A stretch of 50,267 nucleotides of DNA from Planctomycetaceae bacterium (lineage in GTDB: Bacteria; Planctomycetota; Planctomycetia; Pirellulales; Thermoguttaceae). Shown here piece by piece: positions 1 through 50,267 of the stretch. The notes beneath the pieces are model-generated. The model did no database searches. It saw only the letters and a list, made by a program, of their open reading frames with translations, and had not been told where the DNA came from. The DNA lies in the NCBI GenBank assembly GCA_031269105.1, contig JAISZO010000203.1, positions 1 to 50,267 on the forward strand. Reading direction: 5' to 3'. The translations under genes and the position numbers were made by a program. The first letter of the stretch is position 1, and each line of letters starts with the position of its first letter.

Positions 1-375
1 TCGGGAATGAATCGACGCTGTATTGAAGACAAAAAACAATACGAAAAAGGAATTAAAATTAAAAGCGATGAATTAGAAAATGTTACCATCGAACAAGACG
101 CCTTTCACCCAGAATGGAATTATACCATAAAAAATATAGGTAATGTTATTTGCGCACGGTTGCTAAGCGGAAGTTCCGCGAGAAACGCCGAAAATTCCGA
201 CGAATTTGCTGAACATTGCGGCGGGCAGATTATAAAGCGCCTTGAGAAGGAGAATTTTGAACAGGAACACGGCGTCGCACGAACGACGCCCGCCCTTCGG
301 ACTCGGCTTGGGAGCGCCGTTTTGATGAGCGGACGAAACACGTTTCCCAATCAATCGCTTCGTCAAGCCGCTTGA
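1..375 (+). pseudogene. 3' end of ISAzo13-like transposase, with read-through tail
   Basis: The frame is open at the window edge. Its first ~45 codons read like the extreme C-terminus of ISAzo13-family (Rhodopirellula-type DDE) transposases: a stretch containing YEKGIKI, then SDELENV, then FHPEWNYTI. Family members normally stop a few residues after WNYTI. Here the frame runs on for about 80 codons of composition unlike a protein domain, so the natural stop seems lost or the element was cut and joined to other DNA. The rest of the gene lies left of the window, so whether the copy is otherwise whole cannot be seen. The ATG at position 7 is internal and not a real start. The family call is from memory of the C-terminal signature. 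Confidence 0.5.
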
Positions 376-680
376 GAAACGGGTTGAATTTATAAATCCT
401 GGCGAGTTGACGCTCCGCCGCAAACGAATGGTGCGACATGATATACGCTTCTCCCGAAAAAATTTGATTCTAATCGAACCTATGCGCACGTTCTGGAAAT
501 GGCGGGTTGTGAGAGGCGCCCAAATGGCGCTCCGTGAACAAAAATACACGGCATATTTCTGATAAATGACGCTTCGGGAAGAAAAATTCTACGGAATTTT
601 TCTTGAATAGCGCTTCATGGTTCTTCGTTTCTTTGCGGTGAAAAAGCGAGGTTAGAAATATCTACGTTTTTGCAATAAAC
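376..680. other. Intergenic stretch, no clear gene
   Basis: No convincing gene. One plus-strand frame (about 318-520) reads without stops and has a protein-like look (contains KPLEKRVEFINPGEL), but it has no start codon, no ribosome binding site and no family I recognise. Around 610-650 there is a copy of the dispersed motif related to TTCTTCGTTTCTTTGCGGTGA that recurs in other spacers. Confidence 0.4.
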
Positions 681-1637
681 TTACGGCGTTTGGATTCCGG
701 CGGGCGGCGGCAAAATTCCTTTGACCTTGAGCGGAATACCGAGAAATTTATCGCGAGACGTAATATACAAAATGGAAAAATTCGGTCCGCCGAAAACGCA
801 ATTGGAAGCGTAAAGAACGCCGTAGTTTTTGTCGAGCGCTCCGATAAACTTGCCGGTTTTATCGTAAATTTTCACGCCGCCGCCGCCGCAAGCGATATAC
901 AAATTACCGTTTGCGTCGAGCGTCATGCCGTCCGAGCCGGGCGCGTCGTTGATAAACGCCGTTTCCTTGGCAAGTTGTCCCGGCGCAGTCACGTCGTATT
1001 TATAAATTTTTGTCGATCCGTTATCGCCGACGTAAAGCGTTTTGCAATCGGCGGTCAACAGAATACCGTTCGGACGGACGCAAACCGTTGAAACGCGGGT
1101 TGTTTTGCCGTCTTTTGAAACGTAATAAACGTCTTCTTTCATGTTTGTCGGTTGTTTGCGATGACCATAATTCGGATCGGTGAAATAAAAGCCGTTTTCA
1201 AAATCAATCGCAAGATCGTTAGGTTCGTTGAAATGTTTGCCGTCGATTTCGGAGGCGAGAACTCGCTTTTCTTTGGTTCGCGTGTTGAACGCGACAATTC
1301 GGTACGCCGCGCCTTCGACGGAAACCAATTCGCCGTTTCGATTAAACGTCATTCCGTTTGCGTCGGTGGAATCGTTGACAAAAACTTCGACGTTTTGTCC
1401 GTAGGCGTAAAAGTGAATCGAATCTTTCGCGCCATCGGAGAAATAAACGTTTCCGACCGCGTCGGCGGCGGGACCTTCGCAAAAGCCGTAGCCGACGCCA
1501 AGCACGGTTGCGGACGTCGTCGGATCAATCAAATCGGAAAGCGAATACTCCGCCTTTTCCTGCGCCGATAACGTCGCCGCCAATAACAACGCGACCGGCA
1601 AAATTCCGCAAAACAAAACTCTTTTTAAGGGGTGCAT
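681..1637 (-). CDS. Secreted SMP-30/gluconolactonase/LRE family protein
   Basis: Likely a periplasmic lactone hydrolase or sugar-lactonase-like six-bladed beta-propeller. The sequence shows the family's metal-site pattern: an early Glu in FCEGPAADAVGNVYFSD, an Asn in FNEPNDLAID followed by FYFTDPNYG, and an Asp in GSDGMTLDANGNLYIAC. Start: the frame is open to 1685, but the ATG at 1637 is preceded by GAGG six bases upstream and begins a clean signal peptide (MHPLKRVLFCGILPVALLL... cleaved near LSAQ), so 1637 is preferred. About 318 residues, normal for the family. It stands alone, facing away from the giant protein genes. Many planctomycete homologues are secreted and their substrates unknown, so the exact substrate is open. 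Confidence 0.85.
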   Translation of the reverse strand: MHPLKRVLFCGILPVALLLAATLSAQEKAEYSLSDLIDPTTSATVLGVGYGFCEGPAADAVGNVYFSDGAKDSIHFYAYGQNVEVFVNDSTDANGMTFNRNGELVSVEGAAYRIVAFNTRTKEKRVLASEIDGKHFNEPNDLAIDFENGFYFTDPNYGHRKQPTNMKEDVYYVSKDGKTTRVSTVCVRPNGILLTADCKTLYVGDNGSTKIYKYDVTAPGQLAKETAFINDAPGSDGMTLDANGNLYIACGGGGVKIYDKTGKFIGALDKNYGVLYASNCVFGGPNFSILYITSRDKFLGIPLKVKGILPPPAGIQTP

Positions 1638-2162
1638 GATTAACCTCATTTTTAAGGGAAGTGTGAAAAACGAGCGACATTTCATTATGGAATCTCTATT
1701 TTTTTATGAAACCGCTTTCCATAAAAATAAACGGCTCGAAATATCATAGAAATTATTTTTACACTTTTTATGAAAAAATCAAGTCTCAAGAAAATCTCCA
1801 AAAATAAATTTTATTATTCCTCTCTGTTTCGTCAAAAGATGGGAGAAATACTTACCAGGAAGGATGCCGCGACTTCCGGCGCTTTCCGCGGAACTTCCGC
1901 TTACGTCCGCCGGATAACTCTTCCGGCGTACCGGATAACCTGTCGGGAAGCGCCGCGAAAGTTTGGCGACACGCGCGAGGAAAACGCGGAAATCAAAGCG
2001 GGAACATCCTTTTTTGGTTTGTCTTTCGCCGGAATCGCAAAAACTCTGGATGGATTTTTTCGACCAGGCCGGAGCGTCGGCATTCGTCCTGCAAGGACGA
2101 AATGATGCATAAACGGACAAGACCGCGCGAGAAGAAAAGAAACTCTGTAGGAGTTTCCCATG

Positions 2163-2415
2163 AAAATTCCCCTCCGGTGGACCGGTGGAGGAGTGGCGGG
2201 CGGCGTCAGCCGATCGACGGGGTGGTTTCAGAAAGTTAAAAGCTAAAAGTGAAAAACGAAAAGTGAACATCATCTCGCCCCATGCGGGGCTTGATTGTTT
2301 TCTCTCGCGGCGCTTTCCGGCGGTTGCACCGCCGGTTACGCATGATTCCGCCGCTGCGCAGCTACTCCAATGATTGTTTCAATCCTAGAGCGACGCATTC
2401 TGCTTGCAAAACTTT
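2163..2415 (+). repeat. Dispersed folded repeat, copy 1 (~250 bp)
   Basis: Nearly the same ~250 bases recur in reverse orientation at 27278-27526. It begins with AAAATTCCCCTCCGGTGGA and ends near CTTGCAAAACTTTT. Inside are several stem-loops: GCCCCATGCGGGGC, and CCGGCGG/CCGCCGG around a TTGCA loop. Between the copies the stems are kept while the loops change. Partial copies lie at 15234-15660 and 37327-37380. Confidence 0.8.
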
Positions 2416-2472
2416 TCTTCTCTTTTAACTTTACCATTTTTCAAAATTTCTTCACTTTTTTAAATCTGTCGA

Positions 2473-2501
2473 ATTTTGATTCTCGTCGTTTGTTGTATAA
2501 T
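2473..2501 (+). promoter_or_regulatory. Putative promoter for the giant-protein operon
   Basis: A perfect TATAAT lies at 2496-2501, with a weak -35 candidate (TTTTGA at 2474-2479, spacing 16). It is about 78 bases upstream of the ATG at 2579. The -35 is poor, so the call rests mainly on the -10 and its position. Confidence 0.4.
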
Positions 2502-2578
2502 TTGGATAGATCGCGTGCAAATTCTCAAGGCGGTAAAAAAATCAAAATTCACCAAAAACCCAACAAAGGAGGTTTCTG

Positions 2579-5500
2579 ATGCTTTTCAAAGAGAGCCAAA
2601 AACTCATGTTTATTCTGACGACGGCGATCTGCTGTCTGACTTTCATGGCAATAAAATCGTTTGCGCAAGAAGAGAACCCTCAAGAAGATACGGCGTCAAC
2701 TGCCGCGACTGCGGTTGAGGCGCCAGTTGCGGCGGAACAACCGGTTGACGCAACAGAAACGTCTGTCGCGGAACAACAAACAGTAACAGCCGAGTCGCAA
2801 AACGAAACGTCCCAAACGGAAAATTCAAAAGCGGAAACGCCGCAAGACGAACCCAAAGCGGAAGAGCCGAAAGAAGAATCCAAAACGGAAGAAAAAAAAA
2901 CGGAGGAAAAATCGCCGGAAACTCAAGCGTCGAAACCTGTTGCGGTCATTGAAAAAGAGCAAACGGTTTACGTTCCTTACGAAAAGCTCAAAAACGCGTT
3001 TGAATCAGAAGGACGCGGCGTATTTCTTCCTTACGCCGAATTTCGCAAGTTATGGGACGCCGCCAAAGAATTGGAGAAGCCGAAACCCGTCGCCGAGCCG
3101 CAGAAATCTCCGATTGCGGCGCTGATCACCGCGACGGAAAATCAGGCGAAGATCAACGGCGATCTTGTCGAAGTGACGGCGACGGTCAAATTTGACCTTC
3201 TTGAACCGGGTTGGCGGCAATTACCTCTTCAATTGCAGGGAGCGGCGATTATCGAAGCAAAAATCGGAAATGAACCGGCGAAAATCATCGGCAATCACGA
3301 ACAGGGATACCAACTCTTAGTCGAGCGGAAAAAGGACTCGCCCGTTCATTACGAACTCATCCTCAAATATGCAAAAACTTACGAGAAATCGCCGGGACGC
3401 AATTTCGTGTCGTTCCGCGTTCCGCAAGCTCCGTTGAGCCGATGGGAATTTCATGTACCGGACGCGGGCGTTAAAGTCGATTTTGTTCCAATGATCGCCG
3501 CGACGGAAATATCGGCGGAAAAAAGCGAAAACAAAACGAAGGAAACGATTTTTCAGGCATTTGCCGGTTCAGCGCCGAATGTTCAAATTGGCTGGACGCC
3601 GAAATCCGAAGGCGCGACGGGGCTTGCGGTATTGGCAAACGTTCAGTCGCAGCATCTCGTTGCGATTGAAGAAGGCGTGGTGCGAAACCGCGTGACGCTG
3701 AATTATGTTATCAGCCGCGCGCAATTGGATAAACTGACGGTGGAAGTACCGGACGATCAAAAAATTGTCGGCGTGGCGGACGACAATGTTCGGTCGTGGA
3801 AAATTTCGCAGGGAAATAAAACGCAAGTCATTCAGGTTGAACTGTTTGAACCGGCGAAAACTCGTCAGACATTGTTAATCGATATGGAAAAATTCGTGCC
3901 GGTCAGCGACGTCTTTTCTTTGAACGTCCCGCGTATTCATGTCGTCGGCGTTGGCGGACGTCAGGGAATTTTGGCGGTGGACGCTTCGCCGGGACTGGCG
4001 GTGGAACAGAAAAAATCGTCGGGGCTGATTCAAATTGATCCGGCGGAACTCCCGCAAATGCTGAAAATCCGCGACGGCGGATTCGCGTACCGGCTTTCCG
4101 CTCCGGCGTATGATCTCGAATTAAATATCGAGAAAGAACAGCCGCGAATTTTTGCGAAAACGCAAACAAACGTTACGCTTCTTCCTACCGGCAGTTATAA
4201 CGTTGTCATGCAAAACGTTTACCGCATTGAAAAAGCGGGCGTCTTTCAGTTGTTTTACGATATTCCCGACGAATATCAAGTTCAAAGCGTTTCCCGCGTC
4301 AATATTACCAATAATCCATTTGCCGCGACTCGCAGCGTGCAATCCCAACCGCAGGAAGATTCTCAGGCAAACGTTTCTTTCAATAATAACATTGCGATTG
4401 ACGGTTATCAACTTTCCGATCTTCCGACGCAAGAAGGCAAACCGAAAATGAAACGGCTTACCGTCAATCTCGCTCGAAAAGCAATTGGGATTTTCAGCGT
4501 GAATGTGACGTTGTCAAAGAGTGAAACGGTCAAAGAATTGTATGCGGAAACGGAAAAAAATGTCGATCTCAAAATTATCGCGCCGGTGATTACGGCGGAA
4601 GGAATCGAACATAAAGAAGGAATTTTTATTCTCTACGCCCCAAATAATCTGCGGGTTACTCCGACAGGATTTTCGGGAATGCAAAATGTTCCGTTTGATC
4701 AATTATCGGAGAAATGGATTACCGGACCGCTCTCCAACACGCCGGCTCTTTTGGCTTACGTCTTTGCAAACGAACAGCCGGAACTCTCGTTGCAGGCGAT
4801 GAAGCGAACGCCGCAGGTTACGATTAAACAACTTCTTTCGTCCAGAATCGACGACGGCGTTATCCGTTTCACGGATAAGATTTCTTATAACGTTCTTTAT
4901 AGCGGCGTAAAATCGTTGCGAATCGACGTGCCGAAAGAAATTGCCAAAGACCTCCGCAATCAAAGTAAAGAATTTCGCGATACGATTCTTTCGCCGCAGC
5001 CGGAGGACGTGGCGGAAGGTTACGAGGCGTGGAACTTTGCGAAAGATGTGAATTTAATCGGTAACGGTACAATTACGTTGACGTGGGAAAAACAAATTCC
5101 GCAACTGCTTGACGGCGGAAACGTCGATATTACGATTCCGCGTCTTATTCCGCAAGACGTCTTTCGTTCTTGGGGACAAATTCTGCTTTCCAAAGCGGAA
5201 ACCGTCGATATTTCCGCGTCGGATAAGAATGAAGGTTTGCGGCAAATCGACCCACAGCACGACGTTGACGCAAACGACCGTATTCAGGACGCGGCGTATG
5301 CGTTTGAATTTCACAACGACTGGAATTTGTCGCTGTTGGCAACCCGTTATCAGTTGCAGGAAGTCAAACGGGCAAGCGTTGAATACGGCGTTATCCGCAC
5401 GGTTTTGACGCGGGCAAATACGATTTCCGTGCAAGCGTTATATCGTATTCAAAGCGTGAAACAGCGTTTGCCGATTGTTTTACCGCCCGATTCGCAATTT

Positions 5501-6511
5501 GATACGGAACCGCGTATCAACGGCAAACCGGTAACGCTTGAAACCGACGCGGCAAAACAATATTTAATTCCGCTGACCGCAACCACGCCGGACAAACCGT
5601 TTCTGCTGGAACTTCGTTACACGCAAAAGAAAGAAAACGTCCGATCGGAACGCAATCGATGGAAAGAAAAAGAAACGATTTCGATTCCTGTTTTTCCCGA
5701 CGAACCGGCGGTGCAACATCTTTACGTTGCGGTTTATTTGCCGGAAGAATACGCGCTCGCGTCTTATCGCGGGAACGTTTCAAAGAATTTCGGTTCGTCG
5801 TACTTCTTTAACGACCGGAACGAAGCGCATGTTTTCAATACGCCGTCCGTTGAGACGCTCGTCAACGAGGCGCAAAAAGGGACGCCGCAAAATCATTCCT
5901 GGCAGGATTTTCCGGTCGGCGGAACGCCTTATCTTTTCTCGACCGTGCAGCCGGATAAACAAACGCCGGAACTTTTACAAATCGTTTTGCGCAAAACCGC
6001 CGCCGTCAATGCGTTTATCTTTTTGCTGGCGCTGACCGGCGGAATCGCGTTGACTTTTTATCCATGGCGGATACGCGGAATCGCAGTCTTTGGATTAGCG
6101 GCGTTGTATGCGCTGCTCGCTTTTGCCGCTCCGACGCCTATGACTCTCGTTGTCGCCATGTCCGGTTTGCGGTGGGCTATCGGTTTAACGATCCTTGTTT
6201 GGATCGCTTATCTTTTCATAACAAACAGGGAAAAAATAGAATTACCGAAAATCCAGGCAACTTCGCCAACATTTGGAATTCTTGCCGTTTACTGTTTGTT
6301 TGTGATGTTGATCATACCCAAACCGGTTGCCGGACGCTGGGCGCTGGCGCTTCCGCTCGCGGTATGGCTCGCGATATTGGTTGTGAAAAGTTTACGGGCG
6401 TATCGGACACAATCTAATCCAATCCCAAAGAAAGTCGAAGCCGTTGTGGAATCTTCTGAAAACGAGACAAAATCCCAAAATACGGAAACGGAAGGAGGCA
6501 ACCATGCGTAA
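2579..6511 (+). CDS. Giant membrane-anchored secreted protein, module A (unknown function)
   Basis: 1310 residues. A near-perfect ribosome binding site (AAAGGAGG, 2565-2572) fixes the start. Residues ~9-30 form a signal peptide or anchor ending at SFAQ. Residues ~31-120 are a low-complexity Glu/Thr/Ala/Lys linker. Next comes a short motif (VYVPYEKL ... VFLPYAEFRKLW) that reappears, altered, in both halves of the next gene. A long beta-rich region follows. From ~1140 to 1270 there are about five hydrophobic helices (including FIFLLALTGGIALTF and WALALPLAVWLAILVV), so the bulk is probably exported and held by a C-terminal membrane bundle. The last eight bases overlap the next gene (ATGCGTAA), so the two are surely co-translated. 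I do not recognise a named domain. Large proteins of this layout are typical of planctomycetes, and a cell-envelope role is inferred only from topology. Confidence 0.85.
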   Translation: MLFKESQKLMFILTTAICCLTFMAIKSFAQEENPQEDTASTAATAVEAPVAAEQPVDATETSVAEQQTVTAESQNETSQTENSKAETPQDEPKAEEPKEESKTEEKKTEEKSPETQASKPVAVIEKEQTVYVPYEKLKNAFESEGRGVFLPYAEFRKLWDAAKELEKPKPVAEPQKSPIAALITATENQAKINGDLVEVTATVKFDLLEPGWRQLPLQLQGAAIIEAKIGNEPAKIIGNHEQGYQLLVERKKDSPVHYELILKYAKTYEKSPGRNFVSFRVPQAPLSRWEFHVPDAGVKVDFVPMIAATEISAEKSENKTKETIFQAFAGSAPNVQIGWTPKSEGATGLAVLANVQSQHLVAIEEGVVRNRVTLNYVISRAQLDKLTVEVPDDQKIVGVADDNVRSWKISQGNKTQVIQVELFEPAKTRQTLLIDMEKFVPVSDVFSLNVPRIHVVGVGGRQGILAVDASPGLAVEQKKSSGLIQIDPAELPQMLKIRDGGFAYRLSAPAYDLELNIEKEQPRIFAKTQTNVTLLPTGSYNVVMQNVYRIEKAGVFQLFYDIPDEYQVQSVSRVNITNNPFAATRSVQSQPQEDSQANVSFNNNIAIDGYQLSDLPTQEGKPKMKRLTVNLARKAIGIFSVNVTLSKSETVKELYAETEKNVDLKIIAPVITAEGIEHKEGIFILYAPNNLRVTPTGFSGMQNVPFDQLSEKWITGPLSNTPALLAYVFANEQPELSLQAMKRTPQVTIKQLLSSRIDDGVIRFTDKISYNVLYSGVKSLRIDVPKEIAKDLRNQSKEFRDTILSPQPEDVAEGYEAWNFAKDVNLIGNGTITLTWEKQIPQLLDGGNVDITIPRLIPQDVFRSWGQILLSKAETVDISASDKNEGLRQIDPQHDVDANDRIQDAAYAFEFHNDWNLSLLATRYQLQEVKRASVEYGVIRTVLTRANTISVQALYRIQSVKQRLPIVLPPDSQFDTEPRINGKPVTLETDAAKQYLIPLTATTPDKPFLLELRYTQKKENVRSERNRWKEKETISIPVFPDEPAVQHLYVAVYLPEEYALASYRGNVSKNFGSSYFFNDRNEAHVFNTPSVETLVNEAQKGTPQNHSWQDFPVGGTPYLFSTVQPDKQTPELLQIVLRKTAAVNAFIFLLALTGGIALTFYPWRIRGIAVFGLAALYALLAFAAPTPMTLVVAMSGLRWAIGLTILVWIAYLFITNREKIELPKIQATSPTFGILAVYCLFVMLIIPKPVAGRWALALPLAVWLAILVVKSLRAYRTQSNPIPKKVEAVVESSENETKSQNTETEGGNHA

Positions 6512-9500
6512 ATCAAATTTATTTCAGTTGAGTTTGAACTTTCGTTCCTTGCAAAGACGTAAAGCCGCAATGCGTTTTCGCTCAAAAGATGCGAACCGGT
6601 TTTTGCCGCGTTTGATTTTCGCAGGCGTTGCGATGGTTCTGTTTTTATACGGCGGCGGAATTGCCGCGGAAGAAAAAGAAGAAGCGAAAAAACTTCCCAA
6701 AATTTCCGTCCGCGAAATTTTCGTGCCTGATTCCGAAATGGCGACGTTACTCGAAAACTGCAAAGACCGCGTGTTGCTTTCGCGGGAAGAATTTGAAACG
6801 CTGTTGCTGGAATCGCTGAAACAACAATCGGAAACCTCGGACAAACCGGAAGCGGCGCCGTCGAATCCGCTGGTCGTTCTTTCAAACGATTTGGTCGTTA
6901 CGGTGGAAGGAGAGCAGGCGAGAATTAAGGCGAAATTGGAATGGGAATCGTTTTCTGATCAATGGCAAACCGCCTCTTTTCCGTTGGAAAATGTCGCCGT
7001 TCATTCGGCGTTGTTAAACGGCGAACCGGCAAAACTCGGTTTGAAACCGCATTCGGAAAATCATTCGCAAGCGGAATACGTTCTTTTTCTGCGGGGAAAG
7101 GGACGGCATAAACTGGAACTCGAAATGATTACGCCGCTTTATCTTGACGCGGTGCGTCAGGAGTTGCGTTTTCAGATTCTTCATGCGCCGAAAACATCCG
7201 AAACGCTTATTATACCGGGCGACGTGGAATTGAAAGAAGGGGCAATGATTGTCAGTCGCGTTGTCGAAGGAGAAGGAGCGTCGCGCGTGACGCGGTTTGA
7301 ATTACTGCCGAAAAGTCCGTTGCAAAATATTGTTTTGACGCTGAACAGCCATCGGACGCGCATGGTCCGGTCGATACTGGCGCGAAGCGTACAATTCGCC
7401 GAAGTGACCGAACATTACGAAAAATTACACGCGACCGTTTCATTGGACGTGTTGCATCAGCCGGTACAATCGGCGGAATTTATCGTGCCGTCCGGTTTTG
7501 AAATGACGGAGGTAACGTCGCCGCAATTGTTGCGTTGGAGCGTTACGGAACGCGATAAGAAAACGATTCTCGAAGTTCGTTTCCGCGAGCCGGTCAACGG
7601 TCTTGTGCCGATTCATCTGACGGCGGTTCATTTTTTTGAAACCGCGTCCGCCGCCGATGTTCTTTCCGAATGGGCGTTTCCGTCGTTTCAACCGTTGGAC
7701 GTAAACAACGATTCGGCGGTTTTCGGATTGTTGGTCGATACGCAATGGAACGTGCATCAATTGAACGCAAAGCGTTTGATTCCGATAGCGCCGCAAATTC
7801 TTAACGAGACAATTCCCGACAGCGTATTTGACGTAAGCGTTGATGCGCCCGCCGTGCGGACTGCTGCGGCTTGGTACGCGCCGAATACTGAAAATTGGAG
7901 TATCGTTTGCGAATTTCTCAAGCCGAAACCGGCGTTTGACGCCGCGTCGCATCAGGTATTAACGTTGAGCGACAAAGAAGAGACGCTGCGCGGACTAATA
8001 CAAATCGCGCCGCGTTACGAAAAAATATTTGAATTGACGCTTGAATCGCCGGAACATTGGACGATGGTTCGCGTCGCAAATCAACAGGACGTCGCGTTGC
8101 CGTTTGAACAAAAAGGAAAAACCGTGCGGATAAAAATTATCAACGGCATTCCCGCCGGAACGGTTTTTCCCGTGATTTTCGAGGCGAAAGGAAACACGCC
8201 GGGTTGGTTCGGAAGTTGGGACGAGCAGAAATTGGCGTTTCCGCGATTTTGTCTGATCGGCGCGGCAAGCGACAGCGGAACGATTGCGGTTGATGTGGAA
8301 ACCGATATGCGGGTAACGTCGGAAAACGACGTCCGGCTGGCGCCGCTTGACAGCAAAGAACGCACGGAATTTCTTGCGGGATTGCCGACCGATATGGCGT
8401 TTCGTTATTTGAGTCAACCGTATTCGACCGATCTGAAAATTTCTCGTGCGGAACCGCGTTTGACGGCGAGAACGTTTGCGTTTTTCCGGTTTGCGCCGTC
8501 GTTGTTGTCGGCAAGTTACGAACTGCATTACAATATTGAACAGGCGCGGACAAAATCGCTGTCGTTTTTACTTCCGCCCGATACGCCGGAAAACGTCGGA
8601 ATACAAGGATTGAACGGCTTGGTCATTAAGGAATATACGAGTTCGACGGTTACGAAAGACGGCAAAGAATATCGCAAGTGGAATCTGCAACTTGCCGATC
8701 CTGTTGCGGGCGCTCCGGTCATCGGCGTCAATTTTGAACAGGCGCGGCAGGAAAAAAACGATACGAAAAAGAAAAACGACAAAGAAAACGTCATGGAACT
8801 TCCGCTTCTTCTTGCCAACGACGCGGCATGGCAATCGGGATTGGTTTCCGTCGAGGGACACGAAGAATTGAACCTTTCCATAGAAAACAATCTGGAAAAG
8901 AATCAGGAGATTCGTCAGGCGGACGTGGGCGAACTTGCCGCGACGCAATACGTTCCCGGTCGGCGATTGATCGGCGTTTATGAAGGCGTAACTGCGCAAA
9001 ATCCGCTGAAAATACGGATTGAACGTAATCCTGATTTTCAATTACCCGCGTCGCTTGTGCAACTGGCTCGCGGAGAAATTGAAATAGCCGCTGACGGAAA
9101 ACGAATTGCCAAAGCGATTTACGATCTGAAAACGCGCGCGGTGTTTTTGAAAATCGGCTTTTATCGTAACGAAGAAATCTGGTCGGTTTCGCTCGACGGT
9201 CAAACGCTCAAACCGCAAAAAGACGCCAACGGAATTTTGGTGGACATTCCGGCAAAAGACGACGCGGCGGTTCGCGAACTCGAAATCATTTGGGCGCTTT
9301 CCGGCGATTCAAAACCGGCGAGGATGTTCGCGTCGTCGGAAATTCAACTTCCCGACCTTCTGACGTCGCAAAATTTTGAAGATGAGACGAGAGAAAATCC
9401 CAACTTAAAAGTACAAGCGGAACGGGGAACAATCTTTTGGCAAAAGATTCCTGTAACCCGCATGGCGTGGAACGTAACCGCGCCGCCCGGTTACGACGTG

Positions 9501-12500
9501 ATTCGCGTCGGCAATCAAACGCTTTCCAATGAAACGCCGCGACCGATTCTTTTGAGATATTTTTTCGGCATTGTCGGTTATGAATGGCTTGCCGCGTCGC
9601 GGGATATTCATCATTGGGGAATTGGTTGCAGCGCGCCGCCGCAATCCGCGAAAAATAAACATCCTTTACCTGAAACTGCTATGCCTGCTGATTCGTCAGT
9701 AGTATTCCTCACAGCGCCTGCGCCGGTTGGCGAAACGTCTGATTTGAAGTTTCTCAATGCTCCGTCGGAATCGGAAATAGCGAACGACTCTGGTTTTTTA
9801 GATAAAAAATTGGTATCGCCGAAAAAAACAGATTTAAGCATGTTAGACGGCGCTTTCGATTTAAATAATAAAAACGTCGGTAACAAAGATGCAAAAAGTT
9901 CTTTAAAATCGGAAGAATTTATGCCGTATCAAAAACAAACGCTGCAAACAGTGCGTCCGGTTCAAGTGACGTTTCAGAAAAATTTATCCGCGCCGCTTCA
10001 ACGGCATTTGCAATTTCAATGGATTGGCGGCGGCAATGCGTCCATGAACGTTTACATGGTCAACACGCGGTTGACGACATTCGGAATTTATCTGATTTGG
10101 GGAGCGGTTTTCGCCGTTGGACTTTGGTTACTGAAATCATCGGTTCGCGCGAAAACAATTTTTGTTTCCGCCGTGATAATCGCCGGAACGTTGTTCGTAC
10201 TTTTGCCCGGTTTGGAAACGTTTGCAAAACTATTTGACGAAACGGTGAAAGCGGCGTTAGGCGTTATGGCGCTTTATCTTGTTCGCGGCGGATGGCAAAA
10301 ACTAACGCAATCCCAAACGACGACGGAATCGGTAACAGCGCGGCATTCTGCGGAAAAAGCGGCGATGATTTTACTCCTTGCCGCAACCGTTTTGATTTTC
10401 GGAAACCGTCGGACATGGGCGGACGATTCCCAAGAAAAAATATTGACTTTGCCGGACGGCGTGATTGCCGTATTTTACGATGAAGAGACGCTGAAAAAAG
10501 CGGCGCAAAACGGAACGCAGTTTCCCGATCCGAATATTCTGACGCGAAACGATCAAAAACTTTTGGTGCCATACGCAAAATATCAGGAACTTTGGAAACT
10601 TGTTCATCTCGAAGAAAAAACGGTAAACGAAGAAAAACCGCCGGCGAATTACGCGATCACGTCCGGCGAATATTCCGCAACGCTTAACGCTGCGGACGAT
10701 CTTGTCGTTAACGGTAAAGCGGAAATCGAATTACTCGCCGATCAGGTTGTATTATTTCCAATGCCGATTCAACACGGTATTCTGACTTCTCTGAAAGCGG
10801 ACGGCAAAGACGCGGAAATTTCCGTTTCGTTGATTCAACCGCTTCAACAACCGCGAATGCAACAACAGCAAGCGATGCAGCCGCAAATGGCGCAGCAATA
10901 CTCGCCGATGCAAGCGCCGCCGCAACAAAACGGCATGTTTGTCGTGCAAATTCGCGGCAAAGGAAAACATATGCTGGAATGGACGACGCGATTCAAAGTC
11001 GGACGACAAGGCGGCTGGCGTTCCGCAACGGGAATATTGCCAAAATTTCCGGCGGGAAAAATACGGATTACGTTGCCGGAAGAGCGAATGGAATTTCGCT
11101 GTACGGAAGTTTCCGGTCAGTCGAAATGGATAGCCGGTCGCGCCGGCGAAGTGATTGACACGTCGCTCAATACCGGAGGAAAATTTCATTGGTCGTGGCG
11201 GTCGAAAGTGACCGAAGCGGAAATTGACCGAAGTTTGACGGCAAATTCCGAGTTGCAATTCAATATTCAGGAAGATTCGCTGATCCTGAATTGGGATTTG
11301 TCGCTGGCGTTTCGACGCGGAAAACAAGAATCGTTCCGGCTTCGGATTCCGAATGATTATTTGGTTGCGGAGGTAACGGGCGAAAACGTGCGCGGCTGGG
11401 AAAACGTCGAAACGGATTTCAAAAAAGATTCCGCAAAAGAGTCGCAAATTGACGTGGAACTTCTTCATCCGACGGAGGGGAATGATCGTTATCGCCTCGT
11501 GTTGATGAAAAAAGTCGATTTTTCTGAAAACAAACCGCATCAGATCGTAGCGCCGAATATCGGCGTTGTCGCCGCCGCCATGCATCACGGACGCATCACG
11601 ATTCAGCATAGTCCGCGATTTGACGTTAAAATCGGCGAAACGTCCAACGCGAGCATGACCGATATGCTGGACCAAAGCCGCGCTCCGACGGTTTCCGATA
11701 GCGAGTCGTCCTCAAAAGTTATGCAATCGCCGCTTGGTCTGACGGCGTTCCGCGCCTACAGTTTTATGACGGAAAATTATCTTTTATCGATGACGGCGGG
11801 GAATAAACGTAGGGGCGTTCATTACAGCAATAACAATATTGTCAAACTGACTCCTCACGAAATCAAACTGGAAAGCAATTTTCAATTCCATTATCCGGTC
11901 AATCATGACGTCTTCAAAGAAGTTCTGTTGACGTCGAAAGGTCTGAAATTAGACGCCGTGCGATCCGATTCGTCGATAGAATGGTCAACGAAACCGCTTG
12001 AATCGGGAGAAACAGAGTTGACCGTTTTATGGACGGCGATTCCTGATAATCGTCGCATTGTTTTCAACGTTTTGGGAACCGTATTGCGCAATCAGAAAAA
12101 CACGGCGGATTTGCCTGTCGCGTTACGCAAAGAAAGTTCTCCAGATCATTATACTACAAACGCGTCGTTTGCCGTTTTGACCGATCCGGCATTTGACGTT
12201 CAGTTGAGCGACGTCGTGGACTTGAGCGCGATTGAAACCAACGCGAACTGGAATTGGATTACTCCTGAACAGCGTCCGCTTTGCCGAAAACAACTCGTAA
12301 AACAAGGGAAAAAACCATCCGCCAAATTGACGCTCGTTCCGCGAGAACCGAAAATCATTAGCGAAAGTATCACGAACGTGCGAATGAATAACCGAAGCGT
12401 CGAAGAGAGCATTCTTCTGGATTACAACATTCAAAACGCCGGAATTCATTCCGTACAGTTTGAATTGCCGAAAAACATGGCGGATGTGCGGATTGACGCG

Positions 12501-15122
12501 CCGTTACTGCAACGGAAGGAAATCGCGGAGACCGATCATGATACGATTCTCGTAACGCTGCATTTGCAAGATGAAATCATGAACGAGTTTCGCGTTTTCA
12601 TTCGCAACGACCGCGAACTGATTTCAGGAAAAACGTACTTGGCGGCGATTCCGAAAATGCTGACCGGCGCCGTGCGGAATCAATATATCGTTTTGGAAAA
12701 CGCCGGAAGCCGCGACGAATTGCAGATCGATACATCAGACGTCGTCAATGTGCGAAAGATCAGCCGTCAACAAAACGAATGGCGGCGGTTGCAGGAAATT
12801 CTTGGTTCCGGCGCGACGGAAGCGTATCTTGTCACGTCAAATATGCAGGAAAACGCGGCGCAAAACAATCCGCCGGAAAATCAACAAAGTGCGAACGCCT
12901 CCAAAGAGATTGCGCCGAAACTTCCCTTTTCGATGACGCGGCGCGAAACGGTTAAGATGTCGGGGGCGCAAATCGGGCTGGCGGAAACGCGGGTTGTACT
13001 GGGAGAGAACGGCGATTATCTTGCGGAACAGATTTACCGAATTGACAACAAAACGGAACAATTTCTCGACTTGAAATTGCCGTCCGGCGCAAAAATCTGG
13101 ACGGTGCGGATTCTCACGTCGCAGGAATGGAACGCCCGCGAATCGGGACAATCCGGCGATTTCGGGCAGCCGGTCAAACCGACGTTAATGACTTCCGGCG
13201 AATATTGGTCGATGCGGCAAAAAAACATGCCGGAAAATGAAAAGAAATTGCCGGTTGAAAACTCGTTGACTCCTCAAACGGAGGCAGCGCGTATTCCGAT
13301 TGTCAAAACCGAAGTCGGCGACCTTGATTATATTGTACGGATTGTTTACGCCGGAACAATCGGAAAAATTCGGCGGACAAGTTCGCTCGACGTTCCGTTT
13401 CTCGAATCGCTGAACATTCCGGTTGCCGCGTCTTACGCGAAATTGCATCTGCCGGAGAATTACAAATTCACGTTCGGCGGCACGATGCGGCAATCCGATC
13501 AGAACCTTGTCAAACAAACGGTTTCGGATTATAAAAAACGCGTTGAGACGAAACTGCAACAGACGCTGCAAACCGGCAATCCTTACGAACAAACGCGAGC
13601 GAAAACAAACCTGTTGCAATTAGGATTCGCTTTGCCGAAAGGTATTGGAAAGCCGGTTGATGAAACGCAAGCTCATGTTCCTCAATTGGAAAAGCGTTCT
13701 CGCGAAACCGTTACGAGACGCCCCGGTTACGAAATGCAAATCGTGAATTCCGGTTCTCAATCAGGCGAAACGTTGGCGGTGGAATTTTCTAATTCTCTAC
13801 AATTACAACAGCGTTTCGAATCGCAAAGTAATGTTCGCGGGAAAAACGTCGTGGCGCAATCGTCGGACAATTGGAAGTTAGAACAAAAACCGCAGGTTTC
13901 TTCTTCGCTAACGTCTTCTTCCAAGACGTCCAATCAATTTGACGGAAAATGGCTTGAAAACAATGGTTTTACTCAGAACGGGCGGGATTCGGCGAAGAAG
14001 AAATCGCCGATTAACGAAAACGATGAAATCCATGAAAAGCCGCAAGAGTCGGCAACATATAGAAGAGACGATAGTCTCCAAGAGAATAAGCCGCTTTTTG
14101 GCGGCGCAGATAATTCGAGACAGACTCCGCAAAACGGCGTCGAGGAAAATGGCAAATCACCTGTGCAGGGTTTTCGCGACTCTTCTCGCTTCAGCAATGA
14201 ACGGCAACAACAATCGGCGGTTCAATTCCCGTTGAATCAGAAATTAAACGACAAAGAACTTGCATCCAAGTTATCGGGAAAGAATCCGCAATTGGCAGAA
14301 GGAATTTTTCAACAACAAGTTCCGCAATTATTGCAAGCGCCGTTACCGCAATCTCAAATAAATGATGCTGTCGCCGATCAGAGCTCGTCGCAAATCGGAC
14401 GAGAATTGGGATTACAGAATAACCTTATAAGCAATTCTGAAACAAGCGATTTCAATTCTTTTGCCCAATCAGACGACGAAAATATCAAACGTTATGAGAA
14501 ACGTTTGGCGGCGAATAATAGAGCGTCCACAGCGCCGCAAAGCGGAGGAAGACGCTCTTCTTTAGCGGGAACGGATGATATTGGCGCATCGTCGTCAATT
14601 GGTAGCGGAACAGTCTCCGGCTCGATTATTTCGAACAATCCCAATAACAGTAGGAAAGGCAACGTCAATCTTTCGGTTGAGGTACATGCCGACAGCGGGA
14701 TGACGGGAAGAATAGAAGTCAAGGAGTATGGCGGCGGTTATGCCGGCGGCAGTATGGCAAACGCCGCTCCGAATCCGAATGCAAGCGGCGGCCCGATAGG
14801 TAGCCCGGTCGTTGTTCCGTCTGCTGTCGCGTGCGAACCGGAAATCTCTTCCGAAGAAGAACCTTCGTATTCAGGGAAAACGTCTGTAATGTCCGCGAAA
14901 GCCGCTAGTCTTGATATTGAAATTCCGCAAACCGGCGCCGTTTATTTCTTCACGGCGCCGAAGGCGGAACATCGGTTGAGTATTCGCGGTATTTCTCACG
15001 CTTCGTTGCAGCGTGCCGGCGACTTAACATGCGTTGTCATTATCTTTGCCGTGATTGGCTTGACGACTCTTGCTGTCAAAAAAAGCGGCGGGAAAAAGCG
15101 AAAATCTCCTCAAAACCGGTAG
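6504..15122 (+). CDS. Giant fused membrane protein, modules B and C (unknown function)
   Basis: 2872 residues from the ATG at 6504, which has GGAAGGAGG just upstream; the frame is open further left (6444) but only inside the preceding gene. A signal peptide or anchor covers ~30-52. Module B then shows the paralogous motif (EIFVPDSEM ... VLLSREEFETLL) and a long beta-rich region. At ~1190-1265 there are two or three membrane helices, followed by a second signal-peptide-like helix (AAMILLLAATVLIFGN, then WADD, ~1288-1310). A new copy of the motif follows (LLVPYAKYQELW, ~1353) and module C. So this looks like two module-A-like genes joined in frame. Module C has a Gln/Met-rich insert (~1448-1478) and a long Gln/Asn/Ser-rich tract (~2425-2685). 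A final hydrophobic segment (~2841-2858) and a basic tail suggest a C-terminal anchor. Function unknown; an envelope or surface role is inference. Confidence 0.85.
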   Translation: MRKSNLFQLSLNFRSLQRRKAAMRFRSKDANRFLPRLIFAGVAMVLFLYGGGIAAEEKEEAKKLPKISVREIFVPDSEMATLLENCKDRVLLSREEFETLLLESLKQQSETSDKPEAAPSNPLVVLSNDLVVTVEGEQARIKAKLEWESFSDQWQTASFPLENVAVHSALLNGEPAKLGLKPHSENHSQAEYVLFLRGKGRHKLELEMITPLYLDAVRQELRFQILHAPKTSETLIIPGDVELKEGAMIVSRVVEGEGASRVTRFELLPKSPLQNIVLTLNSHRTRMVRSILARSVQFAEVTEHYEKLHATVSLDVLHQPVQSAEFIVPSGFEMTEVTSPQLLRWSVTERDKKTILEVRFREPVNGLVPIHLTAVHFFETASAADVLSEWAFPSFQPLDVNNDSAVFGLLVDTQWNVHQLNAKRLIPIAPQILNETIPDSVFDVSVDAPAVRTAAAWYAPNTENWSIVCEFLKPKPAFDAASHQVLTLSDKEETLRGLIQIAPRYEKIFELTLESPEHWTMVRVANQQDVALPFEQKGKTVRIKIINGIPAGTVFPVIFEAKGNTPGWFGSWDEQKLAFPRFCLIGAASDSGTIAVDVETDMRVTSENDVRLAPLDSKERTEFLAGLPTDMAFRYLSQPYSTDLKISRAEPRLTARTFAFFRFAPSLLSASYELHYNIEQARTKSLSFLLPPDTPENVGIQGLNGLVIKEYTSSTVTKDGKEYRKWNLQLADPVAGAPVIGVNFEQARQEKNDTKKKNDKENVMELPLLLANDAAWQSGLVSVEGHEELNLSIENNLEKNQEIRQADVGELAATQYVPGRRLIGVYEGVTAQNPLKIRIERNPDFQLPASLVQLARGEIEIAADGKRIAKAIYDLKTRAVFLKIGFYRNEEIWSVSLDGQTLKPQKDANGILVDIPAKDDAAVRELEIIWALSGDSKPARMFASSEIQLPDLLTSQNFEDETRENPNLKVQAERGTIFWQKIPVTRMAWNVTAPPGYDVIRVGNQTLSNETPRPILLRYFFGIVGYEWLAASRDIHHWGIGCSAPPQSAKNKHPLPETAMPADSSVVFLTAPAPVGETSDLKFLNAPSESEIANDSGFLDKKLVSPKKTDLSMLDGAFDLNNKNVGNKDAKSSLKSEEFMPYQKQTLQTVRPVQVTFQKNLSAPLQRHLQFQWIGGGNASMNVYMVNTRLTTFGIYLIWGAVFAVGLWLLKSSVRAKTIFVSAVIIAGTLFVLLPGLETFAKLFDETVKAALGVMALYLVRGGWQKLTQSQTTTESVTARHSAEKAAMILLLAATVLIFGNRRTWADDSQEKILTLPDGVIAVFYDEETLKKAAQNGTQFPDPNILTRNDQKLLVPYAKYQELWKLVHLEEKTVNEEKPPANYAITSGEYSATLNAADDLVVNGKAEIELLADQVVLFPMPIQHGILTSLKADGKDAEISVSLIQPLQQPRMQQQQAMQPQMAQQYSPMQAPPQQNGMFVVQIRGKGKHMLEWTTRFKVGRQGGWRSATGILPKFPAGKIRITLPEERMEFRCTEVSGQSKWIAGRAGEVIDTSLNTGGKFHWSWRSKVTEAEIDRSLTANSELQFNIQEDSLILNWDLSLAFRRGKQESFRLRIPNDYLVAEVTGENVRGWENVETDFKKDSAKESQIDVELLHPTEGNDRYRLVLMKKVDFSENKPHQIVAPNIGVVAAAMHHGRITIQHSPRFDVKIGETSNASMTDMLDQSRAPTVSDSESSSKVMQSPLGLTAFRAYSFMTENYLLSMTAGNKRRGVHYSNNNIVKLTPHEIKLESNFQFHYPVNHDVFKEVLLTSKGLKLDAVRSDSSIEWSTKPLESGETELTVLWTAIPDNRRIVFNVLGTVLRNQKNTADLPVALRKESSPDHYTTNASFAVLTDPAFDVQLSDVVDLSAIETNANWNWITPEQRPLCRKQLVKQGKKPSAKLTLVPREPKIISESITNVRMNNRSVEESILLDYNIQNAGIHSVQFELPKNMADVRIDAPLLQRKEIAETDHDTILVTLHLQDEIMNEFRVFIRNDRELISGKTYLAAIPKMLTGAVRNQYIVLENAGSRDELQIDTSDVVNVRKISRQQNEWRRLQEILGSGATEAYLVTSNMQENAAQNNPPENQQSANASKEIAPKLPFSMTRRETVKMSGAQIGLAETRVVLGENGDYLAEQIYRIDNKTEQFLDLKLPSGAKIWTVRILTSQEWNARESGQSGDFGQPVKPTLMTSGEYWSMRQKNMPENEKKLPVENSLTPQTEAARIPIVKTEVGDLDYIVRIVYAGTIGKIRRTSSLDVPFLESLNIPVAASYAKLHLPENYKFTFGGTMRQSDQNLVKQTVSDYKKRVETKLQQTLQTGNPYEQTRAKTNLLQLGFALPKGIGKPVDETQAHVPQLEKRSRETVTRRPGYEMQIVNSGSQSGETLAVEFSNSLQLQQRFESQSNVRGKNVVAQSSDNWKLEQKPQVSSSLTSSSKTSNQFDGKWLENNGFTQNGRDSAKKKSPINENDEIHEKPQESATYRRDDSLQENKPLFGGADNSRQTPQNGVEENGKSPVQGFRDSSRFSNERQQQSAVQFPLNQKLNDKELASKLSGKNPQLAEGIFQQQVPQLLQAPLPQSQINDAVADQSSSQIGRELGLQNNLISNSETSDFNSFAQSDDENIKRYEKRLAANNRASTAPQSGGRRSSLAGTDDIGASSSIGSGTVSGSIISNNPNNSRKGNVNLSVEVHADSGMTGRIEVKEYGGGYAGGSMANAAPNPNASGGPIGSPVVVPSAVACEPEISSEEEPSYSGKTSVMSAKAASLDIEIPQTGAVYFFTAPKAEHRLSIRGISHASLQRAGDLTCVVIIFAVIGLTTLAVKKSGGKKRKSPQNR

Positions 15123-15170
15123 GAATTAAATGAAAAGATAAAATGACTCCCCAAAACGTAAGCGGGGATT

Positions 15171-15720
15171 GAACTTCACCACGAAGAACAAAGAAGCGCG
15201 AAGAAGTCGCGAAGGATTTTTAAAGTTGGGCAAATGATTATTTTAATCCCGGATCGACGCATTCCGCTTGCGAAACTTTTAGTTTTTAGCTTGCTTCGCG
15301 GCGTTTGCAGCGCGACGCCGGAAGCGGAGGAACTCAAAACCGTGTTGACTTGTTTGAGCGGCAAGAGTCGCAAACGCGGCAAGCCGCCGACCGCGGGAAT
15401 TTTGCTTTCGGGATTATTCGTGTTGCTCCAAGTCCTTGACTACCTGGATTCCATGGGCAACGACCTGAACCAAATCGCAAAACTTCGCGTGCTCCTCAAA
15501 AAATCCCTGCCAAACTTTATAAAAGATGGGGAGATACTTTTGCCAGTGGAGGGGCAGCGGGCGGCATCAGCCGACCGACGGGGTGGTTGATTGAAGTTAA
15601 AAACGAAAAGCTAAAAGTTTTGCAAGCGGAATGCGTCGCTCTGGGATTGAAATAATCATTAACCCAACTTTAAAATACTTCGCGTCATCTTCGTGAAACT
15701 TCGTGTCTTCGTGGTGAATG
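15171..15720. mobile_element. Element with ~105-bp imperfect inverted repeats
   Basis: The left arm (about 15171-15285) contains CACCACGAAG, then AAGTTGGGCAAATGATTATT, then GACGCATTCCGCTTGCGAAA. It matches the reverse complement of the right arm (about 15608-15720, ending CTTCGTGTCTTCGTGGTGAA). The ~320-base core has an open frame on the plus strand (contains LLQVLDYLDSMGNDLNQIAK) with no family I recognise and no good ribosome binding site. It also includes a copy of the GGGCGGC-TCAGCCGA-CGACGGGGTGG motif. The arms share sequence with the dispersed repeats at 2370-2415 and 27278-27345. It may be a MITE-like unit or two repeat copies in opposite orientation; no transposase or target duplication was found. 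Confidence 0.5.
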
Positions 15721-15820
15721 CGGATCATTTTCCGATTCCCAAACTCCGAAAATCAATATACTCAATTCGCCAACGATACGGCTATTTTGAACGATTGGAA
15801 TTTAGGATTTAACAGCGATG

Positions 15821-16569
15821 TCAACTTGATAAGCGCTGTTTCGTTAGCGAAAAGAGTATATAATGATACACTCGCTCAATATGCAACTCGACCGGATATT
15901 TCACCGTGACGCCGTTGCGATCGATATTTTGATTTCTAACCCAAAGATAATCCTAGCCGTACTTAAACGGTATCAGCATATTTCCCACGTAAAAATTCGA
16001 TTCGTTGAGCGAAACGGCAAAACGAAACGTGGTTTCCGCCTGGTCTCGTCTTCTCTCCAATTTCCCGAAGCGCCGAGAAAACGAACTTCGCCCGCGAAAT
16101 ATCCGCGCCACGGTCTATCATTCACGCATCCGCAAGCGCCCGTAACGAACGCGATAAAATCCGCCGTCATCACTTCCGGCGGGAAAAACGCCGTCTCCGA
16201 AAAAACCGCCGCCGCAACGTCCAAATCGACGCCTTCCACGCCGTCGTCGGTCACGCCAATCAAACCGCCGTAATCGCGCGGCGTTCTTCCATTCGCCGCG
16301 TAACTCGCTATTGTGTCGAGCGAGCAGGTCATTTTCGTTTGCGTCGAAGAAACGTCAAACGAATACGAGGGAACGTTTTGAATAACGGCGTTCGTTTCAA
16401 AAAATTTATTCTTGCGTCGCACCCGTTCGATATAAATTTTGTCGGCGCCGCCGGAATCCTCGTCAATCGTAATTTCTTCCAGTCCCGAAATGGAAACGGT
16501 TCCGCGTAACGCCAGTAACGCGTTTTCCGCGTTGTCAAAACCGCTCAATTCGTAAACGCGTCCTGTATT
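15821..16569 (-). pseudogene. Decayed gene of unknown family, truncated and frameshifted
   Basis: The frame 16569 to 15973 reads as a good protein (GRVYELSGFDNAENALLAL, later GRTPRDYGGLIGVTDDGVEG and PWRGYFAGEVRFLGASG) but enters directly from a TAA at 16570-16572 with no start codon. The TTG at 16548 is only an internal Leu. It stops at 15973, yet 15952 to 15821 in another minus frame continues in the same style (DYLWVRNQNIDRNGVTVKYP, then HIERVYHY) before a stop. I read this as one gene that lost its 5' end and suffered a frameshift near 15955-15975. The tail resembles a C-terminus I recall from planctomycete or phage-like hypothetical proteins, but I cannot name the family. Confidence 0.6.
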
Positions 16570-16670
16570 TTACAAAAATTTCGGCGGCTTGTTTTTTCTT
16601 ACGACTTATGGCAAAATATGCGTATGTTGTTAAAACTAAATTTCAGAAACATTTTATTGGAGACGCGACA

Positions 16671-17828
16671 ATGAAAAAAATGATGAACATGAAAAACGGA
16701 TTAAGCATTTTGCTTTTTCTGACATTGAGTTTCGCCGGTTTCGCGCAGGAAACCGAAGTTGCTAAAGCGTTACAACCGTATGTGGATTCGGGCGAAGCTC
16801 CCGGATTTGTGACTCTGTTAGCGGCGAAGGACAATATTTTGCAAATCAATACGGTTGGTTATGCGGACGTTGCCGCGAAAACGCCGATGAAAGAAGACAC
16901 GCTTTTCTGGATTGCTTCGTCGTCCAAACCGTTTGCGGCGGCGGCGGCAATGATTTTGGTCGATGAAGGAAAAATCAATCTCGACGAATCTATCGCAACT
17001 TATTTGCCGGAATTTCGGGATTTGAAAGTCGCGGTCAAAAACGACGATGGAACAATTTTGCTGAAAAAACCGGCGAAACTTCCCACTGTCCGGCAATGTC
17101 TTTCCCATACCGGCGGCTGGTCTTTTCTTTCGCCGTACATGGAACGTTTTGGAATTGATTCGCTTCCGCCAACGCGCGCTGCCGGAACTTACGCAATGAT
17201 GTTTTTAAACTACGAACCCGGCTCGCAATATGTTTATTCCAATATCGGTATCAACATCGGTTCGGCGGTAGTTGAGAGAATTTCCGGTCAGCCGTTTGAC
17301 GAATTTATGAAAAAGCGAATTTTTGAACCGCTCGGTATGAAAGAAACGACTTACGTTCCTACATCCGAACAAGTAGGACGGATTGCCAAATCGTACCGTT
17401 ACGACAATGAGAAAAAATCTCTTCAAGAAACGAAAATTCATTTTTTGACGTATCCGCTTGACGATCCGCATATTCGTTATGCCGAAGCGGGCGGCGGAAT
17501 TTTTTCGACTGCGCCGGAAATTGTCCGGTTTTTTCAGATGCTTGCTAACGACGGCGAATTTCAGGAAAAACGGATTCTTTCTGCAAAATCGGTCGAAGAA
17601 ATGCGTACGAAACAGACCGGTAATCTGGACGCTTCGTATGGTTTGGGGCTCGGATTGTTCGGTGATTTTTACGGTCACGGCGGCGCGTATGGCAACGACG
17701 CGGTCATTCACAAACCGACCGGTTTGATTGCAATTTACATGGTTCAAGTCGCCGGAGTTCCCAAACAAGGCGAGGCAAAACAGCAATATCAAAAAGCGGT
17801 TTTGAAAGACATGGAAAAATTTAAATAA
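16671..17828 (+). CDS. Secreted beta-lactamase-family serine hydrolase (esterase/PBP-like)
   Basis: 385 residues. A class C beta-lactamase-fold hydrolase of the EstB/PBP4* type, likely acting on esters or peptidoglycan-related peptides in the periplasm. The SxxK nucleophile motif is at S83-S-S-K86 in FWIASSSKPFA, and the YxN motif at Y189-S-N191 in QYVYSNIGINIG. LSHTGGW (~145-150) matches the family's LLSHTSG, and the third-motif position is HGG in FYGHGGAYG rather than KTG, which is common in esterase-like members. Start: the frame extends to 16608, but the ATG at 16671 has TTGGAG upstream and opens a signal peptide (hydrophobic LSILLFLTLSFAGFAQ). It is preceded by a pseudogene on the other strand and followed by a ~240-base spacer, so it is probably monocistronic. 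The substrate cannot be told. Confidence 0.88.
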   Translation: MKKMMNMKNGLSILLFLTLSFAGFAQETEVAKALQPYVDSGEAPGFVTLLAAKDNILQINTVGYADVAAKTPMKEDTLFWIASSSKPFAAAAAMILVDEGKINLDESIATYLPEFRDLKVAVKNDDGTILLKKPAKLPTVRQCLSHTGGWSFLSPYMERFGIDSLPPTRAAGTYAMMFLNYEPGSQYVYSNIGINIGSAVVERISGQPFDEFMKKRIFEPLGMKETTYVPTSEQVGRIAKSYRYDNEKKSLQETKIHFLTYPLDDPHIRYAEAGGGIFSTAPEIVRFFQMLANDGEFQEKRILSAKSVEEMRTKQTGNLDASYGLGLGLFGDFYGHGGAYGNDAVIHKPTGLIAIYMVQVAGVPKQGEAKQQYQKAVLKDMEKFK

Positions 17829-18071
17829 AGCGTAGAAATTTCCTCAAGCGAAATTTTGTCATTTTAACGGAACGTAACGGTTAAAATCGGCAAACTTCAA
17901 AAACTTTTTTTGCCGCAAACGTTACGAATGAAATATTCCAACGGTTTTGGCAAAATAATTGACTTCGCAAAAATATTGAGGATAATTGAGCGCATTCTCT
18001 CTAAAAAAACGTAAAATTTTTCAAAGTTTCCGAAAGATACTAGCGTTCAAAGTTTGTACAGAACCCAACAT

Positions 18072-19067
18072 ATGCAAAAACATTTTTTAATCACAGGCGG
18101 CGCGGGATTTATCGGTTCGCATTTGGTTGATTCGCTTCTTGAACAAGGAAGTCACGTCACTGTTATCGACGATTTGTCCACCGGACGTTGGGAAAATATC
18201 GCACGGCACGAGTCGAATCCGAATTTCAAAATTCTCATCGCGTCTGTCGAAGAAGAACGATTGATGCAGGAAGAAATTCCGCGAGCGCATTTTGTATATC
18301 ATTTGGCAAGCGCGGTCGGCGTGAAATTGATCATTGAAAAACCGGTCGAAATTATTCAGCGCATTGTCCGCACAACCGATTTTGTCGTTGAGTTGTGCGC
18401 GAAATATCGCCGTCCGATGTTACTGACGTCCACAAGCGAAGTTTACGGAAAGTCGGAGCGGACGCCGTTTCGGGAAGAAGACGACGTCACGTTGGGCGCG
18501 TCGTGCAAACGCCGATGGGCTTACGCCGCAGCAAAACTCCTTGATGAATTTCTGGCGCTGGCGCATTATTATCAAAGCGCTTTGCCGATTTATATCGTGC
18601 GGCTTTTTAACACGGTTGGACCGCGTCAGGCGGCGCAGTACGGCATGGTGCTTCCGCGATTTGCCGACGCCGCGTTGGCAAACCGTCCGGTACAGGTTTA
18701 CGGAACCGGCGAACAAACGCGATGTTTTTGCTCCGTGTTTGACGTTATAAAAGGTCTCGCGGCGATTCGCGATTCACGAGAGGCAATCGGCAAAGTCGTA
18801 AATCTCGGCTCTAACAAAGAAGTCCGCATTGTCGATTTGGCAAAGCGAGTGATTGAATTATGCGGTTCGTCCTCGAAGATTGAATACGTTTCTTACGACG
18901 ACGCTTACGGCACAGGATTCGACGACATGCAACGCCGCGTTCCCTCGACAGAATTAGCGAAAAAATTGATTGACTGGAATCCGCAATATCATTTGGACGA
19001 CGTCATTCTCCAAGTGATTGAAGACCGCAAAAGCCGCGATTACATGGATTTCCCCAAAAATTCCTGA
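18072..19067 (+). CDS. NAD-dependent nucleotide-sugar epimerase/dehydratase (extended SDR)
   Basis: 331 residues; cytoplasmic. The N-terminal Rossmann motif GGAGFIG (residues ~9-15) binds NAD. The catalytic set is LTSTSEVYG (Ser/Thr) and the YxxxK motif in AYAAAKLLDEF. NTVGPRQ and the later VYGTGEQTRCFCSV match the sugar-nucleotide binding region of the UDP-glucose 4-epimerase / UDP-glucuronate decarboxylase / dTDP-glucose dehydratase group. The exact substrate cannot be fixed; similarity in feel is closest to the UDP-sugar branch, which supplies cell-surface polysaccharide precursors. The ATG at 18072 gives the usual N-terminus (MQKHFLITGG). No clear ribosome binding site is present. No glycan genes are next to it. 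Confidence 0.88.
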   Translation: MQKHFLITGGAGFIGSHLVDSLLEQGSHVTVIDDLSTGRWENIARHESNPNFKILIASVEEERLMQEEIPRAHFVYHLASAVGVKLIIEKPVEIIQRIVRTTDFVVELCAKYRRPMLLTSTSEVYGKSERTPFREEDDVTLGASCKRRWAYAAAKLLDEFLALAHYYQSALPIYIVRLFNTVGPRQAAQYGMVLPRFADAALANRPVQVYGTGEQTRCFCSVFDVIKGLAAIRDSREAIGKVVNLGSNKEVRIVDLAKRVIELCGSSSKIEYVSYDDAYGTGFDDMQRRVPSTELAKKLIDWNPQYHLDDVILQVIEDRKSRDYMDFPKNS

Positions 19068-19329
19068 TGATTTCTTTTGCTTTTGGCGCATACAAATTTC
19101 TTGAAAAGAATCGAAAATTGGTCAAACCGTATGAGAAATTTGTCAAAACGGTAGAGAAAAAAGATAAGATTTCAAAGTTAAAAAGTAAAGATAGAAAGGT
19201 AAATGGAAAAGGCGAGACGTGAAGAAAGCAACCGTATCAGAGTTGTTGAATACCTTGTTTGCCTAAATTAACAGTAAAGTAGAAATAGCAATGATTTTTT
19301 TAATTTTTTGTGAAACTCGTCTTCAAAAA

Positions 19330-19359
19330 TTAACCGAAACGGCACAAAAGTTGTATAAT
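19330..19359 (+). promoter_or_regulatory. Putative promoter upstream of the hibernation factor gene
   Basis: TATAAT at 19354-19359 with TTAACC at 19330-19335, spacing 18. It would give a leader of about 185 bases ahead of the GTG at 19551, including the hairpin at 19422-19453. Confidence 0.4.
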
Positions 19360-19421
19360 AAAAATGTGATGAAAATAAAACAAGACGCTAAACTTTCTAT
19401 TTTGCAATGAGATTTTTGTGC

Positions 19422-19453
19422 AGAAGACAAAAATAAAAACGTCTTCTTTTTAT
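19422..19453 (+). terminator. Terminator-like hairpin in the leader of the hibernation factor gene
   Basis: AGAAGAC and GTCTTCT form a 7-bp stem around a 12-base A-rich loop, followed by TTTTATT. It lies between the putative promoter and the gene, so it could be an attenuator, or the end of an upstream transcript. The stem is short. Confidence 0.4.
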
Positions 19454-19550
19454 TCAAGGAAAATCGGCTTGTGTTAGGAATTGCTTTTGAATCGGCTTTT
19501 TCTGCCGTTTTCCATTTCCATTCACTCATAAACCTAAAAGGAGTTGAATC

Positions 19551-19898
19551 GTGCAGATTAATGTTTCAACACGTCACGGTACTATTAGCGACGCGACAGA
19601 GCGAAAAATTCTGGCAAAGGTTGAAAAACTAGGACGTTATTTTGAACGTCTGACTCAAATTGAAGTCGTGGTTGATCTGAAAAGAGCGGACGAACCGCTC
19701 GTGGAAATTAATGTTTCTGCGGAACACAAACACGATTTTATTGCGAGTTATCAGTCGTCCGATCTTTGGGGCTGTATTGATCAGACTATTCACAAACTGG
19801 AACAACAGATAAAAAAATATAAAGAGAAAATCCAAACGTCTCATCGGGGCGACGCTCCTCCGAAAACGCTTACCGAGTTTGCGGCGGAAGCGGAATAA
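19551..19898 (+). CDS. hpf: Ribosome hibernation-promoting factor, short form (HPF/RaiA family)
   Basis: 115 residues. Binds the 30S decoding region and silences ribosomes in starvation or stationary phase. The beta-alpha-beta-beta-beta-alpha pattern is visible: MQINVSTRHGTISDATERKI, then IEVVVDLKRAD, VEINVSAEHKHDF, then the long basic helix IDQTIHKLEQQIKKYKEKIQ. It lacks the C-terminal dimerisation domain of long HPF, so it is a short form. The start is GTG, fixed by AAAAGGAG 8 bases upstream. A strong terminator follows, so it is a single-gene unit. The long leader with a hairpin may matter for its regulation. Confidence 0.9.
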   Translation: MQINVSTRHGTISDATERKILAKVEKLGRYFERLTQIEVVVDLKRADEPLVEINVSAEHKHDFIASYQSSDLWGCIDQTIHKLEQQIKKYKEKIQTSHRGDAPPKTLTEFAAEAE

Positions 19899-19960
19899 AC
19901 AAAAACTCAAAACGTTTTCCGCTTGATTTCTTTGAGAAGAAAAGACGCAAAGATTTTTCG

Positions 19961-19993
19961 GTAAAGACGCGGTTTATCGCGTCTTTACTTTTT
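19961..19993 (+). terminator. Rho-independent terminator after the hibernation factor gene
   Basis: A perfect 11-bp stem, GTAAAGACGCG and CGCGTCTTTAC, around a six-base loop (GTTTAT), followed by five T. It lies 63 bases past the stop of the hibernation factor gene. Confidence 0.9.
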
Positions 19994-20086
19994 GCATTGG
20001 TATGTTCTATTTGATCGAAATAAATCCTTTGCTTGCGCCGCAGCGACCGCGTTCTATCGTTTGTTTCCACAATTCATACTAGCGAC

Positions 20087-20114
20087 TTGCAATGATCGCG
20101 ATTTCTATTAAAAT
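20087..20114 (+). promoter_or_regulatory. Putative promoter for the NRAMP-like transporter
   Basis: TTGCAA at 20087-20092 and TAAAAT at 20109-20114, spacing 16, about 60 bases upstream of the ATG at 20173. Confidence 0.4.
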
Positions 20115-20172
20115 GTTGAAAAGTTTCCAATTTTGTCTTTCGCATTAAACTTTCATTAGGAGCAAAATACAG

Positions 20173-21726
20173 ATGTCCGAAAACCAGCAGGAACAAAGCA
20201 AAGGTCTTCCGATGACCGCGAAATGGGATCCGGAAAAATTAGAAAAAGAGAAAGCGGAACTTCGCGCGTTGGAGTCGCAGCCGTTTTTTACGCGGGCGAA
20301 AGCGTATATCAAGCGAAGCGGTCCCGGATTACTGCAAAGTGCAATGACGCTCGGCGCGGGAAGCGCCGCGGCGTCGGTTGTAGCGGGCGCGTCGTTTGGT
20401 TATAAACTTCTTTGGGTTCAACCGTTGGCAATGTTTCTTGGCGTGCTGATGCTCGGCGCTTTGAGCAATATCGTGCTGACGACCGGAGAACGTCCTTACA
20501 AAGCGTTCATGCGGGAATTGAGTATCATTCTCGTTTTTCTTTGGGCGTTTGGAACAATTTTCGCGTCGGTGATTTGGCACTTTCCGCAATACGGTCTTGC
20601 CGCCGGAGCCGCGAGGTCGCTCGTGACGGAATTTACCGGCGCGGAAATGGAAAACATGGTCGATAAAATCGACAAAACGACTCTTCAACCGGTCGTCAAT
20701 CCAGCGACAGGTCGACCGGAACAAGAAAAAAAATTCACGCCAACCGGTTACTTCACAAGTTTTGCCGTCGGACTTTTGATTCTGGCGATCAATTGTACGG
20801 TCGTTTTCAATTACGGAAGCGGCTCGAAAGGAATCAAAATTTACGAATGGTTTTTGCGGGCGATGATCGCGTTGGTGATTATAATGTTTGCGATTGTCGT
20901 CGTTGCCAATATCAGAAAGCTGCAATGGTTAGAGTTGCTGAAAGGGGTCGCCGGATATTACGGCATTCCCAATTCCAAACCGGAAACAATCACCACTGTT
21001 TTAGGAATGCTTGGCGCGGCGGTTGGAATCAATATGACGTTTCTCTATCCTTATTCATTGCTGGCGAAAGGTTGGGGAAAAGAACATAAAACGTTGGCGC
21101 GTTGGGATTTGGGTTTGTCGATGTTTTTGCCGTTTGCGATTGTTACTTCGCTCATTATGATTGCGATGACCGTTTCGGGAATTTACACCGGCGAGGACGT
21201 CGTCAACACGAATATTTCTCCGATTAAAGCCGCGGCGTCGCTGACCGGCGTTTTAGGAGAAAAACTCGGACGGCTTGTCTTTTATCTCGGTTTAATCGGC
21301 ATGACGTGCAGCGCCGTGAGTACGCACATGGTTGTTTGCGGTTTTACGATGTGCGAAATGTTAGGATTGGAATACACAAAAACGCGGTTTCGGTTGTTCG
21401 CATTAACGCCGTCAATTGGAGTGTTCGGCGTTGTTTTCTCGCTTCCGCTTTGGTTTCCCGTCGCGGCGTCGGCGATTTGTTTAACGATGCTTCCGGTCGC
21501 GTATTTTATTTTCCTGATTTTGAACAACAAACGCAGTTTCATTGGCGACGCGGTCGGCAAAGGACTGGGACGCGAAATTTTCAACGTCTTGCTTGTGATC
21601 GCATTGATTATGGCGACTATCGGCGCATTTGTCAAAGTGAAACAAGGCGTGTATGACAAAATTTTCCCGCCGAAAAAAGACAAACCTGTCGCTGTCCAAA
21701 CGGAAGTCGTTAATACGCCGAAATAA
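20173..21726 (+). CDS. Divergent NRAMP-related (SLC11-like) membrane transporter
   Basis: 517 residues with about 11 membrane helices. AGGAG (20158-20162) supports the ATG. The overall shape is that of Nramp metal-ion transporters: a polar N-terminus, then GPGLLQSAMTLGAG in helix 1, and FGYKLLWV directly after it. However, the helix-1 signature DPGN that coordinates the metal reads GAGS here. The helix-6 MPH motif is also absent: the region reads AAVGINMTFLYPYSLL. So the usual Mn/Fe ligands are missing, and classical Nramp activity is doubtful. It may belong to the NRAMP-related branch that moves other ions such as magnesium, or something else. An insert of about 30 polar residues (~157-190) sits between helices. 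Gene alone, with its own promoter candidate. Confidence 0.8.
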   Translation: MSENQQEQSKGLPMTAKWDPEKLEKEKAELRALESQPFFTRAKAYIKRSGPGLLQSAMTLGAGSAAASVVAGASFGYKLLWVQPLAMFLGVLMLGALSNIVLTTGERPYKAFMRELSIILVFLWAFGTIFASVIWHFPQYGLAAGAARSLVTEFTGAEMENMVDKIDKTTLQPVVNPATGRPEQEKKFTPTGYFTSFAVGLLILAINCTVVFNYGSGSKGIKIYEWFLRAMIALVIIMFAIVVVANIRKLQWLELLKGVAGYYGIPNSKPETITTVLGMLGAAVGINMTFLYPYSLLAKGWGKEHKTLARWDLGLSMFLPFAIVTSLIMIAMTVSGIYTGEDVVNTNISPIKAAASLTGVLGEKLGRLVFYLGLIGMTCSAVSTHMVVCGFTMCEMLGLEYTKTRFRLFALTPSIGVFGVVFSLPLWFPVAASAICLTMLPVAYFIFLILNNKRSFIGDAVGKGLGREIFNVLLVIALIMATIGAFVKVKQGVYDKIFPPKKDKPVAVQTEVVNTPK

Positions 21727-21827
21727 TGTCGAACTGTCCAAATGAAACGTAAATAAAAGATATTGGGTTGCGTTTTTTAGGCAACCTCTCATTGACAAAA
21801 TTTCCAGCGTCAGCGTTCTTTTGTCCT

Positions 21828-21853
21828 TCGGAAGTACCAAAAGGTACTTCCGA
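21828..21853. terminator. Perfect hairpin between convergent genes
   Basis: TCGGAAGTACC and GGTACTTCCGA form an 11-bp stem around AAAA. It lies between the ends of the transporter gene and the minus-strand autotransporter. There is no T run on either side, so its role as terminator is only likely from position. Just beyond it, 21889-21932 has repeated GAGAGTCAAAAT/GAGTCAATTTTGAC-like units. Confidence 0.5.
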
Positions 21854-21948
21854 ACATCGAATTTCTCTCAAAAAGAATCAAAATTGACACTCGGAGAGTC
21901 AAAATCGGCTCTCGGCGAGTCAATTTTGACTTGCCGATCTCGCGTCTT

Positions 21949-23961
21949 CTAAAACGTTTGCTGAAAACCGAACGTGGCAGTTTGGTAACGCGAACGATTT
22001 TCGCCGAAATCAACGTTGTAATCGATATATATCATCCGGCTGCGGTCGTCGGAAAGATTGATTTGTAATCCGAGATTCGCCGAGACGAACCCTTTGCCCA
22101 AATCAACGCCGCGTACTTCAAACGCCGGACCGCCCCCAAGAAACGACGCCCGCGAATAATAAGTTTGATCGCCGCCGAGTAAATATTTGTAAAACGCTCC
22201 GCCGTACAAACTGCGCGCCGAATCGCCGTATTCCGCGTTCAATCCGACGCGTCCGATATGCCGCGCGATCTCCGTTTTGCCGAAAGAAAGTCCAATCGCG
22301 GAATTGCCGGTTTCGTTCGCTTCTTTCTGAGAAAGGTACAAGTAATCGTAACCGACCGCCGGTTTGAGAATCAAAAACGTTCCGGTATAAATCGGACGAA
22401 CAATTTCCGCGCTGAACGTTCCCGTGTTTCCCTTGAAATTCGAGCGGAACGTTTGCGGCGTATCAAAAGAAACGTTTCGCGTCATGTCGTAATATTGATA
22501 ACCGTAACCGCCCCAAACTTTCAATTCTAGCGAGTCCCAAACGCGCGACGCCAGATACGCTCCCGCGAGAAAATCGTCTAATTCTGCCTTGCCGCGCGGA
22601 TGGCGAAGTTCAGGACGACCGTAGCCAAGCATGACGCCAAACGCGGTTTTGCCGCCGATAAGCGTTTGATCAAAACCGCCGACAAATCCGTAACCGTCAA
22701 GCGAATATCCCGCCGCATTTCCGTCGCTATGAACTTTGTTGTTCGCATAATACGGACGCAACCAAACCGCGCGACGGCTCGGCGCGGCGGCTAATCGATA
22801 CTGCGGACCGAAAAAGATATGTCCGTTTTGCGAATCCCAACCGACATGATCAAACGCCATTCTGCCGGGAGATGCAAGCGGCAACGCCATTGTTTCCGCG
22901 CGGATTTCGCCGGAAAGATCGTTGTAAAGCGTTCGTAACTCCGCGTCGCTCATGTTCCATGTCCGCTGCATGAACGAATTTAATGTAGGCGGTATCGCCG
23001 AATGATGAATCGCGTCCAACGTTTGCCCAACGCTTCGTTCATTCCAAGTTTGCGTAAAATTGGCGTAAGGATTCTCGCTGGGCGCGAATGTCAGCGAAAT
23101 CGATTTCTCGTCGATCGCTTTTTCCAACGTAAGCGCTCCGTACCGCGTTTGCGAAAGCCGCGCGTTGGCAAAAGCGCCGTCGATTGTTCCGTCGCTTTTA
23201 AGAATTTCTACCGTGAGCGGCGCAGCGCCGTAATTTCCATATTCCGGCGTAATAAGCAACATAGCCTCGTTGAGCGCGATATTATTTTCCGCCGTAATTT
23301 TTCCCGCATCTCCAAACGCATTGAGCGTAATACCAAGCGTCGCCGTCTTATCGAAAGATAAAGTATTAATGCCGTTTATTCGCAAATCGCCATTTGAACC
23401 GACAACGTTTAATGTCGTATTTTTGCCGATAGAAACGCCTTGATCGGCGTTCAACGTTCCGGCGCTATTCACGATAGAATTGTTATCGAAAAAGATTTTA
23501 CCGCTTCCCGCGTCCAAAAGCGTATCTTTCGATTGCATTAAATAAGCGTTATCGAAAACCGCCGCGCCGTTGAAAAGAATTTGACCGTAATTCGTCATCT
23601 CAATTTTTCCGCCGCCGGTAACGCCGAGAACGCCGGTTCCGTCAGACGTAAGAGACAACGCGGAATCAGCGTTGACTAACAATGTCGAACCGTTCCCCGT
23701 AACGAGCAACGTTCCTCGTCCGTCGGAATCTTGACCAAGAACAACGCCGTCCGCTTGAATCTTTTCTCCGTCGGCGATCAACTTAATTTCTTCCTCCGTA
23801 TTGCCGATAACAAGTTCGCCGTTCTCGGAACCCAAATTGATATTGATCTGCGCGTAAATAGCGAAATCCGTCAAAACCGTAGATAAAAATAAAACGTAAA
23901 AAATATTCCGAAATTGCTTCAATCTGACGACAGAAAAACTCAAATTTTGTGGGAAAGTCAT
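21949..23961 (-). CDS. Autotransporter-like outer membrane protein
   Basis: 670 residues. A signal peptide (residues ~20-38, ending IYAQ) is followed by a short beta-helical passenger (~40-300) with pertactin-type strands such as GTGVLGVTGGGKIEMTNYGQ. A linker follows, then a C-terminal beta-barrel of ~270 residues that ends in Phe (GFQQTF), as autotransporter barrels require. The barrel contains the alternating aromatic strands typical of the family (ELKVWGGYGYQYYDM). It would insert in the outer membrane and show the passenger outside. It is related, mostly in the barrel, to the larger protein at 38032-41424. The start at 23961 has no clear ribosome binding site. Passenger function unknown. 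Confidence 0.85.
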   Translation of the reverse strand: MTFPQNLSFSVVRLKQFRNIFYVLFLSTVLTDFAIYAQININLGSENGELVIGNTEEEIKLIADGEKIQADGVVLGQDSDGRGTLLVTGNGSTLLVNADSALSLTSDGTGVLGVTGGGKIEMTNYGQILFNGAAVFDNAYLMQSKDTLLDAGSGKIFFDNNSIVNSAGTLNADQGVSIGKNTTLNVVGSNGDLRINGINTLSFDKTATLGITLNAFGDAGKITAENNIALNEAMLLITPEYGNYGAAPLTVEILKSDGTIDGAFANARLSQTRYGALTLEKAIDEKSISLTFAPSENPYANFTQTWNERSVGQTLDAIHHSAIPPTLNSFMQRTWNMSDAELRTLYNDLSGEIRAETMALPLASPGRMAFDHVGWDSQNGHIFFGPQYRLAAAPSRRAVWLRPYYANNKVHSDGNAAGYSLDGYGFVGGFDQTLIGGKTAFGVMLGYGRPELRHPRGKAELDDFLAGAYLASRVWDSLELKVWGGYGYQYYDMTRNVSFDTPQTFRSNFKGNTGTFSAEIVRPIYTGTFLILKPAVGYDYLYLSQKEANETGNSAIGLSFGKTEIARHIGRVGLNAEYGDSARSLYGGAFYKYLLGGDQTYYSRASFLGGGPAFEVRGVDLGKGFVSANLGLQINLSDDRSRMIYIDYNVDFGENRSRYQTATFGFQQTF

Positions 23962-24360
23962 GTTTTTTATTGCAAAGAAAAATGTTTACTTGAATGCTAG
24001 GTAATATTTTAATTCTCTATTCCTAATAAAAGGAAGGCGGTGGAATCGTAGTAAAAAGTCGTGATTGATACAATACCTTTTTTCATAAATTCTTGGTATT
24101 TTCAGAAAATTTCTTTTGAGATTTTTCAAACACGAAAAATTTACAGACTTCAAGTAAAATCTTCTCCTTGCGGCGGTACAAAAATAACAATCAGTAAAAA
24201 ACTCATAGGCGGTATTTTTTTTCTAATCTTTCTTTTTCAATTGTTCGATACAAAGAAATGACAAAGTTTTTTCTCGTGAAATAGTTCGCGATTTTAAAAT
24301 GATGGTCTGACAAAAAACGAACGTTTTTTTGGCTTATTTTTCAAAAAGAAAGAAAACGCG
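23962..24360. other. AT-rich spacer between divergent genes
   Basis: Upstream region for both the minus-strand autotransporter and the plus-strand DUF11 protein. A 66-codon frame (24061-24261) is present but has no ribosome binding site and looks like chance. No firm promoter was identified. Confidence 0.5.
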
Positions 24361-27180
24361 ATGTGCGGTTTAAATGTATTTCAGTATTGGTTTCGGATTA
24401 GCATTGTTACTTTCCTGTTGGCGGGAATTTCGTTATTTATTTTTGCTCAAAACGCGAATAACGTCTCAATTCCTCAAAATCAGACGCAGCTTCATTCGCC
24501 GTATTCTTCAAATTCCGGCGCCGACAACGGCAGTTTGGTGAAAAAAGTTAAAAGATGGCTGAACGGAAACGACAACGATACGTCCGCCAATCAACCGCAC
24601 TATTCTCAATCGCCGGCAAATGTTCCGCCGATCCAACAGCAACAATCGCCGGGAGTCGTGCCGCAACAATATACCAACAGCATTACCGTTACGCCGCCGC
24701 GTCCTGAAATTATTTCGCCAGCCGCCGCGTCAACCAGTCCGGGACAATATGGAACGTCGCCTTATAACCCTTCAAGTAATCTCTCGTCGAGAAATACAAA
24801 TTACGGGACAAGAACGACGCTTTCGTCTCCCTTGCAACAAACTCCCGCAAGTTCGACGCCAACCGGAAGTTTTCTGTTGACTCAACGAGTCAATGAGTTG
24901 CAAAAAAAAGGAATTATTGATACGGGCATTGCGCCGCCGCCAATAAAAGAACGCGCGAATTTCAGCGGATTGCCAACTCCGCCGCCGGGATCAAAAGCAG
25001 AAACTCAAAAAAACGACGAAGAACAGCTTTCATCAGCGCAAAACGTCCGCACGATAGAAATGGAAACGGAGGAACAAAAAACAAAACCGAAAAAAACAAC
25101 AAAAGAGACGGTTGCAAAAATTCCCGCGCCGTTCCACGAGTTAAGTACGGAAGACGAAGTTCAGGAATCCGAAGAATCCGCTCATCGTTTTAAATCCGGT
25201 TCCGCTTCAAATAAACAGCAATTGACGTCAACCTCTCCGCCTTCGCGAAAACCGGAAAGTTTGCCGACGCTTGCCGACGAAAAAAACAGACCGACGCCGA
25301 TTACCCAAAACAGCCGTTTGATTAAACGAAATAGTCCGGTGTTGGAAATCGAAGCCGACGATATAAAAGAACTTATGGTCGGCAAAGAATCGACCTATCG
25401 TTGTAAAGTAACGAACAGCAGTTTGACTCCGGCGGAATCGGTTGTCGTAAATATTGAGATGCCGCGTTGGATGGAAGCGCGCACGCCGGAATTGAGTACG
25501 GGATTATCAACGATATTACCGCTCAACGGCGAATTTTATACCTTCCAATGGCAAGTTGGAAAAATTGAGCCGGGAAAAAGCGAAACGTTGCTCTTGCACG
25601 TGATTCCGCACGAGTGGAAATCGTTTGAGCTAAAAGTCGCTTACGATTTCAAGCCGATAGAAATTCAAGTGCCGATTGAAGTTCAGAAGCCGGTGATTGA
25701 AATGTCTTTGGAGGGAAAAAACGAAGTTCTTTGGGGGAACTTGGAATATTATAACCTCCGTATTAAAAATACCGGCAACGGAAACGCAGGCGAGATTAAA
25801 ATATTTCTTTTCGTGTCGGAAACGGAAGTTACTTCCACGACGATTCCTTCGTTGAAAGTCGGCGAAGAAAACGTTCAAGAAGTTACGGTTGTCGCTCAGC
25901 AATCCGGTAATTTACAAATCCGCGTGCGAGCGACGGGCGATTACGGTTTATCTGGGGAAGCGGCAAAACAAGTGATTGTGCATCGCGCCAATCTGGATTT
26001 AGATATTATCGCGCCGGAGATGCAATTTGTCGGCAACCCGATTGAATATCTATTGACGGCGAAAAATTCCGGTTCTGCAGCGGCGGAAAACGTAGCGCTT
26101 GAAGCGACATTGCCGCCCGGAGTCAAATATGTTTCCAGCACAGCCAACGGAAAATACGACGCGGAACAAAATTGCATTCGTTGGAACGTTAAGAAGATTC
26201 CGATTGGCGAATCGTTCGCTTGCTCGGCGACGTGCGAAGCGAAACGCGAAGGCAATTGCCAGATTGACGCAAATGTATCGGAAGCGACCGGCTTAGTGCA
26301 AACGGCAAGCGCAGGAACGCAAGTAACGGCGATTGCCGACGTGGATTTTCAAATCGAAAAACCGATAGGTCCTATTGCTATTGGAAAAACGGCGGAATAC
26401 GCTGTGATTATTTCCAACAAAGGCACCAAAGCGGCGGAAGGAATTGAAGTGGCGGCGTATTTTGAACCCAATGCGATTGAACCGGTTGCGGTAGAAGGCG
26501 ACGCGATCAACAAGGCGAATATCAATCTTGAAAAAAGCGAAGTCCTTTTTACGCCGATTCCGGTTTTGGCAGAGGGACAGTTGTTAAAGTACATTATTAA
26601 AGTCAAAGGTTTGACTTCCGGGCATCATAAAATGCAAGTTGCGTTGGTTTGTCGCTCGACAAAAACCAAATTAATGAAAGAGCAAGCGGCGTATTTTTAT
26701 CAAGGACAGAATAAAGGTTTGTCGCCGCCGCCAACGGGACTTGCCAATTCTTCTAGGACGACGTCGATTCCGGCGACAGCGACGCAACAAGTTCAAGCGA
26801 TCGAGCCGAAAAACATGACAAATATTCCGGCATTTGAAACGCCGTCGATAAATCCTCTCAACGGAAATGCGCCGAATCGCATGTTGGAAACGTTGCGAAA
26901 CCCGTTGCTTGACCGGAGTTATGAAGAAACGCACGTGGCTTCAGGCAATCAAAGAGGACTACCTTCGGAGACGTTGGCGAGAAATATGCAATTGGAATCA
27001 ACAGCGCCTCCCAGTTTGAGAAACGGTTCCAACAGCGTATTTTCTCCGCAGATTCCTAGCGCTCCGTCCACTCCGATTATACGGAGCGGCAATACCGGAT
27101 TGCGTCCATTGCCGTTGCAACCCGCGTCTCGAATTGATAACAATACGCCCCCAACGCCTCCCGCGTTAAATAATAATTGA
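24361..27180 (+). CDS. Secreted protein with DUF11/CARDB-like repeats
   Basis: 939 residues. A signal peptide or anchor spans ~12-30 (ISIVTFLLAGISLFIFAQ). Residues ~30-320 are a Pro/Gln/Ser/Thr/Asn-rich disordered region. About four Ig-like repeats of the DUF11 / COG1361 type follow (~325-760), each starting with a line such as ELMVGKESTYRCKVTNSS, NPIEYLLTAKNSGSAAAENV or GKTAEYAVIISNKGTKAAEG. The C-terminal ~170 residues are again low complexity. Such repeats make adhesive or structural rods at the cell surface in planctomycetes and other bacteria; that role is inferred. The ribosome binding site is weak (AAGAAAG). It stands alone and is followed by a dispersed repeat. Confidence 0.82.
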   Translation: MCGLNVFQYWFRISIVTFLLAGISLFIFAQNANNVSIPQNQTQLHSPYSSNSGADNGSLVKKVKRWLNGNDNDTSANQPHYSQSPANVPPIQQQQSPGVVPQQYTNSITVTPPRPEIISPAAASTSPGQYGTSPYNPSSNLSSRNTNYGTRTTLSSPLQQTPASSTPTGSFLLTQRVNELQKKGIIDTGIAPPPIKERANFSGLPTPPPGSKAETQKNDEEQLSSAQNVRTIEMETEEQKTKPKKTTKETVAKIPAPFHELSTEDEVQESEESAHRFKSGSASNKQQLTSTSPPSRKPESLPTLADEKNRPTPITQNSRLIKRNSPVLEIEADDIKELMVGKESTYRCKVTNSSLTPAESVVVNIEMPRWMEARTPELSTGLSTILPLNGEFYTFQWQVGKIEPGKSETLLLHVIPHEWKSFELKVAYDFKPIEIQVPIEVQKPVIEMSLEGKNEVLWGNLEYYNLRIKNTGNGNAGEIKIFLFVSETEVTSTTIPSLKVGEENVQEVTVVAQQSGNLQIRVRATGDYGLSGEAAKQVIVHRANLDLDIIAPEMQFVGNPIEYLLTAKNSGSAAAENVALEATLPPGVKYVSSTANGKYDAEQNCIRWNVKKIPIGESFACSATCEAKREGNCQIDANVSEATGLVQTASAGTQVTAIADVDFQIEKPIGPIAIGKTAEYAVIISNKGTKAAEGIEVAAYFEPNAIEPVAVEGDAINKANINLEKSEVLFTPIPVLAEGQLLKYIIKVKGLTSGHHKMQVALVCRSTKTKLMKEQAAYFYQGQNKGLSPPPTGLANSSRTTSIPATATQQVQAIEPKNMTNIPAFETPSINPLNGNAPNRMLETLRNPLLDRSYEETHVASGNQRGLPSETLARNMQLESTAPPSLRNGSNSVFSPQIPSAPSTPIIRSGNTGLRPLPLQPASRIDNNTPPTPPALNNN

Positions 27181-27654
27181 AGGCGCGACCCGCGCACGGA
27201 AAAGGCGAGAGGCGCTTCCTAAAACCTGTCATAATGGCGTCCCGAAACGTAAGCAAGGGTTTGGATAAGTTAAACGCTAAAAGTGAAAAGTTTCGCAAGC
27301 GGAATTTTTCGCTCTGGGATTGAAACAATCATTGGAGTAGCCGCGCAGCGGCGAAATCATGCGTAACCGGCGGTAAAACCGCCGGAAAGCGACGCGCAAG
27401 AAAACAATCAAGCCCCGCACGGGGCGAAATGATGTTCACTTTTCGTTTTTAACTTTTAACTTTCATCAACCACCCCGTCGGTCAACTCTGTTGACCGCCA
27501 CCCTCCACCGGAGGGGAATTTTGTTTTAGGTTGCAGGTTCTAGATATCACAACACGCGCGGTAATTCAATTAGTTTGTATAAGCGTATTGAGTCGTAATT
27601 TGAGTTTGTTCTCAATTTCTGGATCAATTTTGTCTGATAGTGTGTTTTCGCGAG
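27181..27654. other. Repeat-filled spacer
   Basis: Dominated by the reverse copy of the folded repeat (27278-27526). Before it, 27228-27260 has a copy of the GTCCCGAAACGTAAGCAAGGG motif family seen near 15143, 37460 and 41600. 27531-27654 is a remnant with no clear gene, possibly the decayed end of the IS5-like element. Confidence 0.6.
27278..27526 (-). repeat. Dispersed folded repeat, copy 2 (~250 bp, inverted)
   Basis: Near full-length copy, in reverse orientation, of 2163-2415. The stems GCCCC/GGGGC and CCGGCGG/CCGCCGG are preserved while their loops differ (GTGC-side change, TTTTA instead of TTGCA). One internal part is replaced: the GCGGGCGGCGTCAGCCGA stretch of copy 1 reads differently here (GCGGTCAACAGAGTTGACCG), but it again forms a hairpin. 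Confidence 0.8.
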
Positions 27655-27882
27655 TCAATCGTTTCGTCCTATTATCGTCCGTTCCACCTTCCAACGCTGA
27701 TGTTGTATCTTGCCGTTTGCCAAATCCGTCCGCTTCACCGTTTCAAACTCCCAACCGTAATTCTTTTTCACAAACTTCCGCATTTTTTCGCCGGAATATT
27801 CGTCGTCGGCAAGGATTTTGTGCAATCGCGGAACGTTCCGTCTTGCCGATTTAATGCAAGAACAGTTATCCAAAATTACCAA
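27655..27882 (-). pseudogene. IS5-like transposase fragment
   Basis: About 75 codons in a minus-strand frame match the C-terminal catalytic part of IS5-group DDE transposases: LHKILADDEYSGEKMRKF (the D/Y-x-G position), GWEFETVKR, then HQRWKVERT, the usual site before a FAWL motif. After VERT the frame continues for a few codons and stops at 27655. Upstream, the frame goes to a start at 28017 but does not look like transposase. A broken insertion-sequence remnant with no visible terminal repeats. Confidence 0.6.
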
Positions 27883-28090
27883 GTTACCGCTCTCCCTATT
27901 AGAAATCCTATTGAAAAACATCAGTGGAAAAAATCTTTGAAAACCCATTGTGAAATCTTCACGATTCTTCACGGCTTCGTGGTGAATTAAACCGTCGCTG
28001 ACGCTCCGGTCCGCCATTGTGTTGCACGCGAATTGAACCCAAACTCGCCGCCATCAAAAGATTTTTTTACAAAATTCAATTCCGCGAACC

Positions 28091-28118
28091 TGTTATCGAA
28101 AGAAAAAAACGATATAAT
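28091..28118 (+). promoter_or_regulatory. Putative promoter for der
   Basis: TATAAT at 28113-28118, with TGTTAT at 28091-28096 as a weak -35 (spacing 16). The ATG of der follows 58 bases later. Confidence 0.4.
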
Positions 28119-28175
28119 GAGAGCGTTAAATGAAATATAAAATACAAATTAAGAAAAATACGCAAAATAAACAAA

Positions 28176-29573
28176 ATGTCTTATCCTCAAATCGCCATTG
28201 TGGGTCGCCCAAATGTCGGCAAGTCGAGTTTGTTCAATTGGTTGATTGGCGATAGGATTTCTATTGTCGATTCCGTTGCCGGAGTAACCCGCGATAGGAT
28301 TACGTATCGGCTCGAATACGAGGGGCAAACGCTGGAGTTGGTCGATACCGGCGGAATCGGCGTCGTGGATCGCGACGATCTGTCCGAACATATTGAGCGT
28401 CAGATTCAGATTGCGCTCGAGTCGGCGGCGGTGGCGCTGTTTGTTACCGACGCGCGCGAAGGCGTAACTTCGCTCGACGAAGTGGTTGCGCAGCGGCTGC
28501 GGGAACTTTCAGCGCCGGTGATTTGCGTTGTCAACAAAGCCGATACGGAGAACGAAGCAAAGCTGGCGATTGATTTTTATCAATTCGGATGGGAAATCGT
28601 AACGGTCAGCGCGTTGCAAAAACGGGGACGATCCGCGTTGATGGACGCGATTGAGAAAAACCTTCCCGCGATTGCCGGACAAGAACAAGAAAACGATTCT
28701 TCCAATCCGACTCGCAAAAAGACGTCGGACGAAAAAGAAGAACGCGAAATGCGGATTGCAATTGTCGGACGGCGAAATGTCGGCAAAAGCACGTTTATCA
28801 ATACGCTGACGAATGAAGAGCGCGTCATTGCCAGCCCGATTCCCGGAACAACGCGCGATAGTATCGACGTGCGTTTTGAAATGGACGCAAAAACGTTTAT
28901 CGCTATTGATACGCCCGGATTCCGCAAGCGTAAAAGCGTCAAAGCCGACCTTGATTTTTATAGCGTTACCCGCGCCGAGCGAAGTATCCGCATGGCGGAC
29001 GTTGTGTTGATGTTTTTTGATTGTTCGCAACAAATTGGCAAAGTCGATAAACAGTTAGTCGGTTATATTGAGCGGCATAACAAACCGTGCATTTTCGTGG
29101 TCAATAAATGGGATTTGATGGCGGAACAAATGCCGACCGAGCGTTGGGCGGATTATCTTCGGGAAACGTTTGCGACGCTGTGGTATGTGCCGATTATTTT
29201 CGTCACCGGACTGACCGGCAAGAATTCCAAACGGCTCGTCAACCATGCTCGAATGTTGTATCATCAGAGCCGCTCGCGAACGTCAACCGCGAAACTCAAC
29301 AAATTGATAATGGCGGCTCTTGAATACAGTCCGCCGCCGTTGTATTATCATCGCAAACCGAAAATCTATTACGCCACGCAAACCGAAGTTCAGCCGCCGG
29401 AAATCGTGCTTTTCTGTAATAATCCCGACATGTTTGCGGCGGATTATCGGCGTTATCTGCTCGGCGTCTTGCGAGACGAGTTAGATTTTGGCGAAGTGCC
29501 GATTCGGTTGGTTTTCAAAAAACGGGAGGGCGGCGATTCGGAAAACGCAAGCGACACGCAACGCAAAGCGTAA
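28176..29573 (+). CDS. der: Ribosome biogenesis GTPase Der (EngA), double Era-like GTPase
   Basis: 465 residues. Essential GTPase that assists maturation of the 50S subunit. Two GTPase domains in tandem are visible. The first has P-loop GRPNVGKS at ~10-17, switch DTGG and NKAD. The second has P-loop GRRNVGKS at ~198-205, DTPG and NKWD. A charged linker (~167-190) separates them. The C-terminal ~100 residues form the KH-like RNA-binding domain (PPPLYYHRKPKIYYATQ; then FKKREGG). Length and order are normal. No strong ribosome binding site is seen before the ATG. The next gene is convergent. Confidence 0.96.
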   Translation: MSYPQIAIVGRPNVGKSSLFNWLIGDRISIVDSVAGVTRDRITYRLEYEGQTLELVDTGGIGVVDRDDLSEHIERQIQIALESAAVALFVTDAREGVTSLDEVVAQRLRELSAPVICVVNKADTENEAKLAIDFYQFGWEIVTVSALQKRGRSALMDAIEKNLPAIAGQEQENDSSNPTRKKTSDEKEEREMRIAIVGRRNVGKSTFINTLTNEERVIASPIPGTTRDSIDVRFEMDAKTFIAIDTPGFRKRKSVKADLDFYSVTRAERSIRMADVVLMFFDCSQQIGKVDKQLVGYIERHNKPCIFVVNKWDLMAEQMPTERWADYLRETFATLWYVPIIFVTGLTGKNSKRLVNHARMLYHQSRSRTSTAKLNKLIMAALEYSPPPLYYHRKPKIYYATQTEVQPPEIVLFCNNPDMFAADYRRYLLGVLRDELDFGEVPIRLVFKKREGGDSENASDTQRKA

Positions 29574-29667
29574 GAATCCGATTTCAAAATCGAACAAGTT
29601 GGCGTTGTTCAATATCGTTCATCAATGCTTCGTATTTAATCGTCGCCCATGACGCTTCGCGTTTTTC

Positions 29668-30942
29668 TTATGTCTTTTCAATTACGACGGCGACAGATCT
29701 GCCGGAACGGGTGTGGTTGAGCGATAGGACTTTCGTTTTTTGACACGATTGCGGCAAGCCGCGTACAATGCGAATCGGACACGACTTGTCAATGTTATCG
29801 CAATTGAGCGTCGGCGGAATCAATTCTTTTTGCAAGCCAATCAGCGACGCGATCAATTCTATTGTTCCCGAACCGCTGCCGGAATCGCCGAAATTTCCTT
29901 TGGGCGAAGTGACCGGCACGTCGCCTAATTCGTCGCGAATCGCTTCCGCCTCGACTCGGTCCTCCCAAACGCCGCCGAGACCGTCCGAATTGACATGGCT
30001 GAGTTCTTCCGGTTCGCAATTCGCGTCGCGCATCGCTTGACGAATCGCTTGACGAATCGCGCGTCCCGAAAACGGTTTTTGATAGACCGCCGATTCAAAT
30101 GTCGAGGCGAAACCGAGTATGCGGGCAAACGGTTTCGCGCCGCGAGCGTCCGCCGTTTCACGGGATTCGATAATTAACGCGGCGGCGCCTTCGCTCAACA
30201 CGGTTCCGCGACGGTCCGCGTCGTAAGGACGCGGATGCGACGCGGCGTTTCCATTTGCGGTCGAAACAAGATTGTGCGTTTTACTTCGAGCAAGGAACAA
30301 CGGATTCATGCGGTTTCCCGTTCCGCCGCAAATCATCGCGTCCGCCTGACCGCGTTCAATCGTGCGAGCGGCTTCGGAAACCGCCGCTAAACCCGAACAT
30401 CGGCGCAAGGTTATCGTGTTATTCGGACCGCGCGCGTCGAAAGCAATCGCCATTTGTCCCGCCACAAGATTGGGAAGATATTTCAACATCCAAAGCGGAA
30501 AAATTTTCGGCAGCGCCTCCGTCCCCCAACGCGAAAATTCAATTTTGTCCTCAACCCGACAAACGCGAAACGCATCGACCAACTCGTCTAATTCCAAACC
30601 GATCAAATCCGAACCGAATACAACGCCAAGACGTTCCGGCGGCACGGACGGATTTTCGCTGTTGACCGTCATTTCCGCGTGTTCCAGCGCATGAATTGCC
30701 GCAATGTAACCAAGCTGAATGTCGCGGCTCATATTTTTAATGTTTTTTCGCGGTTTGACGTAATCGCGGGCGCGGACGTCCGGCGTAACGCCTCCCCAAA
30801 GCGGAGCGCGTTCCGACTCAAACGTTTTGACAACGCCAATACCGCTTCGCCCTTCGCAAAGCGAATTCCAATATGTTTCCAGATCGTTTCCAATCGGGCT
30901 GAGTACCCCCATCCCTGTTATGACAATTTCTTTGTGTAGCAT
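29668..30942 (-). CDS. Divergent beta-ketoacyl-ACP synthase (FabF/KS-like)
   Basis: 424 residues with the thiolase fold of KAS II-type enzymes: N-terminus EIVITGMGVLSPIGND, GPNNTITLRRCSGLAAVSEA with the nucleophile at C182, and PYDADRRGTVLSEGAAALIIE. The triad seems altered. The first His (HGTGT in normal enzymes) aligns with H316 in SHVNSDGLGG, but the second (KxxxGH) reads KGNFGDSGSGSG with Asp353 in place of His. The closing GFGGTN motif is also replaced (LNHTRSG). It keeps the Cys, so it is not a plain chain-length factor. It may be a special condensing enzyme or have lost decarboxylation activity. No other lipid or polyketide genes are adjacent. The ribosome binding site is weak. Confidence 0.85.
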   Translation of the reverse strand: MLHKEIVITGMGVLSPIGNDLETYWNSLCEGRSGIGVVKTFESERAPLWGGVTPDVRARDYVKPRKNIKNMSRDIQLGYIAAIHALEHAEMTVNSENPSVPPERLGVVFGSDLIGLELDELVDAFRVCRVEDKIEFSRWGTEALPKIFPLWMLKYLPNLVAGQMAIAFDARGPNNTITLRRCSGLAAVSEAARTIERGQADAMICGGTGNRMNPLFLARSKTHNLVSTANGNAASHPRPYDADRRGTVLSEGAAALIIESRETADARGAKPFARILGFASTFESAVYQKPFSGRAIRQAIRQAMRDANCEPEELSHVNSDGLGGVWEDRVEAEAIRDELGDVPVTSPKGNFGDSGSGSGTIELIASLIGLQKELIPPTLNCDNIDKSCPIRIVRGLPQSCQKTKVLSLNHTRSGRSVAVVIEKT

Positions 30943-31030
30943 CCGTTTAAGGTAAAAAAGGTAAAAATGTGTCGGTAAACTTATGTTTTTTCACTTGCTT
31001 ACGCTTCGTGATCTGATTATTGTGGATGTG

Positions 31031-32072
31031 TTATTCTTGACTTTCTTCATCTTCGCTTTCCAATTGTTGAAGAATCAAATTGCGTAACTCTTCTTTGTTG
31101 GGAAGGTATAATTGATATTTGGAACCGGCTGTTCATGCCGTATGTGGCGTATTCGACTAACAATTCGTCTTTTTCTTTCGACAAGATAATACCGATAGGC
31201 GGATTATCTCCTTCAATGTTTTCTTCTTTGGCAAAATATCCCATGTACATATTTATTTGTCCGACGTCGTTATGTTTGACCTCGCGGATTTTCAAGTCAA
31301 TCAATACAAAACAGCGGAGAATGCGATGATAAAATACCAAGTCCACACGGTATGGCGTATTGTTTATCGTCATCCGGTACTGCCTCGCGAAAAACGTGAA
31401 TCCTTTGCCTAATTCCAATAAAAACGATTGCAAATTATTGAGCAGCCGTAATTCAAGTTCCGTTTCAGAAATGGAATACGGTTCGGAAATTTTGAGAAAT
31501 TCAAAGACATACATATCTTTGATAATATCGGTAGGCGATTCAACAATTTGACCGTGTTTTGCTAACGGTAAAACTTTTTCTTTCTCTTTTGACAAAGCCA
31601 GACGTAAAAACAATCCCGAATCTTTTTGCCGTTTGAGTTCAGGGACAGACCAATGTTCAATCAATGCTTGCTGTTCATAAAAACTGCGTTCTAAATCGTC
31701 GTCAATTTTCAGTAGTTCGAAGTAATGAGACCAACTCAATTTGTGAGAAAGCTTCTCACAAATTGGGTAGCGGATATATAATAACCTCATATAATTGAGA
31801 TTAGATCGACTGAACCCTTTGCCGTGCAATAGTTTAAGGTCACGTGACAGCTTTTCTAAAAGTGCGCTGCCGTACACCGCTTTTTCTTTTCCTTGTTGTT
31901 CATATTCGACAATATACTGTCCGATTTTCCAGTAAGTTTCGACAAGACAATTATGTATGGCTATTATTGCACGGTTTTGTTCTTGCGAAAATTCTGCAGA
32001 AATTTGTTGTACTAATTCTTCGTATGGTTTTGAAGATTCTTGGTTTGTGAGGATTTTGTTCATATTTACCAC
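31031..32072 (-). pseudogene. YhcG/DUF1016-type PDDEXK nuclease, C-terminal frameshift
   Basis: The frame from 32072 gives 341 residues. An N-terminal DUF1016 helical domain (FSQEQNRAIIAIHNCLVETYW; WSHYFELLKIDD) is followed by a PDDEXK nuclease domain with the catalytic pattern in RVDLVFYH and CFVLIDLKI. YhcG-like proteins are stand-alone or restriction-associated nucleases of uncertain role. After YATYGMNS the visible frame loses the family pattern and stops at 31047. In another frame, 31127 down to 31031 restores the expected family end (SKYQLYLPNKEEL) and a stop, so one frameshift lies near 31122-31140. This may be a real lesion or a sequence error; the protein is otherwise complete. Confidence 0.8.
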
Positions 32073-32273
32073 ACGATTTTTACTTGTCTATGCAAATTAT
32101 GTTCAATTTATGCGATGGCTTCGTACCAATCGGAAAAGTAAATTAAAAATTTCTTTTTTGAATTTTGTTTTTATTCTGTTACGGTTTTAGTATTCAAGAT
32201 TTTGAGGAAATTTTATTCAATTGAGCAACTCTTCCGTTTGTTTTCAAGTTGAACGTTATTGTTTGATAAATTT

Positions 32274-32696
32274 TTATTTGGGTTGTATTTCGTTGTTTTG
32301 TTGTTTGATTTGAGAAATAATCCATTCCGTTCCATTTTTATTCCAGTTTTTACATAATAGGATCAACGCGCGTATCAACCAAATAAAAAAAACGACCATC
32401 GAAATAAAAAATATTGCAAACCATTGTTCTTTGGTCAAATAAAATTTATCTTTAAAATCTGCGGTAATGAGAGTTATAAGACATGTTATAAAAAGTCCCA
32501 ATGGAGCAATCCAAGCATTTTGAGATAATATAGCATTTTGATTTTCAATGAACGCAAGTTTTAATTTGTCTTGAGTTGTCATTATCACTTCTTGTTCGAG
32601 ATTAACGTGTATCGTTATATTTTTCCCAAATTCGCTATGGATACTTATTGATTTGCCGCGATCGCTATGTTCTTTGCTACTTCGTTGTGGACACAT
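32274..32696 (-). CDS. Small two-helix membrane protein, unknown
   Basis: 140 residues. Two membrane helices (WIAPLGLFITCLITLITA and WFAIFFISMVVFFIWLIRAL) follow a polar N-terminus. AGAGGG just upstream supports the ATG at 32696, and its start overlaps the end of the preceding gene by 20 bases, so the two are likely translated together. Another possible start is the ATG 38 codons in (MTTQDKLKL), which would leave mainly the membrane part. No family recognised. Confidence 0.6.
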   Translation of the reverse strand: MCPQRSSKEHSDRGKSISIHSEFGKNITIHVNLEQEVIMTTQDKLKLAFIENQNAILSQNAWIAPLGLFITCLITLITADFKDKFYLTKEQWFAIFFISMVVFFIWLIRALILLCKNWNKNGTEWIISQIKQQNNEIQPK

Positions 32697-32967
32697 TTTT
32701 TCCCTCTTGAGATGGTAATAATCCTAATATACCTAAAGCATGTTGACTGACAAAACCGCAATGATTACAAATAAGTCCTATCGTAGGCAATGCCGTAGTA
32801 GTGAGTTGATAAGCATAAAGCTGTTCTTGTAAGTTATTTAAAAAATAGCCGTCCGCAATAGAAAAATCGTTATTATGACACATTGGACAACAAAATGTAT
32901 CCGGTAATTCTTCGATAATTTTTTCTCTGATTTTTCTCTTTTTTTCTTCATTTAACATAATTCTCAT
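32677..32967 (-). CDS. Small zinc-ribbon protein, unknown
   Basis: 96 residues. Two CxxC pairs (CCPMC at ~26-30 and CNHC at ~67-70) suggest a zinc ribbon; a charged N-terminal helix (EEKKRKIREKIIEEL) precedes them. It overlaps the membrane-protein gene by 20 bases, forming a probable two-gene unit. An AAGGG lies 14 bases before the ATG, too far to be decisive. No named family. Confidence 0.6.
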   Translation of the reverse strand: MRIMLNEEKKRKIREKIIEELPDTFCCPMCHNNDFSIADGYFLNNLQEQLYAYQLTTTALPTIGLICNHCGFVSQHALGILGLLPSQEGKNVSTTK

Positions 32968-33002
32968 AGTTTTAATATTCCCTTAAATACAATTTTTCTC
33001 TT

Positions 33003-34136
33003 TTACTTTAACGATTTGATATAAACCCGATACGTTTTATAACGTTTTGCTCCGACTCGCTCAATGATTCGGTTGATTTTCGCGTTGTCTTCGTCCGTCC
33101 AGCTTAATTCGCCGGCTTTGAATTTTCGCGTATTTTTGCCGTAATTCAACGTTTCAAGAATGAGACGCTCCGCAATGCCGCGTTGACGGTATTCCGGCAA
33201 AACGCAAAGCACCATCATTCGCGCGGTTTCTATTTGTTTCAAACCGCGATAAAACCGCCATATTCCAATCGGCAATCCCCGCCATGTCAGACGTCCGTTG
33301 AGCGGACGAATCGCTTCGTTCAAATCGGGCATTGTCACCGAGAAACCAATCGGTTCGCCGTCCTTTTCCGCGAGCAAAACCATATTTTCATCGCCGAATA
33401 TGCTTAACTGTTTGGCGTAATAATGCACTTCGGCGTCGGTCAATTTGACGCACGCCCACCACCAGTTTTTTCTCGCGTGATCATAAATTTTCATACACCG
33501 CTGCACGTCGTTTTCAAAATTGCGTTTCGAAAACGGACGCACCGTGATTCCCGTTTGACGCGACGTAATGCGTTCGAGAAACGGCTGCCATTTTTTCACA
33601 ATGTCGTAAGGATCGTTAAACCACCAGGCGTAAAGGTCTTTGTTTTTTTTAAATCCCCACGCTTCGATTCGTTGCGGATAATACGGCGGATTATGCGGCA
33701 TCATCAAACGCGGCGGAGAATCGAAACCGTCAATCAAAGCGCCGCATTCGTAATTGGTCGAATACGTCGTCGGTCCCATGATCGCGTTACGTCCTTTTTT
33801 GCGAACCCATGCCGACGCCCGTTCAAAAAGCGAGTCGGCAACTTCTTGATCGTCAACCGACTCGAACAATCCGAAGTTGCCGATATTCGTTCCGTTTTGT
33901 TCGTTATAATGCGGGTCGTCCGACGCCAAAATCCGTCCGACAACTTCGCCGTCGCGGACGGCAAGAAATTTCACCGCATCTCCGTGTTTCAAAAACGGAT
34001 GCTTTTTCGGATTGAGCGTATTCCGAACATCAATTTTCAACGGCGGAATCCAATACGGGTCGTTCCGATAAATTTGCCAAGGAAAATCAATAAACTGAGC
34101 AAGCTCTTTTGATGTGCTAACTTCTTTAACTATCAC
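33003..34136 (-). CDS. GNAT-like acyltransferase family protein, paralogue 1
   Basis: 377 residues from a GTG at 34136. The frame extends to 34232, but a promoter-like pair (34194-34223) lies inside that extension, and the paralogue next door aligns from this region (RLVIVKEVSTS against LQIIQVESSRD). Both carry FPW-IY-NDPYWIPP near the start, GR(I)xA, FGFFES-D, GPxxxSxN and a C-terminal LP(E)YRxRGIAERL, a GNAT-type acetyl-CoA binding loop. These are cytoplasmic members of a broad GNAT family whose substrates are unknown. No enzyme assignment is justified. Confidence 0.8.
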   Translation of the reverse strand: MIVKEVSTSKELAQFIDFPWQIYRNDPYWIPPLKIDVRNTLNPKKHPFLKHGDAVKFLAVRDGEVVGRILASDDPHYNEQNGTNIGNFGLFESVDDQEVADSLFERASAWVRKKGRNAIMGPTTYSTNYECGALIDGFDSPPRLMMPHNPPYYPQRIEAWGFKKNKDLYAWWFNDPYDIVKKWQPFLERITSRQTGITVRPFSKRNFENDVQRCMKIYDHARKNWWWACVKLTDAEVHYYAKQLSIFGDENMVLLAEKDGEPIGFSVTMPDLNEAIRPLNGRLTWRGLPIGIWRFYRGLKQIETARMMVLCVLPEYRQRGIAERLILETLNYGKNTRKFKAGELSWTDEDNAKINRIIERVGAKRYKTYRVYIKSLK

Positions 34137-34193
34137 GAGTCGTTTAACCTTTATTATTAGGCAGAAAACGGGAATATTAAAAGTTGAACGAGC

Positions 34194-34223
34194 GTTATAC
34201 CATCGTTTCGACGGAAACGGCAA
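34194..34223 (-). promoter_or_regulatory. Putative promoter for GNAT paralogue 1
   Basis: On the minus strand TTGCCG (34218-34223) and TATAAC (34194-34199), spacing 18. It would start transcripts about 50 bases upstream of the GTG at 34136, and so rules out the longer ORF start at 34232. Confidence 0.5.
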
Positions 34224-34267
34224 TTTTTCCAACTTTTAACTTTTTGTTTTTTAATTTTCAACTTTTT

Positions 34268-35434
34268 TCATTGCGGCATATTTTCTATCGCTTTCAGCGA
34301 ATCCTGACCAGTTTCCGGGTAATCGTAAATACGGTAGGTTTTATTGCGGATCGCTCCTCCTTTTTCGAGACTTCCGCGCGAAAAACGGTTCGACTCCAAG
34401 ACCCACGAAAACTCCGCTTCTTCAATTCCCCAATCTAGCACTTTCGGCACCAGCGCGTCCATGAGCAGCAACGGCAATCCCTGCAACTGATATTCCGGCA
34501 GGACATTGGTGCTTAAAACGCGTATCCGTTTAATTCTTTCTTTATGACGCAGCAATTTCAGAAAACCGAACGGAAATAATCTTCCATCAATTTCTTTAAT
34601 GCGCGGGTTATAATCCGGCAACACAAACGCCGCGCCAACCATTTTGCCTTTGACTTCAACCGCGACGGCAAGTTCCGGCACAATCAAATATCTCAACCCC
34701 GACGCCATCTGTTTGAGTTCCGCATCCGACATCGGCACGAATCCCCAAGTGTTGGTCAGCGACCGATTGTAAATATTCAAAAATAACTCGACGTCGCGCA
34801 TAAAATGCCGTTTGTCAAGCGAGCGAACTGTTGCTCCGGTTCGTTCCGCCACAATCTTTGAAATTGGCAGCAGTTTTTCGCGGATTTTCGGAAGCATATT
34901 GATATTTCCCCAATACGAATACAAATCCTGCGATTTTCGAAAACCGTATTCTTCGACTAACCGTTCATAATAAGGCGGATTGTAAGTCATCATAAAATAA
35001 GGAGTTGAGTCAAATCCGTCAATCAAAAGCCCAAGCGTATGATTTAGCGACGGATTCACCGGTCCCCGCACGATTTTCATACCTTTTTGCTGAAGCCAAC
35101 CAAACGCGGCGTCAAAAAGTAGGTGAGAAACTTCAGGATTGTCAATCGACTCAAAGAAACCAAAAAATCCGATATTTTCGTTATAACGCTCGATATGGCT
35201 ACGATTTACGATAGCGGCAATCCGTCCGACAACTTCATTGTTTTTTACAGCAATAAACGTCTGACACTCATTTTTTTTATAAAAAGGGCAAAACGCGTAA
35301 TTAACGAGAGATTTTTGTTCGCTTTGTATCGGCGGAATCCAATAGGGATTATTTTTGTATAAAATCCACGGAAACTCCAGGAATCGCTTTTTGTCGCGCG
35401 AAGATTCAACTTGGATAATCTGTAATTTATTCAT
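34268..35434 (-). CDS. GNAT-like acyltransferase family protein, paralogue 2
   Basis: 388 residues, clearly the tandem paralogue of the gene downstream at 33003. Shared landmarks: FPWILYKNNPYWIPP (~21-35), VVGRIAAI, FFGFFESIDNPEV, GPVNPSLNHTLG, MTYNPPYY and, late, LPEYQLQGLPLLLMDALV. The C-terminal third carries the GNAT-like acyl-CoA fold. The gap between the two genes (about 130 bases) contains a promoter for the second, so they are not a tight operon. Substrate unknown. Confidence 0.82.
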   Translation of the reverse strand: MNKLQIIQVESSRDKKRFLEFPWILYKNNPYWIPPIQSEQKSLVNYAFCPFYKKNECQTFIAVKNNEVVGRIAAIVNRSHIERYNENIGFFGFFESIDNPEVSHLLFDAAFGWLQQKGMKIVRGPVNPSLNHTLGLLIDGFDSTPYFMMTYNPPYYERLVEEYGFRKSQDLYSYWGNINMLPKIREKLLPISKIVAERTGATVRSLDKRHFMRDVELFLNIYNRSLTNTWGFVPMSDAELKQMASGLRYLIVPELAVAVEVKGKMVGAAFVLPDYNPRIKEIDGRLFPFGFLKLLRHKERIKRIRVLSTNVLPEYQLQGLPLLLMDALVPKVLDWGIEEAEFSWVLESNRFSRGSLEKGGAIRNKTYRIYDYPETGQDSLKAIENMPQ

Positions 35435-35743
35435 ATTTCAAAAGTTGAATTTTGTAATGTTGTTGACGCTGTTGTTACCGTGATATTTACTATTTATCGG
35501 AAAAACGCAACGAGAGCATTATAACAGAGATAGCGAATATGGTCAAAGCAAGGGCGGGGAGATATTTTGCAATTATTCAGGAGTAATGTTTACCTGAAAA
35601 CCGCGTTCCTTGCGGGACGCATCCGCCAAATGGAAAACGAACATAGAAAAGATGAAACGTGCGGCGGTTGCACGGGAATGGCGGCGCGGTCTTTGTCTCC
35701 CCAAAACGATTTCGCGTTCTTCTTGGAACAAAAATGACGGCTT
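35435..35743. other. Spacer between GNAT paralogue 2 and leuC
   Basis: About 300 bases without a supported gene. 35600-35660 contains ACCGCGTTCCTTGCGGGACG, related to the dispersed spacer motifs. A 113-codon plus-strand frame (35610-35951) overlaps leuC on the other strand and is rejected. Confidence 0.5.
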
Positions 35744-37177
35744 TTATTCTTTTTCCCAATTTCTAACGTCCGTGAAATGTCCGGCAATTGCGGCGGCGGC
35801 AGCCATTGCGGGAGAAACAAGATGCGTCCGCGCGTCTTTTCCCATGCGTCCTTCAAAATTGCGGTTACTCGTTCCGGCGCAACGTTTTCCTTTTGGCACG
35901 CGATCGGGATTCATCGCCAAACACATACTGCAACCGGGTTCGCGCCATTGAAAACCGGCTTCCGTGAAAATTTTGTCCAATCCTTCCGCTTCCGCCTGAC
36001 GCTTGACCATTCCGCTTCCCGGCACAACAAGAGCAGTGACGGACTTTTGCACTTTTTTTCCTTTGGCGAGAGCGGTTTTGATAATTTCCGCCGCCGCACG
36101 TAAATCTTCAATCCGTCCATTCGTGCATGAGCCGATAAAAACGTAATCCACTTGAATATTTGTTACCGAATCGCCGGATTTTACGTTCATATATTCTAAC
36201 GCCGATTCGACGTTTTTTCGAGCAATCGGATCGTCGTAATCGCTTGTATGCGGAATTGTTGCGCTGATTCCAACGACTTGTCCGGGATTTGTTCCCCATG
36301 TGACTTGCGGCTCGATTTCTGTTGCGTCAATCGTAATTTCACGGTCAAATTTCGCATCGGAATCGGTTGTCAGCGTTTTCCAGTAAGCAACGGCGGTCTC
36401 CCAATCCGCGCCTTGCGGAGCGTGATTTCGACCTTTTAGATACGCAAATGTCGTTTCATCGGGAGCGACCATCCCGAAACGCGCTCCGGCTTCAATCGTC
36501 ATATTACAAATCGTCATTCGTTCTTCCATCGTCATCGCGCGAATGACTTCGCCGGCATATTCGATGCAATATCCGGCGCCGCCTTGAGTTGTAATTTTTC
36601 CAATAATCGACAAAATTAAATCTTTTGCCGACACGTCGGGCTGTAATTTTCCGTTGACAGTGATACGGAACGTTTTGGGCGGTTTTTGCCGAAGCGTTTG
36701 CGTCGCAAAGACATGCTCCACTTCGCTTGTTCCGATTCCAAACGCCAACGCTCCAAACGCCCCGTGCGTTGCCGTATGACTATCGCCGCAAACAATCGTC
36801 ATTCCCGGTTGAGTGTAACCTTGTTCCGGTACGACAACGTGAACGACTCCTTGATCGGGATCGTCAACGTCGTAAAGTTTGAAATCGAAATCCTTTGCGT
36901 TCTGCCGCAATGTCTCAATCTGCTGTCTGGCAATCGGATCGGCGATTGGTTTCGAGCGGTCGGTCGTCGGCACGTCGTGATCTTGGACGCCGACAACCCG
37001 ATTTTTGCGGCGTAATTTTCTTCCCGCAAGTCGAAGTCCTTCAAACGCTTGCGGACTTGTTACCTCGTGACAAAGCTGCAAGTCGATATAAAGAAGCGTA
37101 TCGCCTGCCGGTTCAACGCGAACAACGTGGTCGTCCCAAATTTTCTGAAACATTGTGCGGGGAGAAGTCATTGACAT
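35744..37177 (-). CDS. leuC: 3-isopropylmalate dehydratase large subunit
   Basis: 477 residues. Isomerises 2-isopropylmalate to 3-isopropylmalate in leucine biosynthesis, with LeuD and a [4Fe-4S] cluster. The three cluster cysteines are visible: C351 in [14 protein letters not shown], and C416 and C419 in [24 protein letters not shown] and [20 protein letters not shown] confirm the LeuC type. Length is standard. LeuD is not in the next positions of this window: downstream are the GNAT-like genes, and upstream is a repeat-filled spacer. The first ATG is taken; the second, two codons later, is equally possible. Confidence 0.95.
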
Positions 37178-37933
37178 AATTCGTGAATTTGACGCCTATA
37201 TCGTAATGAAAATGAAATTTACAACGAATGTTTATTTATTATCCAATTTTACTCATTGACGTCAACACGTTCACCACGAAGTCGCGAAGAAGCACGAAGG
37301 AAGCACGAAGTTTTTTTAAGTGGGCAAATGATTGTTTTCATCACAGAGCCAAAAATTCCGCATAAAATTCCCCTCCGTTGAAGCGGCGCAGCCCTACAAA
37401 ACGTGAGTTCAACACGATTTCGTCCCAACAAGGCAATGAGAATAAAATATTGGTAGCCCCGCGCGTAAGCAAGGGGTTTCGGTTGGGAATGTTACCCCCG
37501 TCGCTTACCGCTCACGGGTTGCCAAGCGGAAATAAAATGAAACGCAATACCCGTTTGAACACCCTACCTGTAAAGACGAAATGATGCATAACCTACGGCA
37601 AAACGTTTAAATTACTTATATTGCCATTAATCACGGAAATTTTAATCGGCGGTTTATTCACGAACAGTTATACGCTCACCAATCGTTGTAATAATCAAAT
37701 TCTAATACTTCGGCGAAAAAAAATAATAGAATTTTAAAATAATGTTGCCTCTGATTGCATAAAAACCGTTTCGATGGACGATATAAAAATCAGGAATTTT
37801 TACCGAAAGGCAAGCGCAAAAATTACGAAATTGTAATAACGTCCTTCTATTCCGGTAAAATTGCGGGAGAATAAGCGTTATTCCCCGTAAGTAAGAGCGA
37901 CAAGATTTTCACAAAGACTCAGGAGGAGCTAGC
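37178..37933. other. Repeat-rich spacer upstream of the second autotransporter
   Basis: No supported gene. 37270-37330 carries the CACCACGAAG-type dispersed repeat; 37327-37380 a partial folded repeat; 37440-37585 the left direct repeat of the autotransporter cassette. 37600-37920 is AT-rich and is the presumed promoter region, with the ribosome binding site AGGAGGAG at its end (37921-37928). Confidence 0.6.
37440..37585 (+). repeat. Left direct repeat flanking the autotransporter cassette
   Basis: GAATAAAATATTGG, then AGCCCCGCGCGTAAGCAAGG and GTTTCGGTTGGGAATGTT, then after a short gap ATGAAACGCAATACCCGTTT and GAACACCCTACC. The same blocks occur in the same order and orientation at 41573-41812. 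Confidence 0.8.
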
Positions 37934-37936
37934 ATG
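37921..37936 (+). promoter_or_regulatory. Strong ribosome binding site and ATG of the phase-variable autotransporter
   Basis: AGGAGGAG at 37921-37928 and ATG at 37934-37936. From this ATG the first codons read MENHPSFLPPPP and then, because of the 12-C run, ALVCVF and a stop at 37988-37990. The main body of the autotransporter lies in the +1 shifted frame. This is the only start site with a real binding site in the region. Confidence 0.8.
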
Positions 37937-37957
37937 GAAAATCACCCAAGTTTTTTA

Positions 37958-37969
37958 CCCCCCCCCCCC
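37958..37969. repeat. Poly-C tract (12 C), putative phase-variation switch
   Basis: Twelve consecutive C residues, eight codons after the ATG at 37934. With 12 C the start frame ends after 18 codons. With 13 or 10 C it would run into the ORF at 38032 and add a basic N-region (GKRVG) to the hydrophobic core LFLASITTATC, making a normal signal peptide. Confidence 0.85.
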
Positions 37970-38031
37970 GCACTAGTCTGTGTATTTTAACAGGCAAGCG
38001 AGATTTCAACTCCTTTGGGAAAAGGGTTGGA

Positions 38032-41000
38032 TTGTTTCTGGCGTCAATCACGACGGCAACCTGTCTCTTTCAGGTTCCCGCAACTCATGCCGAAGATTGG
38101 GATTACGCCGCATCGACAACGATCAGTTCCGACGCCGAATATTCCAATATCAAAAACTTCAACGGCGGAGATACGCTCAATATTACCGTGAAAAACGGTC
38201 AGGGAGCAAATCACGTGAATGATGAGCATGGAGGTTGGTTTGACAGGGACGTTACATTCGGAACAACGAATTCGTCTCCCAATATTTTCGACGCCAACAA
38301 TAACCGGGTTAATCCTGACAACATCAAGCACGTCAAGATTGATTTACAAGCTCAAGATCATGAGACGAGTTATACCTATTTGGATGAGGGCACTTATTTA
38401 ATTTTCGGCGAAAAAACTTCCGGCAACACAAAAGCCGGTTCGGCTTCGTGGACGGTCAAAGAGGGCGATACTTTTCACGTTATAAATAGTATCGTCGGCA
38501 ATCCGGGAGAATCCATATTGCAATTCGGCGGCAATAGCGACTATAACGAGGCCGGCGAGTATTACGGTAACGGCGGAGACGGTACGTTCACGGTGAACGG
38601 CGGAAACGTCAAGTTCACAGAAGGCACAGAGTTGGCGCTTGGCGGTTGGGGTAAAACCGGCGGAAACGGTACGTTCACGATGACCGGAGGAGATGTCGAT
38701 TTTTTGGATAGTTATTTGGGTCTCGGTGGAACCGGTAACTATGATTATGATCTCAATAAATCCAACGATGGTGTAGGCAGATTTGATTTGAGTGGCGGAA
38801 CGTTCAAAATATCTGGAGGCATATACGCCTCTAGCAATAGCAATAGCGTTCTCAACCTGACCGGCGGGAACTTAATACTCAAAAGTGAGTATAATGGTGA
38901 GTGTTGGTATGGCGGTGATGTTGGCGTGTATGAGGGCACAATCAATATTGGCGCCAACGCCAAAGTAACATTGGAAGGAGCGAGACATTACGTTGACGCA
39001 AACCAAATCAATATCGCAAAAGGAAGTACGTTTGCGTTTGACGTTTCGGGTCTTACTTCAAACGATACGGACGCCGCCGTAAATTTGAGAGCCTCTCAGT
39101 CCGGCGAGCTTGGAAAATTTAACGTCGAGATACTGAATGCCAAAGCCGAAGATTTTATAAGCGGCAGTGCAAACACCTATAACTTAATCAATGCTCCCGG
39201 CGTCTATTTCACTTTAGGTAGTTTTGACGTCATCGTAAACGACAGAGAAGGTTTTAGGTATGACGTCGACGCTTCAATTATAGGACAGGACTCGGTAAAA
39301 GTTGCAATTAAATACGACTCCGGCAATATTGACAACAATAATAGAGTTGCCGAGTGGAATTCGAACGAGGCGAATGCTTCGTGGAGCGGAAACGCCTGGG
39401 ATGTGACTGATAGTGACTCGCACCATTTCAAAAACGACGACCAGGTTAAATTTAAAAGCGGCGCCGCCAATCAAAACAAAAACATTACCGTAAGTCAAAA
39501 CGGCGTTACGGTTGCAAGACTATCAACATCAGATCCGGCGATGTTGGTTGACAGTTCCGCCAATTACACGTTTGAAGGCGGTAGTATTACCAGTACATTA
39601 GGCGACTTTAAAAAAGCCGGCTCCGGAACATTAACCATTAAAAACGAGCTTAATTTTACCGGTAAGGAAGTCGATTTGACGGCGGGCAATACGGTTGTTG
39701 ACGGAAAGATCACCGCAGATAACGTGATAGTTGACAGCGGCGCAACTCTTTCCGGCGGTAAGGGCGAGATTGCGGTGATTGTCGGCAATTTGACGTTCAA
39801 CGACGGATCGTTCCATCGCCCCGGTCATTCGCCCGGAACTTTTACCGTCGATGGAGATATCAACTACAACGCCGGATCAAAGGTCTATCTTGATTTCGGA
39901 AAAACTGCCGATTTCGTTCAGACAATCAATTCCGGCAATATCAAATTCGCTTCCGATGCCGTCGGCAAAGTCAAAGTTATTGTCGGCAACAGCGGTGATC
40001 TTACCGTGAATGATAGCGAGGAAAAGCACACGGTCTTTCAAGCGGGCGGAACAATTCAACTCGGCGCTCAAGACATTAATGACAACACTTGGGTTGCTGC
40101 TGCTGATAACACGATTACCATTGACGACTCCGCCAGCGGCGGTAGCGGCGACCATAAGATCGTATTTTCCGGCGTCTCTGGAATTGAACTTCAACAAGCG
40201 AAAGTGATTAACTCAAAACAACTTGAGTTGACTGCAATGGGAACGATTGTTCCGTTACCTTCCGATATTACGCCGAATCAATTGGCGTTTTTCAATTCTC
40301 TTGACGAGGTGAGAGATTTGGGAACGTTTGCGAATTATCTGAAAGCGTCTCTTTGGGAAAGCGGTACGGTCGATAAGGCGGCTCTTGAAGCGGCGTTGCC
40401 GACCGTCAATTCCGCGTTATTTGTCGCTTCGCAGCGGAATGTCGTTTCCGCCAACCGTTCGATTTATAACCGTTTGCATTTCCTTCAAGACGCCCAACCG
40501 CGTCTCGGCGGATTCGCGAATGGAGAAACGATTTTTCGCGGTCAAAACAGCGCTTGCGACCCGTGCGGTTCGGTTTCCGATCCTCGCAATTCGAGGAACA
40601 GTTTAACCGCCAACGCATGGTTTGAAGGTTTCGGCGACTTCCTGCGACAATCCAATACGGGAACGTTGCAAGGTTATCGATCCAATGTCGGCGGATTCAA
40701 TCTCGGTGTTGATCAACGAATCAATCGGTATACGATTTTAGGAATCGGTTTCGGCGGCGCTTATGCGGACATGAAAACAAACGATCATTCCCAATGGGGC
40801 GACGTGGAACAGTATATTTTCTCCCTTTACGGTTCGCGTTCGTGGGATAACTGGACATTTTCTTTTGCGGGCGGTTACGCCTACAGCGATTACGATTTGA
40901 CTCGTCACCCCGTCGGCGTGGAAATCCGCAGCAACCATAACGGCGATCAGTATTTTGCGTCTTTTGAATTGGCGCAGAAATTACGATTCGCAAAATACGA

Positions 41001-41424
41001 CTTGACTCCGTTCTACGCTCTTGACTTCGTCCGTCTGGAAGAAGAAGGATACGATGAATATACGACCGGAAGCAACGCGCTTGCGTCAAGTATCGACGCG
41101 CAAAATACCAATTCGTATTTGCAGACAATCGGCGTCAAGTTTGGTCGTTCGAGAAGATGGCATGGTTGGATCGTCAATCCTTCCGTCACCGCCGGTTGGG
41201 TTCACGATTACGGCGCCGGAAATATTTACACAACCGCGCAATACGCGGGAGGAAGCCGATTCACGATCAAAGGCGCCGCAATCAATAAAAATCGCGGTTT
41301 GATCGGAGCAAATCTGAGTATCGCGACAAGTCCGAATTTGACAATTTTCGGCGGCTATAACGGAGAATTTGCCGGTCATTTCCAGGTTCAAACCGCTCAA
41401 GCCGGATTGAATTACGCATTCTGA
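38032..41424 (+). CDS. Large autotransporter (second), start frame-shifted by a poly-C tract
   Basis: 1130 codons from a TTG at 38032 as the sequence stands; about 1163 residues if read from the ATG at 37934 with 10 or 13 C. Without the upstream part the protein lacks a proper basic signal-peptide n-region; with it, KRVGLFLASITTATCLFQ ending ATHA gives a good one. The passenger is a beta-helix rich in Gly/Asn repeats (GNGTFTMTGGDVDF and related units) with autotransporter-associated strand repeats near GSGTLTIKNELNFTG. The last ~270 residues form a 12-strand barrel ending in Phe (GLNYAF), related to the barrel at 21949-23961. A terminator follows. It would display a long passenger on the cell surface. 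Function of the passenger is unknown; adhesion is the usual role. Confidence 0.88.
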   Translation: MFLASITTATCLFQVPATHAEDWDYAASTTISSDAEYSNIKNFNGGDTLNITVKNGQGANHVNDEHGGWFDRDVTFGTTNSSPNIFDANNNRVNPDNIKHVKIDLQAQDHETSYTYLDEGTYLIFGEKTSGNTKAGSASWTVKEGDTFHVINSIVGNPGESILQFGGNSDYNEAGEYYGNGGDGTFTVNGGNVKFTEGTELALGGWGKTGGNGTFTMTGGDVDFLDSYLGLGGTGNYDYDLNKSNDGVGRFDLSGGTFKISGGIYASSNSNSVLNLTGGNLILKSEYNGECWYGGDVGVYEGTINIGANAKVTLEGARHYVDANQINIAKGSTFAFDVSGLTSNDTDAAVNLRASQSGELGKFNVEILNAKAEDFISGSANTYNLINAPGVYFTLGSFDVIVNDREGFRYDVDASIIGQDSVKVAIKYDSGNIDNNNRVAEWNSNEANASWSGNAWDVTDSDSHHFKNDDQVKFKSGAANQNKNITVSQNGVTVARLSTSDPAMLVDSSANYTFEGGSITSTLGDFKKAGSGTLTIKNELNFTGKEVDLTAGNTVVDGKITADNVIVDSGATLSGGKGEIAVIVGNLTFNDGSFHRPGHSPGTFTVDGDINYNAGSKVYLDFGKTADFVQTINSGNIKFASDAVGKVKVIVGNSGDLTVNDSEEKHTVFQAGGTIQLGAQDINDNTWVAAADNTITIDDSASGGSGDHKIVFSGVSGIELQQAKVINSKQLELTAMGTIVPLPSDITPNQLAFFNSLDEVRDLGTFANYLKASLWESGTVDKAALEAALPTVNSALFVASQRNVVSANRSIYNRLHFLQDAQPRLGGFANGETIFRGQNSACDPCGSVSDPRNSRNSLTANAWFEGFGDFLRQSNTGTLQGYRSNVGGFNLGVDQRINRYTILGIGFGGAYADMKTNDHSQWGDVEQYIFSLYGSRSWDNWTFSFAGGYAYSDYDLTRHPVGVEIRSNHNGDQYFASFELAQKLRFAKYDLTPFYALDFVRLEEEGYDEYTTGSNALASSIDAQNTNSYLQTIGVKFGRSRRWHGWIVNPSVTAGWVHDYGAGNIYTTAQYAGGSRFTIKGAAINKNRGLIGANLSIATSPNLTIFGGYNGEFAGHFQVQTAQAGLNYAF

Positions 41425-41500
41425 TTTCCCACAGCAAACCGTTCGGAAAATTTCCGACGAAAAAATCAAGAAACAACCTCTTCTTCCTTTGTTTCTCTTA

Positions 41501-41538
41501 AATACAAGGTAAACAACATTGTTTGCCTTGTATTTTTT
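41501..41538 (+). terminator. Terminator after the second autotransporter
   Basis: AATACAAGG and CCTTGTATT pair, extended by AAAC and GTTT with one mismatch, around AACATT, then six T. It lies about 75 bases past the stop. Confidence 0.85.
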
Positions 41539-41572
41539 CTTTTTTCTCACACAAAGGCGCAAAGTCACGAAA

Positions 41573-41812
41573 GAATAAAATATTGGCAGCCCCGCGCGTA
41601 AGCAAGGGGTTTCGGTTGGGAATGTTCCCCCCGTCGCTTACGCTCACGGGCTGCCAAAATGAGATACAGATTTTTCATGCGCAAAAGATGATACTTTCAA
41701 TTTTTGCTATTTATTTTCACTAACCTCTTTGAAACCAATAGGTTCAATAAAAACGATAACTCAAATAAAAATGAAACGCAATGCCCGTTTGAACACCCTA
41801 CCCGTGCGGGGC
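41573..41812 (+). repeat. Right direct repeat flanking the autotransporter cassette
   Basis: Same blocks as 37440-37585 in the same order. The first ~80 bases differ at only a few positions. About 110 bases of AT-rich sequence separate them from the second block (AATGAAACGCAATGCCCGTT), which is much closer in the left copy. Confidence 0.8.
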
Positions 41813-41840
41813 TTTGATATTTTGATCTTATGGAACAATT

Positions 41841-42839
41841 CTATTGAATAAACTGTTCGTCTCCGCCGTTGGCGTGAACCGTAATTTCGCCGACGTCTTC
41901 GAGTTTTCGCACAACATCGACAATTTCCTGCTGCACGCGTTCCACGTCCGACGCGCGCATCGGACCAAGAAAATCCATTTCTTCCTGCAACATCTTTGCC
42001 GCGCGTTTCGACATGTTGCGGAAAATTTTCTCTTTGAGTTCCTCGCTCGCTCCTTTGAGCGCGGACGCCCATTGCGACGTTTCGACGTTTTTGAGAATCG
42101 CTTGAATATCAGGATCGGCAAGTTTGAGAATATCTTCAAATACGAACATCAGCCGCCGAATTTCATCCACCAATTCGGGATCGTCCTGACCGAGATTTTC
42201 CATGATGTTACGTCCGGTCTGACGGTCAATGACGTTCAAAATTTCCGCGACGCTTTCTACTCCGCCCGCATTTTCTAACTTTTGACTCATCACGCTGGAC
42301 ATCCGGTTTTCGAGACCTTTTTCTACTTCTTTGATGATTTCCGGGCTGGTTTGCTGCATCGTGGCGATGCGGCGGATGACCTCAAGCTGGCGTTCCGGTT
42401 TGAGCGCGTTGATAACGTCCGCTCCCTGTCCGGGCGTAAGATGCGACACAATCAAGGCAATCGTTTGCGGATGTTCGTCAATAATGAATGTCAACAGGTT
42501 TTCGCTGTCCACTTTTTGTAAAAATCCGAAAGGAATTGCTTCGAGCGAATTTTTGACCTGCTCAAGAACGATTTGCGCGTTTTGTCCGAGCGCGTCTTCG
42601 ACAAGCGATTGCGCAACCTGAAAACCGCCCGCTCCGCCAATCAATTTCGTCGGATTCGCTTTGGAAAATTCGCGGATCACGTTTTCCTGTTCTTCGGGCG
42701 TGATGATTCCCAACTTGGCAATTTCAACCATGACCGCCTCGACCTGTTGCGGTTCAAGCCGATTCAAAAGTTCCGACGCATGTTCTTTTGGAATACTAAT
42801 CAAAAAAACGGCGGCTTTACGAAGACTGTTTTGTGCCAT
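41841..42839 (-). CDS. fliG: Flagellar motor switch protein FliG
   Basis: 332 residues. Part of the cytoplasmic C-ring that generates torque with MotA and sets the rotation direction with CheY. The three FliG domains are recognisable: N-terminal helices (RKAAVFLISIPKEHASELLN), the middle domain with EHPQTIALIVSHL, and the C-terminal domain with the charged torque helix (KMLQEEMDFLGPMRASDVE). Length is usual (~330-340). No other flagellar gene is nearby, so the gene is separated from any motor operon, as often in planctomycetes. The start has no clear ribosome binding site. Confidence 0.95.
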   Translation of the reverse strand: MAQNSLRKAAVFLISIPKEHASELLNRLEPQQVEAVMVEIAKLGIITPEEQENVIREFSKANPTKLIGGAGGFQVAQSLVEDALGQNAQIVLEQVKNSLEAIPFGFLQKVDSENLLTFIIDEHPQTIALIVSHLTPGQGADVINALKPERQLEVIRRIATMQQTSPEIIKEVEKGLENRMSSVMSQKLENAGGVESVAEILNVIDRQTGRNIMENLGQDDPELVDEIRRLMFVFEDILKLADPDIQAILKNVETSQWASALKGASEELKEKIFRNMSKRAAKMLQEEMDFLGPMRASDVERVQQEIVDVVRKLEDVGEITVHANGGDEQFIQ

Positions 42840-42922
42840 GACATTACGTCAATAAATAATGGGATTTTTCGTTCACGAAAATACTTAAACTCGCGCATTT
42901 TCCCGAAATATGAAATCAGAAA

Positions 42923-43474
42923 TCAGGAAGAATACGCAATTTCAGCAAACATTCCGGTTTCTTCTTCGAGCGTCAACACAAATTGTTCATCGGAAAACGG
43001 AGCGGTCATCGTGTTGTTTTTTTGCAATACTTGAATGAATTTATCCAGAATAATCGTTGCAATCGTTTCGGTTGATGCAGATTTTGCGGGAAGAAATTTA
43101 ACGTCTTTTGCCGGAAATTCCCATTTTCTATTAAGAACTTTGATATGCAACTGTCCGGCTTCGTTTTGCAATTTCATGTCGGGATCGTATTCCGCGATAA
43201 GAATTTTGTGTTCAAATTGTTCGAGAATCGCGCGAAGCAGATGTTCCGCCAACACAAAGTCGATAACGCAGCCGAAATCATCTGGTTTTCCAGAGATTTT
43301 CAGCTTTGCGCGAAAAGTATGACCATGCAACGGCTCAACCACAGCGATTCCATGTTTTTGAACGGAAATTTCTCCATCCGCGTTTTTAACAATCTGTGTC
43401 GGAATGAATTTGACCCAATGGGACGCGGAAAAACGTAAACTGTCGCGGTCAATGATGACGGAAAATTTAGGCAT
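42923..43474 (-). CDS. 6-pyruvoyl-tetrahydropterin synthase / QueD family protein
   Basis: 183 residues from the ATG at 43474, which has AGGA eight bases upstream; the longer frame to 43534 is less likely. Zinc ligands typical of the family are H19 in FSASHW and H50 and H52 in PLHGHTF. The late SxExxA motif (STETIATIIL) and EHKIL are also consistent. QueD makes 6-carboxy-tetrahydropterin for queuosine; other members make pterin intermediates. The sequence has insertions after the first strand and after EHKIL, so it is a longer, divergent member, and the exact reaction is not assigned. Other queuosine genes are not seen here. Confidence 0.82.
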   Translation of the reverse strand: MPKFSVIIDRDSLRFSASHWVKFIPTQIVKNADGEISVQKHGIAVVEPLHGHTFRAKLKISGKPDDFGCVIDFVLAEHLLRAILEQFEHKILIAEYDPDMKLQNEAGQLHIKVLNRKWEFPAKDVKFLPAKSASTETIATIILDKFIQVLQKNNTMTAPFSDEQFVLTLEEETGMFAEIAYSS

Positions 43475-43863
43475 AATAAAATCCTGAAAGAGTATTTGTG
43501 CGTTTAGTATTGATTTCAATCGTTTCTTAAACAAAAACGCCTACGATTCCAAAGTCGTTAAATTGTTAATCCCCAATAGTTACACATTCGCATAATCCAT
43601 AATCATTGTCAATGCAAAAAACAAGAACTACAAATAGAGAATATTTACTTTTTAAAAATTATCAATAACCGTGTCGGCGAGCGGCTCTGTACTTGCGAAT
43701 AGTATTTGTTATAATCTTTTCGTCGATTTTATTGTTGTTTTTCTTAAAAAAGCGGTTGTTGATTTGCTATAACCTTTTTACTAGAAATAACTTGGGTTCG
43801 ACAATATCACTTTTTTATTTTCCGTTTTGAAAACGACTGATAATACATAACAAGAAAACATTT
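43475..43863. other. AT-rich spacer
   Basis: About 390 AT-rich bases between divergent genes. No supported gene or strong signal seen. Confidence 0.5.
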
Positions 43864-44691
43864 ATGTCAACAGAACCGTTTGGACGCCTAGATCATCATT
43901 TTGAAATTCGGGAAAAATTGCTTCCGTATTGCCGTTTGAAAGCGGGAGAAATAGGGAGCGATTCCCAACGCGGACACAAAATCGGCGTCCAGAACGCTGT
44001 TGCGCTGGACAATGTGCAAAAAATATTCGGACATGAAAAAGCGGTTTTGGGAATTCAAGACCCGCCGTATAATGTTGCAGTCGGTGCGGAAAATACAAAT
44101 AATCTTTTCAAATGGAATTTGAAAGATTATGATGAATCTATCAATCGCAATTTGTTTCTTTACGTTTTTGAAATAACGGCGCCGAGAGGTTTCGGCGACA
44201 CTTGGGCGTTTGGTCATTTGCATGAATTAGAACCTGATTTCAAACGTCCCAACAAAAAGGTTGATGAAACCCTACAAAGGCGAATACGATTTATACTTAG
44301 ATTGGTTTGATAACTGCAAAAAACAACATTACGTCAAAATCGAAGTCAAAGCGTCGCGGGCAAATGATCGGAAAAAAACGACGCTCCGCTTTATATCAAA
44401 GCGTTATCTTCAGAGAGTAAATCTTCGTTTTTAATGAATTTTCAACAACTTAAACCCAAATGTTGCGACGTATTCCTTTGGATTGCCGTTTATCGCGACG
44501 CTATCAAATATTGGGTCATTAATTCCAATGCAATCCAAACGCATAACGATTTTACGCCGCAACATCGAAATGAAACGACCGCCGGACGTGAAAGAGATTA
44601 TCGTAAAGAAGATATTTACGAAGGACAAATTATGGTTACGGAAAAAACATCAAAACGTTTGACAAATATCTTGCTGCCGGAAACAGCTTAA
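43864..44691 (+). pseudogene. Remnant of a restriction-modification locus (methylase head fused to a restriction enzyme)
   Basis: Three coding-like pieces in different frames. 43864-~44255: a DNA methyltransferase N-terminal part ending with the catalytic DPPYNVAVG motif (motif IV), then running into LYVFEITAPRGFGDTWAFGH, which no longer looks like a methylase. 44264-~44378: MKPYKGEYDLYLDWFDNC followed by VKIEVKASRA, the ExK site of a PDDEXK restriction enzyme. 44380-44691: APLYIKALSSESKSSF, then FQQLKPKCCDVFLWIAVYRD to a stop at 44691. Frameshifts lie near 44250-44260 (A-run) and at the seven-A run 44372-44378. The methylase body between motif IV and the nuclease part is missing, so a deletion probably joined the genes. 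The nuclease family cannot be named. Confidence 0.7.
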
Positions 44692-44903
44692 AAAAAGCGG
44701 TTATTCAACAGTACAAATTAATGAAATGACGCAATGAATGCGTAAGTCATTAAAAAGCCGAATACTAAATCATAGAACTGCTAAAAATTCAAACTTTATT
44801 ATTACAATATCAATACGGAACGAAACTCTTTATAAGTTGAGTAATAAAAAAGATAGATTTTCTCTTTAGAAAAATTAAAATCAACAAAAACAATTTACCA
44901 ACA

Positions 44904-46346
44904 ATGCCGTCGAACGATTTGCAATCAAATTCTCAAAAATCTATATCACAAAAACCCGGGCGCACTCCGATGCCGGAGCAGCCGCCGAAAATCCGCGCCC
45001 GAAATTTTCTGGAGGTTCCGCTTGGTTACACGCCGGAAATGGCGAGGCAGGAAGCGGCGCGGTGTATCGGCTGCAAAAAACCGTTGTGCGTAACCGGATG
45101 TCCGGTGAATGTCAACATTCCCGCGTTTTTGAAGTTGATTGCCGACGGAGAATTTGCCGCCGCCGCGAGAAAAATCAAAGAAACAAACGCTTTGCCCGCC
45201 GTTTGCGGTCGCGTTTGTCCGCAGGAATCGCAATGCGAATCGAAGTGCATTCTCGGCAAAAAATTTGAACCGGTCGCTATCGGACGTTGCGAGCGGTTTG
45301 CCGCCGATTTTGAACGCGCGAATCCTCTTGTTGAAAAATCGCAAATTCTCTCAAAAAACGGAAAAAAAATCGCCGTCATCGGCGCGGGACCGTCCGGCAT
45401 TACCGTAGCGGGCGACTTAATTTTGCTCGGTTACGAAGTAACGATTTTTGAAGCGTTTCATAAACCGGGCGGCGTTCTTATGTACGGGATTCCTGAATTT
45501 CGGTTGCCGAAAGAAATTGTCGAAAAAGAAATTGACGGTATTCGGCGTCTCGGCGTGAAAATCGAATTGAATCAAGTTGTCGGAAAAACCGTAACGATTG
45601 ACGAACTTCTCGAAAAAGACGGTTTTGACGCGGCGTTTATTGGAGTTGGAGCCGGTTTGCCGATGTTTTTAGGGATTCCGGGCGAAGATTTCAACGGCGT
45701 TTATTCGGCAAACGAATATCTGACTCGCAGCAATCTGATGAAAGCGTATCAATTTCCCGACTACGATACGCCGGTCGTTCGCGGAAAAAATGTTTGCGTG
45801 GTCGGCGGCGGAAATGTCGCGATGGACGCCGCGCGAACCGCGTTGCGGTTAGGCGCGGAATCGGTGAAAATCGTTTACCGCCGTTCCCGAAACGAGTTGC
45901 CGGCGCGGGCGGAGGAGATTCATCATGCGGAAGAAGAAGGCGTGGAATTTCAGCTTCTCGCAAATCCGAAGGCGTATCTTGCCGACGAACAATCGCGAGT
46001 TCGCGCGATGCGGTGTATTCGCATGACGCTCGGCGAGCCGGACGCGTCTGGTCGGCGGCGTCCGGTCGAAGTTCCCGATTCTGATTTTGAAATAGAAACC
46101 GATTGCGTCATTGTCGCCGCCGGAGCGTTAGCGAATCCGTTATTGACGAAAAATACGCCGCAACTTGAATTAAACAAATGGGGATATATTGTCGCCGACG
46201 AAACGACGGGGCAAACGAGCAAACCGCGATGCTGGGCGGGCGGCGACATTGTCACCGGCAGCGCGACCGTCATTTTAGCAATGGGCGCGGGACGCGCAGC
46301 GGCAGAAAATATTCATAAATTTCTTTCGGGAAAAGCGGAAAATTAA
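44904..46346 (+). CDS. gltD: NADPH-dependent glutamate synthase small subunit (GltD-like)
   Basis: 480 residues. Passes electrons from NADPH through FAD and iron-sulfur clusters to the large subunit; homologues also act as NADPH:acceptor oxidoreductases (NfnB/SudA type). The N-terminal domain holds the cysteines C54, C57, C62 and C66 in RCIGCKKPLCVTGCPVNVN, and a second group in AVCGRVCPQESQCESKC. The FAD site is VIGAGPSGITVAG (~155-168), and the NADPH site is VCVVGGGNVAMDAARTALRL (~298). GGDIVTGSATVILAMGAGR at the end is typical. The large subunit is not adjacent, so the partner is unknown. No strong ribosome binding site. Confidence 0.9.
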   Translation: MPSNDLQSNSQKSISQKPGRTPMPEQPPKIRARNFLEVPLGYTPEMARQEAARCIGCKKPLCVTGCPVNVNIPAFLKLIADGEFAAAARKIKETNALPAVCGRVCPQESQCESKCILGKKFEPVAIGRCERFAADFERANPLVEKSQILSKNGKKIAVIGAGPSGITVAGDLILLGYEVTIFEAFHKPGGVLMYGIPEFRLPKEIVEKEIDGIRRLGVKIELNQVVGKTVTIDELLEKDGFDAAFIGVGAGLPMFLGIPGEDFNGVYSANEYLTRSNLMKAYQFPDYDTPVVRGKNVCVVGGGNVAMDAARTALRLGAESVKIVYRRSRNELPARAEEIHHAEEEGVEFQLLANPKAYLADEQSRVRAMRCIRMTLGEPDASGRRRPVEVPDSDFEIETDCVIVAAGALANPLLTKNTPQLELNKWGYIVADETTGQTSKPRCWAGGDIVTGSATVILAMGAGRAAAENIHKFLSGKAEN

Positions 46347-46826
46347 GAGTGACAAGCCGTCAGGTACCAGTGTTCAGATACCAGGTCAGGATTGCGGAAG
46401 TTAAAAGATAAAAACTAAAAGTGAAAAATGACGTTCCAAAGCGTCAGCGAGGGTGAAACGCCGCGTACTCGTTACCGTTTGTCGTCAGCGTTGATTTTCA
46501 ACATACGAGAGTCAAACGCCGAGCCCTTTTCCTTTGAACAATCCCCAATGAAATCGGGGGTAGGAAAGTCCCGCAGGGATGAAACGATGCATAACCGTAG
46601 GTGAAGCGTAGCGCAACCTACGGACAAGACAGCGCTGAATAACCAAGTCCCGCAAGGGACGAGATCATCCATTAAGATTGCTGCCGTTTGTAAAATTACA
46701 CCATACGGATGTAATTTTAATGCGTTGACTCCATGTTATAGTCTAAATTTTTGCGGAGAAAATAGAGAGCGGTAATCAGGAAACAGATTTTTTCAGAATC
46801 CTGATTTTACCGCAACAGTACATAAG
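46347..46826. other. Spacer with dispersed repeats
   Basis: Contains AAAGTGAAAAATGACGTTCC (46418-46437), a hairpin-like CCCCAATGAAATCGGGG, and the motif GGATGAAACGATGCATAACC at 46577-46596, similar to 2090-2115 and 37575-37600. A second similar unit, AGTCCCGCAAGGGACGAGAT, is at 46650-46669. No gene seen. Confidence 0.6.
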
Positions 46827-47183
46827 TTACTTAAACTGGCGATAGACTTTTTTGGCGGCTTTCTCTCCAACATAACCACCACCGAAAATACCGCCCCAAT
46901 AACCGATAAATCCTCCAATTGCACTTCCCGGTCCCGGGCAAATTATCGTTCCTCCTACCGCGCCAAGATAAGCGCCGCCTGCTCCGCCTGCGTAACTCCC
47001 CACTCCATCGCCTACCATACCAACTGCATTTTCTGCTGTGGGTTCAAGCGCCAGATTAGCTGCATCCGGTCCGTGAGTAACCAACGATTTTACAACTTTA
47101 TCCAAAACTCCGGCATGGGTATTGGGGGAAACATAACCGCCGATACAAACGATCAACACAAACATTATAAACACATTTTTCAT
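46827..47183 (-). CDS. Small secreted glycine-zipper protein
   Basis: 118 residues from the ATG at 47183, which has AAAGGAAG seven bases upstream (the frame runs further to 47258). A signal peptide (residues 1-24, hydrophobic VFIMFVLIVCIGG, cleaved at THA) is followed by a glycine-zipper stretch with many GxxxG and GGxGG spacings (DGVGSYAGGAGGAYLG, later GSAIGGFIGYWGGIFGGG) and a short basic end. Such segments self-associate in membranes; class II bacteriocins and colicin-like proteins use them. It lies 99 bases downstream of a secreted nuclease gene on the same strand. No immunity protein is recognised. A membrane or pore role is inference. Confidence 0.75.
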   Translation of the reverse strand: MKNVFIMFVLIVCIGGYVSPNTHAGVLDKVVKSLVTHGPDAANLALEPTAENAVGMVGDGVGSYAGGAGGAYLGAVGGTIICPGPGSAIGGFIGYWGGIFGGGYVGEKAAKKVYRQFK

Positions 47184-47281
47184 ACTAAACTTCCTTTCAA
47201 AAATATATTTGGAAACTGAAATTGAATCTGAAACAAACAAACGATGATTGTTACTCATAATGACCTCGTGAAATTTAAGAG

Positions 47282-47725
47282 TTAAAGAACTTTCGACAAA
47301 ATTTTTACGTATTTTCTAATTGTCTGCCAGTAAGTTGATTTGGGAAATTTATTTATCTCTTTTGGGGCTTCCAATTTATGAGACCGGTTACTGCTCGGTA
47401 ATTCCGGACGATAATGGGAAGGATTATTGTGTTCCGCTTTAAACTCGTTTTCTGTCAACGCCCGATCCATTGCACTCGGAACATGCTTGGAATATTCGTA
47501 ACCCGGTTTATGACCGGCGTCCCAAGGTTTAGAAGGCGACATAAATTTTCCAGTAAGCGGATCGCGAACTTGCCCCGTGCTGGATTCACGGGCATTTTCC
47601 CAAACTTGTCGGCGAGTTTCCTGCGAAAGCGGATACCGTTTATACGGACGATCCGTTGTTTGAGCAAATGTCATACCACAACATAAAGCGGTAATTAAAA
47701 TGATTGAAAAACTAATTTTTTTCAT
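47282..47725 (-). CDS. Secreted GH-E/HNH-ENDO VII-type nuclease
   Basis: 147 residues. Signal peptide 1-22 (SFSIILITALCCGMTFAQ). The rest matches the GH-E family of HNH/ENDO VII-type nucleases: RRQVWENARESSTGQVRDP, the GH pair (G71, H72) in WDAGHKPGYEY, EFKAEHNNPSHYRPELP and SSNRSHK. This domain is usually the toxin tip of large polymorphic toxins; here it is a free-standing, exported protein. AGGA lies eight bases before the ATG at 47725. Its partner gene downstream encodes a glycine-zipper protein. There is no obvious immunity gene. Nuclease activity is inferred from the domain; the target and the way it leaves the periplasm are unknown. Confidence 0.8.
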   Translation of the reverse strand: MKKISFSIILITALCCGMTFAQTTDRPYKRYPLSQETRRQVWENARESSTGQVRDPLTGKFMSPSKPWDAGHKPGYEYSKHVPSAMDRALTENEFKAEHNNPSHYRPELPSSNRSHKLEAPKEINKFPKSTYWQTIRKYVKILSKVL

Positions 47726-47970
47726 AATATTTTCCTAAGTTAAATCTTATTGAACAGGAAATAAAACAAACACAAAACAGTAAGCGAATTTTTCGTCGTC
47801 AATTTTTTCTTTTTGTTGAATGTTCAAAAGGTCTCAATCTTTGATAGATATAACAAAAATAAACGCGGAATCTGACAAAAATTTTCTACGAACGGCTACA
47901 AATATTTTTTGTTGCAACAACAAGATTAAACCGGAAAAACGAAAAATCTGACAGAAAAATTTTTCCCGTT

Positions 47971-49344
47971 TCAATAAGGGCAACGATCAACCAGTATTTC
48001 CGGCTTGGAAATTAAATGATCGTAAATCTTTCGTAACCGTGTTCCTTCCGGCGGAGCAATTGACGGCGGGATTTGTTGCAATCCGTTGTTGTGCGTAACA
48101 AAAAATTTCTTCCCAATCATCGAAAAGAAATATCAAATCCTTCCACGCCAATTCTAATCGGTCAACATTTTGTTCATACCTCGCTAAAAAACATTTTCGT
48201 AACGCTCTTGTGTTTGCTAATGTCAACGCTCCGAAATAATCGTTTCTCTCTGCGTATCCGTTTTTAATTGCGTTTTGTAAATGTTCCAGCCGCTCGTCAA
48301 CTTCCTTGTGAGTTTCGTGATCATCATTCCAAATTCCTAAATCAATTTCGAGAATCGACGTCGCCGCAAAACGTTCATAACGCCAATAATGCCCCAAATA
48401 ATCATTCGGAATTTTATTCCAGGAAACCTGCCCGATTTGTTTACGATATTGATCCGATTTTGTCGTCTTGCCCTGATGTAAAGCATTACGCGAAAGAATA
48501 TCACACGCAACAGATTTTACTAACAGCGAGTTGCTTTGGATAAATGTTTCAATAATATTTTCGTTGCGCAATTTTCCTAATCTATTTGCGAAAAACAATA
48601 ATCGGGCAATATGCCGGTCTTTGCGAATTGCGCCGGTCCGTTCAGAATCAATTAACTGAAATACCGCAATGATCGGGTCGTGATCAACCTGAATGATTTC
48701 TAAACCGCAATCTTGCGAATACCCGTTTGTCCTTCCACAAGAATAATTTTTTTATAACCAAAACGTTTGGCGGTATCAATTTTCAATGAAAGCGTATTGG
48801 AATCGACCGACAATAATTTTCCTTTGGTCAAACAAAAACAACCCGTAGAAACAACCGTATCCGGCAAACAAATTCCGGTCAAACGCTGCAAAGCGGCAAT
48901 CATTGCGGGCAACGACAACGACGAACCGCCGCCAGTTTGATCAAGATAAATATCGACAAGCGGTTCACCGAGATTATGTTGAAACGGTTTGAATAAATCG
49001 AATATAAGTTTTGCAGCATTGTAAGCGTGTGATTCAAATTCATTATATTCACTTGACGCCGTGTTGCCGTAAGTTATTTTTTCGTCAATAATCAAAAAAC
49101 CAAGTCGCCCGTTACTGTTATTGACAGTCAACACCGGAACATAATGTTGCGGCGGTCCGCACAATACATGTTGAGCGGTTCTCGTAATCCATGTGTTGGC
49201 TTTTTGTAACCATTCAACATTGGGATTATCTTTCACTTTTTGCGCAGTCTCCTTGTCGGACGACAGCGAACCAAACCATTGCCAGTCAGGATTTGATGGA
49301 GCAAGAAACACAATAATTATAGTTGCAAAAATGGTAAAAAGCAT
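47971..49344 (-). pseudogene. Lon-like protease gene broken by frameshifts
   Basis: Three frames join into one protein of ~450 residues. 49344-~48720: a hydrophobic start (MLFTIFATIIIVFL) and a Lon-like (S16) proteolytic domain with the Ser of the Ser-Lys dyad in TGGGSSLSLPAMIAAL and the Lys in LSLKIDTAKRFGYKKIILVE. At ~48712-48722 the frame shifts; the next piece continues LEIIQVDHDPIIAVFQLID, then ARLLFFANRLGKLRNENII and a helical domain to ~48100. A second shift, at the six-A run 48100-48105, leads to LQQIPPSIAPPEGTRLRKIY and a stop at 47971. The C-terminal domain is not recognised. Lon domains also occur in type III CRISPR effectors such as CalpL, but no SAVED domain was seen, so I do not assign it to that group. 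Confidence 0.65.
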
Positions 49345-49499
49345 TTGACACGGTAACCGTTACTCAATTGAATAAACAGCGGTTGTTCGAGAAATTCACG
49401 GCGGATATTATCGGCAAACATTTTCAGATGGACATTCCATTGATTGTCCGTATCGAGATTTTGAAACGCCGGCTTTTCGGCAGGATGCAATCTATCGGG

Positions 49500-50006
49500 G
49501 TTCCAATCCCCCCTAAAAGTCGGGGGGTTCTGAAACTGGTATACGTACGCTTCGGGAAAAAGGTTGGGTTCCAATCCCCCCTAAAAGTCGGGGGGTTCTG
49601 AAACATCATACTCCGTCGTTCGACAAAATTCACGAGTTCCAATCCCCCCTAAAAGTCGGGGGGTTCTGAAACAACGGCTTGCCAATGAAGGCAGGCGCGT
49701 ACGTTCCAATCCCCCCTAAAAGTCGGGGGGTTCTGAAACATCAAATTGCACACGACACCAGACCTTGCAGTTCCAATCCCCCCTAAAAGTCGGGGGGTTC
49801 TGAAACCTTGTCAAAACAAACGTTCTTATTGCTTCCGTTCCAATCCCCCCTAAAAGTCGGGGGGTTCTGAAACGAAAAGGAGTTTGCCAGAGTTTCGAAA
49901 GGTTCCAATCCCCCCTAAAAGTCGGGGGGTTCTGAAACAGTTTCTTTCGCGGATTGAAAAGTACGCGAGGTTCCAATCCCCCCTAAAAGTCGGGGGGTTC
50001 TGAAAC
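49500..50006. CRISPR. CRISPR array, 8 repeats of 37 bp, no cas genes in window
   Basis: Eight identical 37-base repeats begin at 49500, 49568, 49636, 49703, 49770, 49837, 49902 and 49970, with seven different spacers of 28-31 bases. The plus-strand repeat starts GTTCCAATCCCCCC and ends CGGGGGGTTCTGAAAC; its CCCCCC and GGGGGG form a 6-bp stem. A probable degenerate ninth repeat starts at 49467 on the minus strand (GTTTCAAAATC compared with GTTTCAGAACC), separated by a ~32-base spacer. The degenerate end on the left and AT-rich sequence on the right favour minus-strand transcription with a leader near 50007-50160. The other direction cannot be excluded, and the type is not assigned. Confidence 0.96.
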
Positions 50007-50267
50007 CTCGGGCTTGTAAACGCTGTGTATAAAATAAATTAAGTTCAAATTGTTCGGAAAAAAAACGAGAAATTTCACGCATTTTGACCTTCCTTTCTGC
50101 CGTTTTTTTTTTCGGCTTTTAGGCAAAATTTACCCCTCACATATTGATACATTTGTTACCTTTTCCATCATCGCACGGCATTAAATGCTTTGTCAAATGT
50201 CGCAACGAAACAGCCGATAATATGTTTCGTTAACGAAGTCTTCGATAAATTACAGGAGATCACCGCC
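50007..50267. other. AT-rich region right of the array, possible leader
   Basis: Includes AAGGAAGG and an ATG (50082, minus strand) that starts a frame MREISRFFSEQFELNLFYTQ and runs directly into the array. A hairpin AACGAAAC/GTTTCGTT lies at 50204-50231 (12-base loop), followed by CGAAG/CTTCG at 50234-50244. ACAGGAG at 50250-50256 could be the ribosome binding site of a plus-strand gene starting just beyond the window. Confidence 0.5.

Follow-up and report, generated by a model that had tools for sequence, protein, structure and literature searches.

Why should a large autotransporter gene in this stretch of DNA (the window, 50,267 nucleotides in all) be preceded by a good ribosome binding site and start codon that, at the assembled length of an intervening run of C, lead into a frame of only 18 codons? 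We conclude, from sequence comparison, that the run is very probably a phase-variation switch (a simple-sequence contingency locus), and that it would be one of a genome-wide set placed before exported proteins.

The poly-C tract and its reading frames

The ribosome binding site AGGAGGAG (37921–37928; + strand, as are all features of this gene) is followed by the only well-placed ATG (37934–37936), which the ON and OFF products would share. The tract of 12 C (37958–37969) starts 21 bases past that codon and is directly followed by GCACTAGTCTGTGTATTTTAACAGG. Matches to a run of nine C number four in the window against 0.04 expected, a count reached in none of 100 shuffles, and no other G/C run of at least 7 bases was found in the whole window. 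At 12 C, the frame of ATG 37934 has 18 codons and stops at 37988–37990 (37934–37990 with the stop codon), whereas by frame arithmetic it is joined, at 10, 13 or 16 C, to the autotransporter frame 3' of the tract (37970–41424) and runs for 1162–1164 codons. At 8, 9, 11, 14 or 15 C it closes after 12–19 codons; the stop comes even earlier at 11 or 14 C, after 13–14 codons, at a TAG (37974–37976). Together with the TAA used at 12 C, this means that both OFF frames close directly past the tract.

The long frame itself (1,163 codons) stays open from 37933 to 41424, and the sole listed in-frame start after the tract is a TTG (38032–38034) in weak context: it has no strong ribosome site by inspection, it is absent at that place in the more distant of two orthologs (see below), and starting there would deprive the signal peptide of its basic portion. 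As judged by inspection, the putative signal peptide GKRVGLFLASITTATCLFQVPATHA occurs solely in the ON frame. A sequence-only reading of this DNA had set out the same arrangement, i.e., a ribosome site and ATG before 12 C, an 18-codon frame at that length, an autotransporter frame open through the tract with TTG 38032 as its only start (giving a signal peptide without basic residues), and a join to the ATG at 10 or 13 C; each of these points is borne out by the sequence and the frame arithmetic.

At the other end of the gene, Pfam detects a complete C-terminal autotransporter beta-domain (PF03797, 40615–41361; E 3.7e-46, full profile covered), and it gave just this domain above cut-off, with no Pmp repeat or middle domain in the window protein. 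The genome has five autotransporter genes, and the tract is seen only at the one that starts at 37934; a second beta-domain gene in the window (22042–22767, − strand) has no G/C run of at least 7 bases nearby. The palindrome GAATAAGCGTTATTC (37869–37883), which lies 5' of the ribosome site and is kept in one ortholog, may be an operator or form a 5' hairpin. For TGTTAAAAT, extended −10 promoter and dif-like readings were weighed and set aside.

Slippage at G/C tracts during replication is established in Neisseria, Campylobacter and Chlamydia, and it is by analogy with these tracts that we infer slippage in living cells, ON/OFF switching of the protein, and its display at the surface. During replication, the 12-base C run would lose or gain single bases through slipped-strand mispairing. 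At 10 or 13 C, a ribosome that starts at ATG 37934 would translate a proline-rich basic leader, then the signal peptide and the autotransporter, and the product would then be exported to the outer membrane for putative surface display; at 11, 12 or 14 C, the ribosome would hit the TAG or TAA directly past the tract. Translation would be ON at one length in three. The assembled consensus at the window tract is OFF.

Two orthologs, both from metagenome assemblies named Planctomycetaceae, bear on this proposal (JAIRYX010000236.1, best segment 59% identical; JAIRWK010000291.1, 54%). Both retain a ribosome site (conserved in L155, AAGGAG in L156), an ATG 21–22 bases 5' of the tract, the tract itself, and, 3' of it, TATTTTAAC (37983–37991 in the window), which is invariant in the three orthologs and contains a TTAAC motif as well as the TAA that ends the 12-C frame; the bases around these retained elements have diverged in both. 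Over the 65 bases past the tract, the differences between the window and L155 are few in number, at 8, 4 and 9 for the three codon positions. A run without function would hardly remain uninterrupted at such divergence. The orthologs have 12 and 17 C, the first needing +1 (or −2) and the second −1 (or +2) for ON, and thus all three genes are OFF in consensus (C12, C12, C17). Counting C in related genomes had been proposed in the sequence-only reading, for which one and the same in-frame tract throughout would have spoken against a switch; the lengths instead differ, and no in-frame length is shared. Both ortholog assemblies carry the prefix Gsp477, and a published Gsp477 genome is from the lower termite Glyptotermes (PMC11707648).

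Tracts across the genome and in related genera

In its 4.2 Mb and 439 contigs, the window's genome contains 66 C or G runs of at least 9 bases; 61 are of at least 10, against about one expected from a first-order Markov model built from the window. Run lengths are bimodal in the 590 kb examined for this purpose: the counts for lengths 4 to 8 are 771, 81, 35, 4 and 1, after which they climb again, to a maximum of 32 at length 12. Most of the runs consist, on the coding strand, of 9–16 G between the ribosome site with its ATG and the prepilin signal FTLVELLVVIAIIG of DUF1559 genes. At least 44 DUF1559 copies show this signal (about 52 if copies cut at contig ends are included), and Pfam matched PF07596 and N_methyl in two ON copies. 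Among the 41 copies with a clear start, 10 are ON, 24 need +1 and 7 need −1, with states taken from the frame of the prepilin motif because longest-frame calls mislabelled some; three copies flagged as having a broken start codon frame are cases in which the ribosome-site rule missed the start. In each of the 41 copies, no stop interrupts the leader in the ON frame. For most of the main DUF1559 family, 12 G gives OFF and 13 G gives ON. Tract length differs in 11 of 16 pairs of near-identical paralogs (at least 95% identity), for example 13 versus 12 in a pair that is 98.8% identical. Furthermore, a polysaccharide export gene (Poly_export, PF02563; C356, L104:3191–4525, + strand) has G11 directly past its start and would be ON at 12, so surface polysaccharide may be switched too.

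Long poly-G or poly-C stretches were also noted at contig ends (L085:1–75 read from the end, L103:1–64, the end of L065, and many in G021 and G022). These look like two-colour sequencing artefacts, which inflate plain tract counts, and we therefore judged the spread of the tracts by patterns anchored on the ribosome site and ATG. The pattern of ribosome site, ATG and poly-C within 33 bases (counts include overlapping matches) is found in several genera of the same family, as is its poly-G version, and the reversed-pattern controls are near zero for both. The 397 genomes sampled across the class gave scattered matches only, mostly one or two per genome, which assigns the multi-copy phenomenon to this family; within it, some genera have multi-copy tracts (g1, g27, g32, g33, g40 and a few others) and g2–g5 do not.

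Outside the window's genome, 77 tract genes of the family divide into 16 ON, 38 that need +1 and 23 that need −1; we assigned these starts and states by rule (ATG plus a GGAG-like site; the longest or motif-bearing frame), some single calls will be wrong (L189/L276, for example, is OFF from its ATG and ON from a TTG), and all tract lengths are metagenome consensus values that could be off by one. Both C runs and G runs serve as the coding-strand tract. The frames past the tract mostly open with a hydrophobic segment that is signal-peptide-like by inspection, and the sampled products have PEP-CTERM anchors, passenger-associated repeats, a LamG domain or the DUF1559 prepilin signal. Such a 5' position is held by 22 of the first 30 tracts listed for G051, which were unselected for start codon. 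In one region of G051 (C59, L192:7950), the tract is faced by a ribosome site and ATG on both strands, so that one run might act on two frames, divergent or overlapping.

These observations include three features of a contingency locus: a 5' homopolymer far above chance, a one-unit change that swaps full-length and truncated frames, and a position that is kept while the length varies, both among the autotransporter orthologs and among paralogs (9–16). Given the kept position, the differing ortholog lengths, and dozens of further examples among surface genes of this genome and of related genera, the ON/OFF switch first suggested by the sequence-only reading gains support.

A different proposal is that programmed ribosomal frameshifting or transcriptional slippage yields some full-length protein at every tract length, so that the gene is never fully OFF. 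Long homopolymers are indeed slippery, and the commonest length in the window's genome, 12, is an OFF length. However, the fixed frame offset expected among homologs of a programmed frameshifting gene was not seen: offsets of 0, +1 and −1 are all present, and the differing offsets of the autotransporter orthologs argue against such a mechanism. Moreover, C and G runs are both used here, whereas most sites described for transcriptional slippage are runs of A/T (PMC3711429). We consider this proposal improbable. It is very unlikely that we are looking at decayed pseudogenes, tract and neighbours alike, or that sequencing or assembly errors have distorted the counts of a gene that is in truth always ON. 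The sequence is a metagenome assembly consensus, and some contig ends (L085, L103) do show poly-G artefacts, but the frames past the tract are intact over 320–1,300 codons in many genes, the tract and its position recur across independent assemblies and genera, and OFF occurs in both directions, which a uniform miscount would not produce. We find it scarcely credible that the G/C runs are recombination anchors that shuffle 5' ends among paralogs (pilin-type antigenic variation) with frame effects secondary, since the near-identity of 5' ends around the tract in about 50 DUF1559 paralogs has to be set against the autotransporter and many other tract genes with unrelated leaders, and against OFF frames that close directly past the tract, which recombination does not require.

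Returning to phase variation, one point against it is that ON copies fall below one in three, both in DUF1559 (10/41) and in the tract genes elsewhere in the family (16/77), and that none of the three autotransporter orthologs is ON in consensus; OFF may be favoured by selection, long runs may be under-called, or a rescue mechanism may be at work. The window's genome has both MutS and MutL. No MutS was found in the assemblies of G039 and G051, the most tract-rich genomes of g27 and g32 (58 and 129 tracts), and MutL was not above cut-off in those of three of the four g33 genomes (G054–G056); as these assemblies are incomplete, the absences are a lead only, to a possible link between mismatch-repair loss and tract number.

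The TTAAC motif beside the tract

Most sampled tracts of related genera are accompanied by a short motif, which we counted with the C strand on top and within 20 bases of the C run. TTAAC lies 3' of the run in 33 of the 44 genes that have C on the coding strand, and on the same side in 30 of the 46 genes whose coding strand has G. None of the 90 has it on the mirror side, and shuffles gave about 1.2 per set and at most 6. Matches to the TTAAC pattern over whole genomes number 100 in G102 (114 tracts), 69 in G107 (79) and 35 in G094 (40), with reversed-pattern controls of 0–4 in these three genomes and at most 13 in any genome. The window autotransporter has the motif (37987–37991), and the DUF1559 families of its genome are mostly without it. 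Outside those DUF1559 families, what is conserved is thus the DNA and not the protein, irrespective of gene direction. The left flank of the C genes (ATTTTA, ATTCTA or ATTTCA 5' of the run) occurs in two reading frames. In C genes, TTAAC supplies the stop for one OFF frame; a stop-codon role suits this orientation but fails to explain TTAAC before the G run in the other, and we did not adopt it.

It is this side-specific TTAAC that has the strongest claim to novelty. We tentatively entertain, as a possibility we would not yet favour, that the homopolymer belongs to a portable DNA element (a C run followed, within about 20 bases, by TTAAC). Such an element would work in both orientations and in more than one reading frame, would have spread to many surface genes of several genera, and would have a dedicated factor that recognises or maintains it; it would be a purpose-built phase-switch cassette as opposed to a run that arose separately in each gene. 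The side-specificity makes the spread of contingency tracts as cassettes a testable idea.

Relation to described contingency loci

Homopolymer phase variation is best known from human and animal pathogens. The case closest to ours among those described comes from Chlamydia, which belongs with the planctomycetes to the same superphylum (PVC): it is the PmpG group of Pmp autotransporters, in which poly-G/poly-C tracts vary in length and cause frameshifts in some copies (PMC6740158). The likeness extends to surface autotransporters with variable G/C tracts and, in the single-copy C. trachomatis PmpG group, to a tract close to the start of the gene. The variable PmpG group, by contrast, has its tracts far inside the gene and in few genes of one family (PMC6740158), whereas here the tract is directly past the start codon, dozens of genes from several families have one, and the window protein has PF03797 only. 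The poly-G/poly-C contingency loci of Neisseria and Campylobacter also combine many G/C tracts per genome with translational ON/OFF control of surface structures (PMC5084427, PMC8355987), a control that is putative here; the present loci differ in phylum and gene families, and in having TTAAC on a fixed side of most sampled related-genera tracts.

The sequence-only reading knew of no planctomycete case, and our search of the titles and abstracts of open-licence papers likewise found no report of phase variation, contingency loci or slipped-strand mispairing in Planctomycetota, so that one elsewhere is possible; the open-licence papers found to mention DUF1559 show none in title or abstract. 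What would be new, then, is homopolymer phase variation in a new phylum, on a large scale and with a side-specific motif. These uncultured and little-studied planctomycetes have dozens to more than 100 G/C tracts per genome, and random on/off switching probably affects large parts of their cell surface. Two relatives come from a termite-gut sample series, and, if the reading is true, gut symbionts randomly diversify their surface (against phages, host or competitors). It would also follow that automatic annotation reports such genes as broken or fails to find their starts, and that some of the many unexplained DUF1559 and PEP-CTERM genes form a switchable repertoire.

Finally, the tracts resemble the poly-A tract of Listeria inlA, and 5' homopolymers generally, in lying near the 5' end and in giving a very short out-of-frame product (PMC2831843). 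They are unlike such A/T tracts in base composition: no A/T run of at least 11 bases was found in the 590 kb examined, where G/C runs of 9–16 are kept. Just two A/T runs of at least 10 bases occur in the same 590 kb, though the genome is slightly A/T rich.
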